From positions 1 to 64,000 of the forward strand of contig CACETF010000001.1 in the NCBI GenBank assembly GCA_902562425.1: 64,000 nucleotides of DNA. The letters run 5' to 3'. Shown here one piece after another: positions 1 to 64,000 of the stretch. The position numbers and the translations under genes are program-made. This DNA is from Porticoccaceae bacterium (GTDB lineage Bacteria > Pseudomonadota > Gammaproteobacteria > Pseudomonadales > Porticoccaceae). Below the pieces are notes generated by a model. That model made no database searches. It was not told where the DNA came from and worked only from the letters and a program-made list of their open reading frames with translations. Every line of letters starts with the position of its first letter. The first letter of the stretch is position 1.

Positions 1-1149
1 CATTTTTGGCATAAATTTCCAAAGACCGCTCATCTCGCGCATATCTCGGGTATGTAATCTTTCCTGCAAAGACCCTGCGATCATAAAAAGAGCTGCGCTG
101 CTAAAACCATGAGCAACCATTTGTATCACAACACCTTGTAAGGCTAGTTCATTCCAAGCATAAACTCCCAAGAGAATAAAACCCATGTGACTCACGCTGC
201 TATATGCGACCAGTCTCTTGAAATCTGTCTGTGCGAAAGCGGCCATAGCCCCATAAATAATTCCAAAAACACCCAAAATCATGGCGATAGGAGCGAAGTC
301 GTTTGCCGCCGTCGGAAATAACGGTACAGCGAACCGAATTAAGCCATACGCGCCGGTCTTTAGAAGGATCCCAGCAAGTATTACACTTCCCGCGGTAGGT
401 GCCTGAGTGTGTGCGTCTGGAAGCCATGTATGGAACGGAAATCCCGGCAGTTTCACTACAAATGCGACAAAAAAGCCGAGCATTAAGAATACTTCGGAAA
501 TGTATCCCAAGGGAAGATTTATCAGATCGAAATAGCTAAAACTATAGTGCCCATTAGTTTCTTCATGAATATTAGCCAGAGCAATTGCCGAAACGAGCAT
601 CAGAAGTCCACTAGCCTGAGTAAATATGAAGAACTTCATCGCAGCGTAGCCACGATTTTCATGACCCCATATCGCAATAATAAAATACATCGGGATCAAC
701 ATTACTTCCCAGAAAAGGAAGAACAAAAAGAGATCCAAGGCGGTAAAAACACCGATCACGCCGGCTAGCGTCCAAAGCACATTAGCCTCGAAGAAGCCTT
801 GATGTTTCTTGATGTCTGTCCAAGAGGCACTCACGGCAACAGCACCCAGAATGAGTGTAAGTGCGATCATAAGGAGGCTTAACCCATCGAGAGCAAACTC
901 AATGCTGATGCCAAATGCAGGTATCCATGCAAGTTTGAGGTAGATCAGCCAACTTGTCGGATCTGACAGATTTGATTGGGTGGCCACAGGTATGTAATCC
1001 GAGTGCCTAAGCTGGTATATTAAAAACGTCAAGGCAACCAATATGGCAAGCAACGCAGTAATCCTCGGGGCATTCTCACCTAATTTTTCGCTCAAAAGCG
1101 CTACGATGCCTCCGCTGAGGAGTATGGCAATCAGCGTCACAATCACCAT
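1..1149 (-). CDS. nuoM: NADH-quinone oxidoreductase subunit M, partial (3' end beyond left edge)
   Basis: Proton-pumping antiporter-like membrane subunit of respiratory complex I. I translated the 383 visible codons by hand. The start ATG (1149-1147) overlaps the nuoL stop in a TGATG junction, so the two are translationally coupled. The translation has many hydrophobic helices and hallmark NuoM segments such as LFFLFWEVMLIPMYFII, PFHTWLPDAHTQAP and AYSSVSHMGF, with the conserved membrane Glu in the first and a lysine in the segment before the second. The family is about 500 residues long, so roughly the last quarter lies outside the window. nuoN would be expected next, off the left edge. Confidence 0.97.
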   Translation of the reverse strand, partial: MVIVTLIAILLSGGIVALLSEKLGENAPRITALLAILVALTFLIYQLRHSDYIPVATQSNLSDPTSWLIYLKLAWIPAFGISIEFALDGLSLLMIALTLILGAVAVSASWTDIKKHQGFFEANVLWTLAGVIGVFTALDLFLFFLFWEVMLIPMYFIIAIWGHENRGYAAMKFFIFTQASGLLMLVSAIALANIHEETNGHYSFSYFDLINLPLGYISEVFLMLGFFVAFVVKLPGFPFHTWLPDAHTQAPTAGSVILAGILLKTGAYGLIRFAVPLFPTAANDFAPIAMILGVFGIIYGAMAAFAQTDFKRLVAYSSVSHMGFILLGVYAWNELALQGVVIQMVAHGFSSAALFMIAGSLQERLHTRDMREMSGLWKFMPKM

Positions 1150-2996
1150 CACGAAAATCCTTTCGGGATTGTAATTGCGATTCCCAGCAGAACTATAAAG
1201 CCTACAGCGATGCTAACCATGTACCAGCGCATACGACCACTTTGAGAGTAGCTAAGCCAAGCATTAAGTTTTTGATTAATTAACACCACTGCGTTGTAGA
1301 GCTTGTCTACAGGCTCATTTAAAAGAATTGATGTGGAGCGTGTATAGGGCGAGACAAAAAGACGATCGTAGATCTCATCCAGCTTCCAGCCCGAATAGAG
1401 GATACGACTTAATTTATTTTCATGGGGTGAGATCAATGACCTCGGGATGTGAGATGGACTTTTAATGAACAGGACATATGCGACAATCACTCCCAACAGA
1501 GGTGTGGCTATAGATACCATCTCCACCCAGGCAGCAGGGTGACCATTTCGTTCCATTGGAAAAAGATTATTTAGCGGCAGCGAAAAATACCCTCCTATCA
1601 GAGACAGAATACACAATATAAAGAGTGGTAGCCCTATCCTCCAACCGTTCTCCTTGTCCGGGAGAGTTTGGATTTGGCCGAAGAATACTACGAAAACCAG
1701 TCTGAAACTGTATAAAGCGGTAACTAGGGCGCCTAATAAACCTCCGGCCCAAAGTATGGGGCCAAACTCCTCTAGCTGATAAGCACTCAAAAGAATGAGA
1801 TCTTTACTATAAAATCCTGACGTGAACGGCAGAGCAGCGAGGGCTGAAGAGCCAATTAAGAAACTTGCAAAAGCTATAGGCATACGCTTCCAAAGACCAC
1901 CCATCTTAAAGATATCATGCTCATGATGGAGGCAATGAATAATCGCACCGGAGCCAAGGAATAATAGTGCTTTGAAAAATGCATGTGTCATTAGGTGAAA
2001 GACTGCAGCGGTCCATGCACCCACGCCAAGGGCTAGAAACATATAACCGATCTGGCTGATCGTGGAATACGCGAGTATTCTCTTTATATCAGTTTGCACC
2101 GCTGCACTGAATGCAGCCATCAGAGCGGTACCAACTCCTATAAAAGCAATGACCGTCATGGCTTGGGGAGATAGAGTAAAAAGACCATGCATACGCGCTA
2201 TCAAATAGACGCCTGCGGTGACCATAGTAGCTGCATGAATCAGAGCGCTTACAGGTGTGGGTCCGGCCATTGCGTCGGGCAACCAGGTTTGCAAAGGAAA
2301 TTGTGCTGACTTTCCGGCTGCACCAGCTAACAGCAGAAGGCAAGCTAGTGTCGGCATAAAGTCACCTGTCTGCCAACGAGCTTGAGCAGATGCCGCAAGG
2401 CTCTGCATATCGAGCGTCCTAAGTTCTGTGAACAGTATAAGAAGACCTAACATCATCGCTGTGTCGCCAATTCTTGTTACGATGAAGGCTTTTCTAGCAG
2501 CATATCCGTTACCACTATGCTGGTACCAAAAGCCTACAAGCAGATAACTGCAAACTCCGACTCCTTCCCAACCTAGATATAGAAGAAGCAGATTGTCCGA
2601 CATTACTAATACTAACATTGCTGATACAAACATATTTAAGTAAGCGAAGTATCTAGAATAGCTGGTATCATCCTCCATAAATTCACAGGAGAAGAGGTGA
2701 ATCAGGAATCCAACGCAGGTAATAATCATCATCATGACAATGGTCAGACCATCGATGTGAAATCCAACGTTTGCGTTCAATTCACCAACTTTTATCCAAG
2801 TCCACAGTGTGGTCGTAATCAGATCTGGATTTTGGAGAAATTTCCAGGTTAAGTTGCAAGTCAACAACGCTGATAGACCTACCGAACCAGTCCCTAAGAA
2901 AGCAACGATGGTCGGTGGAAGTTTTAATGAGAAAACCATCAGAAAAATCGCACTAAGCAAGGGGAGTAGTGGAATAAGCCAGACAAATTCCTGCAC
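1149..2996 (-). CDS. nuoL: NADH-quinone oxidoreductase subunit L
   Basis: Largest antiporter-like, proton-translocating subunit at the distal end of the complex I membrane arm. It has 615 residues, the usual NuoL length. Visible hallmarks are LLLLYLGWEGVGVCSYLLVG with the conserved Glu, the PLQTWLPDAMAGPTPVSALIHAATMVTAG segment, AYSTISQIGYM, and the amphipathic lateral-helix region near the C-terminus followed by a final membrane helix. It lies 2 nt after nuoK and overlaps nuoM by 1 nt. No internal break is visible. Confidence 0.98.
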   Translation of the reverse strand: MQEFVWLIPLLPLLSAIFLMVFSLKLPPTIVAFLGTGSVGLSALLTCNLTWKFLQNPDLITTTLWTWIKVGELNANVGFHIDGLTIVMMMIITCVGFLIHLFSCEFMEDDTSYSRYFAYLNMFVSAMLVLVMSDNLLLLYLGWEGVGVCSYLLVGFWYQHSGNGYAARKAFIVTRIGDTAMMLGLLILFTELRTLDMQSLAASAQARWQTGDFMPTLACLLLLAGAAGKSAQFPLQTWLPDAMAGPTPVSALIHAATMVTAGVYLIARMHGLFTLSPQAMTVIAFIGVGTALMAAFSAAVQTDIKRILAYSTISQIGYMFLALGVGAWTAAVFHLMTHAFFKALLFLGSGAIIHCLHHEHDIFKMGGLWKRMPIAFASFLIGSSALAALPFTSGFYSKDLILLSAYQLEEFGPILWAGGLLGALVTALYSFRLVFVVFFGQIQTLPDKENGWRIGLPLFILCILSLIGGYFSLPLNNLFPMERNGHPAAWVEMVSIATPLLGVIVAYVLFIKSPSHIPRSLISPHENKLSRILYSGWKLDEIYDRLFVSPYTRSTSILLNEPVDKLYNAVVLINQKLNAWLSYSQSGRMRWYMVSIAVGFIVLLGIAITIPKGFS

Positions 2997-2998
2997 GA

Positions 2999-3313
2999 CT
3001 AACCTCGCATCCGGTTTGCATCATCCATATCAAGTGTCTTGAAGCGTTTTTGAATTTGTAAAACTAATCCAAGACCGACAGCAACCTCGGCTGCCGCGAT
3101 ACTAAGAATTAGTAAAAATATCACCTGTCCATCAGCTTGTCCCCAATGCGCACCAGCTGCTATGAATGCGAGGGCGGATGCATTAAGCATTACCTCCAGA
3201 GACATTAAAATGAAGATAATATTTCTTCTTATCATAAGTCCGAGCATCCCGATGGTGAAAAGTAAAGTGGACACAAAGAGGACATGGTTGAGAGGTACAG
3301 CAAGCTCCTGCAT
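2999..3313 (-). CDS. nuoK: NADH-quinone oxidoreductase subunit K
   Basis: Small three-helix membrane subunit of complex I that contributes to the proton path. It has 104 residues, within the usual 100-105. [17 protein letters not shown] carries the conserved membrane-buried Glu. A second Glu lies in [15 protein letters not shown]. It sits 3 nt downstream of nuoJ and 2 nt upstream of nuoL, which fits a single polycistron. Confidence 0.97.
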
Positions 3314-3316
3314 GGG

Positions 3317-3823
3317 CTATAAACCCCGATCTAAAAAACGTCTACCCAAATGATATGAGCCGACAAGTCCTGATAGCAGTAGCATCGAGGCTATTTCAAC
3401 AGCAATCACATAGGGTCCAAAAAGGGCCAATCCAACATCTTTTGGCGATACTGAACCAGATGATGCGGGACCCTCAACCGTAGAAATCAGATACAAAAGC
3501 TCCACAAGCAGAACTAGTGATAAAATAGCTGGTCCTAGCCAAATATGAGGTTGGAGCAATTGGCGTTCACGGGCATCTCCTTTCTCTCCGAGATTTAACA
3601 TCATGATTACAAAAACAAAGAGTACCATTATGGCACCAGCGTAAATAACAATTTCCAGTGCGGCCGCAAAAGGGGCACCGATTAAAAAGAAAATGACTGC
3701 AATAGCTAGAAGGGAAACAATTAAATATATGAGAGCGTGTACAGCCTTAGTTCTCGTCATCGCGAGGACTGTAGCAAACAGTGCTACCGAGGCGGCAATG
3801 TAAAAAAGTGCAAGCTCAAGCAT
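3317..3823 (-). CDS. nuoJ: NADH-quinone oxidoreductase subunit J
   Basis: Membrane subunit of complex I with five predicted helices, 168 residues. The segment LEIVIYAGAIMVLFVFVIMML is the conserved NuoJ helix 3, the region of the pi-bulge linked to coupling. The gene starts 20 nt after nuoI and is followed within 3 nt by nuoK. Confidence 0.96.
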   Translation of the reverse strand: MLELALFYIAASVALFATVLAMTRTKAVHALIYLIVSLLAIAVIFFLIGAPFAAALEIVIYAGAIMVLFVFVIMMLNLGEKGDARERQLLQPHIWLGPAILSLVLLVELLYLISTVEGPASSGSVSPKDVGLALFGPYVIAVEIASMLLLSGLVGSYHLGRRFLDRGL

Positions 3824-3843
3824 ATTCTTGCCTTATTTTGTTA

Positions 3844-4359
3844 TTATGGCATCAGGCTTTTTGTATCAATTGGCATTGCCTCGTTGATGGCCTCACCCTT
3901 GTCCTTTGTGGCAGTTTGTAGTCCTGAAACGCGATAAAAATTATAATCAGGATATTTTCCTACACCGTCTATCAGGAGATGTTCTTTTTCGTATACCATG
4001 TTTTGCCGGTCGTATTCACACATCTCGAAGTCTGGGGTGAGTTGGATAGCATAGGTCGGACAAGCCTCTTCACACATTCCGCACATGATACATCGGGAAA
4101 AATTTATTCTAAAAAATTCTGGGTACCATGTGCCATCGTCGCGGGTATCCTTTTGGAGCGCGATGCAATCAACAGGGCATGCGGCGGCACAAAGATTACA
4201 AGCTACACAACGTTCTTCACCGTCTGGATCACGAGTCAAAACAATTCGCCCACGATACCTAGGCGCGAGGTAGGGCATTTGCTCTGGATATTGAACTGTT
4301 TCTGCTTTTTGAAAGAGATGTTTAAATATATGCCACATTGTCCTCAGCGAACTTAACAT
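3844..4359 (-). CDS. nuoI: NADH-quinone oxidoreductase subunit I
   Basis: Ferredoxin-like subunit of the peripheral arm that carries two [4Fe-4S] clusters (N6a and N6b) and passes electrons towards NuoB. Both cluster motifs are intact: [15 protein letters not shown] and [12 protein letters not shown]. Its 171 residues fit the family. The C-terminus has a tail of about 30 residues past the ferredoxin fold. The gene directly follows nuoH with no intervening bases. Confidence 0.97.
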
Positions 4360-5346
4360 CTAAAGCACTCCTTCCTGTGACCAAAGTAAAACCGCACCGG
4401 TGATTACAAGATTCAACAGAGTGATCGGCAACATAATCTTCCATCCCAAGGACATCAGCTGATCATATCTTGGTCTAGGTATTGCGGCTCGCAGTAATAC
4501 GAAAAAGTTAATAACAAATATAGTTTTTACTATAAACCAGGTGACCGGTGGAAGCCAGTTAATCCCAAATATTACTAGAGACGGCCCCATCCAGCCGCCG
4601 AAAAAAAGCGTCACGATCATTGCGGCAATCAGCATAAGACCCAGATATTCTCCTAACATAAACATAGCGAATTTCATCCCACCATACTCGGTGTGAAATC
4701 CAGCCGTTAGCTCATGCTCTGCCTCGGGTAGGTCAAATGGTAATCTATGACTTTCTGCGATGCCCGCGATGACGAAGACAAACAACCCTAACACTTGTGA
4801 AAAACAAAACCAAACATCTTCTTGGGCCTTTACAATTTCAACCAAACTAAAGCTTCCTGTCATCATCACAATGCCCATCAAAGACAAGCCCATAAAAACT
4901 TCATAGCTAACCATTTGTGATGCCGAACGAAGACCGCCAAGTAACGCATACTTGTTGTTTGATGCAAGGCCACCAAGCAGGACGCTGTAGACTGCGAGCG
5001 ACGTCATCCCTAAAAAAAATAATAATCCTATGTTCACATCTATAATCTGGACACCGGGAGAAAAAGGTACAACCGCAAAGCCCATCATCATAGCCACGAC
5101 GATTGCTGTTGGTGCAAAAATAAATACCATTCGATCAGCAAAGGGGGGAACCCAATCGTCTTTAAGCAAAAGTTTTATCATATCTGCTATTACTTGACCG
5201 GCACCGAATGGCCCGATGCGATTTGGGCCGTATCGATCTTGCCAAAATCCAAGTAACCGTCTCTCCCACCAAGTCAAGATCGCGGCTCCTGCTACACCGA
5301 ACATTAGGATCGCTAGTGCTAGTATTACAGGACCCCATTCAAACAT
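4360..5346 (-). CDS. nuoH: NADH-quinone oxidoreductase subunit H
   Basis: Membrane subunit that forms much of the quinone-binding chamber at the junction of the two arms of complex I. It has 328 residues and eight or so hydrophobic helices. Conserved loops are visible: ERRLLGFWQDRYGPNRIGPFG near residue 28, and AESHRLPFDLPEAEHELTAG, the acidic loop lining the quinone tunnel. It overlaps the end of nuoG by 8 nt. Confidence 0.97.
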   Translation of the reverse strand: MFEWGPVILALAILMFGVAGAAILTWWERRLLGFWQDRYGPNRIGPFGAGQVIADMIKLLLKDDWVPPFADRMVFIFAPTAIVVAMMMGFAVVPFSPGVQIIDVNIGLLFFLGMTSLAVYSVLLGGLASNNKYALLGGLRSASQMVSYEVFMGLSLMGIVMMTGSFSLVEIVKAQEDVWFCFSQVLGLFVFVIAGIAESHRLPFDLPEAEHELTAGFHTEYGGMKFAMFMLGEYLGLMLIAAMIVTLFFGGWMGPSLVIFGINWLPPVTWFIVKTIFVINFFVLLRAAIPRPRYDQLMSLGWKIMLPITLLNLVITGAVLLWSQEGVL

Positions 5347-8098
5347 GGCGACTGTCCTGAGACTTGAATGAAGCTATTCTATCTGTTGCTATTACGACTG
5401 GCTTAAGCGGTTGCCAATCATTATCCCTGCTAATTTGAACATGAGCATCTGCGGTGAGCTGCTCAATTTCGTTATAACCAGCACTATAACCAGCGCACCC
5501 TTCTGCCATTCTTGAGGAAACTCGAACTGATATCGACATTTTTAAGTTCTCTCCCGTGACGACCACTCCATCACCATCGGAAACTTTCATATTGTTGGCG
5601 TCTTTGTCCGACAAAACAATAAAGGGTAGTCCTGCAAGCTGAGAAATTTCCTTTGTGTGGTAGGACATTTCCTCTGATCCATGGAGGGAATAAATCGGTA
5701 CCAACCGCCAGAAGTTCTTTTCTAAAGTAAAAGAGAATGTCGGGTCACAAGCTACGCTTACTCCGGAACCCGACGACTTGATTAATTTAACCCCTGACGC
5801 ACCTCCTTTCAAAGGCCCGTCAGTTTCGGCCTGAAATTTCTGCAGGGACTGATTTGAATTCCACCCTGGAGACCATACAAACGGAGTCAAGACCGACGGT
5901 TGATCACGGTTAAGCCCTTCCATGCTGTAAGCAAGGGGAGTCTCGTTATCGGGCGTTTGCTGAAGTTCATGGACTGATACATCTGCGGTTATAGCCGTAC
6001 GACCACTATTCCTGTGTGTTTGACGAGGGATCTTTAGTCCATGGTCACGAAAGTTTTTATTTGGGGCCACAGATAATAGAGCTTGAAAATTATTATTCTT
6101 TGCGCAGAGCTCAACTATCTCATCAAAACTCTCGATAGCTGAAAGCTCTTTATTTCCTATCGCACGGGCTAGCTCTATTACCCATTGCCAACTGGGCAAC
6201 CTATCGTTCAAGGGTGGAAATACAGAGTAAAAGCGTTGGGCTCGACCTTCGTTGTTGACAAGCGTACCTTGCGTTTCGGCAAATGAGGCAGCGGGTAGAA
6301 CCATATCCGACATTTCTAACGTTTCATTCTCAAGAATGTCTATTGAGATTATCTTAGCGGATGACGCATTAATTTGCTTCATCTCGAACGCACTCAATCG
6401 CCTAGACAAATCATTTTCTAACACTATTAGAACATCGATTTCATTAATGCCTTCGATAATTTTTTGCAGTGTCAGATTTTGGTCCTCACTAAGCAATATT
6501 GAGCCAATACTATTTGACTCTGGGGAAGTGAAGCTGAGTTGTGTGTTTTGATTAGACCTGACGAGTGCCTCTGCAACTGCTGCGGCACTCTCAACAATAT
6601 TCGCATTTAGTAAACTTGGCCCACTTATAATGAGTGGGCGCTCGGCGGTGGTTAGGTGGGTTGCTATCTCTGTAATTTGGGGGTCTTCAGAATCACCTTC
6701 AGTGAGGTGGCGAGCCAATTTCAGTCCGAAGTCGGCTATTTCTTCAGGTGCCAGAGTCATCGTCGCTAAAGCAATATCATCAAGTTTTGTCGAAGCAGGC
6801 GTCGCTATGAATAGTGGAGAGCGTTCTTCCTGCGCAAGATTTTTCACTGCGCCGTCATGCCATGCCTCAATACCCATTTCTTTAGCCATGGCTATCGCCT
6901 TGTTTTTGGTCGCTTGTCTTATTGCTAATGCTATTCTCGCAGCTGTGTTCGTCAAGTCTTCACCGAGGACCAATACGGCATCTGCCATTTCTATGTCCTT
7001 CACAGAGGGATTGCGTGCTTTGGTCGTTTGCAGAATAGAGACCTGGCGCTTTAAGATAGTTTGCTCTTTAAATGATAACCCTGCCGAGAAATTGGACGGA
7101 CCAACTAGTTTTTGCAGTAAATAGTTTGATTCAACTGATGCTCTCGGTGAGCCAATTCCCACAATATTTCCATCACCGATCCATCGGGTGAGGTGATAAG
7201 AAACCTCACCCCTTTTCAACGCCTTAAACGTGCCGCTCGGTTCCTTAAGGCCTACGTAGTCTGTTCGTTTGTCTCCATTTACATATCCAGCCCCAAACCT
7301 CCCTCTGTCACATATAAAGTATCCGTTGATTTCTTGATTGTAGCGGTTATGAATTCGTTTTAACCTTCCGTATCGCTCGCCAGGAGAGATATTGCACCCA
7401 ACACCGCAACCGCTGCATATTGAGGGGGAGGACTGTAGGTCCCACTTTCTGCTGTAGTCCTCAAGAAATGGTTTATCGGTAAATACTCCCGTGGGGCATA
7501 CCTCAACAAGGTTACCAGAGAATTCGCTCTCTAAAATGCCATCTTGATGTCGGCCAAAATAGATTCGGTCACGTGATGCTTGAGCAGCTAGGTCTTTTCC
7601 ACCGGCGTAGTCTCGATAAAAGCGTTCACAGCGATAACAAGTGATACACCGATTCATTTCATGGTTTATTAAGGGCCCTAAGTACTGATTTCGATGTGTG
7701 TTCTTTTTTCCTTTGTAGCGACGATCTCTGTGCCCCACCATCACCGTCATGTCTTGGAGATGGCACTCCCCCCCTTCTGAGCATACGGGGCAATCATGAG
7801 GATGATTCAGCATCAGCGACTCTACAACAGCCTCTCGGAACTCTTTTGCCTCATCAACTTTGAGAGATACTCTTGTCCCGTCAGCTGCCGGTGTCATGCA
7901 TCCCATAACTATCCGTCCATGCTTATCATCATCATCCCGATATTGGACGAGAGCACATTGCCTGCAGGATCCCACAGATCCCATTGCGGGATGCCAGCAA
8001 AAATAAGGTAGATCAAGACCCGCATCAAGGCAAGCTTCCAGCAAGTTTTTTCCTCTGCTCACCTCATATGATTTACCGTCAACGATTATGGTAGGCAT
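5339..8098 (-). CDS. nuoG: NADH-quinone oxidoreductase subunit G
   Basis: Iron-sulfur subunit of the complex I peripheral arm, with an N-terminal ferredoxin-like domain and a molybdopterin-oxidoreductase-like body that has lost its cofactor. Cluster ligands are visible in YFCWHPAMGSVGSCRQC, HDCPVCSEGGECHLQD, CITCYRCERFYRDYAGG and CSGCGVGCN. I chose the ATG at 8098, which gives a start MPTIIVDGKSYEV, 919 residues and a 2-nt gap from nuoF. The 11-residue in-frame extension upstream lies inside nuoF and looks spurious. The C-terminal half is the most variable part. Confidence 0.96.
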   Translation of the reverse strand: MPTIIVDGKSYEVSRGKNLLEACLDAGLDLPYFCWHPAMGSVGSCRQCALVQYRDDDDKHGRIVMGCMTPAADGTRVSLKVDEAKEFREAVVESLMLNHPHDCPVCSEGGECHLQDMTVMVGHRDRRYKGKKNTHRNQYLGPLINHEMNRCITCYRCERFYRDYAGGKDLAAQASRDRIYFGRHQDGILESEFSGNLVEVCPTGVFTDKPFLEDYSRKWDLQSSPSICSGCGVGCNISPGERYGRLKRIHNRYNQEINGYFICDRGRFGAGYVNGDKRTDYVGLKEPSGTFKALKRGEVSYHLTRWIGDGNIVGIGSPRASVESNYLLQKLVGPSNFSAGLSFKEQTILKRQVSILQTTKARNPSVKDIEMADAVLVLGEDLTNTAARIALAIRQATKNKAIAMAKEMGIEAWHDGAVKNLAQEERSPLFIATPASTKLDDIALATMTLAPEEIADFGLKLARHLTEGDSEDPQITEIATHLTTAERPLIISGPSLLNANIVESAAAVAEALVRSNQNTQLSFTSPESNSIGSILLSEDQNLTLQKIIEGINEIDVLIVLENDLSRRLSAFEMKQINASSAKIISIDILENETLEMSDMVLPAASFAETQGTLVNNEGRAQRFYSVFPPLNDRLPSWQWVIELARAIGNKELSAIESFDEIVELCAKNNNFQALLSVAPNKNFRDHGLKIPRQTHRNSGRTAITADVSVHELQQTPDNETPLAYSMEGLNRDQPSVLTPFVWSPGWNSNQSLQKFQAETDGPLKGGASGVKLIKSSGSGVSVACDPTFSFTLEKNFWRLVPIYSLHGSEEMSYHTKEISQLAGLPFIVLSDKDANNMKVSDGDGVVVTGENLKMSISVRVSSRMAEGCAGYSAGYNEIEQLTADAHVQISRDNDWQPLKPVVIATDRIASFKSQDSRHV

Positions 8099-8100
8099 AT

Positions 8101-9399
8101 CTAATGTACTCCGTCTATTTCGTAAGGACACCGGCCAAGCGTTACGTGATCCTTAAAGTCTTCGTAAAAATATTTCATTGCGCTTTGGAGGGGCTCCATA
8201 GCACCGGGAGCTAAAGCACAATGAGTATTTCCGGGGGTTCCTATGTATTTGACTTGATATGCCAGAGTTTCGAGATCCTCTTCACTTCCCTTCCCATTTT
8301 CTAGGTCCTCTAACACTTGACGAGTCCAAGGGAGTCCATCTCGGCACGGTGTGCAAAAACCACAGGACTCTTGCGCAAAGAATCGTATCAGGTTCAAAAC
8401 CATTCCTACAGGACAAGATTGGTCGTCTAGGACAATCATCGTGCCGGTACCCATGCGACTTCCGGCGGCACCGATTACGTTATAGTCCATCGGTAAGTCT
8501 AGGTGACTTTCTATTAAGAAGTCGGTTGAGCCACCACCCGGTAAAAGACCTTTAAAGTTAAGTCCAGTTTGCATGCCGTCGGCATAATTCTCTAGGATTT
8601 GCCGAATTGGTGTCCCCATGGGAAGCTCCCAACAACCAGGATTTTTTACGCGCCCACTCACTCCAAACAACTTTGTCCCACTGTCCTCTCCCACTCCTAG
8701 CGTCTTGAACCATTCGGCACCTTTGTGGATGATATGTGGAATATTGCAGAGAGTTTCTACATTGTTGACTATTGTAGGGCGGCCCCACAGACCACTTACT
8801 TGGGGGAAAGGCGGTTTTGCTCTTGGATTTGCACGTTTCCCCTCTAAAGCGTTGATAAGTGCAGTTTCTTCGCCACATATATATCGGCCCGCACTCGGAT
8901 GAACATACATTTCAAGGCTGAACGCAGATCCTAGGATATTTCTCCCCAAATAACCTGAGTTGTAACATTCCTTGATTGCTTCATTTAGACGTTGTATGGC
9001 TAATCGATATTCTCCTCTTATAAAAATATAGGCTACATCAGCGCCGATTGTGTAGGCCGAGAGAATCATACCTTCTATTAGCTGATGAGGGTCTTGCTCC
9101 ATCAGTAGCCGGTCTTTAAATGTACCTGGTTCCATCTCGTCAGCATTGCATATGAGGTATTTATGTCCTGGTAAGCAGTCTTCGTTTTTTGGCACAAAAC
9201 TCCATTTAGTACCCGTCGGGAATCCGGCGCCACCGCGCCCCCGAAGCTTCGAATTTTTTACTTCCGAAAGACACTCAGCCGGTGCCATAGATTTGAGCGC
9301 TTTTCGTAATCCTAAGTATCCCTCACTGGCTTCGTACTTATCAATCGGAGTAGTATCGTTAACTTTGGATATGTTTTTAGTAAGAACTTTTTCGGTCAC
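8101..9399 (-). CDS. nuoF: NADH-quinone oxidoreductase subunit F
   Basis: FMN- and NADH-binding subunit of complex I, the electron entry point. Glycine-rich GRGGAGFPTGTKWSF is the NADH/FMN site, and CGFCTPCRDG plus a later Cys bind the N3 [4Fe-4S] cluster. Its 432 residues match the family. It overlaps nuoE by 4 nt (ATGA-type junction) and leads into nuoG with a 2-nt gap. Confidence 0.97.
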   Translation of the reverse strand: MTEKVLTKNISKVNDTTPIDKYEASEGYLGLRKALKSMAPAECLSEVKNSKLRGRGGAGFPTGTKWSFVPKNEDCLPGHKYLICNADEMEPGTFKDRLLMEQDPHQLIEGMILSAYTIGADVAYIFIRGEYRLAIQRLNEAIKECYNSGYLGRNILGSAFSLEMYVHPSAGRYICGEETALINALEGKRANPRAKPPFPQVSGLWGRPTIVNNVETLCNIPHIIHKGAEWFKTLGVGEDSGTKLFGVSGRVKNPGCWELPMGTPIRQILENYADGMQTGLNFKGLLPGGGSTDFLIESHLDLPMDYNVIGAAGSRMGTGTMIVLDDQSCPVGMVLNLIRFFAQESCGFCTPCRDGLPWTRQVLEDLENGKGSEEDLETLAYQVKYIGTPGNTHCALAPGAMEPLQSAMKYFYEDFKDHVTLGRCPYEIDGVH

Positions 9400-9911
9400 T
9401 TTTCACCTTCTTTTCTATAATAAGCAATTATTTGTTCTAACTTAGATGAATTCAAATTTGTAAATAAGTCATCTCCCACCATCATCACAGGAGCTTTGTC
9501 ACAAGCACCTAGGCATGGGACGGGAAGCAGGGTGAATTGGTTGTCTTTGGTAGTTTCTCCGTAGTCTATTTTTAAGATTTCTGAGAGCTTATGTTTTTGG
9601 TTCTCACATCCACAGAGCCAGCAACTCACGCTGTCACAAAATAGAATGACCTTGTCGCCTACCGGTCTTCTGAATATTAAATTGTAGAACGTTGCTATAC
9701 CCTCTAATTCCTCGGCAGACATTTCGAGAAGTTTGGCAATGGCAATTAGGCATTCGTCTGAAACCCAGCCACGTTTCGCTTGAACTATTTTCAACGCATC
9801 AATAGCTGCCCCCGATTTTTGTGGTACGTGAGAGAGTTCTAAATTTATGAGTTGAAGCTCCTCTGATGTCAGAGTGGAGGCGGTTTCTGACTGAATAATA
9901 TTATCAATCAT
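9396..9911 (-). CDS. nuoE: NADH-quinone oxidoreductase subunit E
   Basis: Thioredoxin-fold subunit carrying the off-pathway [2Fe-2S] cluster N1a. The likely ligands lie in [11 protein letters not shown] and [10 protein letters not shown]. It has 171 residues and overlaps nuoCD by 4 nt and nuoF by 4 nt. The helical N-terminal domain ([19 protein letters not shown]) is typical of NuoE. Confidence 0.96.
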
Positions 9912-11659
9912 CGATCTACATCTGCCATTACAAAATCAATACTCGCGATTATTGCAATTAGATCGGGAATCAAAAGTCCCTGGCTTATAAGAGGGATCTG
10001 CTGAAGGTGAGCGAAGGATGGAGTCCTAATTCGGGTTCTGTAGGCGTTTGTTCCATTATCGCTTATGAGGTGATAGCTGTTGATACCTTTTGTTGCCTCG
10101 ATCATTACGGAAGCTTCTCCGTGAGGGATAACTGGGCCCCAACTTACATTAAGGAAGTGGTGAATGAGTGTTTCTATATCCTGCATCGTGCGTTCTTTTG
10201 GTGGCGGGGTGGTTGAGCGGTGCTCGCTCTTGTAGGGACCTCCGGGCATATTTTCTACGCACTGGCGTATAATTTTTATACTCTCGCGCATTTCTTCAAT
10301 GCGTAACACCGCTCGGTCATAGCAATCGCCTCGATCAGCTACAGGCACCTCAAAATCAAATTGGTCATAGCCCCCATAAGGACGTTTTTTTCGGACATCC
10401 CAATCGTTCCCTGTAGCCCTGAGCCCCGGACCTGTTATACCCCAGTCTAGTGCCTCTTTTTCCGTGTACACGCCGATTCCGACCGTCCTATCCTTCAACA
10501 TTTTGTTTTGCATCGCCATCTTATCCCACTCATCAAGCCGAGCAGGCATTGAATTGACGAAATCGAGTATTAGTTTGTCCCAACCATTAGGAAGATCCTG
10601 AGCTACTCCGCCGATTCTGAACCAAGCGGGGTGCATTCTGCCCCCTGTTATGGCTTCAATAATTCCAAACAGTCTTTCACGGTCAGCAAACATGTAAAAG
10701 ACGGGGGACATCTGACCCACATCTTGAACAAATGTTCCATAAAAAACGAGATGGCTAGAAATTCGGAATAATTCAGCCAGCATGATTCTGATGACTTTTG
10801 CACGTTCAGGAACTTTGATGCCCGCAAGAAGTTCAACTGTTTGAATGTACGCTAGGTTATTCATGACTCCAGCGAGGTAATCGATTCGATCGGTGTAGGG
10901 TATGTAGGTATGCCAAGTCTGACGCTCTCCCATTTTTTCGGCGCCTCGATGGTGATACCCAATGTCTGGAACAGAATTTATGATCACTTCTCCATCTAAC
11001 TGCAATGCGATCCGAAAGACCCCGTGAACACTTGGATGGTTGGGTCCGAGATTGAGAAACATGTATTCACTATTTTCGCCCTCAGACTTCATGCCCCAGT
11101 CTTCAGGCCTGAAGCGGAGCGCTTCCTGCTCCTTCGCTACACGCTCAGAGTCCATTGTGAACTTGCCCATTTCGGTAGCTCGAGCCGGATGATCTTTTCT
11201 CAGTGCGTGCCCTTCCCACGTTGGAGGGAGAAGTATGCGAAAGAGTGAGGGATGCCCATCAAAAGAAATTCCGAACATATCCCACACTTCCCTTTCGTAC
11301 CAGTTAGCATTTGGCCAAATGTCTACAATCGATGGGAGTACTAATTGGGATGCAGAGAGTCCAACTTTTATTCTCAGATCTTCGTTCCGGCGCATAGATA
11401 GAAGCTGATAAACGACGGTGTAGTCTGCCTCTGGCTGATCTTGGCGATTTTCCCGAGTGCGCTCATCAATCGCGAACAGATCGTATAGCATGCAGAAGTG
11501 AGGGCGAAGAAATATCAGCACGTTAACGATCTGTTGAGGAGGCACCCAAAGAGTGTGGATTTCATCAATACAGTTTTGAGCAAAAAAAGTTTGATCACCA
11601 AACTCATCGTTTAGCAACGTCAGAATTGGTAACTGTCGTTCCTCCTGAGCCAGCTGCAT
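9908..11659 (-). CDS. nuoCD: NADH-quinone oxidoreductase fused subunits C and D
   Basis: Fused 30-kDa and 49-kDa subunits of the peripheral arm. The NuoC domain spans about residues 1-190 and ends in the signature region [12 protein letters not shown]...[11 protein letters not shown]. The NuoD domain follows with [22 protein letters not shown] and the [11 protein letters not shown] quinone-site region, ending in FVMADVDR. The C-D fusion at 583 residues is the form seen in many Gammaproteobacteria such as Escherichia and Pseudomonas. Confidence 0.97.
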
Positions 11660-11689
11660 GTTATATCCTGGGAATATCCTTTGTTTTCG

Positions 11690-12325
11690 TTAGCTATTGT
11701 GCGGCTCTCTTAATTCGGTCACTTTGATACGTTGAGCCGTAAATTGGTCTCTTTTACTAACTTTTTGCGGTTTTATCACCGTTTGATCGCCCGCCGCCCA
11801 AGTGATGGGCCGACGTTCTTTTCCAATTGACTCTTGGAGCATTATAAGGCCTTGCATAAGTGCTTCGGGCCTAGGCGGGCAACCAGGCACATACACATCA
11901 ACAGGTATAAACTTGTCCACACCTTGCACTACTGAGTAAATATCGTACATACCGCCCGAATTCGCACAGGATCCCATTGATATTATCCACCTAGGTTCTA
12001 ACAGTTGATCATAGAGCCGTTTTACGACTGGAGCCATCTTTAAAAAACAAGTCCCAGAAATCACCATTAAGTCGGCTTGCCTTGGTGTGGCGCGAATTAC
12101 TTCAGACCCAAATCTTGCTATGTCATGACGGCTCGTAAAAGAGGTAGCCATTTCAACATAACAGCATGACAAACCGAAATTGAATGGCCACAGAGAATGT
12201 GCGCGACCCCACGCGATGAGATCTTCTAACTTAGCAAAAGCTACGTTCCGTTTGACTTGTTCTTCAATAACACTGGAGCTTTCACTGCCGCCACTATCAT
12301 TGGGTTTGCTAAGACTCCATTTCAA
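11690..12325 (-). CDS. nuoB: NADH-quinone oxidoreductase subunit B
   Basis: Subunit carrying the terminal [4Fe-4S] cluster N2, which reduces quinone. The unusual tandem-cysteine ligand motif is present in [11 protein letters not shown], and the other ligands are in GSCANSGG and [11 protein letters not shown]. It has 211 residues and overlaps the 3' end of nuoA by 17 nt. Confidence 0.97.
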
Positions 12326-12752
12326 CGTGTTGCTTCCTCATTTTATCGTTTGCGTTCTTTGCCTGATCCAAGCCTGTTCTGACTTTGTTACCCCAGTCGA
12401 GGCCACCTATTCTCCAAGCATAGACCAGTGCTAGGCCCAACACACCAATAAATATCAGCATGGATATATAACCTTTCCAGCCAAGTTCAAAAAACGCAAC
12501 TGCCCAAGCAAAAATAAAAACAGCCTCGAGATCAAAGATGACAAAAAAAATGGCCACTAAATAAAACTCAACTGATATCCGAACTTGGGAGCTACCAACA
12601 GACACGATTCCTGATTCAAAGGGATCGTTGGTAGCGTCGTCACGTCTTCGCTGACCCAACAGCCAAGAGACTACCAGCATAGCAATTACAAGCAGAATTA
12701 CTAAGAAAGTGTATATGGCTAAGGGCCAAATTTCAGTGCTGGAACTCTCTAT
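12309..12752 (-). CDS. nuoA: NADH-quinone oxidoreductase subunit A, probable AUA start
   Basis: Three-helix membrane subunit of complex I. The first in-frame ATG (12680-12678) lies inside the first membrane helix and would remove most of it. Reading upstream in frame restores [20 protein letters not shown], a normal NuoA N-terminus. The codons from the upstream in-frame TGA to that ATG contain no ATG, GTG or TTG. The best-placed initiator is ATA at 12752-12750, which lies 7 nt after a perfect AAGGAG (12765-12760). The rest is standard: [21 protein letters not shown] and the conserved acidic FDLEAVF. An ATG-to-ATA substitution, real or a sequence error, is the simplest reading. Confidence 0.9.
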
Positions 12753-12759
12753 TGGATAT

Positions 12760-12765
12760 CTCCTT
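12760..12765 (-). promoter_or_regulatory. Shine-Dalgarno site that sets the nuoA start
   Basis: AAGGAG on the minus strand, a full match to the anti-SD core, 7 nt before the codon ATA at 12752-12750. It is the only strong ribosome-binding site in front of nuoA and argues for initiation at a non-standard codon rather than at the internal ATG 72 nt further on. Confidence 0.7.
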
Positions 12766-13118
12766 GGAAGTTTAAAGGTATCAGATCACATAAAACATTG
12801 TTTCAATACTAGATCTCTACTTTTTTACACGCTTCAGATGCCAATCAATTCCACTCAACATTCATGCGCCTTTGCGTCTAATATTTTAGCATTTACCTTC
12901 TGATTTAATATGCATACGTAAGTTAGCATAACTCAGATGATCATCAGTAATAACTAAATAACCTCAACATAAAAGTAGTCGGAAATCAACTTGTTTTGCT
13001 CCATATTAAAACAAATTGGATGTGTGAAGGATACGCACGAAAAACCTCTAAAAGGTGTCCGCAGAGCATTTTGTTTATTTACAGTTAAGTTTCTGCTGAT
13101 TGGGAATTTGGGAAGCAA
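12766..13118. other. Intergenic region upstream of the nuo operon
   Basis: About 350 AT-rich bases between the MaoC-like gene and nuoA, both on the minus strand. The nuo promoter must lie here if nuoA begins the operon. A TTGAAA hexamer is present on the minus strand near 12806-12811, but I see no convincing -10 partner. No RNA gene or conserved ORF is recognised. Confidence 0.5.
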
Positions 13119-14075
13119 TTAATTTTTTCCAAGGCGCTCTGCCTCACTGTCATACAGCTGATATGAGTCTTTCAAAGTAGCTGTATTTAACAGGGTGGTT
13201 GCAATCACTTCTTCAGTATTTATTGATCGTATGAATGTCTTTATCCACATCGATTCCGTTCGCCTGCTCTCACCAAGACCGACAATCTCGCGATCTAACA
13301 AATACTCTTGATCGACTAGCAGGGGACCGTTTATCATCTTAATTTCAAGATCTGTAAATAAGCCTATTGATGGGCCTTTGGCTGACGGGAGTCCGTCTGA
13401 CGTATGCCTCACTAGAGGATTTACCATTTCGAATGGTATTATTGCTGCACCCCAGGGTGTGTTTTTGTTTACTGCTTCACAATACCAATCACATGACTCG
13501 GTAATTTTTTTTAACTTCTGAGCAAGGGTAAAGGGATAATTTTTTCCGAGATGAGATTGAAAACCCATTTTCACGCGATCAGATTTTGATGATCGATCGC
13601 CTATTTTCACGTTTTCTAGAATAACCAGTTTTTCAGGTGTTGAGCGGGACTTTAAAAGTCTATCAAGCTCTGTTATCGGATGCTTTGGACCGAGTGATGC
13701 GGTTCCTTCCAATACTAATTCGCCAGAGTCTTTTACAGCCCATATTCGGGTGATATTTTTGTGTTTGATTGGACGTTGGACAAATGCGATTACAGACTCA
13801 CCCTCTATGACAACTTTTTTAAAGTGCGTACTGATACACCCGACTTCAAACCATCTATCTCCCCATATTCTATGGAGTAGTGGATCAAACTGTGAATAAT
13901 GGGTCGGCCCTTCTATGGGTGCTCCTTGGAAGCCGAGATTCTGTGCCTGCTGATCATCATGAATCGAGAGGTGGCCATCATATTCTTGCTCAGCCAACAT
14001 TTGTAGAGGTATTTTCGCTGGCCCCTGCAGGACACCGTTAATTTCAATAATTTCCGTGTTCCAAATATCATGCAT
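13119..14075 (-). CDS. MaoC-like / hot-dog fold domain protein, function unknown
   Basis: About 318 residues, soluble, without signal peptide. The segment FQGAPIEGPTHYSQFDPLL, followed by an aromatic-rich stretch and ISTHFKKVVIEGESV, resembles the active-site helix and following strand of MaoC-type hydratases, but the Asp-His pair cannot be assigned with confidence. MaoC-like proteins act on acyl-CoA thioesters; the substrate here is unknown. The reading frame opens with GTG-ATG; I chose the ATG. It stands alone between nuoA and the TIGR02444 gene, about 100 nt from the latter, on the same strand. Confidence 0.55.
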   Translation of the reverse strand: MHDIWNTEIIEINGVLQGPAKIPLQMLAEQEYDGHLSIHDDQQAQNLGFQGAPIEGPTHYSQFDPLLHRIWGDRWFEVGCISTHFKKVVIEGESVIAFVQRPIKHKNITRIWAVKDSGELVLEGTASLGPKHPITELDRLLKSRSTPEKLVILENVKIGDRSSKSDRVKMGFQSHLGKNYPFTLAQKLKKITESCDWYCEAVNKNTPWGAAIIPFEMVNPLVRHTSDGLPSAKGPSIGLFTDLEIKMINGPLLVDQEYLLDREIVGLGESRRTESMWIKTFIRSINTEEVIATTLLNTATLKDSYQLYDSEAERLGKN

Positions 14076-14182
14076 CACTTGTGAAATCTCTTATCGAAAT
14101 AGGAAACTTTTCTTCGCTTAATGTGCAGTATACATGAGCCCGCACAGCGGAAGAAATATTGCGAAAAATGAATTTACATTGT

Positions 14183-14697
14183 TTAGTCCTCTTGCATAAC
14201 AGACAAGAGGTTATCAATGTCGGAAGTGTTGATGGTCCCATCAAGTAACTTGATGTAAGTAAATAGATTTGTTTTTGCCGCCGATTCTCTGGTGGGTGCT
14301 GGATAACCTGTGTTCCAAGTGATGCCGTCCCCGAATAATTGTTTTTGAGCGAGTTTCTCGGCCGTTAATTCTAACTCTAAAAGATCAGAATAAGTTTCCT
14401 CCTTAAAGGCGTTATCAGAAAGGACAGAGGTTTTTTTAAATTTTTTCCTCGTCTCCCTTATTGGTTTAATAACCCGTGATTGCCAGAACTCAGTTTTGTT
14501 CATAAAATTTAATATTTGCTCGGTTTTGAGTTGGCGTTTGAATGATGAGAGCCAAAGTAGGTACATTAATATGTTAATATCTGCATTTATCTCTCGTTGC
14601 AGTTTTAGACAGAGAGACTCGATGCCTTGACGCCTATATGCAGCAAGGGAAAATTCCCAAAGTTCAAACGAGATACTTTCTTTTACGATTTTTTCAT
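14183..14697 (-). CDS. TIGR02444 (DUF2390) family protein with a disrupted start
   Basis: Small uncharacterised gammaproteobacterial family. The intact frame covers FELWEFSLAAYRRQGIESLC, then LLWLSS and later WQSRVIKPIRETRKKFKK, the family pattern. In that frame the first ATG is at 14566, too late to include the conserved N-terminus, and upstream codons contain no ATG, GTG or TTG. An ATG at 14697, just after AAGGA, lies in another frame and meets TAA after four codons (ATG AAA AAA TCG TAA). One extra A in the A6 tract at 14694-14689 would join it to the conserved frame as MKKIVKES. This is therefore a 1-nt deletion, a sequence error, or a gene rescued by slippage. It begins 3 nt after the GH1 gene. 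Confidence 0.7.
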
Positions 14698-14700
14698 TCC

Positions 14701-16278
14701 TTATGATTGTATTTTATGGCTGTTGGGTTTTAGCATTCGTCTTTGTTTGAATCGCTCGCGTGTTTCGGGGGTAATGCCTTTATCTTTGATTATCTGTTTA
14801 TAAAGGGTTGCGCTCGGTCTTGGTATTCGTTTGAAGTTGTTTTCATATTCAATGCTGATCAAACCGAAGCAAGCTGTAAAACCCTCAGCCCATTCAAAAT
14901 TGTCGGTCAAAGACCAGTGGATATAGCCACGGACATCAACGCCATCATTTTTTGCTAACCAAATTTGGTCAATATGGTCGACGAGAAAATTTTGTCGTTT
15001 GAAATCGTCGGCGTTGCAATCAGCTAAACCATTTTCGAGAACATAGATGGTGGTTTTGTATCGTTTGTGAGTTGCCCGTAAGATGTTGTAGAGCCCTCTC
15101 GGATATATCGCCCAGTCTAAATCACTTCTCTCCTCATCACGCCTTTTCGGATTAAAAAAATGAATGTTTGGCTTTGATATGTTTGACAAATTACTTTCGA
15201 CATAAAACTGTCCGTAATAATTAATCCCTATATAGTCCTGAGTTCCAGCTAGACCGGCTATATGTTTTTTAACGTCTGTGTTTGAAATTTTTAATACACC
15301 GCTATTAATAGCATCCATAAAGTCCCATATAAACGCTTGTTCCACAGCTTTACTTGAAATTATATCAAGTGGAGCCCAATTTCGCAGCGCTTGGAAAGAG
15401 CGCGTATGTTTTGCAATTCCAACTGTCGCACTCAAATTTTTACGACTTGCATTATCATGTATGAGTTTGTATGCCACAGCATGAGCCTTAAGCAGTTGTT
15501 CAATCACGTTGACGACACCATTTATATCTCGTTTTTCAAGTGGAGGGAAAATCCCTTGCATGTAGCCATTGTAAACATAAGTCATAGGTTCGTTTAATGT
15601 CGTCCAGTGCGAAATACGATTGCCAAAAGCATCTAAGACGGATTGAACGAATCTTTCAAAATGCTCAATGGCATCTTTTCGCTCCCAGCCTCTTTTGTCG
15701 TCAAGCTCGTCCCAAAACCAAGCAGGAGTGGAGAAATGGATGAGCGTTACAAAAGGCGTGATATTATATTTTTCTAAACTGTCAAGTATGTCGTGATAAA
15801 ACTCGATGGCTTCGGGAACAGGGGTCTTTAAGTCCCGAGTAGGGAAGAGGCGAGCCCAGCAGATGGAGAACCGATGTGTATTATGTCCAAGCTTAGATGC
15901 CAAAGCGAAATCCTGATCGAAAACATTGTCAAAATTAGTCTTCCTTAATCGAACACTTTCACTAAATGTGTCTAAAGAATTAATATGGCCCGGCAAGGCA
16001 AAACCTGGACGGGCGTCTGTGGAAGTATTTCCGTCTTTGATTACTTGGCGTTCGAAGTTTGTCCAGTCACTAGCCTGCTGATGTTCAACGTGTTGCGCTG
16101 CGGAACCAGCCCCCCAAAGAAAATTATCTTCAAAAAGCGCGTGCTGCTGAGAGGGTTCTTTTTCACTGAGGAAACTAGGTTTGAATTTTACAAAGTAGCG
16201 TTTGTAAAGCATCAGTCCGATTAACGTAAGAACCGAGAATAATAAAAAGTGCCAGTCTATGATTTTGGAATGCCTCAC
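14701..16278 (-). CDS. Glycoside hydrolase family 1 (beta-glucosidase-like), N-terminally membrane-anchored
   Basis: Retaining beta-glycosidase of family GH1, 525 residues. The general acid/base Glu is in TLNEP (about E230) and the nucleophile in YVLENG (about E415). GIHW-like RGYIHWSLTDNFEWAEGF near the C-terminus forms the sugar -1/+1 sites. Residues 10-30 are a single hydrophobic helix preceded by few charges, so the enzyme is probably tethered to the inner membrane; most bacterial GH1 enzymes are cytoplasmic and lack this. The start is GTG without a clear SD. The segment HFSTPAWFWDE replaces the more usual HWDLP, as in some archaeal-type GH1 enzymes. The natural substrate is unknown. Confidence 0.9.
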   Translation of the reverse strand: MRHSKIIDWHFLLFSVLTLIGLMLYKRYFVKFKPSFLSEKEPSQQHALFEDNFLWGAGSAAQHVEHQQASDWTNFERQVIKDGNTSTDARPGFALPGHINSLDTFSESVRLRKTNFDNVFDQDFALASKLGHNTHRFSICWARLFPTRDLKTPVPEAIEFYHDILDSLEKYNITPFVTLIHFSTPAWFWDELDDKRGWERKDAIEHFERFVQSVLDAFGNRISHWTTLNEPMTYVYNGYMQGIFPPLEKRDINGVVNVIEQLLKAHAVAYKLIHDNASRKNLSATVGIAKHTRSFQALRNWAPLDIISSKAVEQAFIWDFMDAINSGVLKISNTDVKKHIAGLAGTQDYIGINYYGQFYVESNLSNISKPNIHFFNPKRRDEERSDLDWAIYPRGLYNILRATHKRYKTTIYVLENGLADCNADDFKRQNFLVDHIDQIWLAKNDGVDVRGYIHWSLTDNFEWAEGFTACFGLISIEYENNFKRIPRPSATLYKQIIKDKGITPETRERFKQRRMLKPNSHKIQS

Positions 16279-16849
16279 ATTTCAAGGAATTTAATTAAAA
16301 CAAGTTTTTATCTATATAGAAAATGTTTCCTCCTTTGGAGGGAAAAAACAAAAGAACCAACTGTATTAATTTTTTTTGGATTCACTGGCGCAAGAAGATA
16401 TTTTTTAGCGGTTATTAAAAATTCTATTCTTTGTAACAATGCGCAAGCCGAGCAAGTAAGTCTCTGTTCTCGAAACGTTGTTTTTTTACGAGATTAAGCA
16501 TTGAGTGTTTAAAGACAGCGCTCGATGTCTAGGTAACCTAATCTCAGGTTAATTTCACATGGCCAACCTAAAGTTTGAAAAGCACTAGCTTGAATTGGAT
16601 TTAACACTTATGTATTCATAACGTATTTAGAGAGAATTCATTTGCCCAAACTATTTATCAAAAGCAAAAATTACACCCCTGAATGACATAGCGGGGGCTA
16701 CTCGTGGGTAGGGGGGTTGGCTACTGAGGAATTGGATGACTACTGAAGAAGTTTTAAAGAGATACTACAGCAAATGTGGACTGAAGCGTGGACTAAAGAT
16801 TTACCTGTTCCAATATAACCAAGAATTATCAATACTTTATGTGAAAATT
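16279..16849. other. Gene-free AT-rich stretch upstream of the GH1 gene
   Basis: No ORF with family resemblance, no tRNA-like fold and no clear terminator were seen. The right half may contain decayed N-terminal sequence of the mmsA relic that follows, but I could not align it. Confidence 0.5.
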
Positions 16850-18110
16850 ATTGCGGAGAAGGTGTCCACCCTTTTGGCACTCCATTCTCATTGATTCACC
16901 CCAATAATTTTCCAGCGTAAACTAAAGGTCCTTCAGCTCTGCGCAGATCACTTACTCATTGAACGGTGGCCTCTGGTAGGCTGTATCTCCGAGTAAAAAT
17001 ATTCTCCAACTACGGAAAACTTGAGCTAATGAGGCATGAAATTTGTGAGTTTTTACTGTAATGCGTCCGCTCCCATGCTTATAAATGGTGCTACGTGTTT
17101 TAGAAATGATCCTAGCCACAAGTTTTCTGATGGATGGATATTGTTTCAGCGGTTTTGAAACATTTTTTCTTGTCTATCATAAATTTTCAACGAACATGGC
17201 TGTCGGCACATGGGGCCATAGTACCTTTAAGAAATAGATTACATAATTGACAAGCTTAACTATTGATGTCGATGTTCCCATTTAGTATTAATCGCACAGT
17301 ACCCAAGTTTCGTCGGAGCTTACATCGCGTAGCATTATTCCATACGATATTCGAGTTTAGCTTTTGGCATACAGGCAGGGTTTGTTGGAGCAGAAAAATC
17401 ATATAGGTGGCATTTGTTCTCTCAAGGTAGGACAGAAGCTGATTCTGCCGAATGATTCGATAAAGCGATGTAAGGGATAGCATAGGCTACAAGTTTGAAT
17501 AGCTTGTGTCGGAGCTGTTGGATAAAGTTGCACGGCAATCTCAGTATTGTGGCTGTTGGAGATACTGAAGATCAATTATTGGAAAAAATGATTTAGTGGA
17601 CACCTAAGATAAAAACAGGAGTTATGAGCGACATTAATGTGCAGTTGGGTAACATTCCTATTGGAGAAAGTTAGAAAGAATTCGCGCATTTGTGAGAGGA
17701 GCCTCTGAAAATTAGGGTAAGATATTGGTCGATGGTAATGTGTACGATAGTGAGGGATGGTTCATTGTTGCTAAGGCTGAAGATCATGTCAGACCGGGAA
17801 TGACAATTTTTGATTAGTAAATTTTTAGACTGGCCCCATTTACAGTTGGGACATCTTGTTGTGAGGATACAATGGCGATGATGGCCGGCTATCCTTTGGA
17901 TAATGGAGGCTAATTTTCACCAGAGGTAGTGGAGTAGCGAGGAGATATCCTAACGAGGTGCAGGGGGTTATGGTCGGTGTCAACTTGCTCAAACTAGCTC
18001 CTCCATCGAGTGAAACCTTTGGTGGTTGGAGGACTAGCGCTTACGTAGTGATAGTAAGCTCACGGGAATAGAGTCGTTGAACTTTTGCACTCGAGGAAAA
18101 GCTTCATCAA
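16850..18110 (+). pseudogene. Decayed CoA-acylating methylmalonate-semialdehyde dehydrogenase (mmsA-like)
   Basis: No intact ORF exists here, yet plus-strand fragments in shifting frames follow the order of an MmsA-type aldehyde dehydrogenase. They are: VHPFGTPFSLIHPNNFPA (16864-16917; compare family QPLGV.AGITPFNFPAM), CTAIS (family GERCMAIS) at about 17530, VAVGDTEDQLLEKM from 17549, then DINVQLGNIP, ILVDGNVYD and DHVRPGMTIF (17720-17815). After these come YPLDNGG and FSPEVVE, then EVQGVMVGVN with FGGWR (17957-18030), and a remnant of the FYT.TKT tail near 18075-18100. In-frame stops and frameshifts separate the pieces. MmsA converts methylmalonate semialdehyde to propionyl-CoA in valine catabolism. 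The 5' limit is uncertain; a functional copy may exist elsewhere. Confidence 0.65.
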
Positions 18111-18207
18111 CGCGTTCGCAGGATCATAAAGATTAAACAGTTGATCTGGGATTCGCGCGGTAACCATAATAGAACGTTGATTTTTAGATTTGTTTGGGAG
18201 AACTTCT

Positions 18208-19668
18208 ATGGCTTACTCGAATGGGCTTGCTACTCATCAAAGCGTCGGTTTAGTCCTTGGTCCAATGGTCTTCATGTTAATGCTATATTTTAGTGAGAAG
18301 CAAATGTTCATGGATGCTGTTGCGTGGCGAACTGCTGCTCTAGGACTATGGATGGTAATTTGGTGGGCGACAGAAGCAATTCCTGTTGCAGCTACCGCAT
18401 TATTACCACTCATTTGTCTGGATCCGCTGGGTATTTCCGGAATAGAGGAGGCAGCAGCAACTTATTCTCATCCAATTATATATTTATTTTTGGGGGCTTT
18501 TATACTTGCATTGGCAATACAGCGTTGGAATCTTCATCAGAGAATAGCGCTATCAATTTTATTAAAAACTAGCACTGCTGGTGATCGATTGATCGGTGGT
18601 TTTATGGTTGCTGCTGCGTTCCTTTCTATGTGGATGACAAATACCAGCACAACTATGATGTTGATGCCAATCGCAATTTCGGTTGCGACTGTTATTTCAG
18701 GGCAAACTTTGCAATCAATGTCAAATCATGGCGGAGATTTTGAAGTAGCAATGCTGCTAGGTCTTGCGTTTGCTGCGACCATTGGGGGGATGACCACTCT
18801 GGTTGGTACTCCCCCCAATGCACTTTTGATAGCGTTTTTAGCTGAAAACTATGATGTTCACATAAATTTCTTGGATTGGATGTCATTTGCGGTACCGTTT
18901 GGCCTCATCTTGTTATTGGGTGCTTGGATTGTTTTAACCAAGGTAGTCTTTAATATTTCAACTTCTTCTGACGAAAATGTGACTAAGCATTTGATGATGC
19001 TCTATGAAGATTTGGGCTCTATTAGTACCGCAGAAAAACGTGTTGCATGGATCTTTATTTTTGTTGTGCTGGGATGGGTATTGCGACGCCCATTGGGAGT
19101 GAATGTAAATTTGAATAGTATTTCTGACACTACAATAGCATTAGTTGGAGCAGTTTTACTTTTTCTTGTTCCTAGTGGAGACAAAAATCAACCAACTTTG
19201 TTGAAGTGGGCGGATTTAAAAGAGTTACCCTGGGGTGTTTTAATTCTTTTCGGTGGAGGGCTTAGTCTCGCAGCGGCCATATCAAATTCTGGACTGGCGC
19301 ATTGGCTTGGAGAGGGGTTGTCTCCCTTATCTGGATTCGGGGTGGGCTTTTTGATTTTTGGATCGGTGGTATTGGTTGTCTTTTTGACTGAGATGACAAG
19401 TAACCTTGCGACAACCGCGACATTTTTGCCCATCATTGGGTCACTAGCGAGCGAAGTGGGTTTAGACCCTCTGGTTCTATGTATTCCAATTACATTAGCT
19501 GCTAGTTGTGCTTTTATGTTGCCGGTGGCAACTGCACCAAATGCAATTGCGTTTTCATCAGGGATATTGACTATCCCTCAAATGGCGCGAGCGGGTATTT
19601 ATTTAAACTGCTTTGCCATCGCCTTGCTTATGGTTGTTGCGCTATCATGGGCACCTCGTTTCTTTTGA
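18208..19668 (+). CDS. DASS/SLC13-family sodium:dicarboxylate (or related anion) symporter
   Basis: Polytopic inner-membrane carrier, 486 residues from the ATG chosen at 18208, which has GGGAGA 6 nt upstream; an in-frame TTG six codons earlier has no SD. Family marks include WWATEAIPVAATALLPL near the N-terminus and two SNT-type Na+/substrate loops: MWMTNTSTTMMLMPIA and TEMTSNLATTATFLPI. Each is followed by a proline-containing loop, TLVGTPPNALL and LPVATAPNAIAF. These support Na+-coupled uptake of C4-dicarboxylates or similar anions; the exact substrate cannot be read. Confidence 0.88.
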   Translation: MAYSNGLATHQSVGLVLGPMVFMLMLYFSEKQMFMDAVAWRTAALGLWMVIWWATEAIPVAATALLPLICLDPLGISGIEEAAATYSHPIIYLFLGAFILALAIQRWNLHQRIALSILLKTSTAGDRLIGGFMVAAAFLSMWMTNTSTTMMLMPIAISVATVISGQTLQSMSNHGGDFEVAMLLGLAFAATIGGMTTLVGTPPNALLIAFLAENYDVHINFLDWMSFAVPFGLILLLGAWIVLTKVVFNISTSSDENVTKHLMMLYEDLGSISTAEKRVAWIFIFVVLGWVLRRPLGVNVNLNSISDTTIALVGAVLLFLVPSGDKNQPTLLKWADLKELPWGVLILFGGGLSLAAAISNSGLAHWLGEGLSPLSGFGVGFLIFGSVVLVVFLTEMTSNLATTATFLPIIGSLASEVGLDPLVLCIPITLAASCAFMLPVATAPNAIAFSSGILTIPQMARAGIYLNCFAIALLMVVALSWAPRFF

Positions 19669-19836
19669 GGGTATTTGGTATTAGTATTTTTACATGTTAT
19701 GGAGAAATTGACGTTATTTTCTATTCATAAAGTTTTTGCAACCAGTAAAGAGATAAGATAGGAGTAGACTCATTTGTGAAAATAACAAATTGGATAGCAA
19801 ATATTATTTTAAACAAAATATCATGCGGAGATTGCA

Positions 19837-20553
19837 ATGGATCAAACAGAAATTAACAAAGCTGACCTGAATGAAGATCAAGACACACTTAGTAGAATTG
19901 ACTCTGAGGTTATGACTAACAAAGCGTTGGTATACACCTCAAGGGCAATGATTGAAGAGAATCGTCTCATGATTCTTAGTAACTACGCCGCATCTTTTAT
20001 GGGAAATCGTCAGTTGGCAAACCAGAATACTGATGACATTTTTAAAAACCGAGAACTTATTTTAAATGGCCACGTTTGTCAAAATGATGTGGAGAAAAAT
20101 TTCATTCAATCACAGACCATTAGGGCCAGACTAGATTATCTAGCCCATCGGTCTAAGCTCAACTCTACGGTTCTGGAGGTAAGTGAACAGATGGCTTCCA
20201 TAAATACACAGCTCATTGAAATAAATAAAAAAATAATGGCTGCCAACGAGTATATAGTGGAGTTTAATTCAAAACAAATAGCTTCTAATTCAGATCTAAT
20301 TGCCGGTGAAGATACACCTGAAAAAGCCACATCGGAGACAAATGGCGCCCTTATTGCCGAAAACAGAAAATCCATGCAGGCCATTATGGCATCGGCTAAA
20401 GCCAATCGTGATCGTATGAATAGCGTTTTAGCTGCGTCTTTGGATAACAGTGACGCGTTGATAGAAAACAAAAGCGAGATAGCGCAGCGCCGTGAAAGTA
20501 TTATGGAAAATAGGGGCGCTATGCTTTCTAACAAGAAGCGTATTATTGGGTAA
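19837..20553 (+). CDS. Asparagine-heptad coiled-coil protein, unknown function
   Basis: 238 residues with an SD (GGAG, 7 nt before the ATG), no signal peptide and no membrane segment. Nearly the whole chain can be laid out in heptads with Asn recurring at one position and hydrophobics at fixed offsets. Examples are NRQLANQ NTDDIFK NRELILN early, and NSDALIE NKSEIAQ RRESIME NRGAMLS at the end. This predicts an elongated helix or coiled coil with a polar Asn layer. One short break (GEDTPEKATSET) splits it at about residue 160. I do not recognise the family. It is followed by a terminator and is apparently monocistronic. Confidence 0.8.
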   Translation: MDQTEINKADLNEDQDTLSRIDSEVMTNKALVYTSRAMIEENRLMILSNYAASFMGNRQLANQNTDDIFKNRELILNGHVCQNDVEKNFIQSQTIRARLDYLAHRSKLNSTVLEVSEQMASINTQLIEINKKIMAANEYIVEFNSKQIASNSDLIAGEDTPEKATSETNGALIAENRKSMQAIMASAKANRDRMNSVLAASLDNSDALIENKSEIAQRRESIMENRGAMLSNKKRIIG

Positions 20554-20578
20554 CTCTATTTTGCTATCTCATATAGAC

Positions 20579-20620
20579 GAGTTTCTGCTGGGTCCAAGCA
20601 GGAACTCTTTGGATTTTATT
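20579..20620 (+). terminator. Rho-independent terminator after the Asn-heptad gene
   Basis: GAGTTTCTGCT (20579-20589) pairs with AGCAGGAACTC (20597-20607), an 11-bp stem with one G-T wobble and a 7-nt loop. A T-rich run (TTTGGATTTTATTT) follows on the plus strand. It sits between convergent genes. Confidence 0.75.
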
Positions 20621-20624
20621 TGCC

Positions 20625-21056
20625 CTATCTCGATCCAGAAAATAGATCAATCAGTTCAAGTGCCGGTTTGTCATAGAAGAGCTCTTTCGCTAGTACTTTT
20701 AGTTGTGTCAATTCACTTCGAGAGCAAGATTTTCCGTTGGCGCGTAGCCAGCTTTCTAAAGCATTTCCCTTCCCACGATTGCCAGATGCTAGAGAGACAT
20801 TGGCGCGGGCATCGCTGACATCACATCCTTCAAGGCGACTGGGACTTTGTCCACGCCGGCTCTTAGTCATAGCGGCCTCAAGTCTGCGCACTTTAGTATT
20901 TGCATCTGCTAATTGTTTGGTAAGGATGTCAACACTATTTTGAAGACGCTTCATTTCTAACGGCTCATGGGATTGTGCGGGCGAAAAACAGAAGACCACA
21001 ATCAGCGACAGCGCAGAAAACCCTCGGCTTCTTTTAAAAGGCGTGATTTTTGTCAA
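20625..21056 (-). CDS. Exported protein with a coiled-coil segment, unknown function
   Basis: About 143 residues. I chose the TTG at 21056 because GAGGTG lies 7 nt upstream; a TTG five codons earlier overlaps that SD. A basic N-terminus is followed by a hydrophobic core (ALSLIVVFCF) and a cleavage-like SPAQS^H site, so it is probably periplasmic. Residues of the heptad-like LQNSVDILTKQL..LEAAM segment predict a short coiled coil. Two cysteines (EGCDVS and KSCSRS) could form a disulfide. No family was recognised. Confidence 0.6.
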   Translation of the reverse strand: MTKITPFKRSRGFSALSLIVVFCFSPAQSHEPLEMKRLQNSVDILTKQLADANTKVRRLEAAMTKSRRGQSPSRLEGCDVSDARANVSLASGNRGKGNALESWLRANGKSCSRSELTQLKVLAKELFYDKPALELIDLFSGSR

Positions 21057-21979
21057 GTTGAAGCACCTCAAATTTTTGTGGGCAACGTTACATTTATCCT
21101 AGTCAACCTTTTAATCGGAAGACTTAGCTAATACTTTAGCGCACACCCATAATCAATTAAACAAATTAGTATAATACTGCGAGGTCAAGACTATCGGCTC
21201 TGATTTTAAATAGACAGCGCTTTCTAAGCTAGAGCAGATTTCTATCTGTATCTTCTGTCGTAGCGCAGATGAATTAGTGGATGGGGTTATGACAACTCCG
21301 AGGCAGATCAAGAATTTTTCGCTGATAGTAATACCAAGTTAAATATCTTGTTTTGGTTATTGAGATCCAACTCGATTATTGCAAAGACTTCCGCGGTTTG
21401 ATGTTGATTGTGTATGTCAGTTGTTGTAGCTTGCGATTCTGAGAAGTTTGTAAGAGTTAAACATTGTGCATGTTACTAGCACGCCACAGTTGCTTGCGGT
21501 TCCCCTTTTTGGTTATTTTCTCATATGAATAAAGCTTGAAAACATGTAAATTAGCACAATACCAATCACCGCAGCATAATCTAGGTCCCATATAAATTTA
21601 ACGGATCAAACGATGGAAACAAGCGTAATTCCCAATTCAAACCAAATTGCGTATGTTATTCTGAGCGGAATCTCTTGAAGAACTAGAGTCAAAAAATAGA
21701 GCGAACACGTATATCCAGCTAAAGCGAAAACGAATGGTATGATCCTTGAGAATTCCTCAGATTATTTCAATTCGTTGGCAGAAAACACTTCTGCTATGGT
21801 TGCAACGATCAAATGCAAGCTTGGTGTGGTTGTACTCCATTTGAGTAATCTTTCTTTTATTATTTTGACTTCGAGCTTATTTCAAATATTACCGATCAAC
21901 GTTATATTTGCAACTGATAAATGCTTTTATGGTGAGGTTAAACTTAAATTCCCCAACGGAAATTTAAATCTTTCTCTAA
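21057..21979. other. 900-base stretch without a recognisable gene
   Basis: AT-rich sequence between an exported-protein gene (minus) and the lipoate-ligase-like gene (plus). An 85-codon plus-strand ORF (21739-21996) overlaps the following gene by 17 nt. It has a hydrophobic middle, but no SD and no family resemblance; it may be chance or decayed coding sequence. No terminator, tRNA or repeat was identified. Confidence 0.5.
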
Positions 21980-22705
21980 ATGGACAACATAAGTAATTGG
22001 GTCTCAAATCTCAAGGTCATAACAAGCTCTATTCAAGCTCTTGAACAGGAGCGGGTTTTGTTTTCAGATGTTTCTTCGGGAAAATTTTCGACTGCGCTCA
22101 GTATTTGGACCACCAGTCGCTCGCTTGTTGTCCCTCGCCGCTTTACACACAATTCTAATTTCGCTAGAGCCAAAAAAAAATCGAGGGAAAGAGGCTGGCC
22201 GGTTGTTGTTCGCGATAGCGGAGGAGGTGTAACCCCCCAGGGTGATGGAATTTTAAATATTACTTATGCTTATGTTTGTGATCGACATCCTTCTATTTCT
22301 GAGGTTTATGATGAAATATGTGATCCGGTTATTCGCTTGGCAAATGAATTTGGCGAGAAAGCAAGTTGCGGCTATGTTAATGGCAGTTTTTGTGACGGCC
22401 AATATAATGTGGTTTGCCGGGCACGCAAGCTTGCAGGTACTGCACAGCGAAGATCAAGGCAGAGAGGTCCCGCATCCAGAGCGGTATTATTTGCGCACGC
22501 CTTGGTTTTAGTTGACCATGACTTGGTATCGAGCACGTATGCACTGAATCAGTTATACCAAGACCTTGGCGATCAGTTGACAGTAGATGCCGAAGCTCAC
22601 GTTAATCTTAATAATCTTTCCGAGGAATTACCTACTCGATCGATGGAGGAGGTTGCCTATTTCTTTTATCAACAATATTCTAAGTTTCTCTCAAAATTTT
22701 GCTGA
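21980..22705 (+). CDS. Lipoate/octanoate-protein ligase-like protein (BPL_LplA_LipB fold)
   Basis: 241 residues. RDSGGGVTPQGDGILNITYAY matches the substrate-binding RR.SGGG...D.GNLN block of LplA/LipM-type enzymes. A later stretch gives G..DGQYNVVCRARKLAGTAQRR, where the Lys in RKLAGTAQ sits at the position of the conserved catalytic/lipoyl-adenylate lysine. HALVLVDHDL follows as the strand of the core sheet. Such enzymes attach lipoyl or octanoyl groups to dehydrogenase E2 and GcvH domains. The first Arg of the canonical RR is V-V here, so activity or substrate may differ. No partner gene is adjacent. Confidence 0.75.
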   Translation: MDNISNWVSNLKVITSSIQALEQERVLFSDVSSGKFSTALSIWTTSRSLVVPRRFTHNSNFARAKKKSRERGWPVVVRDSGGGVTPQGDGILNITYAYVCDRHPSISEVYDEICDPVIRLANEFGEKASCGYVNGSFCDGQYNVVCRARKLAGTAQRRSRQRGPASRAVLFAHALVLVDHDLVSSTYALNQLYQDLGDQLTVDAEAHVNLNNLSEELPTRSMEEVAYFFYQQYSKFLSKFC

Positions 22706-22809
22706 GCTGTTTGGTCGCTTGATGTTCTTTGCTTAATGTTGGACGATGGTATATTAGCTTAATGAACATTGGTATTTATGCAGAGTAAACAGATTCATTG
22801 AGGGAAATT

Positions 22810-24141
22810 ATGGTGATCTTGGATAATGAAGATAATATGAAGGCTGATTTAACTCGTCGCATCATTATTGCTATGTTACTAGGGTTGTTTGTTGGTGTTC
22901 TGCTAAATTTTGCGATGCAGAAAGAATTATTTTCAAGAGCGATCACTGAGCAAATTGACTTATACCTCGTATCGGGGTTGTTTGATACCGTGGGTCAAAT
23001 ATTTGTTCGCACTCTAAAACTTATGGTGGTACCACTAGTGTTTGTGTCATTGCTTTGTGGTACCGCATCTTTGGGCAGTAATGCAAAAATGGGTTTGCTG
23101 GCGGGTAAATCTGTCGCTCTATATATGGTCACCACCGCTTTGGCTATATCAATTGCGTTAGTTTTAGCGATATTTATGGCGCCGGGTCACGGAATAGACT
23201 TGTTAGAGACGTCAAATTTTTCGGCAGCAGAGGCTCCAGAGCTGAAAACTACCTTGATCAATATTTTCCCGAGTAACCCAGTTGCTGCGATGGCAGACGG
23301 GCAAGTTTTGCAAGTGATTGTTTTCGCAGTGTTGATGGGTTTTGCATTAGCTCATATGGGGAGTTCTGGAAATAGACTACTAGGCTTCTTCAAGGATATT
23401 AATACCTTGATCATGAAAATGGTATTACTACTTATGCAGCTGGCGCCACTGGGTATCTTTTGTCTGCTAGCAAAACTGTTCACCGGCCTAGGAATAGGCG
23501 TGATTGTCAGTTTGGCATCCTATTTTTTTACAGTTGTATTCGCTCTTTTATTGCATTGTTTTGGAATATACGCAATGTTACTGAGAGCTATCACTGGGTT
23601 GAACCCTAAAATTTTTTTTATGCATATGCGATCACCCATGACATTTGCCTTCAGCACGGCTTCCAGCGCCGCAACAATGCCAGTTACTTTGAGGGCGGTG
23701 GAACATGATGTTGGCGTTGATAATCGTGTGGCATCTTTCACTGTTCCGTTGGGCGCAACGATCAACATGGATGGCACGGCCATTATGCAGGGTGTAGCGA
23801 CTGTGTTTATATCGCAGGCATACAACATCGATCTGAGTTTGGAGGCATATCTAATGGTTATTTTAACCGCCACGTTGGCATCTATAGGGACTGCTGCTGT
23901 CCCTGGTGTGGGTTTGGTTATGCTTGTCATGGTGCTCAATCAAGTGGGCCTTCCGGTTGAAGGTATCGGATTAATTATCGGGGTAGATCGTCTTTTGGAT
24001 ATGCTTCGAACCGCCGTGAATGTCGCAGGAGACGGAACTGTAAGCACTTGTGTTGCGCACAGTGAAGGGCTCCATAATCGAAGTCTTTTTTATCAGGTTG
24101 AGACTGGAAAATCTACAACACGAGATATCAATAAGTTATGA
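22810..24141 (+). CDS. Dicarboxylate/amino acid:cation symporter (DAACS, GltP/DctA type)
   Basis: Glutamate/aspartate or C4-dicarboxylate Na+/H+ symporter of the inner membrane, 443 residues from the ATG at 22810 (GAGGGAA 5 nt upstream; the frame extends to a TTG at 22798 without SD). Family marks are the serine-rich hairpin AFSTASSAATMPVT, the NMDGTA motif in VPLGATINMDGTAIMQG, and the second hairpin TLASIGTAAVPGVGLVML, with GVDRLLDMLRTAVNVAGD near the end carrying the substrate-binding Asp. It overlaps the next gene in an ATGA junction. Confidence 0.92.
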   Translation: MVILDNEDNMKADLTRRIIIAMLLGLFVGVLLNFAMQKELFSRAITEQIDLYLVSGLFDTVGQIFVRTLKLMVVPLVFVSLLCGTASLGSNAKMGLLAGKSVALYMVTTALAISIALVLAIFMAPGHGIDLLETSNFSAAEAPELKTTLINIFPSNPVAAMADGQVLQVIVFAVLMGFALAHMGSSGNRLLGFFKDINTLIMKMVLLLMQLAPLGIFCLLAKLFTGLGIGVIVSLASYFFTVVFALLLHCFGIYAMLLRAITGLNPKIFFMHMRSPMTFAFSTASSAATMPVTLRAVEHDVGVDNRVASFTVPLGATINMDGTAIMQGVATVFISQAYNIDLSLEAYLMVILTATLASIGTAAVPGVGLVMLVMVLNQVGLPVEGIGLIIGVDRLLDMLRTAVNVAGDGTVSTCVAHSEGLHNRSLFYQVETGKSTTRDINKL

Positions 24142-24515
24142 TGACTATGGCTGGTGGTTCAGGGTTGCTCAAAAGCGAGGCGTTCATGAAAAACAAGCAT
24201 TTGTTATTTTTACTAGTGCTCCCTTTCGATGGGTTCACCACCGAACCACAGGAAATTGTAAGTGGAAACATCGCGAAGTGGGTGACGTACGGAGCAGCTG
24301 CTGCGGTAGTTAGGAGAGAGCTTCTGGAGAAAAACTTAAGTTTTCCATATATGGATGTGCCTTTTGTGGAGCAGGGAACCATGCCGGTAAACTTTTCCGA
24401 CTTAGGTGCCTGTGAAGTAGATAGCCAAGTATTTGTTTTATCGGACCGCACAATCGTGCAATACCTCAATCTTTGCAATGGTGAGATTATTGCTGAAAGA
24501 AGCTATGCCCGCTAG
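24138..24515 (+). CDS. Small protein translationally coupled to the DAACS carrier, unknown
   Basis: 125 residues from an ATG that overlaps the carrier's TGA (ATGA). A second in-frame Met (MKNKHLLFLLVLPFDGF) would begin a signal-peptide-like N-terminus, giving about 109 residues. The rest has no recognised domain, and contains two cysteines (GACEVD and NLCNGE). The coupling suggests a partner or regulator of the transporter, which is inference. It is convergent with the next gene after 16 nt. Confidence 0.5.
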   Translation: MMTMAGGSGLLKSEAFMKNKHLLFLLVLPFDGFTTEPQEIVSGNIAKWVTYGAAAAVVRRELLEKNLSFPYMDVPFVEQGTMPVNFSDLGACEVDSQVFVLSDRTIVQYLNLCNGEIIAERSYAR

Positions 24516-24531
24516 TACTTTGGTTCCATTG

Positions 24532-25059
24532 CTAGTATCGTTGTGCTTTATTAAGTTGTCTCAACCTTTCATTTGCCTCGCGTCTACTTAGTTTTTTATA
24601 TTGATTCCAGTTTGTACTTGTTTTGAAATTTTTCTCAGTCTTTTCGAAGGCGTTCCGCAACCCTTCAATTAACGGTGCGTACATCATATTCCAGTTATCG
24701 TACCCTTCCCGAATAGTATCAAAATAGTAGCCGGAGGGAGGCTCTAATCCAAATCCTGGATTCATCACATACACAAAACAATCTACTGATTTATTAGCTG
24801 TATGCACTTTAATATTTTGCTTTCGATAAAGTGTTGGATAATCCTCATATATATCTAAAGAATCTTCACATGCAGGCGTAGTTTTGTAGATGCCCACTGG
24901 CACTGAGCTATTTTTCGATGGAACTATATCAGCGACCCCTTTAAAGCATAATCTCCAACCGAATAGATTCCCCATCGATATTGATTTGGCAAGAGGGCAT
25001 CTCTGTCTCATCTGTCGAACGTTTAGATTGGAACCGTAGGCTGCGTAAAACTTTATCAT
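24532..25059 (-). CDS. Gamma-glutamylcyclotransferase-like (GGCT/AIG2 fold) protein
   Basis: 175 residues. The N-terminal YAAYGSNL is the signature substrate loop of the family, and YEDYP in LDIYEDYPTLYRK carries the Glu expected to act as acid/base. Known members release 5-oxoproline from gamma-glutamyl peptides or amines. The C-terminal 40 residues are basic (KKLSRREANERLRQ) and beyond the usual domain. It stands alone, facing the DAACS operon tail to tail. Confidence 0.78.
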   Translation of the reverse strand: MIKFYAAYGSNLNVRQMRQRCPLAKSISMGNLFGWRLCFKGVADIVPSKNSSVPVGIYKTTPACEDSLDIYEDYPTLYRKQNIKVHTANKSVDCFVYVMNPGFGLEPPSGYYFDTIREGYDNWNMMYAPLIEGLRNAFEKTEKNFKTSTNWNQYKKLSRREANERLRQLNKAQRY

Positions 25060-25396
25060 TTGTGGTTGGCTTTATCTCTGCAAGAGGTATCTCTATAGGT
25101 TATTTATTTATAGTTTAGTCGTTAAATAAATGAAAAACATGAATAATTAAGCATGAGGATGGCAAAAATAATGACTAAAAATTACTTTGTACCTATTTAA
25201 TTTTATCGATCTGGCCTAATATTAAGTAATTACAAAGGTCGGTAAACATAATTCAATCTTTTCTGGGTTGGTTGAATTTATTAGTAAAAGTGTTTTGACT
25301 CTTAGTTGATTAATGTTTGTACCTATGACCAGCGCTCGAAATTGAGCGAAAGCAAAAATTAAAGGCTAATAAAATACGTGTCGTTGAGGGTATCTG
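25060..25396. other. AT-rich divergent intergenic region
   Basis: Lies between divergently transcribed genes and so should hold both promoters. GAGG stands 8 nt before the ATG at 25397. No operator-like repeat or RNA was recognised. Confidence 0.5.
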
Positions 25397-26995
25397 ATGG
25401 CAGAAAAACTGACGAAAATGAAATTAGATGACTATATGGTCCTGAAAAAAATGACCAAGGAGCAAGTGTTTCAAGCGATATCGAGAAAAGAAATCTCAGG
25501 TAGCTTTGTAGCTGGTGAGTGGATGATTTTCGACAATGGAATAGATGTCTCTGTGGGCTCATCAGAAGCTGACCAAAAAGTTGATAATCATGTTAATTTG
25601 CGACTAGAGAGAGAAAAAGAGGAAGCTATCGCAAAGATCGCGATGGCTCAAACGATGGCAAAGACGGCGCAAACAGAGGCGCGGAACTCCTCAGATAAAA
25701 AAACAAAGGCAACCAAAAAAAAAGGCAATGATTCTTTAAGTGACAAGAGATCTCCTTCCACGCGTGAGGGACGTAAGTCGGAGGTGTTGAGGGCCCCAAT
25801 AACTGATGCTTTTGACACAAAAGCTGGCCCGCTGGTTAGCGGAAAGGTAGATCTCAGGAAATCGGGAATGGCAGAGTCGATTCTGGCGGAAGCGCGTGAG
25901 TTGGCTCTCGGTAGTCAGTCTAAAGCTTCACCACCTGCAAACACCCCGACTCAAAGTAGCAGTTTTGCCGAAGGGATTCTTGCCGAGGCGCGCGACTTGG
26001 CCAAATTACATGATGAGATTGCTGTAACTGGTAATCAGATTGAGTTAGACGCTAAAAATGTCCCAAGTCGGAAGAGAAAAAAACCTCCCACTTTTATTGC
26101 GAGACAGTTTGAGGATAATGCTGATGAGGGCAAAGAGGAAGAGCGCTGGAAAACCAAGATAGACGAGTACATCTTGGAGAAGGGCATCAACATGCAGGAT
26201 GCGTTCAAACTCATTACCCAGAAAAAAGTGGATGGGCAATTTATTAATGGTTCCTGGTACATAATAGATAATGATGAAGAGCATGAAGAAAGAAAAGCTT
26301 CAGCGGCAGCGAGTGCTGCGCTAGCAGAACAAAAGCTTAAAGCGGAGGAGGTGCGTCGGGAGGCCCAAAGGCGCCAAGAGGCTCGAGGAAAGATTAAAAT
26401 CGGCGATTATATGTTAGAGCATGGCCTTGAAAAGGAACAGGTTTTTAAGTTGATTCAAGATAAGTCTATTGAAGGATCCTTCTCGAATGGTGAGTGGTAC
26501 ATTTTAGAGAGTTTAGAGGATGTTTTAATTCGCGAGAAAGAGGCAGAAACTGAGTCAGAAGCATTGGCTGTGATCGAGAGAAAAAAAGAAGAAGCCTATA
26601 AAGAGAGAAAGCACGAGGCAGATTTGCAAGATGGTCTCAATGAAGAGCAGCGGGCTAGGGCTTTGACTATGCCTTTCATTACCGATGCACAGTTTGCCGA
26701 TAGAACAATCTTAAGAACAATCGGCGTTGTACAAGGGAGTACAGTTAGATCTAAAAGCCTTCCCGCAGAGTTAAGTACCAAACATATAACCCTCCCGGGG
26801 GCAGAGTTGGTGGCTTTCACCGCAGACTTGTCGGAGGCTAGAGCACAAGCAATAGATCGGATGAGAGTTCAAGCTTTCGTTCAGGGGGCGAACGCAATTG
26901 TTTCCACTCACTTTAACACATCTATGATCGATTTAGGGGCGACCGAAATACTGGTTTATGGGACCGCAGTTGTTGTTGCTACGGCGACGATTTAA
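25397..26995 (+). CDS. Three-module excisionase-like repeat protein fused to a YbjQ (DUF74) domain
   Basis: 532 residues, cytoplasmic. A module of about 40 residues occurs three times, near residues 8-48, 251-292 and 331-373. Its pattern is (L/I)DDYM...MT(K/E)EQVF..I..K.I.GSF..GEW.I, reminiscent of excisionase/MerR-type helix-turn-helix domains. Between the first two are charged, low-complexity segments and a duplicated SILAEARELA / GILAEARDLA helix. After the third comes an acidic coiled-coil-like stretch. Residues of about 425-532 form a YbjQ-like domain (GVVQGSTVRS...DRMRVQAFVQGANAIVSTHFNTS..ATEILVYGTAVVV). YbjQ is a small multimeric domain of unknown function. I do not know this architecture. 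Confidence 0.8.
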   Translation: MAEKLTKMKLDDYMVLKKMTKEQVFQAISRKEISGSFVAGEWMIFDNGIDVSVGSSEADQKVDNHVNLRLEREKEEAIAKIAMAQTMAKTAQTEARNSSDKKTKATKKKGNDSLSDKRSPSTREGRKSEVLRAPITDAFDTKAGPLVSGKVDLRKSGMAESILAEARELALGSQSKASPPANTPTQSSSFAEGILAEARDLAKLHDEIAVTGNQIELDAKNVPSRKRKKPPTFIARQFEDNADEGKEEERWKTKIDEYILEKGINMQDAFKLITQKKVDGQFINGSWYIIDNDEEHEERKASAAASAALAEQKLKAEEVRREAQRRQEARGKIKIGDYMLEHGLEKEQVFKLIQDKSIEGSFSNGEWYILESLEDVLIREKEAETESEALAVIERKKEEAYKERKHEADLQDGLNEEQRARALTMPFITDAQFADRTILRTIGVVQGSTVRSKSLPAELSTKHITLPGAELVAFTADLSEARAQAIDRMRVQAFVQGANAIVSTHFNTSMIDLGATEILVYGTAVVVATATI

Positions 26996-27076
26996 AATCT
27001 ATCGATTTTACAGACTAAAGGGCATATCAATTCACACTATCAGAGCTCGGTCAATATGGTGTTTTCGCCGGTTATG

Positions 27077-27102
27077 TATAAGTGAATCGTGGTTCACTTA
27101 TA
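27077..27102. terminator. Perfect inverted repeat between convergent genes
   Basis: TATAAGTGAA (27077-27086), loop TCGTGG, TTCACTTATA (27093-27102), a perfect 10-bp stem. It overlaps the stop codon of the minus-strand lipoprotein gene and lies about 80 nt after the YbjQ-fusion gene. The stem is AT-rich with only a modest T-run on the plus side, so it is a weak terminator candidate or an operator. Confidence 0.45.
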
Positions 27103-27531
27103 ATCTCTTTCGCACCTTGCCAGACCACCCTCCATGGCTGATAAGTAAGTCTTTTCGCGATTTGTGATCGAGGTTTTTAATGTTTCAACTTCAGAGAGAA
27201 TTGCGGTATATTTTGATCTGTTAATTTCTCCGTCTATAAGTTGTTCACGAGCAGAATACTCTTGAGTGAGCGTCTCTAAGATTTTGTTAGAAAGTTTTTT
27301 GGGAACCGCTTTTAACATACATTTCCAATACTCGTCTAATTTGGATGGGTCGTCAGACGCTGGGGGCTTTTTTTTAAGATCTTGTATACCGGAGATACCT
27401 CCTAATCTGTAGAAAAGGTAGAGTTTTGGAGCGTCTAATCCTGAGGATATCTCGGGGATTGACGAGGAGCCAGCTCCACCGCCGCACGCTGCTGACAGCA
27501 TGAATATAAATATTAATATTACTCGAGCCAT
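27094..27531 (-). CDS. Small lipoprotein, unknown function
   Basis: 145 residues. N-terminal MARVILIFIFMLSAACGGG is a lipoprotein signal with lipobox SAAC; the following Gly-rich linker fits outer-membrane sorting. The mature part is helical and basic with one further Cys (YWKCML) and a C-terminal CERDYK. No family was recognised. Confidence 0.65.
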   Translation of the reverse strand: MARVILIFIFMLSAACGGGAGSSSIPEISSGLDAPKLYLFYRLGGISGIQDLKKKPPASDDPSKLDEYWKCMLKAVPKKLSNKILETLTQEYSAREQLIDGEINRSKYTAILSEVETLKTSITNREKTYLSAMEGGLARCERDYK

Positions 27532-27848
27532 TGTATTACCCTTTTGTAATTTATTATTAGGATACCCGATTACTCGTAACTTATACTATTTATTGTGCTT
27601 ATGAGGCCTTTTTTTAATTTTTTAGTGATCATATAGCACCATATTTTTTTGCTACATTAATTATCTGTTTTTTAAATTACCTATCAGAGCATATTTTTGA
27701 GCACTTTAAAGAGCAAAAATTATATGCTTGTAAAAGTTTTGAGGGCATTAAATTTGGATATCTTAGAAGCTTTTATCGACCGAGTAGCGAAGTATTTTGC
27801 TACTATTCGTTGTCAGGGTTTTAAACTGTTGGCTCATTGAGGTTAGAT
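27532..27848. other. AT-rich divergent intergenic region
   Basis: Separates the lipoprotein gene (minus) from a membrane-protein gene (plus). It holds both promoters by position. Very AT-rich with T-runs on the plus strand around 27600-27660; no clear hairpin or RNA gene was seen. Confidence 0.45.
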
Positions 27849-28829
27849 TTGAGAGTTTTTTTTTATAACGTAAGGAATTTTTTTGGCAAGGTAGGAAGCG
27901 GTCGAGCAGAGTTCACTCTTTTGATTTTCGTTGGCTTGGCCATGGCTTTTCTTGTTTTTGATATATCAAACTATTTTATAAATTTTGTTCACCCTGAGGT
28001 ATGGGTAATCATCTATGAATTTCTTAATCAACTCTTCAGCGGTTGGTATCTTGTGGTTGATACATTTGCGCCACCATCAAATAATTTGCGGCTAGTTTTT
28101 CAAATCCTTCTATCATTTGTTGTATGTATCCCTTTTTTAGGAGGTTATCTTTTTCTTCGTAATAAGGTAATTGATGAAAATGTTTACTTAAATAATTTCA
28201 ATTGCTTTGATGATGTATATCGATTTCAAAGTGGAGATCTGAAAGTATTCTCTCTTACGGATAAACCAGTTGAGCCGAGATGCTTAAATGGAAATTTAAT
28301 TTGCATATTAGATCGGTTCTTTATGCTTATTCCAGACTCTGACAGCATTATATGGTCACTTGGGTCTGCTGGCACGGAGGAACATAAAGTAGAACCCAGT
28401 GTCACAATTTTTTGCGCCCTTGGAGGCTCTGAAGTGGCATGCCGTTTGATTGTTGTAGAGGATCGAAGTGACCCGATGCGGGTCAAATATCTGGGAGGTG
28501 GTAATCTCACCGATATAAAGAGCATAATTCGTTCCAATGTCGCGAAATTAGAGGGCGTCAAAGAATGCCTCCTACGCTCATCGCAGTTAATGACCGTTAA
28601 CAAAAGACACCAACTGGCATACAAGGCGATGTTGATGATGGACGATGGCGAATACACGGTGTTGGGGAGTTATTTGACTCTGCATAAAAAGTCGTATGAG
28701 TTGCTGCTTTTGACTCCGCCTGGGGAGCTTAATAAAGGTTTGAAGTCTGCCATGATTCGGACAATCAATAATATAAAGGTCAAGGGTTTCGGGTCCTTGA
28801 ATGAGTTTGAGTTATTCAAAGGCCCATAA
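27849..28829 (+). CDS. Membrane protein with a cytoplasmic C-terminal domain, unknown
   Basis: About 326 residues. No ATG is available at the 5' end; TTG at 27849 has GAGG 6 nt upstream, and another TTG lies at 27837. The N-terminal third holds three hydrophobic segments (FTLLIFVGLAMAFLVF, the Trp/Tyr-rich VIIYEFLNQLFSGWYLVV, and LVFQILLSFVVCIPFLGGYLFL). The remainder is a soluble domain of some 200 residues without recognised motifs. It is not obviously co-transcribed with neighbours. Confidence 0.6.
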   Translation: MRVFFYNVRNFFGKVGSGRAEFTLLIFVGLAMAFLVFDISNYFINFVHPEVWVIIYEFLNQLFSGWYLVVDTFAPPSNNLRLVFQILLSFVVCIPFLGGYLFLRNKVIDENVYLNNFNCFDDVYRFQSGDLKVFSLTDKPVEPRCLNGNLICILDRFFMLIPDSDSIIWSLGSAGTEEHKVEPSVTIFCALGGSEVACRLIVVEDRSDPMRVKYLGGGNLTDIKSIIRSNVAKLEGVKECLLRSSQLMTVNKRHQLAYKAMLMMDDGEYTVLGSYLTLHKKSYELLLLTPPGELNKGLKSAMIRTINNIKVKGFGSLNEFELFKGP

Positions 28830-28905
28830 CGAAAGCCTGTTTTGACCAAATATCTTTGAAGACTTGCTGCCGAGTTGTGGTTACTTTCGATTCTTGCTTG
28901 TGGCC

Positions 28906-29280
28906 TTAGGATTTGGCGTCGCTATTTTGCGGGTTTACGTAAATTAATAGAAGTCTTTTAAATCGCTTGAACTTTCGTATCCAACTATTTTTGTAAACAC
29001 TCATGGCACCGGTTCTCACCGTTAGCACGACACGCCCTATAATGTTCTCAGTGTTCTGAGCGGTTGAACAACATGTGGAACGCTCTGATGGGTTGTCCCC
29101 AATTAGCGTGCAACTCCCATCTCCGAGTGAATTAATTCTTTTCACAACTCGTCCAAATCTAGGGAGATTCAACACTACTATGTCTCCAGCCCTTATTTTT
29201 TTTTTACAAGTGACTAGAATGTCATTATTTGAAAGGGTCGGGTACATGCTGTCACCCGTTACTCTAAAAATCTTAGGCAT
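28906..29280 (-). CDS. sodX: Nickel-type superoxide dismutase maturation protease
   Basis: S26/S24-type serine peptidase of 124 residues, expected to remove the NiSOD propeptide and expose the nickel-binding N-terminal His. GDSMYPTL holds the nucleophilic Ser, and RVVKRI the general-base Lys. There is no membrane anchor, unlike signal peptidase I. The ATG at 29280 overlaps the sodN stop (ATGCCTAA), so it is translationally coupled; the frame extends one codon upstream to a TTG. A basic C-terminal extension (IRKFKRFKRLLL) is present. Assignment rests on motifs plus position next to sodN. Confidence 0.88.
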   Translation of the reverse strand: MPKIFRVTGDSMYPTLSNNDILVTCKKKIRAGDIVVLNLPRFGRVVKRINSLGDGSCTLIGDNPSERSTCCSTAQNTENIIGRVVLTVRTGAMSVYKNSWIRKFKRFKRLLLIYVNPQNSDAKS

Positions 29281-29743
29281 CAACTAAAACGGGCTGTACC
29301 ATTTCCAATGATGGCGGGTATGGAGCCACAACCCTTCGAATACTTATGTCTTTACTAAGCCAAAATATCTCCGCGAATTCATTCAACTGCGACAATAAAT
29401 TTAGGCCGTCCTGCCTATTACTGCCCTGCTTACATTTTGAGGCCGCCATCATAATTGAGTGCGACAGGGAGTGAATATTTGGGAATTTCTCGATTTGCGG
29501 CGCTTTGAAATAGTCTCCCCATATTGTCACAACCTCATGCTTCACTTCAGCGGCATGAACTTCTTTTTGTGAGGTCAGACGTGATATTTGAGCGACTTCA
29601 TCAGTACTGCCACCGCCACTTACTTCGGCCATTAAATCCATCAACCTTACAATGCTTATTGAGGCAATCTGAGCCACCGTCGGGTCATAAATTTTACAGG
29701 GAATATCGCAATGTGCTTTTACAATCGGAATTTTGAACATCAT
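29273..29743 (-). CDS. sodN: Nickel superoxide dismutase
   Basis: Cytoplasmic hexameric NiSOD, which disproportionates superoxide. The nickel hook follows a short propeptide: MMFKIPIVKA^HCDIPCKIYDP. His-1, Cys-2 and Cys-6 of the hook are all present. The position after Cys-6 is Lys, where the well-known Streptomyces enzyme has Gly (HCDLPCGVYDP). The remaining chain is the expected four-helix bundle, total 156 residues. Two ATGs in tandem open the frame. It is the middle gene of a three-gene operon with the maturation protease. Confidence 0.93.
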   Translation of the reverse strand: MMFKIPIVKAHCDIPCKIYDPTVAQIASISIVRLMDLMAEVSGGGSTDEVAQISRLTSQKEVHAAEVKHEVVTIWGDYFKAPQIEKFPNIHSLSHSIMMAASKCKQGSNRQDGLNLLSQLNEFAEIFWLSKDISIRRVVAPYPPSLEMVQPVLVDA

Positions 29744-29761
29744 TTTTCTCGCATTTTGGAG

Positions 29762-29998
29762 TTAGAGGGATTTTACTCTTTTATGACTGGACTTTTTAAT
29801 TAACAGGGGCCTCACTGCTCTTTTTGAGCGACTTCGCTCAGATATATAACCTGCCACAGCCATTAAGAAAGACGTTACGACTAGTAAAAAAATACTAGGC
29901 CCGCTAAACACATGGGTATGAAGATGAACTGCGGGGTGAGCTACAGCAGCAGTATTAAATGCGAATACCGCATAAAAGGTGGTCAATAGCCTCATCAT
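29762..29998 (-). CDS. His-rich single-pass membrane microprotein upstream of sodN
   Basis: 78 residues with a strong SD (AAGGAG 6 nt before tandem ATGs), 18 nt upstream of sodN. It has a signal-like N-terminus (TTFYAVFAFNTAAVA), then HPAVHLHTHVF with four His in nine residues, one membrane helix (SIFLLVVTSFLMAVAGYI) and a highly basic tail. If the signal is cleaved at AVA^H, the mature protein would begin with His-Pro-Ala-Val-His. Topology and position suggest metal binding or nickel supply for SodN; this is inference. Family not recognised. Confidence 0.7.
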   Translation of the reverse strand: MMRLLTTFYAVFAFNTAAVAHPAVHLHTHVFSGPSIFLLVVTSFLMAVAGYISERSRSKRAVRPLLIKKSSHKRVKSL

Positions 29999-30347
29999 TA
30001 TATCTCCTTACATTCATGTTCCTAGCTATTGAAAACAGATCTACGGCTGCTATTGCGGTCACCTAGCTACTAATACAAATATTTTCTTAGCTAGTACTTT
30101 TACGACACAGCTCATCGATACAGATTAATATCAGTTTAGATAAGTCTCTAAAAAAGATCAATAATGCTTCGCGTCGTTTTTGCTAACTTCGGTCGCTTTG
30201 ATAATGCAAAACGTGTAATTTGATTCCTGAATATTTTTTTGGGCGATTATCGAAGCGATATGATTACCACAAAGCTGCGATGCAGTAATGTATTTAGCGA
30301 CTTTCAATCAATTGAATGATACGCTTTGTTCTGATGAACTTTGGTTA
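29999..30347. promoter_or_regulatory. Divergent control region between the NiSOD operon and the ABC-importer operon
   Basis: About 350 AT-rich bases that should hold both promoters. It contains three copies of a TAGCTA core, at 30021-30030 (cctagctatt), 30062-30070 (cctagctac) and 30087-30094 (ttagctag). They may be regulator half-sites or chance. No Fur-like box was recognised. An in-frame ATG at 30288 precedes the chosen SBP start. Confidence 0.35.
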
Positions 30348-32525
30348 ATGATTAATTTTACGAGTGTCCAAGTGTCCTCAAGAGTAGTTTTAGTTACTTC
30401 CTTTTTAATGGCAGTTTCAGTTGGATGTGCTGATAAAAATGGTAATTGGAATAATCCCCATGCACCTGAAAAGGAAAACATCCGAGTCATGTACTCAGTA
30501 TTCACTTCCCCGCCTAAAAATTTAGATCCTGTGCGCACATATAATCTTGATGAGGCGACTTTAATTGATCAAATTTATGAGCCTCCGCTTGAGTACCATT
30601 ATTTAAAGCGTCCTTATCAACTTAAGCCATTGACTCTGAAGGAGTTACCGAAATTAGAGTATCTAAATGCCGATGGAGCAATCGTGTCAGAGGAGTCAGA
30701 GTATGTAGCATATTCGCGGTACACGTTTGAGCTCAAAGAAGGGATCCGATATCAACCACATCCTGCATTTGCTGTAAATGATTTTGGTCAACCGTATTAT
30801 TCTTTTTCCAATGAATCTTCAGCGAAAAAATATAGGGTTTTGGCCGACTTCAAGCGTGTCGGTACAAAAGAACTAGTTGCCAGCGACTACATTTATCAAA
30901 TAAAACGTATGGCGGACCCGAGGTTGCAATTCCCCATCTGGGATATCATGTCTAATTACCTGGTTGGCATGAAAGATTTGCGCAAGCAGCTTGTTCAAGC
31001 TCGTAGGGACAATCCAAAGGTTTGGCTAAATTTGGATACCTTTTCGCTCGATGGTGTCAAGGAAATAGATCAGCATACATTTCAAATAACGCTGCATAAA
31101 AAGTATCCGCAATTTAAGTATTGGTTGGCATTCCACTTTTTTTCGCCTATCCCAATGGAGCTAGATCGGTTTTATAATCTTCCCGGACAACAAGAAAAAA
31201 ATATTAGTCTTGCTTTTCACCCTGTTGGAACAGGAGCATTTATGATGACTAAACATGATGCGAGCAGTGAGATTATTCTGGAGAAAAATCCAAATTTTAG
31301 CGCACAGTATTATCCCTACGAGGGGGAGATGAAGGACGAATCGATTGGATTACTTATGGACTCCGGGAAACCACTACCCTTTTTAGACAAAATCATCTTT
31401 CGCCTAGAAAAAGAGGCGATACCGATATGGACAAAATTTTTGCAAGGGTACTATGATCGATCGGGAATCGGTAGTGATAGCTTTGACCAAGCGGTGGATA
31501 TGAGCGTTGATGGTATAGCGCTTACTGATGAAATGCAGAGAAAAGGTATCAGCCTGAATATGACAGTAGAACCTGCTACCTATTACTTGGGGTTTAATAT
31601 GCTTGATCCCGTAGTAGGAGGGTATTCGGAGCAGCAAAAGAAATTGAGGAATGCGATTGCTATTGCTTATGATGAGCAAGAACAGATTTCTATTTTTCGC
31701 AATGGTCGAGGTGAGATAGCAATGAGCCCATTACCACCCGGAATATTTGGATATCAGAGTGGAGAGCGGGGGTTAGACAAGAAAGTTTTTGATTGGGTGG
31801 ATGGTAAACCAGTTCGGAAGCCGATTGAAATAGCAACTCGATTATTAAGCGAAGCTGGCTACCCGGGGGGGAGGGATCGGATTACTGGAAAACCTCTAGT
31901 GCTGAATTTGGATACAACGAAGAACTCTGGTGACGCAGCACGTCAGAATTGGTTAATTAAGCAGTTTAATAAGCTAGGCATACAACTTAATATACGTGCT
32001 ACAGATTATAATCGTTTTCAGGATAAGATGGAGAGTGCCAAAGCACAGATGTTTTTCTGGGGTTGGTTTGCGGATTATCCAGATCCTGAAAATTTCTTGT
32101 TTCTGCTTTACGGCCCTAACAGCAGAACTGGAAGTGGTGGCTCAGGCGTGAACTCTACCAATTACAATAATCAGAGATTTAACGAACTATTTAATCAAAT
32201 GAAAGTAATGTCAAATTCACCCAAGCGTTTGCAAATTATAGGGGAAATGTTAGAGATATATAGGAAAGATAGGCCGTGGGCATCAAGTTTTCATCCGACG
32301 ACCTTTATCTTGAATAACGCTTGGGTAAAAAACTTCAAGCCTCATGGGATATCACAAGTCACCTTGAAATATCAGGATATAGATATAGAGCTTCGAGAAA
32401 AACGTAGGGATGAATGGAACAAACCAGTGGTGTGGCCTTTATGGCTGTTTGCATCTCTCTGCTTCCTTGTCGTTCTCCCCGGTTATCTTGCATACAGGCG
32501 TAGGCAGACACAGAAAGTCATTTAA
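30348..32525 (+). CDS. Peptide/oligopeptide ABC transporter substrate-binding lipoprotein (SBP family 5)
   Basis: Extracytoplasmic binding component of a Dpp/Opp/Yej-type importer, about 725 residues. I chose the internal ATG at 30348, which places a lipoprotein signal (VVLVTSFLMAVSVGC) at the N-terminus; the frame opens 20 codons earlier. Family-5 features include an early PKNLDPVRTYNLDEA..DQIYEPP, a MFFWGWFADYPDPENFLFL block and a long two-lobed body. Unusually, the C-terminus carries a membrane helix (WPLWLFASLCFLVVLPGYLAY) followed by RRRQ. The protein may thus be tied to the inner membrane at both ends. First gene of a five-gene operon. Confidence 0.88.
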   Translation: MINFTSVQVSSRVVLVTSFLMAVSVGCADKNGNWNNPHAPEKENIRVMYSVFTSPPKNLDPVRTYNLDEATLIDQIYEPPLEYHYLKRPYQLKPLTLKELPKLEYLNADGAIVSEESEYVAYSRYTFELKEGIRYQPHPAFAVNDFGQPYYSFSNESSAKKYRVLADFKRVGTKELVASDYIYQIKRMADPRLQFPIWDIMSNYLVGMKDLRKQLVQARRDNPKVWLNLDTFSLDGVKEIDQHTFQITLHKKYPQFKYWLAFHFFSPIPMELDRFYNLPGQQEKNISLAFHPVGTGAFMMTKHDASSEIILEKNPNFSAQYYPYEGEMKDESIGLLMDSGKPLPFLDKIIFRLEKEAIPIWTKFLQGYYDRSGIGSDSFDQAVDMSVDGIALTDEMQRKGISLNMTVEPATYYLGFNMLDPVVGGYSEQQKKLRNAIAIAYDEQEQISIFRNGRGEIAMSPLPPGIFGYQSGERGLDKKVFDWVDGKPVRKPIEIATRLLSEAGYPGGRDRITGKPLVLNLDTTKNSGDAARQNWLIKQFNKLGIQLNIRATDYNRFQDKMESAKAQMFFWGWFADYPDPENFLFLLYGPNSRTGSGGSGVNSTNYNNQRFNELFNQMKVMSNSPKRLQIIGEMLEIYRKDRPWASSFHPTTFILNNAWVKNFKPHGISQVTLKYQDIDIELREKRRDEWNKPVVWPLWLFASLCFLVVLPGYLAYRRRQTQKVI

Positions 32526-32527
32526 TT

Positions 32528-33505
32528 ATGTGGTCTTATATTTTTAGGAGAAGTTTTTATGCGCTGCCGATACTCATCGGTGTGAATTTTTTCACTTTTG
32601 CTTTATTTTTTTTGATCAATTCTCCGGATCAAATGGCTCAGGCGCAGCTTGGTATCAAGCATATCTCTCCAGAGGCAGTTCATGAGTGGAAAAAGGCTCG
32701 TGGATATGACTTGCCACTTTTTGTAAACGATGAGAGGAATGGATTCGATACCGTTACTGAAACTATTTTTTTTGAAAAATCAGTTCGATTGTTTATTTTT
32801 GATTTCGGAAAAACTGATGAAGGGCGAGTTATCTTAGACGAGATTAAGAAACGGATGTGGCCAAGTTTGGCGGTCGCGCTTCCGGTGTTTCTGGTTGGAC
32901 TAGCAGTCTCAATTTTTGTTTCTCTGATTGTTGTTATGTTTCGGGCAAGCTTATTCGAATTTTCTGTGATGGTTGTTTGCGTGGCAATGTTCTCTATTTC
33001 CTCTATGTTTTACATAATAGGTGGGCAATTTCTTTTCGGTAAGCTCTGGAGCTTGGTGCCTGTCTCGGGTTTTGTCGCAGATATAGGTGCGCTAAAGTTC
33101 CTTGTCTTACCTATCATAATTGGCGTAATTTCAGGATTTGGTGGCGGTGTAAGAATCTATCGAATTATTTTCCTTGAAGAGGCGAATAAAGACTACATTC
33201 GTACCGCTCGGGCTAAGGGTGTTTCAGAATTAGCAATTTTATTCAGGCATTTATTCCCCAACGGCTTAATTCCAATCTTAACGGGTGTTGTTGTGGTAAT
33301 ACCCACGTTATTTTTAGGGAGTTTGGTGACCGAATCTTTCTTTGGAATCCCAGGGTTGGGCAGTTTCACGATCGATGGCATAAGGGCACAGGATTTTTCC
33401 ATTGTAAGATCAATGGTGTTTTTGAGCTCGGTGCTTTATATCTTGGGCTTACTACTAACAGATATCTCTTACACTATAGCTGATCCTAGAGTGAGGCTTA
33501 CTTGA
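32528..33505 (+). CDS. Peptide-type ABC transporter permease (DppB/YejB type)
   Basis: Inner-membrane channel subunit, 325 residues, starting 2 nt after the SBP stop. N-terminal MWSYIFRRSFYALPILIGVNFFTFALFF is the classical DppB opening. The ATPase-contacting EAA loop is EEANKDYIRTARAKGVSELAILFRHLFPNGLIP. The end VTESFFGIPGLGSF.IDGI is also typical. The stop overlaps the next TTG start in a TTGA junction. Confidence 0.92.
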   Translation: MWSYIFRRSFYALPILIGVNFFTFALFFLINSPDQMAQAQLGIKHISPEAVHEWKKARGYDLPLFVNDERNGFDTVTETIFFEKSVRLFIFDFGKTDEGRVILDEIKKRMWPSLAVALPVFLVGLAVSIFVSLIVVMFRASLFEFSVMVVCVAMFSISSMFYIIGGQFLFGKLWSLVPVSGFVADIGALKFLVLPIIIGVISGFGGGVRIYRIIFLEEANKDYIRTARAKGVSELAILFRHLFPNGLIPILTGVVVVIPTLFLGSLVTESFFGIPGLGSFTIDGIRAQDFSIVRSMVFLSSVLYILGLLLTDISYTIADPRVRLT

Positions 33506-34884
33506 TAAAACCAATTGTTTTGTGGAGTGACATTTTCATTTTTCTGCTTGTTCTGGGACTTGTGGGTTTGTTTACATACCTAAAGCCTAGTTCTGAAACT
33601 CAAGCTAATTGGAGGAAGGTATTTGAGAGCAGACTCGGGTTTTGTACTTTTATGATTCTTTGTCTTTATATTTTTATCGCCTTGCTAGACTCTCTCCATT
33701 TCCAGAAACCGCTACCCTCTACTGAGGAAAGTTCTCAGGTTTTCTACAGTAATGAGGTTCTTAGCATTCTTGATCTAATACATGTCGGTATGCTCGATAA
33801 AGAAGAAAAAACATATTCCGCGCCCTTCGCGATGTATTCTTATTCAAAAGAGAATATGTTTTCTGATTCAGGGCAGTTATATAGGGATTTTCCGCGGCTA
33901 ATCCATGGTGGTAGTCACTTGCGAGATGATTCTGAACGTATGAAAGATATTGTTAGCAAGACGCTGTTTGCGCTTTTTAAGGGCATCATTATTAGTAGTA
34001 TTTTGATTGGTAGCATTCTACTAATTCGACGAACATATTTTTATGGGACCTTTCTCCCTGTCAATTCTGCCTGTCTATTGCTTGGAATCATTGTGACGGG
34101 TTGGATTTGGGTGGTGGAGTTGGGAGCTTACTATCATATTTTGGGAACCAACAAAGTGGGCGCAGATGTCCTCTATCAAGCTATTAAATCTATTCGCACC
34201 GGAATTTTGCTTGGGACTCTAGCTGCTTTGTTTGCAGTGCCTTTTGCCATTGTATTTGGAATTTCGGCGGGTTATTTTAAAGGAAAAGTCGATGATGCAA
34301 TTCAATATTTATATACAACGTTGAGTTCTATACCGGATGTCTTATTAATTGCGGCTGCTGTTCTAGTTATCGACGTGTACATCGAAAATCATACAGACCA
34401 GTTTAATTTGCTTATATACCGTGCCGATTTTAAATTTTTAGCACTCTGTGCAATTTTCGGGTTAACAAGTTGGACAGGCTTATGTCGGTTGTTGCGTGCA
34501 GAAACATTAAAGGTAAGTCAATTGGATTATGTAAATGCAGCTCGTGCATTTGGAGTAAGTCATACTGGTGTTATTACTCGACATATTTTGCCAAATGTAA
34601 TGCATTTGGTGATTATTTCAACGGTTTTAAATTTTAGTGGCTTCGTCCTCGCTGAATCGGTGCTAGCGTATATCGGAGTTGGTGTGGACGCGTCAATGAA
34701 TAGTTGGGGCAATATGATAAATTCTGCCAGACAAGAGTTATCACGCGATCCCGCTGTTTGGTGGTCAATACTTTCGGCCTTTGTTTTCATGTTTATATTA
34801 GTGTTGTCTGCGAACTTATTTTCCGACAAGGTTCGTGATGCTTTTGATCCACGAGGGTTGCGAAGAATGAGACTTGACCTTTGA
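33502..34884 (+). CDS. Peptide-type ABC transporter permease (DppC/YejE type), N-terminally extended
   Basis: Second channel subunit, 460 residues, which is much longer than the usual DppC of about 300. The extra N-terminal 200 residues contain additional membrane helices and a periplasmic loop rich in aromatic residues. The core permease follows, with EAA loop LKVSQLDYVNAARAFGVSHTGVITRHILPN. TTG start with GAGG 7 nt upstream, overlapping the DppB-type stop (TTGA). Confidence 0.9.
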   Translation: MIKPIVLWSDIFIFLLVLGLVGLFTYLKPSSETQANWRKVFESRLGFCTFMILCLYIFIALLDSLHFQKPLPSTEESSQVFYSNEVLSILDLIHVGMLDKEEKTYSAPFAMYSYSKENMFSDSGQLYRDFPRLIHGGSHLRDDSERMKDIVSKTLFALFKGIIISSILIGSILLIRRTYFYGTFLPVNSACLLLGIIVTGWIWVVELGAYYHILGTNKVGADVLYQAIKSIRTGILLGTLAALFAVPFAIVFGISAGYFKGKVDDAIQYLYTTLSSIPDVLLIAAAVLVIDVYIENHTDQFNLLIYRADFKFLALCAIFGLTSWTGLCRLLRAETLKVSQLDYVNAARAFGVSHTGVITRHILPNVMHLVIISTVLNFSGFVLAESVLAYIGVGVDASMNSWGNMINSARQELSRDPAVWWSILSAFVFMFILVLSANLFSDKVRDAFDPRGLRRMRLDL

Positions 34885-36506
34885 TAAAGCCTATCTTAGA
34901 AGTAAATAATTTAAAAATAGGCAGCAAAAATGTCGAAACAACTCTTGTTGACGGGATATCTTTTGTGCTGAATCCTGGAGAAGTCCTGGCATTGGTGGGA
35001 GAGTCAGGGTCTGGGAAGTCTATCACAGCTTTGTCTATTATGAGGCTATTACCAAACTCCCTCTTTGTGACAGAGGGTAATGTTATGTTAGAGGCCAAAA
35101 ATCTCTTTCGTCTCACTGAAAAGCAGATGAATGACATTCGTGGGCGACGTGTGGCTATGATTTTTCAAGAGCCTCAAACGTCTCTAAACCCAGTTCAAAC
35201 AATCGGGCATCAGATTTTTGAGGCACTGAGACTGCATAGAGAACTATCCTTCAAAGAGGCTGAATCTGAGGTGGTAGGTTTACTCCTTGAGGTGGGGTTG
35301 CCAGAAGCGGAAAGCAGAGTTAAATGGTACCCACACCAGTTGTCTGGTGGACAAATACAGCGAGTGATGATTGCTATTGCCCTTGCGTCTGATCCGAAGT
35401 TACTTGTCGCTGATGAGCCAACAACTGCGCTTGATGTAACCGTTCAAAAACAAATTTTAGAGCTTCTCTTAAAGTTGAAGTCTGAACGAGACCTTTCTAT
35501 CTTGTTTATAACACATGACTTGAATGTTGTAGCAGATTTTGCTGACCGGGTTGCAGTCATGCATCACGGAAAACTAGTTGAAATTGCAGCGAGCGGTGAT
35601 TTTTTTAACACGGCATCTCATCCCTATAGTCAAAAGCTGCTTAGCTGCATGCCTAGTGGAAAAAATTTCCTACCCAAAAAGACAAGCACATCATTATTAA
35701 GGGTGAATAATTTACATGTTTGGTTCCCTCAGAGATGCGGAATTCTTCAACGTGTTTCCGGATATACCAAGGCCGTGGATGGGATCAGTTTTGAAATTAA
35801 TAAGGGCGAAACATTAGCTTTGGTTGGGGAGTCAGGATGTGGAAAAACTACCACTGGTAGGGCTATCCTTAGACTCTGCTCGATGACAAAAGGACAAATA
35901 AGTTACGAAAATTTAGTGATACAAAGTTTATCGAACCACGAGTATCGACGTTTTAGGAGAAAAATACAGATAATCTTTCAAGATCCTTACTCTTCGATGA
36001 ACCCGCGCATGACGGTAGGTAATATTATTCAAGAGGGCATGCGGGCTCTGACATACGAAATTCCCAAAAAGATACGCGATAGGTATTTATGCGAGATCCT
36101 TGATCGCGTTGGCTTGTCAGAAGGACACCTGTCTAGGTATCCCCACGAGTTTTCAGGGGGACAACGTCAAAGAATAGCTATTGCGAGAGCGCTCGTGGTG
36201 AAGCCAAGACTAATAATTTGTGATGAACCCACAAGCGCGCTTGATGTTGCTCTTCGCTCTGAGGTGTTAGCTTTGCTTCGCGAGTTGCAGGTGGAATATG
36301 ACATTTCCTATTTATTTATCACGCATGATCTATCATTAATTCCCTCTTTTGCGCACAACGTTGCAGTCATGAAAGATGGAAAAATTGTGGAGCAAGGAGC
36401 TGCCGAAGATATACTCTTTCATTGTGAACATGAATATAGTCGTAAACTGGTCGATTCCGCTCCTAACCTTGCAACCAAAATAGAGAGTATTGCTAATAAT
36501 GAGTAA
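34881..36506 (+). CDS. Peptide-type ABC transporter ATPase, two nucleotide-binding domains fused (YejF/DppDF type)
   Basis: 541-residue cytoplasmic ATPase. First domain: Walker A GESGSGKS, signature LSGGQIQR, Walker B LLVADEPTTALD. Second domain: GESGCGKT, FSGGQRQR, LIICDEPTSALD. Both have the switch His (LFITHDL). The linker and C-terminus resemble oligopeptide-transport ATPases. TTG start in a TTGA overlap with the permease; the stop overlaps the following gene by 8 nt, so all five genes are likely one transcript. Confidence 0.94.
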   Translation: MIKPILEVNNLKIGSKNVETTLVDGISFVLNPGEVLALVGESGSGKSITALSIMRLLPNSLFVTEGNVMLEAKNLFRLTEKQMNDIRGRRVAMIFQEPQTSLNPVQTIGHQIFEALRLHRELSFKEAESEVVGLLLEVGLPEAESRVKWYPHQLSGGQIQRVMIAIALASDPKLLVADEPTTALDVTVQKQILELLLKLKSERDLSILFITHDLNVVADFADRVAVMHHGKLVEIAASGDFFNTASHPYSQKLLSCMPSGKNFLPKKTSTSLLRVNNLHVWFPQRCGILQRVSGYTKAVDGISFEINKGETLALVGESGCGKTTTGRAILRLCSMTKGQISYENLVIQSLSNHEYRRFRRKIQIIFQDPYSSMNPRMTVGNIIQEGMRALTYEIPKKIRDRYLCEILDRVGLSEGHLSRYPHEFSGGQRQRIAIARALVVKPRLIICDEPTSALDVALRSEVLALLRELQVEYDISYLFITHDLSLIPSFAHNVAVMKDGKIVEQGAAEDILFHCEHEYSRKLVDSAPNLATKIESIANNE

Positions 36507-37521
36507 CACGTCGTTTTTGTTTAAAATTTATGCAAAGAATACCGTAATTACTTTTCTTCTTTGTTTAACCATCTTGTTGTTAGCGAGCTGTTCGGATGAA
36601 AAAAACACCGTTTTGTTTAACTCAAGTTGTTTAGACGTTGAGAAAGCTATTCGCTCTAGAAAAATACCAAGTGGAGAATTTCAGTATGGTGACGATAGAT
36701 TTTATCCTGATGAGAGACCAGTGAGTCAAGAGGTGGTGTCAGCTTTTGAGATTGATACTACAGAGGTGACCAACCAACAATTTAAGAGGTTTGTTGAAGC
36801 GACGGGGTACGTCACGGATGCAGAGAAGGGCTTATCCGAGCAACAATTCCCTGATTTACCCCCAGAGTTTCGCGTCCCGGGCTCAGTCGTATTCGTGCCA
36901 CCCACAAATCCTGATGTTACCACTGATGGAGATTGGTGGCGTTTTATTGCTGGAGCGAATTGGCGTAATCCTCAAGGACCTGATAGCTCCATTGAGGGGA
37001 TGGATAACTTTCCTGTTGTTCAGGTCACTTATTCGGATGCTGTAGCTTATGCCGACTGGGCAGGACGCCGTTTGCCCACGGAAATTGAATGGGAGTATGC
37101 TGCTCGTGGAGGCTTGGATGGAGCAAAGTTCACTTGGGGTAATCAGCCGCATGATGAGGGGAATTCTCGAGCAAACACGTGGCAAGGACAGTTTCCCTTC
37201 ATTAACGATGGTAGTGATGGCTATGTGGGTATCTCACCTGTGGGATGCTATGACCAAAATGGGTACGGCCTCTTCGATACTGCCGGAAATGTTTGGGAGT
37301 TAACCGAGAGCTCTTATCACTTCGACCGTCAAATGCCCTACCGAGAAACTGGATATGATCCGAGACAGCCGGGTGTTAGCCTCAAGACGATTAAAGGTGG
37401 ATCATTCTTGTGTGCCGACAATTATTGCAGGCGGTACAGACCCTCGGCGCGTCAGGGACAGGATGTTACGCTCGCGACCTCACACATAGGTTTTCGGACA
37501 GCTGCGGATGTCTCTATGTAA
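36499..37521 (+). CDS. Formylglycine-generating enzyme-type lipoprotein (SUMF1/FGE-sulfatase family)
   Basis: About 340 residues from the ATG at 36499, which overlaps the ATPase stop. N-terminal TFLLCLTILLLASC is a lipoprotein signal with lipobox LASC. The body has the SUMF1 fold marks RLPTEIEWEYAARGG, GLFDTAGNVWELTES and IGFRTA. In GGSFLCADNYCRRYRPSAR both cysteines of the copper-binding catalytic pair are present (C305 and C310), with the same spacing as in human FGE C336/C341. Most bacterial SUMF1 paralogues lack them, so this one may truly convert Cys to formylglycine. No sulfatase lies in the window; its substrate and its link to the importer are unknown. Confidence 0.87.
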   Translation: MSNTSFLFKIYAKNTVITFLLCLTILLLASCSDEKNTVLFNSSCLDVEKAIRSRKIPSGEFQYGDDRFYPDERPVSQEVVSAFEIDTTEVTNQQFKRFVEATGYVTDAEKGLSEQQFPDLPPEFRVPGSVVFVPPTNPDVTTDGDWWRFIAGANWRNPQGPDSSIEGMDNFPVVQVTYSDAVAYADWAGRRLPTEIEWEYAARGGLDGAKFTWGNQPHDEGNSRANTWQGQFPFINDGSDGYVGISPVGCYDQNGYGLFDTAGNVWELTESSYHFDRQMPYRETGYDPRQPGVSLKTIKGGSFLCADNYCRRYRPSARQGQDVTLATSHIGFRTAADVSM

Positions 37522-38706
37522 AGATTTTTTATTGAAAATTGAAGTGTCGTCTACTAGCAGCTTTTAGCATTGATACATCGAAGCTTAATTTTCTCACATA
37601 ACCTCTTGAATTGGCCCACAACGTATTAACATCGATTCGAATTACAAACGCTGTAATCATTTGTAGATTAGTGACTTGGAATGGTAGTCATTTCGATTTC
37701 CTCAAGAAGCTTAATGAGATATTGGGTATAGGCACCGTGGATCTGTTAATTTCTGGAAATATTTTGATTGATTCAGATTATTTGGAACGTCTGGGCAATG
37801 TCGTCATTAATTGCGTGCTTGATATATCTTGAAATAGCACTGAGAAATTAGATTACAGCGTCTACTAAAATAGGTGCTGAATCTGGGTTTAATAAAATCG
37901 TTTAGGCTGGCAGACACCAAGGATTGTTCCTCCCCGTCCGTTTACTCCGTGATTGATATGAAGCTATTAAGAAAGAACTTTAGTCGCCCTCAGGTTTTAT
38001 GAAAGAGCAAAATAATACATATTATTGATGATTTGACGATCAACCCAAAGGCCACAAAGCTAGCAGTATTTAATGGAGTACAACAGTATGCAGTACTTGG
38101 CTGGTGCTTTTATAGTTTTTAGATTCGTACAGTAATCTTCATGGTAATGTGTTTGTTGGTTCTTTTGTGTACAGATCAAGAGGTTTATTGGATACGTTTG
38201 CTTCAATTCGTTTGGGGGGAGGCAATGAATACCCGCTCCCGATCAGCTCAGTAGAGCTGATTTTAAACAAGAGGTTCCTTTAGAAAAGTTCTAACTTATC
38301 AGGATGGCAAGGGTATTAGGGGGTGGATATGACAGAACTTTCTGAAAGTACTCATGAATTCCCACCCCACGAGAGTCCATTTTCACTATTTTTTATTTGC
38401 CCGTGGTCCAATAAGAAAAATAAATTTGCGCTCAGGCTATCTGCCTTTCTTATAAATTAGTGTTGCTGTGATCTGTTTGATTCGTTGTGGGAGACTAGAA
38501 CTCCCGACTAATCTTATTTGCGAGGAGTTGTTACCACTTAATTTAAAATTTTTAAAGGAACTCTTTGAAGATCTGGCGGAGAAAAAATTATGAGTTGCTA
38601 GATAAAGACTACCCAAGGGATTTCTTTGGCTTAAGTAGCAATTTAGAAGCTATTCAGTCTAACTCAAAAAAGGTATGCTGATAAAACTGTTACCTAAATA
38701 ACTCAC
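37522..38706. other. Gene-poor stretch with decayed coding-like fragments
   Basis: Nearly 1.2 kb without an intact gene. On the plus strand, coding-like pieces in different frames are visible at about 38025-38120 (containing NPKATKLAVFNGVQQYAVLG, then a stop) and 38121-38283 (containing HGNVFVGSFVYRSRGLLDTF, running to a stop). A 44-codon ORF near 38329-38460 and a 73-codon TTG-initiated ORF at 37611-37832 are also present. None matches a family I know. The whole looks like the remains of one or two genes. Confidence 0.4.
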
Positions 38707-40245
38707 TTAAATCGGTGTTAGTGGGAAAACCCTCAAATTGTGAATAGACATTTTACTCTCATCACAAATAAACCTAGATAAAATGAAATATGTGTCTAAA
38801 TCAAATGCCTCAGCGCAGCAATACTCTTCGCTGCTTGATGTTACTCCTTGCACTTTTTTGGGTAGAGCATGCTCTTTTTCTGGTTGGAATCCAGCTTCAA
38901 AGAGATTTTGTAAATCTGTTATCCGGGAGAGATAACACCACTTATCAACAAGATGAAATGCGACATCTTCTTGATCTAAGGGATTACATTCTTTAACGAG
39001 AATAGCGGATTTCCACGGCCACACTTTTATGTCGTAAGAAGCGAGCGCCAATGCAACTCGTTGGTTATATTCGGTGGCACACTCATCCCCAACGCATGCT
39101 CCAAAGCACTTTTGAAGCTGACTTCTGAAACATCTTTTATTGTTTAGTTTGTTAATGGGAGCCTCTAATCCACATAGTTGGTGGCACAGACAATGAGTAT
39201 CAGCGAGTTCTTCAAGTTTTTTTTTCGCTTGCCTTGGGGAGCGAAAGAGTCCCGATCCATAATTGCCATGATTAAGCTCAATGCGTTCGATTTTTAAAGT
39301 AGTAAAGCCTTTATGATTTTCAGATTTTCTTATAGAGAAGAGGTTTTTTATTTTTCTCAAGCGCCTATTATAGAGGGGATTTAACGTTTTGATTCGTTGA
39401 TTTTCTAATATTTGTGCGCCAAAGTCCGACGGAGTTGATGTATAGTCCACTGAGCTGATTTTTGCGTTAAGTCGCGTACTCTTGGGATTTCGAAAATTTT
39501 GAGCGAAGTGGCTCATCACACGATTTCTTATATGAACGCTTTTACCGACGTATAGGAGTTCACCAAGTTGGCTGTAGAAATGATAAACACCAGGTCCATT
39601 TGGGAGTTTTTCAACTTCTTTGGGTGCCAACAATGGTGGCAAAGACGAGGTACGTTGTAGTGTGCTGCAGATGGCGGTAATTTCCTCCAGATCAAACAAT
39701 TCAGACGATTTCAAAAAAAATTTGTAGATGATGAGTGCATCATCCATAGCCCTGTGTCGATTTTTAATCGTAAAATGGAACCGCTTTATGATGGCATTAA
39801 GGCTGTGCCTTTTAAACTGTGGGTATAGGAGTCGACTGAATTTTAAAGAACACAGGGTTTTTTCGTGAAAGTTGATTTTTTCTCTCGCGAATTCATGTCT
39901 CAAAAACCCATAGTCGAATCGGATGTTATGAGCGACTAAAACGCGATCTTTTAAGTAGGCTCTGAGTTTCATAGCGATCTGTGAAAAGACAGGGGCGTTC
40001 TCGAGCATGCTTTTGTCAATACCCGTTAGCCGTTTGATTTTTTCAGGGATCGGTGTCTCTGGGTTACAGAATGATTGCCATTGATCAATTAATACGCCGT
40101 TTTCTATAATTAGTAATCCAATTTCGATAATTTTACAGTTAGTGGCATTTGCGCCGGTAGTCTCGCAATCGAGAATCACCATCTTGTCTGGAAATCCTTC
40201 TGATATCGCGCACATTTTCTTATCGAACCAGCTAGATTGAGACAT
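38707..40245 (-). CDS. DnaQ-like 3'-5' exonuclease fused to a GIY-YIG (UvrC/Cho N-terminal) nuclease domain
   Basis: 512 residues. N-terminal exonuclease domain (about 20-190) has the DEDDh motifs: ILDCETTG, AHNIRFDYGFL and HRAMDDA. The middle (about 215-300) has a GIY-YIG endonuclease domain with GPGVYHFY...LLYVGKS..IRNRVMSHF. The C-terminal 200 residues contain several Cys and resemble the tail of such fusions. This architecture is known in Gammaproteobacteria and Actinobacteria and is thought to act in DNA repair as a Cho/UvrC-like incision enzyme. It stands alone. Confidence 0.88.
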   Translation of the reverse strand: MSQSSWFDKKMCAISEGFPDKMVILDCETTGANATNCKIIEIGLLIIENGVLIDQWQSFCNPETPIPEKIKRLTGIDKSMLENAPVFSQIAMKLRAYLKDRVLVAHNIRFDYGFLRHEFAREKINFHEKTLCSLKFSRLLYPQFKRHSLNAIIKRFHFTIKNRHRAMDDALIIYKFFLKSSELFDLEEITAICSTLQRTSSLPPLLAPKEVEKLPNGPGVYHFYSQLGELLYVGKSVHIRNRVMSHFAQNFRNPKSTRLNAKISSVDYTSTPSDFGAQILENQRIKTLNPLYNRRLRKIKNLFSIRKSENHKGFTTLKIERIELNHGNYGSGLFRSPRQAKKKLEELADTHCLCHQLCGLEAPINKLNNKRCFRSQLQKCFGACVGDECATEYNQRVALALASYDIKVWPWKSAILVKECNPLDQEDVAFHLVDKWCYLSRITDLQNLFEAGFQPEKEHALPKKVQGVTSSSEEYCCAEAFDLDTYFILSRFICDESKMSIHNLRVFPLTPI

Positions 40246-40569
40246 TTTATTTTTGTTTTAATATCAGCCTTAGTTTGAACTTGTTGTTAGTCGTGTGTGT
40301 CAAATTATCAAGCACTACTCTTTACGTTTTAATGAATGGAGTAGATTTTGTTATCAGCATATATGGATTCTCTTAATGCGAGAAGTTCTTTAAGGAACCA
40401 CAGTTGATGATTCACCCACGGACTTATCATAGTTTATAGTGGCTCAGGCAGATGATATGTTTGGGTTTCAGGGCAGTGTAAACCTCTTTCTGGAACTTTA
40501 GAGAGGAGATGATTTAAATGTTATTGTTCTATCAAAATCCTCAAATTTCAGCAGATTGGTAATTACAAG
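40246..40569. other. Divergent intergenic region with a short leader ORF
   Basis: Promoter-bearing region between the nuclease (minus) and metalloprotease (plus). A 14-codon mini-ORF (40518-40562) has a better SD (GAGGAG, 9 nt) than the metalloprotease itself and ends 7 nt before its ATG, so it could feed ribosomes to the main gene. This is an inference. Confidence 0.35.
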
Positions 40570-43023
40570 ATGAATGAGAAATTTGCACAAGCGTATCCAA
40601 GATACCATAGAAGAAAAGGAAGTGATCACCTACTAGTTTTAATTTTATTGTTTTTAAATGCTTGTGGGGGTGGACCCGGAGGGAACTCCTTGATAAATCA
40701 AAATCAACTGCCAGAGGTTAACGCTGGCGATGATCAACTCGTGGAATCAGGGCAACAAGTGGAATTGGTTGCTACGGCAAACGATCCAGACGGATACATA
40801 AATACGATTTCCTGGATGCAGACTGCGGGCGATAACATACAATTAAGCAGTCTAGATTCAATAATCTCATCGTTTTATATGCCAGAGAGGCCAGAGTCCT
40901 CTGTCTTCACATTTTCCATTGAAGTATCAGACAATCATGGTAGAGTTGCATCTGACTCGGTCTCGATTTTTCACCTAAACTCACCCCCACAGATTAGTCT
41001 GATTGACAACCTTATAGCGATTCCGGGATCTACTGTCCAACTTGCTGTTGATGCAACCGATTCAGATGGTTCGATTCAGTCATACAGATGGGAGCAAATT
41101 TCCGGCGAAATTGTTGCTCTTCGCGGTCAAGACACATCTGAGGTAAGTTTTGTAATGCCATCGTTATCATCTTTGACTGATATAGTTATTGAGGTCATTG
41201 TGTCGGATAACAAAGATCTCCAAAGCAGCGAGAGCGTTCGAGTAGCATATGCAAATTCAAGTCCGACAGTAGAAGTATTGAGCCCAGAGGTGGTGGCTCC
41301 AAAAGGGTTAGTGGAGATAATTGGTAACTTTGAGGATCGCGATGGCACCGTCGAAAACTTCTCTTGGCACCAAACTGGTGGTGTCACTTTAGACCTTTCT
41401 GGAAGGGATTCAAAGATTCTTAGTTTCATAGCTCCTGATAGTGAAGGGGAATTCAGTTTTCGACTTGAAGTTGCTGACAATCTTGGCGCTGAAACGGTGG
41501 AGGATTTTTCTTTGATTGTTTCGGAAGACATTCAGATATCCGGTGAAGTGACTTTTGATTTAGTGCCCATCCATCAGGGCGGTGTTGGATTGGATTATAA
41601 CAATATTAAAATTGCTCCTGCTCGCAGTATTTTAGTCGAGGCACTCGACGAAGCAAATACGGTTATTGGTGCCACAACCACTAATGACTTTGGAATGTAC
41701 AGTTTGAAAATTGGTACTAATAAAAAAGTGCAAATTAGAGTTTCTTCTCATATGCGGAATGAGCATTATTGGGATGTGAAAGTTGCTGATAACACGAAAT
41801 CAGGAGCTGTATATGCGGGATATGGTGATTATTTCATTGCGGATAGAGAATATTTGGAGCGAAATTTTCACTTCAATTCTGGCTGGTCAGATGGAAATTA
41901 CTCGGAACCTAGGTCTGCAGCGCCTTTTGCAATATTAGATGCGGTTTATGATGCTTCGCGGAAGTTTGTCGATGTTGATGGCACAATTGAATTCCCGGCC
42001 CTAGAAATATATTGGAGCGAGAAAAACACTACGGCATCAGGCAATTTGAGCGAAGGCGATATTGGAACAACTTTCTATCAATCAGACAAGATTTATGTTC
42101 TTGGTGCCGAAAATGGTGATACAGATGAGTATGACAGACATGTCATTATTCACGAGTGGGGACATTATTTTGAAGATAATTTTTCACGAACAGACTCGAT
42201 TGGGGGTGACCACGGAAATGGAGATAAACTAGATTTTCGTGTCGCTTTTGGAGAGGGATGGGGTAACGCTTTAGCAGCAATTGTTACGGATGATTCGCTG
42301 TACAATGATAGCTTGGGAATTGGTCAGCAAGACGGTTTTTACATTGATATAGAGGATAATCAGGTACCTAACGGTGGTTGGTATAACGAAGCCTCTATAC
42401 AGTCTATAGTATATGACCTTTATGACTCCGATCGGGATGGTGTTGACAACGTAAGTCTTGGCCTTGCTCCTTTGTATTCAGTGCTGATTTCAGAAAGTTA
42501 CAGGACAATGCCGTTGTTTACCAGTGTGTATAGTTTTATCGATGAGTTGAAAAGTCAACAACCCGCACAATCTTCAGAAATAGATGATTTAGTAAGAAAT
42601 CAGAATATCTTTGGTTTTGGCCCACTTGGGGAATATGAGACAAATGATGGCGGTATCCCCTCTGTTTTGCCCATTTACCGGACGGCTGGAGTAAATGATG
42701 GGGGTACCAGTGGATTTTGTTCGGTTGTCGATGCGGGGTTCTTCAACAAACTAGGAAACACAATATTTGTGACCTTTGAGGTTTTCGAAGTTGGTCTCTA
42801 TCAAATTTCGGTGACTCAACAAGGCAAAACAAATTTTGCGGTTGACGTCGATTTTTTGATTGTAGGATCAGGATTGCTTAAGAGAAAGGCTGAGGGTCCG
42901 GTTTTAGGATCGGAAGAGTTGAGTATTAATCTAAATAACGGTCTTTACGGTTTGGCAATTTATTCATACGACGGCAGAAGAGATGTTTGTTTCGATCTTG
43001 AGATTAACAAATTAAGTGGATAA
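40570..43023 (+). CDS. Surface lipoprotein with PKD-like repeats and an HEXXH metalloprotease domain
   Basis: 817 residues. The lipoprotein signal ends LLFLNACGGGPGG. Three PKD/Ig-like repeats (about residues 45-330) each contain a variant of the D.DG.I..(Y/F)SW(E/H)Q pattern, e.g. ANDPDGYINTISWMQ and EDRDGTVENFSWHQ. A beta-sandwich segment (about 340-400) follows. The catalytic region near 535 has IIHEWGHYFEDNF, the zinc-binding HEXXH, with a downstream FGEGWGNALAA that may give the third ligand Glu. The C-terminus is a beta-rich domain with Cys residues. It is probably an outer-membrane or cell-surface protease; substrate unknown. Followed 3 nt later by a small secreted protein. Confidence 0.82.
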   Translation: MNEKFAQAYPRYHRRKGSDHLLVLILLFLNACGGGPGGNSLINQNQLPEVNAGDDQLVESGQQVELVATANDPDGYINTISWMQTAGDNIQLSSLDSIISSFYMPERPESSVFTFSIEVSDNHGRVASDSVSIFHLNSPPQISLIDNLIAIPGSTVQLAVDATDSDGSIQSYRWEQISGEIVALRGQDTSEVSFVMPSLSSLTDIVIEVIVSDNKDLQSSESVRVAYANSSPTVEVLSPEVVAPKGLVEIIGNFEDRDGTVENFSWHQTGGVTLDLSGRDSKILSFIAPDSEGEFSFRLEVADNLGAETVEDFSLIVSEDIQISGEVTFDLVPIHQGGVGLDYNNIKIAPARSILVEALDEANTVIGATTTNDFGMYSLKIGTNKKVQIRVSSHMRNEHYWDVKVADNTKSGAVYAGYGDYFIADREYLERNFHFNSGWSDGNYSEPRSAAPFAILDAVYDASRKFVDVDGTIEFPALEIYWSEKNTTASGNLSEGDIGTTFYQSDKIYVLGAENGDTDEYDRHVIIHEWGHYFEDNFSRTDSIGGDHGNGDKLDFRVAFGEGWGNALAAIVTDDSLYNDSLGIGQQDGFYIDIEDNQVPNGGWYNEASIQSIVYDLYDSDRDGVDNVSLGLAPLYSVLISESYRTMPLFTSVYSFIDELKSQQPAQSSEIDDLVRNQNIFGFGPLGEYETNDGGIPSVLPIYRTAGVNDGGTSGFCSVVDAGFFNKLGNTIFVTFEVFEVGLYQISVTQQGKTNFAVDVDFLIVGSGLLKRKAEGPVLGSEELSINLNNGLYGLAIYSYDGRRDVCFDLEINKLSG

Positions 43024-43026
43024 TCT

Positions 43027-43572
43027 ATGAGATTTTTTTTAGCTAAACTAAGATCTGGATTATATTTTTTTGCGATACTTCTATTTTATGTGTCGTTTTC
43101 CGTAAGCGGTTATGAGGGATTAGAATCTGGATCAAATAACAAAACAAATGTTCATGTGAAGCCGGGTGCGGCAGTCACGTTTTCGCATAATTATGACGGT
43201 TTTAGCGAGTTGAATCAGTCATCAAATGTGAAGCTTACGTTCAGAGAACGGTATGACTTTGGAGACCTCACAATTACTTTTGCGACAACTGATGGATTGA
43301 CTATCACATCGACCAAGCAAAGTTATATTTTTAAAATGCTAAATACGGACACTCACGACATAAATTTAAGCCTGTGCCCTGTAACAGAGGGAAAACATTA
43401 CTTGACAATATTTGTGTCAGTGAATACTACCAGAAAGTCGCCTCTGTCGAGAGTTTTTGCTCTCGCAGTAAAAGTGGGAGAAAATAATTTATCACGGTCA
43501 CCCATAGTACCTAAAAAATTTGGTATGGAGAGTGACTTTGTAAGAGTACCGGTTTATGAGAGCACGAAATAG
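43027..43572 (+). CDS. Secreted beta-rich protein paired with the metalloprotease, unknown
   Basis: 181 residues starting 3 nt after the metalloprotease stop, so co-translated. A hydrophobic signal peptide (SGLYFFAILLFYVSFSVSG) opens it. The mature part is rich in Thr/Ser/Asn with alternating hydrophobics (LTITFATTDGLTIT), typical of a beta sandwich. It may be an accessory, inhibitor or substrate of the protease (inference). Confidence 0.6.
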   Translation: MRFFLAKLRSGLYFFAILLFYVSFSVSGYEGLESGSNNKTNVHVKPGAAVTFSHNYDGFSELNQSSNVKLTFRERYDFGDLTITFATTDGLTITSTKQSYIFKMLNTDTHDINLSLCPVTEGKHYLTIFVSVNTTRKSPLSRVFALAVKVGENNLSRSPIVPKKFGMESDFVRVPVYESTK

Positions 43573-43730
43573 ATCAAAAAGCTTTTATTCAGGCTCGCAA
43601 TGTTTGGCTTCCATAACACATTTAAAGGAGGGGGAGGCTAGTGACTTAGTTTTTTTTGAGACATCCTTACCTGTGATAGGTTTGCATCTTTTTAGCGAAG
43701 TTTGACCTCTATCAAATTTTGTCTTAAGAG

Positions 43731-45200
43731 CTATGAAGGCTGACCTTGCGGTCGAACATGTTTTGCTAGCAGTCTCTTTTTCTCCAATACAACTTTGGGA
43801 TGTGTTCGGTGTGCCCAAATTGCCTTTCGAGCATATTTGCCACTTTTTGCGATATCCACAATCGGAAGAGGGTAGTCCCTGCCTATTTCAAAGTTATAAA
43901 AAGCTTGCTCAATCGGTGGTATGGTCCAGGGTTCATGAATGTACTGATCGGGGAGATTTAATAACTCGGGCACCCAACGTCTTATAAAGATTCCGTTTGG
44001 GTCATGCTCGAGAGATTGTTTCACCGGATTATAAATCCGAATAGTATTGATACCAGTCACGCCAGCCTGCATTTGGAACTGAGGGAAATGAATACCCGGT
44101 TCATAATCTAAGAATTGTTGAGCAAGAAAATGGGATCCCGCTCGCCAGTCCTGATACAAGTGATGGCAAAGAAATGAAACTAACATTGCACGCATTCGAA
44201 AATTCAACCATCCATTTTGAATTACGCTTCTCATGCATGCGTCAATAAGTGGATATCCGGTGGTTCCGCTCTTCCATTTAGCAACGAAATCTTGGTCTAC
44301 TGGTTTTTCTAATTCTTCAAAACCTTGATTTATGCAACGATTTTCGTAACTGCATTCCATTTCAAACTTTTGTATAAAGTGGCAACGCCATTTTAGCCGG
44401 GTGAGGAATGCGTCAAAGACTTTCTTTTGCATAGAATAGTTTGGATGATTTTTTATAAACTGATAAACCTGTCGAGAGGATATGTTTCCCCAAGCTAGAT
44501 ATGGCGAAATTCTCCCGTTACTGAATCGGCTGTCATTAGGTTTTGAAATATTAATCAAATAATCGTGGTGACGACCAGATGCAAATGATTGGAGATACTT
44601 CCATGCATTTTTTTCGCCCGCCGGCTGAAAATATTTGGGGTATTTTCGTATAGAATCTTGTAATTTTTTAGGCATGAGGAAACAGTTTGGGAATGAAATA
44701 TTTGGGCGCTTTCGGAATACGTTTTTTACGCATTCGCCCCTAGCATGCTTATACCAAAGTCCGTCCCAGCCTTTTCGGTTTGTGATGCCGCGAACGACGC
44801 CATTGCACTGAAACTGTAGCCATTGGATTCCTCTTTCTTTGAAAAAATTTTCGATGACTACATCTCTTTTCCAACTCTCATACGTTCCTGATTCTTGATA
44901 ACTCATTACATACTCGATCTGAAAAATTTTGGAAAGCTGTTCAAAAACCGTTGGTGCTTCCCCGAAGAGGGTTTTGATATTTATGTTATTTGACTCGAAT
45001 TTTTCCGAAATAGCGCTCATTGACTGAGAAGTGAATTGCAAGTGTCGTAGAGAAAAGTCTCCTCTTTGAAGCCAGCTTGGTTCTATGATGAATATTACGA
45101 CGTATGGTGTCTGGTGTTTTTCAGCTTCAGCCAAAGGACTGTGGTCCTGAGTACGGAGGTCCCGCTTTAACCACACGACATTGATTCGTTGTTTCTCCAA
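43731..45200 (-). CDS. Photolyase/cryptochrome family protein
   Basis: 489 residues. N-terminal photolyase alpha/beta domain opens with [18 protein letters not shown]. The C-terminal FAD-binding domain contains [38 protein letters not shown] and [16 protein letters not shown], with [21 protein letters not shown]. It is a member of the deoxyribodipyrimidine photolyase family that repairs UV dimers in light with reduced FAD, or a photoreceptor derived from it. Sub-class not assigned. It converges with the metalloprotease operon and forms the left flank of the light-related block. Confidence 0.88.
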
Positions 45201-45267
45201 AACATCTCCTCAAGGATGTGTTGCATTTCGATTTTTATGACAAAGTTGCTTGCCTCTAGACAATTGC

Positions 45268-45456
45268 CTAAAAGCCGTCATCCTCCTGAGCAAGTGTTAA
45301 CGTAATCTGATTATCCGATATTGTAGTTTTCACCAGAATTGGCCTGCAACACACTGAGCAATCTTCTGTGTAGATTTGATCAAGGGTTGGGTCAACTAAC
45401 AGCCAAATGTATTCCCAACAAAATGGGCAAGTCTCTTTAAATTCCTCTAACTGCAC
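45268..45456 (-). CDS. CPXCG-motif zinc-ribbon-like small protein
   Basis: 62 residues. Two cysteine pairs, CPFCW and CSVCCRPI, about 25 residues apart fit a zinc ribbon; the first departs from the family's CPXCG only at the last residue. EYIWLLVDPT between them is typical of the family. Function unknown; stands alone 68 nt upstream of the photolyase. Confidence 0.75.
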   Translation of the reverse strand: MQLEEFKETCPFCWEYIWLLVDPTLDQIYTEDCSVCCRPILVKTTISDNQITLTLAQEDDGF

Positions 45457-45588
45457 TGTTCCTTATCCGAAACTCATCGTATTTTCGAATCACCTCTGTA
45501 ATGACTCCATGTGTACGAAAGAGTAAGTTAATTGGGTCATTGAGATTAAATCAATTTATAGTTAATTCTAGATCAGAAATTTTTACAT

Positions 45589-46725
45589 TCACTTTAAGTC
45601 GGCGAGAGGGTGTTCGGAGGGTAACCAAGGGCTTTTGAAAAACGGTTCAATCATCTCAGGAGTTACATCATCAAGACTCACAGGATACCAATTGGGGGAG
45701 TGATCTTTATCGATAATTAAAGCTCTTATGCCCTCGATGGTTTCACTATTTTTGCTTACTAGGTTTTCGTTAAATGTATAAAAGCAATGCTGAGCAAGGT
45801 CCCTCTCCATCCTGAGACACTCCGCCAAAGTTAGAGATTGCCCATAACTGAGTTGTCTATAGGTAACACATAGCATTATTGGAGAGCGCTTTTTGAGTTT
45901 TAGGAGAGTTTTTTCTACCCATTCTCCATCTAATTTAGCGAGCTTTTCTACAGCTTTATTTAAGGACTCTTGCCCAAATATAAACGCTAATCGAGGATCG
46001 AACCATGATGGTGTATGAGTACTATCTTTTAAATTTATGCACTGAGCTTGTAATTTGTTGATCCTATCCCTCACGTTTGTGAAGCTAGATTTTGTTAATA
46101 AATTCCAATTATTCAGCAAGTCCTTGCTCATTAGTAAACCATCAGCTAGACCAGTGGCTATAGCATCATCGCCGGATAGTACTTGTCCTGTGATCCCGAT
46201 GTATTTGCCGATGTTGTTTTCACATTGATTCAGGAAGAAACTGGCCCCAACATCGGGGAAAAAACCTATGTTGGTCTCTGGCATAGCCATCCTAGTGCGT
46301 TCCGTCACTATTCGAAAAGATGCTCCTTGTGAAAGACCCATACCTCCCCCCATCACAACTCCGTCCATAAATGCTATGTAAGGCTTGGGGTAAGAGTAAA
46401 TCAGATGAGTTAAACGATACTCGGCGGTGAAAAAATCGCTTAATGACTCGTCTTCTTTATAACTTGCGCCATAAAAGAAGCGGATATCTCCTCCGGCGCA
46501 GAAATCGCCAAAAGGACCGATTTTATTGCAACCGCGAATTGCGACCGCCTCTACCTCCGGTTGATCTCGCCATTCAATTAGTAGATCGGTTAATTGGAGC
46601 ACCATATCAAGAGTTAACGCGTTAAGCGCTGCAGGACGATTTAATGTAACGCAACCTACACCCGCACTAATCTCTGCTTTTATGTGTTCCATCACTTTTA
46701 AAATATTAACACTCCAAGGTTGCAT
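45589..46725 (-). CDS. 3-hydroxyisobutyryl-CoA hydrolase / enoyl-CoA hydratase-isomerase family
   Basis: About 378 residues, crotonase fold. VGCVTLNRPAALNALTLDMV is the N-terminal family motif, FCAGGDIRFFY holds the oxyanion-hole region, and MPETNIGFFPDVGASFFL contains the Glu and Asp of hydrolase-type members. Length and the last motif favour 3-hydroxyisobutyryl-CoA hydrolase (valine catabolism) over plain hydratases. The ATG at 46725 overlaps the fni stop (TGATG), so it is the last gene of the retinal cluster; a start at 46692 is also possible. Its presence there is unexpected. Confidence 0.8.
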   Translation of the reverse strand: MQPWSVNILKVMEHIKAEISAGVGCVTLNRPAALNALTLDMVLQLTDLLIEWRDQPEVEAVAIRGCNKIGPFGDFCAGGDIRFFYGASYKEDESLSDFFTAEYRLTHLIYSYPKPYIAFMDGVVMGGGMGLSQGASFRIVTERTRMAMPETNIGFFPDVGASFFLNQCENNIGKYIGITGQVLSGDDAIATGLADGLLMSKDLLNNWNLLTKSSFTNVRDRINKLQAQCINLKDSTHTPSWFDPRLAFIFGQESLNKAVEKLAKLDGEWVEKTLLKLKKRSPIMLCVTYRQLSYGQSLTLAECLRMERDLAQHCFYTFNENLVSKNSETIEGIRALIIDKDHSPNWYPVSLDDVTPEMIEPFFKSPWLPSEHPLADLK

Positions 46726-47750
46726 CAAAGCTGTTTGAGTCTTGGAGACTTTAAAAGATTAGCTTCTTTTAGTTTTTCCAAAGAGTTTTTACCTGTCAGA
46801 AACATTGTTCTTTTGAGTTGTTCACTTACGATTTCTATTTTTTCCATCACAGCCGACGAAGAGTCTATTGCGGGACTCAAAAATGGCTGTGCAAGTGCAG
46901 TCATTTTTGCTCCTAAACGGATACAACGTGCGACATCGAGACCATGCCGAACGCCTCCAGAGGCGATTAAGTTTAAAGGTTCGTCAAACCTACTTAATTC
47001 ATAAAGAACTTCACAGGTTGACATCCCCCAAGTGATGAAAGGCTGCATAATTTCGCGTTCTTTATGTGAGTCATTACGAGCAAGCTCTATGGTTGCCCAG
47101 TTGGTGCCACCAAAACCAGCTGTTTCTAGCCAGGCCACGCCTACAGATAAAAGATCTCGTGCAGCGGTAGGCCCTATGCCTACTCCAACTTCCTTCGCAA
47201 GAATAGGTACGTCAAGGTGCTTGCAACATTTTTCTATCGCATTCAAGACACCACACCAATTGTGATCGCCGTTTGGTTGACTGAGCTCTTGCAGTGGATT
47301 AAGGTGAATCATTAACCCATCCGCTTCTATACTGTCTATGGCTTTTTTTGCCAAGTCTATCCCGCCACACGCAATTTGTGTGCCTCCTAAATTTCCAAGT
47401 AGCACTGTATTAGGAGCCCAACTGCGAATCTTCTGTGGTAGCCCCAACTCCAATGATGCTCTTTGAGATCCAAGAGCCATGGGAACTCTGCAGTATTCCG
47501 CGGCGATAGCAAGATTTTTGTTAATCATATCACTATGATCGCATCCACCAGTCATAGCGCCAATAATGATCGGAGCACTGCATTGGCGGCCTAAAAATGT
47601 ACATTCGATGTTCACGGAGTGAAGGTCGATTTCTGGAATTGCTGAGGGCTCGAAACAGATTTCATCGAAGTTGTTACCTGCACTGGATTGATGACTGCGA
47701 TCCAATGCAAGATTAATATGATCTTCTTTACGTTTTTGGATGTCAGTCAT
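46725..47750 (-). CDS. fni: Isopentenyl-diphosphate delta-isomerase, type 2
   Basis: FMN- and NADPH-dependent isomerase that balances IPP and DMAPP, feeding carotenoid synthesis. Family marks include RKEDHI near the start, APIIIGAMTGG, MALGSQRA, HLNPLQELSQPNGDHNW and VAWLETAGFGGTNWA..E. About 341 residues from the ATG at 47750, which overlaps the blh stop by 8 nt; an upstream ATG seven codons earlier lies inside blh. Type 2 enzyme in a proteorhodopsin cluster fits a retinal supply role. Confidence 0.93.
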   Translation of the reverse strand: MTDIQKRKEDHINLALDRSHQSSAGNNFDEICFEPSAIPEIDLHSVNIECTFLGRQCSAPIIIGAMTGGCDHSDMINKNLAIAAEYCRVPMALGSQRASLELGLPQKIRSWAPNTVLLGNLGGTQIACGGIDLAKKAIDSIEADGLMIHLNPLQELSQPNGDHNWCGVLNAIEKCCKHLDVPILAKEVGVGIGPTAARDLLSVGVAWLETAGFGGTNWATIELARNDSHKEREIMQPFITWGMSTCEVLYELSRFDEPLNLIASGGVRHGLDVARCIRLGAKMTALAQPFLSPAIDSSSAVMEKIEIVSEQLKRTMFLTGKNSLEKLKEANLLKSPRLKQL

Positions 47751-48558
47751 AATGTTTGTCAAGCAAATCAATTAGGATCATATGAGGCACTGTAAGTGCG
47801 GCAAGGCCAATAAAAGTTACTTGGATTAAAATCGGTTCCAAATTGAGATTTGGCTTACTTAGGAAAAAGAGTACCAAGAATATCCCTGATAACCAAGTAA
47901 TCAGTGTGTAACTAGCCGCCTCTACTGATGATCGCAGGCGTTCTTGAGGCTTGATCCCAGTCCATACAAGAAAGCTATGAGTCGGACTGTGAATCAGGCA
48001 GAAATAAAGTGCGAAACTTATAAGTGGATCCAGAATATATGTACTCATGAATACACCAGCTGCTATGCAGGTAGTGGGAACCCACTTATTATGAAAATAG
48101 CTATAACAGAGATAGATTAAAAGAGTAACTAGCCACGGAACGAGTAGAGATTTAGAAGTGGCAACTAATAGGTCGGCAGTATCTTCTCCCGCCAAGATGG
48201 TGAAAATGGGTTGAACGTCTGATGGGTGTAGTCCTGGTATACCAATTACGATGAGTCCGCAGTGTGAAATAAGAGGTACAACATTTGACCATTTCCAAGG
48301 ATATTCGACTATTTTGATATCACTTGTCCCAAAGTGAATTGCAGATAAGATTAGGAATATTGTTAAACTTACGCCCGGCAAATACCACCAAATAATTGCG
48401 ACTATTATTGCAAGCAAAAGATAGCTCAAATGGAAAATTAGCCACTCAAAAACCGTTTTAGACCAACCAGCACGCCTTGCTATTGCGCCATCCAAACCAC
48501 CATGAGGAACGCCAATCAGCATGACAGCAACGATCGCAATATAATCCAAGCTAGACAT
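47743..48558 (-). CDS. blh: Beta-carotene 15,15'-dioxygenase (Brp/Blh family)
   Basis: Membrane enzyme that splits beta-carotene into two retinal molecules. 271 residues with about seven hydrophobic helices. Conserved His-bearing segments are VPHGGLDGAIARRAG near the N-terminus, IHFGTSD, and LIHSPTHSFLVW, which supply the iron ligands of the family. It overlaps crtY by 8 nt and fni by 8 nt. Its presence indicates that the cluster is meant to make retinal for the adjacent rhodopsin. Confidence 0.92.
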   Translation of the reverse strand: MSSLDYIAIVAVMLIGVPHGGLDGAIARRAGWSKTVFEWLIFHLSYLLLAIIVAIIWWYLPGVSLTIFLILSAIHFGTSDIKIVEYPWKWSNVVPLISHCGLIVIGIPGLHPSDVQPIFTILAGEDTADLLVATSKSLLVPWLVTLLIYLCYSYFHNKWVPTTCIAAGVFMSTYILDPLISFALYFCLIHSPTHSFLVWTGIKPQERLRSSVEAASYTLITWLSGIFLVLFFLSKPNLNLEPILIQVTFIGLAALTVPHMILIDLLDKHYD

Positions 48559-49678
48559 TAAATATTTGCTTCAAGAAAGGGATTTTTGGCATTGCCGCTA
48601 TAACGCGAACCCAGTCGAATGTAGTTGCTTTACCGAGCATGAAGCGGGCAAATTGCTCACCATTTAGTGCTTCGGCCAATTTCATGAAAAGACTCGGTCC
48701 TATTTCAGGATATTCGGTTGCGACTCGGTTGAATATCGTATCCATAAGTACTATTCTTTCAGAGATAGGCTCAGGGACATTATAATTTTCCTGACTGATT
48801 TGTTGAGCAAGGCAAGAAGCCTGTTTCTGTATATAACTAAAGCCATAACCTGATGACCGTCTCAGTGCCCCACTTGCTGCGCCAATGGTAGGTATTTTTT
48901 CGTTACGAGGGATAACCTCATCCATTGGAATCACACCAACCTCCTCGCTGAGATACGATTTGACAATGATCTCCCGTTCATTTAACCAACGATCTATAGC
49001 ATTTCTATACCAGTTTTGAGGTTCTAAGCTCTGAGAGATCATTGTTGATTCAACAAGAAGGTGAGTAGAAGAAAACGGTAGGACATAAATAAAATGTAGC
49101 CCTCGGGTTTGATCCACCCGAAAATCCATGAGGGTAGCTATTTGCCACGCCGACATTGGATTTCTGATCTTTACTTCAACTCCTAAAAAGTGCTGTAAAA
49201 GGCCATTCGGTCGAACAGATGGTGGACGACTATCATAGACATGAGTTGCAGAGAAAGACTGATCGCCACTTTCTATGATATATTGGCTTGGTGTTTTTCT
49301 CACGGATTTCACCGCCTCAGGAATTATATGGATTTTTTCACTGAGTTGGCTTTCGCACAAACTTAAATATTTAGTTGAGCTGAGGCATGTGTAATCGAAG
49401 GAAGGACTGTCTCTGACGACGCTGCGACTGTAGTCTACTAGTTGCCATTGACACCAGCTGCCTTTTACCGCGTGATTTAAAAGCTGTCTTTGGTTTCCAT
49501 CGGTCCAAAGACTCCAATGGAGCTCTTTTTTCATTTTGTGTGCTGGTTCAAAGATGCACACAGTCTTAGCGACATTTAGTCTTGATAGTTCGGAGGCAAG
49601 ACTAAATCCAGCATTACCGCCTCCTATTATTACTATGTCAAAGGTTGTTGACACCGGCGAGACCCAGTAACGGCTCAT
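48551..49678 (-). CDS. crtY: Lycopene beta-cyclase
   Basis: FAD-dependent cyclase that converts lycopene to beta-carotene. Dinucleotide-binding DIVIIGGGNAGFSLASEL begins at about residue 14. The internal HVYDSRPP and the RSSGYGFSYIQKQA segments are typical of the CrtY family, and 375 residues is the normal length. Its first 41 nt overlap crtB. Confidence 0.93.
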   Translation of the reverse strand: MSRYWVSPVSTTFDIVIIGGGNAGFSLASELSRLNVAKTVCIFEPAHKMKKELHWSLWTDGNQRQLLNHAVKGSWCQWQLVDYSRSVVRDSPSFDYTCLSSTKYLSLCESQLSEKIHIIPEAVKSVRKTPSQYIIESGDQSFSATHVYDSRPPSVRPNGLLQHFLGVEVKIRNPMSAWQIATLMDFRVDQTRGLHFIYVLPFSSTHLLVESTMISQSLEPQNWYRNAIDRWLNEREIIVKSYLSEEVGVIPMDEVIPRNEKIPTIGAASGALRRSSGYGFSYIQKQASCLAQQISQENYNVPEPISERIVLMDTIFNRVATEYPEIGPSLFMKLAEALNGEQFARFMLGKATTFDWVRVIAAMPKIPFLKQIFNV

Positions 49679-50588
49679 GTAATTTTTGTTGATGAGTTGG
49701 AGTTTTCTTCGGAATAAATACCGATAATCCGAATAGTGTAAGCTGAATTTTTTTAAAAGCTGAAACGACTTGGCGGCCTTGCCACCAACAATATTTTTCT
49801 TCTTTTAGTTGTCTACCGATTTGTCTATAAACCCTTAAAGCGACATTGATTGCAAACCTTGATCTCCTGGGAAGAAGGACAATCCCCTGCTCAGCACTTT
49901 CATAGTATTGCTCAGCGAGTTTAAGTAGTTTTTCAATTGCAGAAGAAACTTTAATGCGTAAATCAATAGAGGCATCAACCCAACTGCAAGGTTCGGACTG
50001 AAGCTCTGTTAAATTCAGCCATTCTGATGGAATATAGCGCCTGCCCATTTGCGCATCTTCTAAGACATCCCTTGCAATATTTGTCAATTGCATGGCTACT
50101 CCGAGGTCAATTGCAAAGCTATCTGCATCCTTATGAGAGCAGTCCAAGACTCGACACATCATAAGCCCGACAGTGCCTGCCACCGCGTGGCAGTAACGGA
50201 GAAGTTGTTTTGTATTATCAAATCTAGCAGGAATTTGATCAGAGATCATTCCTTCTAAGAGTTCTTGAGCTGCTACCAGTGGGATGCTCTTTTTTTTAGC
50301 TAATACCAAAAAATTTTTAGTTTCAAGTTCATCCTCGTGTAGGCGTACTTCACCAGCCAGATATCCATGAATGTTTTTTAGCCGTTCAATTCTATTGTTA
50401 TCAGTGCCATCTGCTAAATCGTCCAAGAATCTGCAGAATTTATAAAGTTGTGCTGCACTTTCAGCATAATGATTACCCAAAAACAAACTTGCAAAATAAA
50501 ATGATTTGCCATGTGCCGCAAGGACCGCGATTGGTTTTGGGTCGGGTATTGCAGACTGATACTGCGCGAGCGATTTAGAAGTATACAT
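49638..50588 (-). CDS. crtB: Phytoene synthase
   Basis: Condenses two GGPP to phytoene. 316 residues. The first Asp-rich site is FCRFLDDLADG and the second lies in AMQLTNIARDVLEDAQMGRRYIP. The N-terminus KSFYFASLFLG is standard. The gene follows crtE after 107 nt; the phytoene desaturase gene crtI, normally between the two, is not there. Confidence 0.94.
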   Translation of the reverse strand: MYTSKSLAQYQSAIPDPKPIAVLAAHGKSFYFASLFLGNHYAESAAQLYKFCRFLDDLADGTDNNRIERLKNIHGYLAGEVRLHEDELETKNFLVLAKKKSIPLVAAQELLEGMISDQIPARFDNTKQLLRYCHAVAGTVGLMMCRVLDCSHKDADSFAIDLGVAMQLTNIARDVLEDAQMGRRYIPSEWLNLTELQSEPCSWVDASIDLRIKVSSAIEKLLKLAEQYYESAEQGIVLLPRRSRFAINVALRVYRQIGRQLKEEKYCWWQGRQVVSAFKKIQLTLFGLSVFIPKKTPTHQQKLHEPLLGLAGVNNL

Positions 50589-50695
50589 TTGAGTGGCTCT
50601 TACTCTCGTACAAGTAGGAAAAGCAAAAGGAAGTTTCCCACCTTGATTATTGGCATGGTCAACTAATGACTAATTTGCAACCAACCCTTGATAAC

Positions 50696-51667
50696 TTATG
50701 CAATCCTACCACGCTGAGTTTCTGTAATTTTTTTATCATTTACAGATGCTACTAATTGAGTTGCGACTTCTCGGAGAGGCGAGGGAACGCTTGGAACTAT
50801 TAGCTCCGCCTCTGCAAGCCATATATCCAAAGCGTGATTTGCTCTCACAATCGCTTGGCTCGAAGCAATTCGCTGTTGCCATTGACTCACTTTTGATGTA
50901 TCCCCTGAGTTATACCAGCGAATGAAATCCTCATTTCCAGTATTATTTTCATTAAACAAACTGACCACAAGGTTAGGTTTTCGCCCGTCTAGATCACATG
51001 ATCGGTGACTAGAGGGAACTATGTCGTCTATATCATTTCGCCCCTGGTACACGAGGCTGCAGAGACTAACTAAATTTTTGAGGCTTTGCAACGAGTAGTC
51101 AAAATTTGATGCCAGAGCCACTCCCGCGATTGGAGCCAATAAAAACGGGGACGTTTTTCCAGACGCAATTCGCTTCCATTGATTTGTTGTTATGCACCGC
51201 TTTTGCCCAACATCGGACGCCTGACCGACACAAGTTTGTTGCATTGCGGTTGCCAACTGACCCACTAATTGACCACCGTGCGTTTTGTTTTTGGAAGCCA
51301 GTTCAAAAGCTTTAGCAACCATCCAGTCGCCTAGGCAGAGGGCTGTGTCAATTCCAAAGTGTTCGTGAATACTTTTCTGGCCACGTCTGTGGGTGCTTGC
51401 ATCGCTAATATCATCGTGGACAAGGGAGGCATTATGTATGAGTTCGCAGGCAGCTGCCCAAATTAAAACATCGTGATAGCGCAACCGAAGGGCTTCGCCA
51501 CTAGCTAAAACTAACTGAGCTCTAAATCCTTTGCCGGGGTTTCTAAAATGATATTTTGCAGCATTAAGAAGACCTGACTCTCGGGACGGAAGTTCCCGTT
51601 GAAATAAATCGCCGAGTTGGGTTAAAAAAACCCCGACACTTAATCTGCTTCTTATTATTGGGGGCAT
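50696..51667 (-). CDS. crtE: Geranylgeranyl diphosphate synthase (polyprenyl synthetase)
   Basis: Prenyl chain elongation to GGPP. 323 residues. The first Asp-rich motif is LVHDDISD, with the second region altered to GRNDIDDI. KGFRAQLVLASGEAL near the N-terminus and GDWMVAKAFELA are also typical. An AAGGG lies 9 nt upstream of the ATG. It is the first cluster gene after proteorhodopsin, separated from it by a structured 133-nt spacer. Confidence 0.9.
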   Translation of the reverse strand: MPPIIRSRLSVGVFLTQLGDLFQRELPSRESGLLNAAKYHFRNPGKGFRAQLVLASGEALRLRYHDVLIWAAACELIHNASLVHDDISDASTHRRGQKSIHEHFGIDTALCLGDWMVAKAFELASKNKTHGGQLVGQLATAMQQTCVGQASDVGQKRCITTNQWKRIASGKTSPFLLAPIAGVALASNFDYSLQSLKNLVSLCSLVYQGRNDIDDIVPSSHRSCDLDGRKPNLVVSLFNENNTGNEDFIRWYNSGDTSKVSQWQQRIASSQAIVRANHALDIWLAEAELIVPSVPSPLREVATQLVASVNDKKITETQRGRIA

Positions 51668-51729
51668 AGCAGTACCCTTCGTATTTTTATAAGCTTTGAG
51701 ACTTGAAGGCCCGACCCTCTTAATTCAAG

Positions 51730-51799
51730 GCACCTCAAGCTTTGTTTCAAGACCAGAAGAGCCAGGAACCTGGCTCTTTTGTCTAGTCTTCGTGGTGCC
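51730..51799 (-). terminator. Long imperfect hairpin between proteorhodopsin and crtE
   Basis: AGAGCCAGG (51759-51767) and CCTGGCTCT (51770-51778) form a perfect 9-bp stem around AA, with partial pairing outward. An outer GGCACC (51730-51735) pairs with GGTGCC (51794-51799). The whole can fold into one rod-like structure immediately after the rhodopsin stop. No strong U-run follows on the minus strand, so it could be an attenuator or an mRNA 3'-end stabiliser that raises rhodopsin over crtE expression. Confidence 0.6.
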
Positions 51800-51800
51800 T

Positions 51801-52490
51801 TTATTCTGCGGAGTCAGCGACTGCTGCTACCCAAATAAACAGACCGAATCCAATCTTGTTAACCAAGTCGGCGATGTTATATATGCCATTTAAAGCATCA
51901 GCGTTTACACCACCAGCGAGGTAACCAAGGAAGTAACCCAAAGGATAAATGGCCCATCCGATGGTGACAATCCACTTCATGCCGTTGAATGCCATTTGGC
52001 AGTTCGCATTGCCGCTGGCAGCATTGATTTGGCTCGCTTCACCAGCAAAAATTTCATATAGAATGAAAATCCAGCCTGCCATCCCAATAATGAAACCAAG
52101 AGTTGGATCCATAAACCCAGCTTCACCTGCAAAACCGCCGAGCAACATAACAATTGTTCCTAACAACAGGCGCCAGAAAACACCGGAGGCAACTACTGCA
52201 ATAGCAGCAAGAATTAAGTAGAATTCAATCATCTGTAGGGGAACTGTGATCAACCAATCTATGTATCTATAAACTGTTGGGGTTTCACCTGTTTCTACCC
52301 AAACAGCCCTCATGTAGAAATAGTGTACCGCAGCTACAAGTTGAATGAGACCAGCGACGGTGAGCGACGTTTTCCAATGTGACTTGACCCTATCGCGCTC
52401 AATGAAAAAGAATACAGCTGCCGCTACCATGGCCATTGATATTAGCCAAAAGGAAATGCCAACTGGATCGTTAGCTTCTAAATTAGTCAT
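51801..52490 (-). CDS. Proteorhodopsin, light-driven proton pump, blue-tuned
   Basis: Seven-helix retinal protein, 229 residues. Helix C reads YRYIDWLITVPLQMIEFY: Asp78 (proton acceptor, D97 in eBAC31A08 numbering), Thr82 (T101) and Glu89 (proton donor, E108). The H75 equivalent is His56 in AAVHYFYM. The Schiff-base Lys is K212 in DLVNKIGFG (K231). Gln86 occupies the spectral tuning site 105, where Gln gives blue and Leu green absorption. There is no N-terminal signal peptide, which accounts for the 19-20 residue difference. It is followed by the retinal genes. Confidence 0.97.
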   Translation of the reverse strand: MTNLEANDPVGISFWLISMAMVAAAVFFFIERDRVKSHWKTSLTVAGLIQLVAAVHYFYMRAVWVETGETPTVYRYIDWLITVPLQMIEFYLILAAIAVVASGVFWRLLLGTIVMLLGGFAGEAGFMDPTLGFIIGMAGWIFILYEIFAGEASQINAASGNANCQMAFNGMKWIVTIGWAIYPLGYFLGYLAGGVNADALNGIYNIADLVNKIGFGLFIWVAAVADSAE

Positions 52491-52518
52491 TGTTTTATAC
52501 CCTATTATTCAAAAATTT

Positions 52519-52608
52519 TTATTTGAAAGTGGCCCAAGTACAGCTATTTAGCCACTCAGAAGCGAAAATCATGAAGCGCAATGACAACATAAATTTCGAA
52601 CAGCACAT
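52519..52608 (-). other. Possible 29-codon upstream ORF in front of proteorhodopsin
   Basis: An ATG at 52608 with AAAGGATAAATT before it opens MCCSKFMLSLRFMIF..., ending in TAA 28 nt before the rhodopsin ATG. The SD (AAAGGA, 6 nt) is better than that of the rhodopsin. It could be a leader or chance; no family resemblance. Confidence 0.25.
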
Positions 52609-52723
52609 AATTTATCCTTTATTTTGAAAAAGTGCAAACAACTTTATGCGATTAATTCGCACAAATTACATTACTCATAGCTAAATAGATTGGTATTCGC
52701 CCCATAATGGGGCAATTTTGTTT
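52523..52723 (+). ncRNA. Candidate small RNA divergent from proteorhodopsin
   Basis: A sigma70-like TTGAAA (52523-52528), 16-nt spacer and TATTTA (52545-52550) on the plus strand would start a transcript near 52557. About 140 nt later there is a good Rho-independent terminator: GCCCCA (52699-52704), loop TAA, TGGGGC (52708-52713), then AATTTTGTTT. No protein gene lies between. This predicts an RNA of about 165 nt. No family match is claimed. Confidence 0.35.
52699..52723 (+). terminator. Rho-independent terminator with no annotated upstream gene
   Basis: A 6-bp GC-rich stem with a TAA loop followed by AATTTTGTTT on the plus strand. The only plus-strand sequence upstream is antisense to the rhodopsin operon or the short intergenic region, so it implies an unannotated transcript. 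Confidence 0.6.
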
Positions 52724-53106
52724 AAGGGTACAGATATTTTTGGCTCGGAGCTAAGCGAAAGTAGTAAATGTTTATGAGCCAAACTTCAATGCAGTTTATT
52801 TACCCAGAAAGATTTATTTGTTGAATTAAACTAAGTGCAAGTAATATCTGTGTGGTCGAACATACATAGCCTTAATTTTTTAGTGCTAGCAGGATTTTGG
52901 TGTGACAGGTGATGTAAACTTGAGCTGTTGATTATACCAATTTGGCGCAAAGAGAATTAGTTAAAATCAAAAGATAAGCAATGCCCAATTTAATTCAATT
53001 GTGGGTGGGTTTCTCTGACATATCAGCCTAATTCATCGATTAAGTCTTTGATGAGGTCAGTAAGTGGTTAAAGAGTAACTTTTGTTTTGAGTGTTAGGAG
53101 GCAGCA
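52724..53106. other. AT-rich region upstream of the serine hydrolase
   Basis: No gene, RNA or clear repeat seen. It ends in a perfect AGGAGG (53096-53103 region) that sets the GTG start at 53107. Confidence 0.45.
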
Positions 53107-54312
53107 GTGAGAAAAACTTTATTTTTTGGGGGGATATTTTTAGTCACTTTGGCAATTGGTGTCGGTTCATTTGGTCAAGCCAGTAGCACCAAAACAGTGC
53201 CTATGAATCAATGGATAAAAATTGAGCCCTCGGATGCTGGAATAAGTGAACGTAAAGTCAAGAATCTTTTTGATTTATCGTTTTCGGATCCGGCAACTCA
53301 AGCTACTGTTTTAATAAAAAACGGTCAAATTGTCGGAGAACGATATCAGGAAGGCTTCCATGTTGAAAGCTATGGTACGAGTTGGTCGATGGCAAAAAGT
53401 TTTTACGCCGCATTAGTGGGCATCTCTCTGGATTATGGCGAAATTGATAGCTTGGATGATTTTGTTTCCGATTATCTACCGACATTCGGTGATGAGCGCG
53501 CTGACATTACGATAAGACACTTGTTGAACATGACGAGTGGTCTTTATTTTCCGGCTCATGAGCATGAGCTGATGTTTTTGCAGGAAAATCACCTTGAATA
53601 TGCTGTTAATACAAAATTTGAAAAATCCCCCGGCCAGGTATTTGAGTACAATAATGTTAATTCAATGCTTCTTTCGGCTATACTTTCAAATGCGTCGGGA
53701 AAGCCAGCCGATCAACTAATGCAGGAACGCATTTTTTCCAAAATTGGTATTGAGAATTATACTTTGTGGAGGGACTCCTCTGGAAACCCGCTCACTTATT
53801 GTTGTGTCGACATGTCGGCAAGGGATTTTTCGAGATTTGGCCTTTTATTTGCGCGAAAAGGCATGTGGGGAAGTGAAGAAGTTTTATCGTCTGACTATGT
53901 AGATGAAACTTTTAAAGAAATCTGGTCGAATATAGAAAGTAAAACGATAAATCAGAAGCGCGGGTATGGGATGCATTGGTGGATTTCAAGAAACAACGAG
54001 ACCTCTCGTATTTTTAACGCAAGTGGTAAGTTCGGTCAGTATATATTTGTCGACCCTGATAACGATGTTGTGTTTACGCGAATTACTCGGTACCGGCCAA
54101 CCGGAGGGGCTGTTCAAAACTTGGGTACTTTAAGGTTTTTTTCGTGGATTAATGATCTTACATTTTTGCGGAAATTTGGGGAACGATTGACAACTTTGGG
54201 CTTAATTGATTTGGGTGGAGATCTAGCAACTCCTCACACTTTTGAAAACGGGATCTCCAAGCAATTTTTTAGGGATTACTCCGCTATCGTTGACGCCTTT
54301 GCTGACTTGTAA
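53107..54312 (+). CDS. Exported serine hydrolase of the beta-lactamase/esterase (class C-like) superfamily
   Basis: 401 residues, GTG start 5 nt after a perfect AGGAGG. N-terminal TLFFGGIFLVTLAIGVGSFGQA is a signal peptide. The catalytic SXXK motif is SMAK (S94-K97) and the YXN motif is Y-N-N in VFEYNNVNSML. Related proteins include NylB-like amidohydrolases and class C penicillin-binding-like esterases. True beta-lactamase activity is not implied. It stands alone, convergent with the cryptochrome gene. Confidence 0.85.
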   Translation: MRKTLFFGGIFLVTLAIGVGSFGQASSTKTVPMNQWIKIEPSDAGISERKVKNLFDLSFSDPATQATVLIKNGQIVGERYQEGFHVESYGTSWSMAKSFYAALVGISLDYGEIDSLDDFVSDYLPTFGDERADITIRHLLNMTSGLYFPAHEHELMFLQENHLEYAVNTKFEKSPGQVFEYNNVNSMLLSAILSNASGKPADQLMQERIFSKIGIENYTLWRDSSGNPLTYCCVDMSARDFSRFGLLFARKGMWGSEEVLSSDYVDETFKEIWSNIESKTINQKRGYGMHWWISRNNETSRIFNASGKFGQYIFVDPDNDVVFTRITRYRPTGGAVQNLGTLRFFSWINDLTFLRKFGERLTTLGLIDLGGDLATPHTFENGISKQFFRDYSAIVDAFADL

Positions 54313-54342
54313 AGGAGAAACTGGGGCCAAAAAACTTTTAGA

Positions 54343-55650
54343 TCATACACGGGTAATTGGCCAATCCACAATATCAGCTGAGTCGAGATACTGGTCACAT
54401 TTCTCGCCTTGCCAAGAATTTATAAACGTGAAATTCGGGTCATAAACAGCTCTTTGTTTGCTCAAGTTGAAGTGTCTCCCACCTCTCGGATCGGTACCCA
54501 CGCCGGCTATGTACTGCCAATTACCCCAGTTGGAGGCAAAATCATAATCGATAAGTTTCTGAGCAAAGTATGCAGCTCCGTAGCGCCAATCGAGAGAGAG
54601 TTCGTTGACGAGACAACTCGCCACAATTTGCCTGCCGCGATTTGACATGTAACCTTCAGCATTTAGTTGGCTCATACATGCATTTACAAGTGGGAACGGA
54701 GTGTTTGCTGAACACCACTTTTTAAAGCGTTGGGGGTTAAAAAAAGTTTTTGGAGAACGATTTGAGAGGCCTGAAAATTTTGTCAGCGTTGAGGGATAAG
54801 TTTTTGCATACCACTGGAAGTATTCTCGCCATAGAAGTTCAAAGTAAATCCAGTAAGTAGATTCACTTGCCCCTGCAACAAGTTCATATTTCTTCAAGCT
54901 ATGAAATGTTTGGCGTACTGAGAGACACCCATTGCTGAGCCAAACTGAAAATTTGGTCGAATTTTTCCATCCGTCCAAGGCATTTCGTGTCTGTTTGTAA
55001 GAACTTGCATGTTGACCCTTAAAATAATCGTGTAAGTGTTTTTTACCCTCCCGTTCGCCACCAGCAAAAAGACAATCAGCTGGTTTAAATTTTATTTGCC
55101 AATGTTTTGGTTTGCCTACAGGAGGGGGTAGCGACGAAGGACAAGCGACTGGGTCTTTTATGGCTAGATGCTCGACCGCTCGGCGAAATTTTGAAAACGT
55201 TGCAGGGAAGTGATTCGATTCAAAAGGGAGTTGGCTCTCATCGAAGAGTGTCGATGTGAACTCTTCTTTAAAGTCGATTGCGGGGTATGCTTTCTTGATG
55301 GCTTCCCAGTAATTATTGGCGGATTGTCTCGGTTGCCAGCTTCGGTAGATGACGTTTGGGTTGAATTCGTCAATAAATGAGCAGATATCAGCCTTCGATT
55401 TAACCACTAATCTATCTATGCGCTGTCCAAAACGTTTTAACTCCGTATCTAGCGCACACAAGCTCTGGGATCGGAATTGCCTACGCAGGTCAGACTCGTT
55501 TATGCCAAATTGTTGCTTGAGATCATCTTTGGTTTCTAAATATACACATGCTAAAGTCTTACATTCTTTGGCTGCGGAAACCAGACATAAGTTGTCGTAT
55601 ACTCTCAAGTCGTTCGAAAAAAACACGCAACCTAATTCAAATCGTTCCAT
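54343..55650 (-). CDS. Cryptochrome DASH-type photolyase
   Basis: 435 residues. N-terminal CVFFSNDLRVYDNLCL is the photolyase-related domain. The FAD domain shows the DASH signature SNRGRQIVASCLVNELSLDWRYGA, followed by SNWGNWQYIAGVGTDPRGGR and FNLSKQ. CRY-DASH enzymes repair cyclobutane dimers in single-stranded DNA and may signal light. It forms the right flank of the light block and starts 153 nt from the divergent DUF3429 gene. Confidence 0.93.
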   Translation of the reverse strand: MERFELGCVFFSNDLRVYDNLCLVSAAKECKTLACVYLETKDDLKQQFGINESDLRRQFRSQSLCALDTELKRFGQRIDRLVVKSKADICSFIDEFNPNVIYRSWQPRQSANNYWEAIKKAYPAIDFKEEFTSTLFDESQLPFESNHFPATFSKFRRAVEHLAIKDPVACPSSLPPPVGKPKHWQIKFKPADCLFAGGEREGKKHLHDYFKGQHASSYKQTRNALDGWKNSTKFSVWLSNGCLSVRQTFHSLKKYELVAGASESTYWIYFELLWREYFQWYAKTYPSTLTKFSGLSNRSPKTFFNPQRFKKWCSANTPFPLVNACMSQLNAEGYMSNRGRQIVASCLVNELSLDWRYGAAYFAQKLIDYDFASNWGNWQYIAGVGTDPRGGRHFNLSKQRAVYDPNFTFINSWQGEKCDQYLDSADIVDWPITRV

Positions 55651-55803
55651 ATGGACCCTGTCTATATCTTAATAGTCAAAGTAGTTACGCACTATTTTTT
55701 AAATAGGGTTACGGTAGTTCAATTTACAGAGTCAATCCAGCAGAGATTAAAGAACGTAGGTTAGATTATTGAAAAAATCATTTGTCTAGGACTGAAACCG
55801 CTA

Positions 55804-56322
55804 ATGATCTCAACCGTTGAAGGTAGTCTTCATTCAGGATCGAGTTCTCCGAGAGTTGAAAGAACATATACACTGCTTGGATACTTAGGGTTATTTCCTT
55901 TTGCACTTTCTACTTGCTTGACAATACTCTCTGTTGTAGAAACCGGTCATGCTAACACCTCAAGCTTCCTAGGATATTACGTTCCGTATGTTTTCCTCAC
56001 ATACAGTGCGTGTATTCTTAGTTTTTTAGCGGGAACCCTGTGGCGTGGGCAATTCGATAGCGGATATGATGGCTCCAACATGCTACTACTTAGTAACCTG
56101 CTGGCACTTCTTAGCTGGCTCAGTTTGCTTGTAATGAATTTGTCCCACTATATGATGTTGTTGGCAGTTGTCATCCTGGGTTCCGGTTACGTTGTAACAA
56201 TTACTGCGGAACGGGCATCGCCTAGTGTTTCCCCCCATTATTTTGTAATGCGGGCTCGTTTAACATGGGCAGTGGTGCTGATGCATTTAATATTTTTAGT
56301 AGCATTGTTATGGAGCTTATAA
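55804..56322 (+). CDS. DUF3429 family membrane protein
   Basis: 172 residues, five hydrophobic helices. YTLLGYLGLFPFALST and LSFLAGTLWRG match the DUF3429 pattern. Function unknown. First of three closely spaced genes (4-nt gap, then overlap) that face away from CRY-DASH. Confidence 0.8.
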   Translation: MISTVEGSLHSGSSSPRVERTYTLLGYLGLFPFALSTCLTILSVVETGHANTSSFLGYYVPYVFLTYSACILSFLAGTLWRGQFDSGYDGSNMLLLSNLLALLSWLSLLVMNLSHYMMLLAVVILGSGYVVTITAERASPSVSPHYFVMRARLTWAVVLMHLIFLVALLWSL

Positions 56323-56326
56323 CGAA

Positions 56327-56722
56327 ATGAGCGAACTCACTATTTTTTATGATGGACGCTGCGCACTGTGTTCAACAGAAATGAAAAGGTTAAAAGAGCT
56401 GGACTTAAATGATCGCATAATTCTCGCAGACATTTTTGCGGACGATTTTTCAAAGAAATATGCAACAGTCAATGTTGAAGATGCCAACAGAATTTTGCAT
56501 GGGATGAGAGGAACTGGAGAACTTATTTACGGGCTAGATGTTACGGTCCTTGCTTGGACCCTAGTGGGAAAAGGTAAATGGGTGGCGCCGTTAAGATGGC
56601 CAATTATTAAGCAGCTAGCAGATGCCGCATACATTTTTTTTGCGAGACACCGGCAGCAAATATCCCGAATGATGACGCGATCAAGCGCCATTTCCAAATG
56701 TGATTTTAAAACCGACTCATGA
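56327..56722 (+). CDS. Thiol-disulfide oxidoreductase-like DCC family protein (DUF393)
   Basis: 131 residues. FYDGRCALCSTEMKRL holds the DGXCXXC motif for which the family is named, a thioredoxin-like redox pair. The later DVTVLAWTLVGKGKWVAPLRWP is also typical. The partner is unknown. Overlaps the SDR gene by 4 nt. Confidence 0.85.
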   Translation: MSELTIFYDGRCALCSTEMKRLKELDLNDRIILADIFADDFSKKYATVNVEDANRILHGMRGTGELIYGLDVTVLAWTLVGKGKWVAPLRWPIIKQLADAAYIFFARHRQQISRMMTRSSAISKCDFKTDS

Positions 56723-57456
56723 TCACATCAAGAGATGCGCTTGTTGTTGCTGCTAGTGGTGGTATCGGAGCCGCAATTGTGCGAACTATGTTGAATGACC
56801 CAAGCTTAGATCGTATTTTTGCGGTGAGTAGCGTCCCGAAACCGCCACAAGAATTTGGCAATAACGGCAAATTGACTTGGATGTATTGTGATTATTCTGC
56901 GATGAAAATTGCTAGGACAGTAAACCATTTACTGTCGTTGGATTGTAATCTCGTCATGGGTGCCATATGTAATGGCATTTTACATGACGATGCAGTACAG
57001 CCCGAAAAACGTATAGATGATATTACAGAGGAATCATTACGCAAAGTATTCACTGCAAATGCTGTTGTTCCTATTCTTTGGATCAAGGAATTAAAACAAG
57101 TTTTTCCAAAGCGTGATATTTGTAAAATTGCTATTTTATCCGCGAGGGTAGGCAGCATCTCAGATAACAAACTGGGAGGGTGGTACTCTTACAGGGCATC
57201 AAAGTCCGCTCTAAATATGCTACTAAAGACTTCTGCTATCGAGCTAAATAGAAAATTTAAGAACGTTAAACTAATTAGCTTTCATCCGGGAACAACAGAC
57301 ACAAAACTTTCACGGCCCTTCCAATCGTCGGTCTCGCGCGATAAGCTTTTTCCTACTACTTTTGTGGCAACTAAGTTAATGGATCTTATGAGAAAAACCG
57401 ATGTCGATGGGGAGCTATCATTTTTGGATTGGGCGGGTGTGCCAATAGAATGGTGA
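56719..57456 (+). CDS. Short-chain dehydrogenase/reductase (C-factor-like)
   Basis: 245 residues, Rossmann fold. ALVVAASGGIGAAIVRTM is the nucleotide-binding loop, with Ala in place of the first Gly of TGXXXGXG. The catalytic YXXXK is YRASK after ILSARVGSISDN. The C-terminal FHPGTTDTKLSRPF resembles CsgA/C-factor family members often found beside photolyase genes in marine bacteria. Substrate unknown. Confidence 0.82.
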   Translation: MITSRDALVVAASGGIGAAIVRTMLNDPSLDRIFAVSSVPKPPQEFGNNGKLTWMYCDYSAMKIARTVNHLLSLDCNLVMGAICNGILHDDAVQPEKRIDDITEESLRKVFTANAVVPILWIKELKQVFPKRDICKIAILSARVGSISDNKLGGWYSYRASKSALNMLLKTSAIELNRKFKNVKLISFHPGTTDTKLSRPFQSSVSRDKLFPTTFVATKLMDLMRKTDVDGELSFLDWAGVPIEW

Positions 57457-57608
57457 GGCTCGAGAGATATTGCTGTGTTAGCTCAAGTGAGTTCGGGCGC
57501 TCACGTTAACCTCTATATTAAAATGTGTTTTAGTCTTTAATTTATTCGATACAAACTTTAATGAAAACATTTGAAATTTGGAAATAAACACTATTTTGGA
57601 AACAAATC

Positions 57609-58868
57609 ATGTATGACACAAAACATTTGCTCAAGATGGCTGATCCAGAGATATACAGCGCTCTTGTGTTGGAGGACCAAAGGCAAGAGGAGCATCTTGA
57701 GCTGATCGCATCGGAAAACTATGCTAGTCCCGCGGTTATGGCAGTGCAAGGTGGTCAAATGACCAATAAATATGCGGAAGGGTACCCTCAAAAACGATAT
57801 TACGGTGGTTGTGAGTACGTTGACTTAACAGAGGAACTGGCCATTCAGAGAGCTAAAGAATTATTTGGGGTCGAGTTTGCGAATGTTCAGCCCCATTCTG
57901 GTTCTCAAGCCAATAGTGCAGTATTTCTTGCGTTGTTATCTGGAGGGGATACCATTTTGGGTATGAGCCTTGCAGATGGCGGGCATCTTACCCATGGCGC
58001 AACACCAAATTTTTCTGGCAAGCTCTATAAATCAGTTCAGTATGGGCTTTGTAAAGAAACGGGATTGATTGATTATGAGCAAGTTAAAAATTTAGCACTT
58101 GAACATCGCCCTAAAATGATCATTGCAGGATTTTCTGCATATTCAGGGATTTTGGATTGGGGTAGATTTCGTGAAATTGCGGATCTTGTAGATGCTTACC
58201 TTTTAGTTGATATGGCGCATGTGTCTGGACTAGTAGCCGCCGGAGTATATCCTAGTCCGATGAGCCATGCTCATGTTATCACCTCTACGACCCATAAAAC
58301 GTTGCGTGGGCCGCGAGGTGGAATTATTCTCACGAATCATAGAGATATTGCTAAAAAATGTGATTCAGCAATCTTCCCGGGCGTGCAGGGAGGACCTCTA
58401 TGTCACGTTATAGCAGCAAAGGCCGTTGCTTTTAAAGAAGCCTCAACTGAAGAGTTTATATCTTATCAGAAACAAGTTCTCGCAAACGCGAAAACGATGG
58501 CATCTACGTTTATCCAGCGAGGAATTAAAATTGTCTCAAATGGTACTCAGAATCACCTGATGCTTGTTGACCTAATTGGTAAAGCGTACTCTGGAAAAGA
58601 TGCAGATGAAGCGTTAGGTAGGGCGTTTATAACTGTTAACAAAAATTCTGTACCCAACGATCCTAGGTCGCCCTTTATCACCTCCGGCCTTCGCGTCGGT
58701 ACGCCTGCAATCACCACTCGTGGATTTGGTGAAGAACAGTGTGAGCTGCTAACACACTGGATATGTGATGTTTTGCATAGTCTAGAGACTGGAATGTCAG
58801 AAAAAGTTATTGAGGAAGTAAAAACAAAAGTTTTAGAAATCTGCGGGCGGTATCCTGTATATTGCTGA
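57609..58868 (+). CDS. glyA: Serine hydroxymethyltransferase
   Basis: PLP enzyme that interconverts serine and glycine and supplies one-carbon units. 419 residues. The N-terminal [15 protein letters not shown] and the PLP-lysine segment [14 protein letters not shown] are clear. Also present is [15 protein letters not shown]. Upstream of nrdR and the riboflavin genes, the conserved gammaproteobacterial order. Confidence 0.97.
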
Positions 58869-59091
58869 GCTAGCTGTTTTTTGCTAGTCGCTAAATGAAA
58901 CCAGCGCGTCGAGTGGCCCAGTGTTTAGGTCGTTTATTTCAAATACCATTTGACCTTAAATTTTGAAGCTTTAAACCAAACTCAATAGACTACTGCATTT
59001 CCACGAGTGCCTATGATATTCAAATCCGTTTGATATGATAAACTATCATCTAATTTGGTGGTTTTAGATTAAGACCTAATGAATTTTGCCC

Positions 59092-59565
59092 ATGTATTGC
59101 CCCTTTTGTAGTGCAGAGGACACCCGTGTACTTGATTCACGTTTGGTGTCTGATGGAAATCAGGTTCGTCGTCGTCGAGAGTGTGTGACTTGTAATGAAC
59201 GATTTACTACATATGAGTCTGCTGAACTTGTAATGCCACGGGTTATAAAAAGCGATGGGTCAAGAGAACTTTTCAATGAGTCTAAACTTCGATCGGGCTT
59301 TCAAAGGGCATTGGAAAAAAGACCTGTATCTATTGATCAAATAGAAAACGCACTAGGCCAGATCAAACAGTTGTTGCGGGGCCTCGGAGAGAGGGAGGTT
59401 ACTTCACGATTAATTGGAGAAGCGGTTATGGACAAATTACAACACTTAGACGAAGTAGCATACGTACGTTTCGCTTCAGTTTACAGAAGTTTTCAAGATT
59501 TGAGTGAGTTTCAGGCTGAGCTCAATCGTTTGACAAATAAGGATGGTGGAGTTTCAAAGAGTTGA
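59092..59565 (+). CDS. nrdR: Transcriptional repressor NrdR
   Basis: Nucleotide-responsive repressor of ribonucleotide reductase genes. 157 residues from the ATG at 59092 (a TTG two codons earlier opens the frame). The zinc ribbon CPFC...[17 protein letters not shown] and an ATP-cone ([13 protein letters not shown] onward) are visible. The stop overlaps the ribD start in TGATG. Confidence 0.96.
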
Positions 59566-60707
59566 TGGATAAGCATCAATCTGGCATCTCAATCATGTCT
59601 TATGCATTGCAACTTGCAGCAAAAGGGCGGTTTACAACAAGCCCTAATCCTATGGTAGGTTGTGTTGTAGTGCGGGACGGTGAGATTATCGGGGAGGGAT
59701 GGCATTTGCGTGCAGGAGAAGAGCATGCTGAAGCAATAGCTCTTGGACAGGCGGGGCACATGGCGCATTCGTCAGAAGTGTATATTACCCTTGAGCCTTG
59801 CGCGCACTTCGGTAGGACTGGTCCTTGTGTAAACCTTCTTTTGGAGGCTGGAGTGGGTTCTGTAATAATTTCTAGCGAGGATCCGAATCCTTTAGTGCGC
59901 GGAAACGGAATTGAAAAATTACAATCTGCAGGAATAGCGGTTAAGTTAGGGCTTTTAGAGGACCAAGCCCGACATTTAAATCGAGGTTTTTTCAAACGTC
60001 ATAAAAAGGGCCTACCATGGGTAACTGTAAAGATGGCGGCTAGTCTTGATGGACGAACTGCGATGGCAGATGGGCAAAGTCAATGGATTACTTCGCCATC
60101 TGCGCGACTCGACGTCCAGCGACTTCGGGCACAAAGCTGTGCAATTATCTCTGGCATTGGAACTCAGAAAATCGATGATCCATCTCTTTCTTTGCGGGTT
60201 GATTATGAGTCCCTTGGGTCTGATCCTGCGGTGGCGAGTAGCGATTTGAGACAACCACTTAGGGTGATTGTAGATAGCCGTTGTGAAATGGCAACTGATT
60301 CAAAATTGTTTTCTCAAACTGGACGGATACTAGTTGCATCAGTAGATGGTGACATTCAGAGAGAAAGAGCGGAAAAATTGATAGTAGCTGGAGCGGAGGT
60401 TGAATTTTTCCCGGAGAGTCGTCATGGACAGGTGGACTTGACGCAACTTCTGCATCGGTTAGCACAGCTCGGATGTAACAATGTTCTTGTAGAGGCTGGC
60501 GCTACTCTCGCCGGTTCTTTTATCGCTGAGGGGATTACTGACGAATTTATTTATTATATGGCTCCAAAATTGATGGGTAGTAACGCGAGGCCATTATTTC
60601 GGTTACCTATAAATATGATGGATGCGCATTTAGCAATGTCGATTAGAGACATGCGTCGGGTTGGAGATGATATACGTATTACGCTTAGCCCTGATGCAGA
60701 TTATTGA
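59565..60707 (+). CDS. ribD: Bifunctional riboflavin-specific deaminase/reductase
   Basis: 380 residues. N-terminal deaminase domain: TSPNPMVGCVVV, EEHAEAIAL (HAE zinc site) and TLEPCAHFGRTGPC. C-terminal reductase domain: VTVKMAASLDGRTA and the tail. It converts DARPP to ARPP. Coupled to nrdR. Confidence 0.96.
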   Translation: MDKHQSGISIMSYALQLAAKGRFTTSPNPMVGCVVVRDGEIIGEGWHLRAGEEHAEAIALGQAGHMAHSSEVYITLEPCAHFGRTGPCVNLLLEAGVGSVIISSEDPNPLVRGNGIEKLQSAGIAVKLGLLEDQARHLNRGFFKRHKKGLPWVTVKMAASLDGRTAMADGQSQWITSPSARLDVQRLRAQSCAIISGIGTQKIDDPSLSLRVDYESLGSDPAVASSDLRQPLRVIVDSRCEMATDSKLFSQTGRILVASVDGDIQRERAEKLIVAGAEVEFFPESRHGQVDLTQLLHRLAQLGCNNVLVEAGATLAGSFIAEGITDEFIYYMAPKLMGSNARPLFRLPINMMDAHLAMSIRDMRRVGDDIRITLSPDADY

Positions 60708-60771
60708 GATAAGTAATAATGGGTAAGTGTGGGGTTAATAACTAGGTTCAATAAGAATTTGGAGTAAAAAT

Positions 60772-61431
60772 ATGTTTACGGGCATCATAAGTTCCATTGG
60801 CAAAGTCAGCAGCCTAAAAGAATCGTCTGGTGATATCCGATTGGGGATAACTGCGAATGATCTCGGGTTTCATGATCTACTTCTTGGAGACAGCGTTGCT
60901 TGCAGTGGAGTATGTTTGACTGTCATCGATATGTATGAACAAACTTTTTTTGTTGATGTGTCCAGAGAGACATTGTCCCTCACGACAGTGGGATATTGGA
61001 AAATCGGTGAACGGATTAATTTAGAAAAAGCGATGCAGGCAACAGATCGCTTTGGAGGGCACATCGTATCTGGCCATGTTGATGGAATGGGTGAGGTATT
61101 AGACAGAAGGAAAGATGCGCGCTCAGAGTGGCTTCTTGTAAGTGCGCCGAGTGAATTAGCAAAGTTTATTGCACGTAAGGGCTCGATTACAGTTGATGGC
61201 ACCAGCTTGACTGTAAACCGTGTAGATGGCAACGAATTCGAGTTGAATATTATTCCTCAAACTTTAACACACACAGTCATAGATGATTATCGAAAGGGCA
61301 CAGCGGTTAATCTTGAAGTGGATTTGGTAGCACGTTATTTAGAACGGTTGCTGATGGGCAAGCCAGTGATGGAGCATGATTACCGCGGAGGTGTCGGAAG
61401 TCAAAACGGTTTATCTAAGGCCAAAGGATAA
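60772..61431 (+). CDS. ribE: Riboflavin synthase, alpha subunit
   Basis: Dismutates two lumazines to riboflavin. 219 residues with the two-fold repeat of the beta-barrel: MFTGIISSIGKV and HIVSGHVDGMGEV, and the CSGVCLTV / VDGTSLTVN pair. Gap of 64 nt after ribD, with no FMN-riboswitch-like element seen in it. Confidence 0.96.
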   Translation: MFTGIISSIGKVSSLKESSGDIRLGITANDLGFHDLLLGDSVACSGVCLTVIDMYEQTFFVDVSRETLSLTTVGYWKIGERINLEKAMQATDRFGGHIVSGHVDGMGEVLDRRKDARSEWLLVSAPSELAKFIARKGSITVDGTSLTVNRVDGNEFELNIIPQTLTHTVIDDYRKGTAVNLEVDLVARYLERLLMGKPVMEHDYRGGVGSQNGLSKAKG

Positions 61432-61435
61432 GTCA

Positions 61436-62551
61436 ATGGATTTTAATACCACCGAAGAGCTCATTGATGATATTCGTCGAGGGAAAATGATAATCCTCAT
61501 AGATGATGAGGATCGCGAGAACGAGGGCGACTTAGTCATGGCTGCCCCTTTAGTAACCGGTAAAGATATCAACTTCATGGCTATTAACGCGCGAGGTCTC
61601 ATTTGCCTTACCCTCACAGAGGAAAGATGTAATCAGCTTTCACTCGGAATGATGGTTGAGGAGAACCGAGCTAGTCATGGTACTCCATTCACTTTGTCAA
61701 TAGAGGCGGCGCAGGGTGTGACGACTGGAATTTCAGCGGCTGATCGTGCACACACCGTGCAGGTTGCGGTCAGGAGGAATGCTCAGTCAGAAGATATTGT
61801 GCAACCCGGACATATCTTCCCTTTAAGGTCACAGCCCGGTGGTGTGCTCAGTCGTGCCGGGCATACGGAGGCCGGATGTGATCTTGCGAGGCTTGCTGGC
61901 TACGAGCCCGCGGCAGTAATTGTAGAGATAATGAACGACGATGGCACAATGGCGAGGAGGGACGATCTGGAAGTTTTCGCGGTAAAGCATGATTTAAAAA
62001 TCGGCACCATCGCTGATTTAATTCATTATCGTTTAGTGAACGAAAAGACTACTAACTGCATAAGAGAGCGGGTAGTTAGTACTCAATATGGCGAATTTCT
62101 GTTAAAAACGTATTTAGACCAAGTGCGAAATGAAAAGCATTTCGCGTTTGTTATGGGGGATATCTCTGCTTCGCCGGAGCCGCTGGTGCGTGTTCACATA
62201 AATCGTGGTGCAAGAGACATAATGTCTATTGAGGATGCTCGAGACTTTAAAGCTTGGTCATTTCAGCGAGCGATGAAGCAAATACAGCGTGAGGGTATAG
62301 GAGTATTGGTTTTACTCTACTACCCGGAGACAGCGGAGGATATTGATTCAAACATCGACAGGTTACTCATGCCGGTGACGGACCGACATCAATCAGCAAC
62401 AGATCGGGTTTACCTCCAAATTGGTACAGGGTCACAAATTTTAAATGATCTGGGAATTCATAAGATGCGGTTGATGAGTGCGCCATTCAAATTCACTGGA
62501 ATCTCTGGATTTGATTTGGAGGTAACAGGTTATGTTGATTATTACGATTAG
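61436..62551 (+). CDS. ribBA: 3,4-dihydroxy-2-butanone-4-phosphate synthase with a degenerate GTP cyclohydrolase II domain (RibBX-type)
   Basis: 371 residues from the ATG at 61436 (AAGGA 9 nt before; an upstream ATG at 61376 lies within ribE). N-terminal RibB domain: LIDDEDRENEGDLVMAA, then FTLSIEAAQGVTTGIS and RAGHTEAGCDLARLAG. The C-terminal RibA-like domain has kept VRVH but lost the zinc-binding cysteine cluster (C..GD..GS.RCDCG), with RGARDIMSIEDA in its place. It should therefore make only the DHBP half of the pathway; a separate ribA would be needed. Confidence 0.93.
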   Translation: MDFNTTEELIDDIRRGKMIILIDDEDRENEGDLVMAAPLVTGKDINFMAINARGLICLTLTEERCNQLSLGMMVEENRASHGTPFTLSIEAAQGVTTGISAADRAHTVQVAVRRNAQSEDIVQPGHIFPLRSQPGGVLSRAGHTEAGCDLARLAGYEPAAVIVEIMNDDGTMARRDDLEVFAVKHDLKIGTIADLIHYRLVNEKTTNCIRERVVSTQYGEFLLKTYLDQVRNEKHFAFVMGDISASPEPLVRVHINRGARDIMSIEDARDFKAWSFQRAMKQIQREGIGVLVLLYYPETAEDIDSNIDRLLMPVTDRHQSATDRVYLQIGTGSQILNDLGIHKMRLMSAPFKFTGISGFDLEVTGYVDYYD

Positions 62552-62562
62552 TAGGAGGTCAA

Positions 62563-63045
62563 ATGGGTTCAGCTCGACCGGAGGCGAGACGCTTCGACAT
62601 TAAGACACTTCGGCTATCAGCAGTGGTAGCGAGGTGGAACTCCGACATTACGGAAGGACTTCTAAGTGGTGCTCTACAAACTTGTATTTCTCAAGGTTTG
62701 GACAAGGATCAAGTAAGTATCTTTTATGTTCCGGGGGCGTTTGAGTTGGCTTTAGGAGTGCAGCAAGCGATCCGAGCCGGACAGTTTGATGGTGTTATTG
62801 CGCTTGGTAGTGTGATTAGAGGGGATACTCCTCATTTTGATTATGTTTGTGCTGAAACCACGAGAGGTATAGGGCAGGTTGTTTTGGAGGAATCTGTACC
62901 TGTAGGATTTGGTTTGTTAACGACTGATACTCATGACCAAGCCGTTATTCGGTCTATTGGAAATGACTCGAACAAAGGTGAAGAGGCTGCCCTTGCAGTG
63001 TTAGAGATGATCGATACGTTGCGACTTATTTGGAATCGCAGTTAG
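62563..63045 (+). CDS. ribH: 6,7-dimethyl-8-ribityllumazine synthase
   Basis: 160 residues. VPGAFELALGVQQAI is the ribityl site, ALGSVIRGDTPHFDYVCAE the phosphate-binding and His region, and FGLLTTDT follows. The N-terminus (AVVARWNSDITEGLL) is standard. TAGGAGG precedes its ATG. Its stop is directly followed by nusB. Confidence 0.96.
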   Translation: MGSARPEARRFDIKTLRLSAVVARWNSDITEGLLSGALQTCISQGLDKDQVSIFYVPGAFELALGVQQAIRAGQFDGVIALGSVIRGDTPHFDYVCAETTRGIGQVVLEESVPVGFGLLTTDTHDQAVIRSIGNDSNKGEEAALAVLEMIDTLRLIWNRS

Positions 63046-63492
63046 ATGTCATTGCTTCGAAAGCGTCAGAAAGCAAGGCGGCTTTTGGTGCAGGCGCTTT
63101 ATTCTTGGGATCTTGCAGGAGACGATGTTTGTTCCATTGAGACCCACTTACGATCCGAAAATGACTTTGCTAAAGTAGACTCCGAACTATTTCATTCCAT
63201 CTTGTTGGGTGTCGTGGATAATGTGGCGAGAATTGATAGAGCATATGAGCCACACTTAGACCGAGATCAGCACCAACTTGATCCAATATCAAAAGCCATA
63301 TTAAGAATTTCGACCTTTGAATTGGTAAATCGGATTGATGTGCCTTTCAAAGTAGTGATTAACGAGGCAATCAATCTAGCAAAAACTTTTGGTCCTGCCG
63401 ATGCCTTTAAATTTATTAATGCAGTATTGGAGGGAGTTGCCGAGAACTTTAGAGCTTCAGAACTATTTCGGGGGTCTATTCGTGATGGGTGA
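63046..63492 (+). CDS. nusB: Transcription antitermination factor NusB
   Basis: 148 residues, RNA-binding antitermination factor for rRNA operons. RRLLVQALYSWDL at the N-terminus and PFKVVINEAINLAKTFG...FINAVLEGVA at the C-terminus are diagnostic. It begins immediately after ribH and its end overlaps thiL by 8 nt. Confidence 0.95.
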   Translation: MSLLRKRQKARRLLVQALYSWDLAGDDVCSIETHLRSENDFAKVDSELFHSILLGVVDNVARIDRAYEPHLDRDQHQLDPISKAILRISTFELVNRIDVPFKVVINEAINLAKTFGPADAFKFINAVLEGVAENFRASELFRGSIRDG

Positions 63493-64000
63493 TCATGGAC
63501 CAAACGCCTCGCGTCAAGGTGAGTTTGCAATTATCGAAAGACACTTTAAGGGCATGACAATGCAAACTGGGGTCTTGAGGGGAATTGGCGATGATGCCGC
63601 GGTTATCAAACCGGATTCAGGGCTTGATTTGGTGGTATCTACTGACAGTTTGCTGGTAGGCGTTCACTTTCCAGTTTTAACACAACCTAAGGATCTGGGG
63701 CGGAGAGCAATGTGCGTAAATCTCAGCGACATGGCTGCAATGGGTGCGAAACCGCGCTGGTTCACAGTTGCTCTGAGTGTCCCCAGAGATATAGCGGCAG
63801 AAAAGTGGTTTGCTGAGTTGAGTGACGGTATAAGCGATATCGCAAACCAAAATGACTGTGCTTTGGTGGGGGGCGATACCACATGTGGCCCTTTGGCCAT
63901 AACGATTACCGTCATTGGACAAGTGCCAACGGGGACAGCGCTGAGACGCGATACGGCAAAAGTTGGCGATCAGATATATGTAACTGGCACATTGGGAGAC
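63485..64000 (+). CDS. thiL: Thiamine-monophosphate kinase, partial (3' end beyond right edge)
   Basis: 172 codons read by hand from the ATG at 63485, which overlaps the nusB stop by 8 nt. GEFAIIERHF opens it, with GIGDDAAV and VSTDSLLVGVHF as the Mg-ATP Asp motifs. Also present are NLSDMAAMGAKPRW and LVGGDTTCGPLAI. Converts TMP to TPP. About half of the usual length is in the window. Confidence 0.95.
   Translation, partial: MGDHGPNASRQGEFAIIERHFKGMTMQTGVLRGIGDDAAVIKPDSGLDLVVSTDSLLVGVHFPVLTQPKDLGRRAMCVNLSDMAAMGAKPRWFTVALSVPRDIAAEKWFAELSDGISDIANQNDCALVGGDTTCGPLAITITVIGQVPTGTALRRDTAKVGDQIYVTGTLGD

Follow-up and report, generated by a model that had tools for sequence, protein, structure and literature searches.

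The proteorhodopsin-retinal gene cluster in the window (the whole stretch of 64,000 nucleotides that was analysed) has no crtI gene, and the most probable explanation, at about 0.87, is that a distant homologue elsewhere in the genome has taken over from crtI, leaving the retinal pathway complete. This explanation is based on gene content, synteny, family assignment, phylogeny, purifying selection and the lack of co-occurrence of two CrtI types, A and B. From these we infer the activity and product of the enzyme, the sequence in which genes were gained and lost, and the joint expression of the two loci. The best reading is one of gene replacement and relocation in a known module and not of a broken pathway.

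Open reading frames and family profiles agree on the order proteorhodopsin, crtE, 107 nt, crtB, crtY, blh and fni, with every gene on the minus strand, and confirm the order without crtI given by the sequence-only reading. The proteorhodopsin gene (51801-52490) matches PF01036 with 154 bits. The GGPP synthase gene crtE (50696-51667; PF00348) has an intact first aspartate motif, DDISD, and in the phytoene synthase gene crtB (49638-50588; PF00494) both the DDLAD and the DVLED motifs are intact. The lycopene beta-cyclase gene crtY (48551-49678) matches PF05834 with 154 bits and is below the NCBIfam equivalog cut-off. The genes blh (47743-48558), encoding beta-carotene 15,15'-dioxygenase, and fni (46725-47771), encoding type 2 isopentenyl-diphosphate isomerase, score 183 bits for TIGR03753 (cut-off 95) and 338 bits for TIGR02151 (cut-off 281), and are followed by an enoyl-CoA hydratase/isomerase-like gene (45589-46728, minus strand) named from its sequence. 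Proteorhodopsin, crtE, crtB, crtY and blh are all found together, as is characteristic of a proteorhodopsin-retinal cluster; crtI is absent from it, and a type-A crtI is instead found on a separate contig. The proteorhodopsin retains the retinal-binding lysine (DLVNK) and has a Q at the spectral-tuning site (TVPLQMIEFYLIL), which suggests absorption of blue light. Two photolyase/cryptochrome-like genes, also named from sequence, bracket the retinal cluster (43731-45200 and 54343-55650), and the same is seen in the sister genomes.

The spacer between crtE and crtB (50589-50695, minus strand) is exactly 107 nt long and contains no crtI-like open reading frame. In local alignment against the crtI DNA of four sister genomes it scored no higher than shuffled spacers; there is no detectable remnant, as had been read from the window alone, and the spacer was rejected as a crtI scar. 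Weak single matches were obtained with the corresponding spacers of two related genomes, G002 and G009 (reached by 0.045 and 0.095 of shuffles), and were not significant among 12 comparisons. A pattern scan identified no promoter in the spacer, regional counts being close to the shuffled mean. The spacer is 106-107 nt in six related genomes and its lack of crtI is therefore not an accident of assembly. In six sister genomes of the same genus this site is occupied by a crtI of the B type encoding 504 amino acids, which overlaps crtE by 4 nt and stops 3 nt before crtB. Both forms of the cluster have the same flanking genes.

The assembly to which the window belongs (SAR92/Porticoccaceae, designated G000; 2.24 Mb in 38 contigs, 89.6% complete) was searched for desaturases of the amine-oxidase family across its contigs. 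An intact CrtI-family desaturase of 542 amino acids with no internal stop was found outside the window (G000:C4:14063-15691:+). It is the only CrtI-type protein found in this 89.6% complete genome, and none of the remaining matches is a CrtI, CrtP or CrtQ. Such a genome-wide search had been suggested in the sequence-only reading, which had named an intact crtI elsewhere as the result that would speak against a missing step. Of its two proposals, a desaturase encoded elsewhere is supported and imported carotenoid is not: with another version of CrtI on another contig the pathway looks complete, and imported pigment is not needed. The gene on C4 is, however, not the cluster's own crtI moved to a new site, but a distant CrtI type in its place. 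Type B is the usual CrtI of proteorhodopsin clusters, while type A is the lineage found in Myxococcota, Chloroflexota, Meiothermus and some cyanobacteria. The C4 protein, crtI_A, is 62-68% identical to CrtI of these groups over nearly the whole length and about 37-39% identical to type B of the sister clusters. In the analysis of Klassen (2010, PMC2889829) the CrtI proteins of proteorhodopsin producers form one sub-clade, and those of Chloroflexi and Gloeobacter fall outside it. The Gloeobacter enzyme has been assigned to the four-step desaturases (PMC7713294).

The CrtI family model TIGR02734 gave 531.9 bits for crtI_A (cut-off 238.1). None of the alternative equivalog cut-offs was reached, the scores being 186 of 580 and 184 of 500 bits for CrtD, 78 of 1000 for CrtO and 113 of 587 for the isomerase. 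The best sequence match in the PDB is Pantoea ananatis CrtI (4dgk, E 2e-133), and the structures closest to the predicted model (mean pLDDT 77) are gamma-carotene desaturase 4rep and CrtI 4dgk. Residues P54, T55, V56, F144, L189, H322, H323, Y351, H353 and Y371 of the FAD motif and the tunnel are the same as in 4dgk, and the columns GAGFGG, GPTV, HH, YLH and Y371 match, so that the N-terminal FAD dinucleotide motif is present, as are most of the tunnel residues described for P. ananatis CrtI (PMC3382138). R148, D149 and R152 of P. ananatis are replaced by K, T and S; a catalytic role for these three, with D149 as catalytic base, is a proposal only (PMC3382138). Position 149 is D in most type-B enzymes of the family, whereas type A has T, S, A, E or some other residue there. 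It varies also in more distant type-B enzymes, and its variability across type-A CrtI argues against a general role as catalytic base.

Three layouts were found in Porticoccaceae. In layout 1, type-B crtI is located between crtE and crtB. In layout 2 (L041, L042, L148, L156, L159 and L161) crtE adjoins crtB and a type-A crtI closes the cluster, immediately after the enoyl-CoA hydratase-like gene. Layout 3, that of the window, has crtE, 107 nt and crtB, with an unlinked type-A crtI; it comprises G000, G010, G012, G009, G005 and G002, all six with the crtI-less cluster. In G000, G010, G012 and G009 crtI_A is found at one syntenic locus, beside a gene for 154 amino acids, with 84-95% identity. 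The contig of G005 stops inside the last codons of crtI_A and the region is unassembled in G002, so assembly gaps account for these two cases and a true absence was rejected. An empty crtI_A site could not be defined in the sister genomes, where the neighbouring genes differ.

Among 112 genomes of the family 12 have type A, 44 have type B (a count that omits a probable contaminant in G005) and none has both. Both types would be expected in 4.7 genomes under independence, giving a probability of 0.0016 of finding none, a figure that ignores relatedness. The gene blh is present in 57 of the family genomes, and in the few of these that lack CrtI a contig end or a gap could account for it (G103, G107 and G007 looked at directly, G079 judged from match coordinates).

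Three further loci carry related genes. One contig of G010 (C82, locus L043, 3-2365) has a second proteorhodopsin, 60% identical to that of the window, together with a divergent crtE and part of a type-B-like crtI, truncated by the contig end. This contig could be contamination or carry a second cluster; if it is native, G010 holds another crtI. A contig of G005 (C44, locus L048, 6033-15951) has open reading frames that read as bchD, bchI, crtI, crtB, tspO and crtD. It is probably an anoxygenic photosynthesis cluster on a contaminant contig, and its crtI and crtB, lying beside bchI/bchD- and crtD-like frames that were read from sequence, were rejected as substitutes. A SAR92 relative has a second proteorhodopsin cluster (G083:C73, locus L163, 720-7756), which contains proteorhodopsin, crtE and a gene for a 770-aa CrtI-CrtB fusion (PF01593 and PF00494). 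It also has a 232-aa frame like a CrtYcd-type cyclase and a Blh-like frame, with a REP-transposase-like frame in front, all named from sequence.

In the phylogenetic tree of the other cluster proteins, layout 3 joins the layout-1 members of its own genus (100/100), and a single clade of layouts 2 and 3 was rejected (p-AU 2.5e-5). The CrtI tree was built without distant outgroups, the inclusion of which made branch lengths unusable. In it the type-A proteins of layouts 2 and 3 fall into a single clade (100/98), the sister of which is one Myxococcota assembly (L063). The conflict between the two trees shows that the desaturase has had a history different from that of the other cluster genes. The simple reading is that the ancestor of layout 3 lost type B, since the sister genomes and other genera of the family have type B at the same site. 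Between the SAR92 groups crtI_A is about 74% identical at a crtB identity of 51-57%, which matches the relation between crtI_B and crtB. This fits ordinary divergence, so that the switch is old; a recent transfer of crtI_A was not supported. The pattern may have arisen by transfer between relatives or by differential loss after an ancestor that had both types, and the two are not distinguishable here. In the Myxococcota assembly crtE, crtB and crtI_A form one run (5864-9611), and its CrtI is 73% identical to that of G000. Its position as sister to the SAR92 type-A clade gives a hint of transfer between Myxococcota and SAR92.

Together these observations suggest that the ancestor of the SAR92 subclade lost the type-B crtI between crtE and crtB, and that phytoene desaturation would have passed to a type-A CrtI encoded alone elsewhere in the genome. 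CrtE and CrtB would then produce GGPP and phytoene, and type-A CrtI would probably convert phytoene to all-trans-lycopene by four FAD-dependent desaturations, an activity and product assigned from family membership. CrtY would form beta-carotene, which Blh would cleave to the retinal bound by proteorhodopsin. The dN/dS of crtI_A is 0.07-0.11, below that of crtB and crtY in most pairs. With such strong purifying selection on crtI_A, the gene content supports this route from GGPP through phytoene, lycopene, beta-carotene and retinal to proteorhodopsin.

The C4 gene could instead encode a CrtI-family enzyme with another function, such as partial or C-3,4 desaturation or action on a different carotenoid, while the phytoene step is carried out by a gene in an assembly gap. 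The functions of the CrtI family are varied (PMC2889829), the three proposed catalytic residues differ, and, G000 being 89.6% complete, a second desaturase could sit in a gap. Myxococcus xanthus divides desaturation between two CrtI proteins (PMC2889829), and as the nearest relatives of crtI_A are myxobacterial a partial desaturase is possible. Another function is nevertheless improbable, because the six related assemblies have no further candidate except on contigs judged to be contaminants or secondary clusters, and because layout 2 has type A at the end of its crt cluster and likewise no type B. The mutual exclusion of types A and B is as expected for one shared function, and crtI_A is part of a crtE-crtB-crtI run in the myxococcal relative.

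It is very unlikely that desaturation is truly lacking and that Blh cleaves beta-carotene from other organisms, with CrtE, CrtB and CrtY as relics or serving another purpose. The cluster lacks crtI in six genomes, as this would require, but an intact CrtI-family gene is under selection elsewhere in G000, and the conserved aspartate motifs of crtE and crtB together with purifying selection on crtB and crtY would make no sense if beta-carotene were imported. Least likely of all, and already contradicted, is that C4 is a misbinned foreign contig: such contigs exist, the one with the photosynthesis-like cluster in G005 probably being an example, but synteny at the locus is shared by four separate genomes of the genus, with its 3' end in a fifth, GC3 of the gene is 0.40 and equals the window mean of 0.40, and the reported contamination of G000 is 0.13%.

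Replacement of the cluster's crtI by a distant homologue is thus preferred. An extension of it is doubtful, namely that the two mutually exclusive CrtI lineages replaced each other more than once at this one step in SAR92/Porticoccaceae, and that in the subclade of the window the unlinked, separately transcribed desaturase would have become a point at which retinal supply is controlled independently of the proteorhodopsin operon, or would make carotenoids beyond the needs of retinal.

The exclusion of types A and B across the family offers a clear natural example of one gene being replaced inside a module. When an operon lacks a gene, a broken pathway or reliance on neighbours is readily assumed; here the gap is most likely the result of a swap. 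Surveys of retinal synthesis that expect crtI within the proteorhodopsin cluster, or that rely on likeness to the usual proteorhodopsin-type CrtI, would give the wrong result for this group. No description of crtI replacement in Porticoccaceae was found in the open-access text searched.

Compared with the marine proteorhodopsin clusters of the same genus, which have the order crtE-crtI-crtB-crtY-blh (G001, G003, G004 and G013 and, over the extent of their contigs, G008 and G011), the window has the same genes and order except for crtI. The flanks are also shared, with photolyase-like and beta-lactamase-like genes before and the enoyl-CoA hydratase-like gene after, whereas the subclade of the window has the 106-107 nt spacer in place of crtI. 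The CrtI proteins of the Chloroflexota, Meiothermus, Gloeobacter-like and Myxococcota lineage have FAD and tunnel residues in common with crtI_A; the host of crtI_A differs in being a gammaproteobacterium, with a probable use for retinal. In P. ananatis CrtI (4dgk; PMC3382138) the tunnel histidines and tyrosines are the same, but the protein has about 492 residues compared with 542, in addition to the three substitutions at 148, 149 and 152. Shuffling of genes in the proteorhodopsin module has been described as rarer than transfer of the whole module (PMC2889829). Fosmid HF10_29C11 from the same study, compared by its description only, resembles the present case in that single genes of the proteorhodopsin cluster have a history unlike the rest. 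That example is one named clone, whereas here a whole subclade is involved and the desaturase has been relocated off the cluster.
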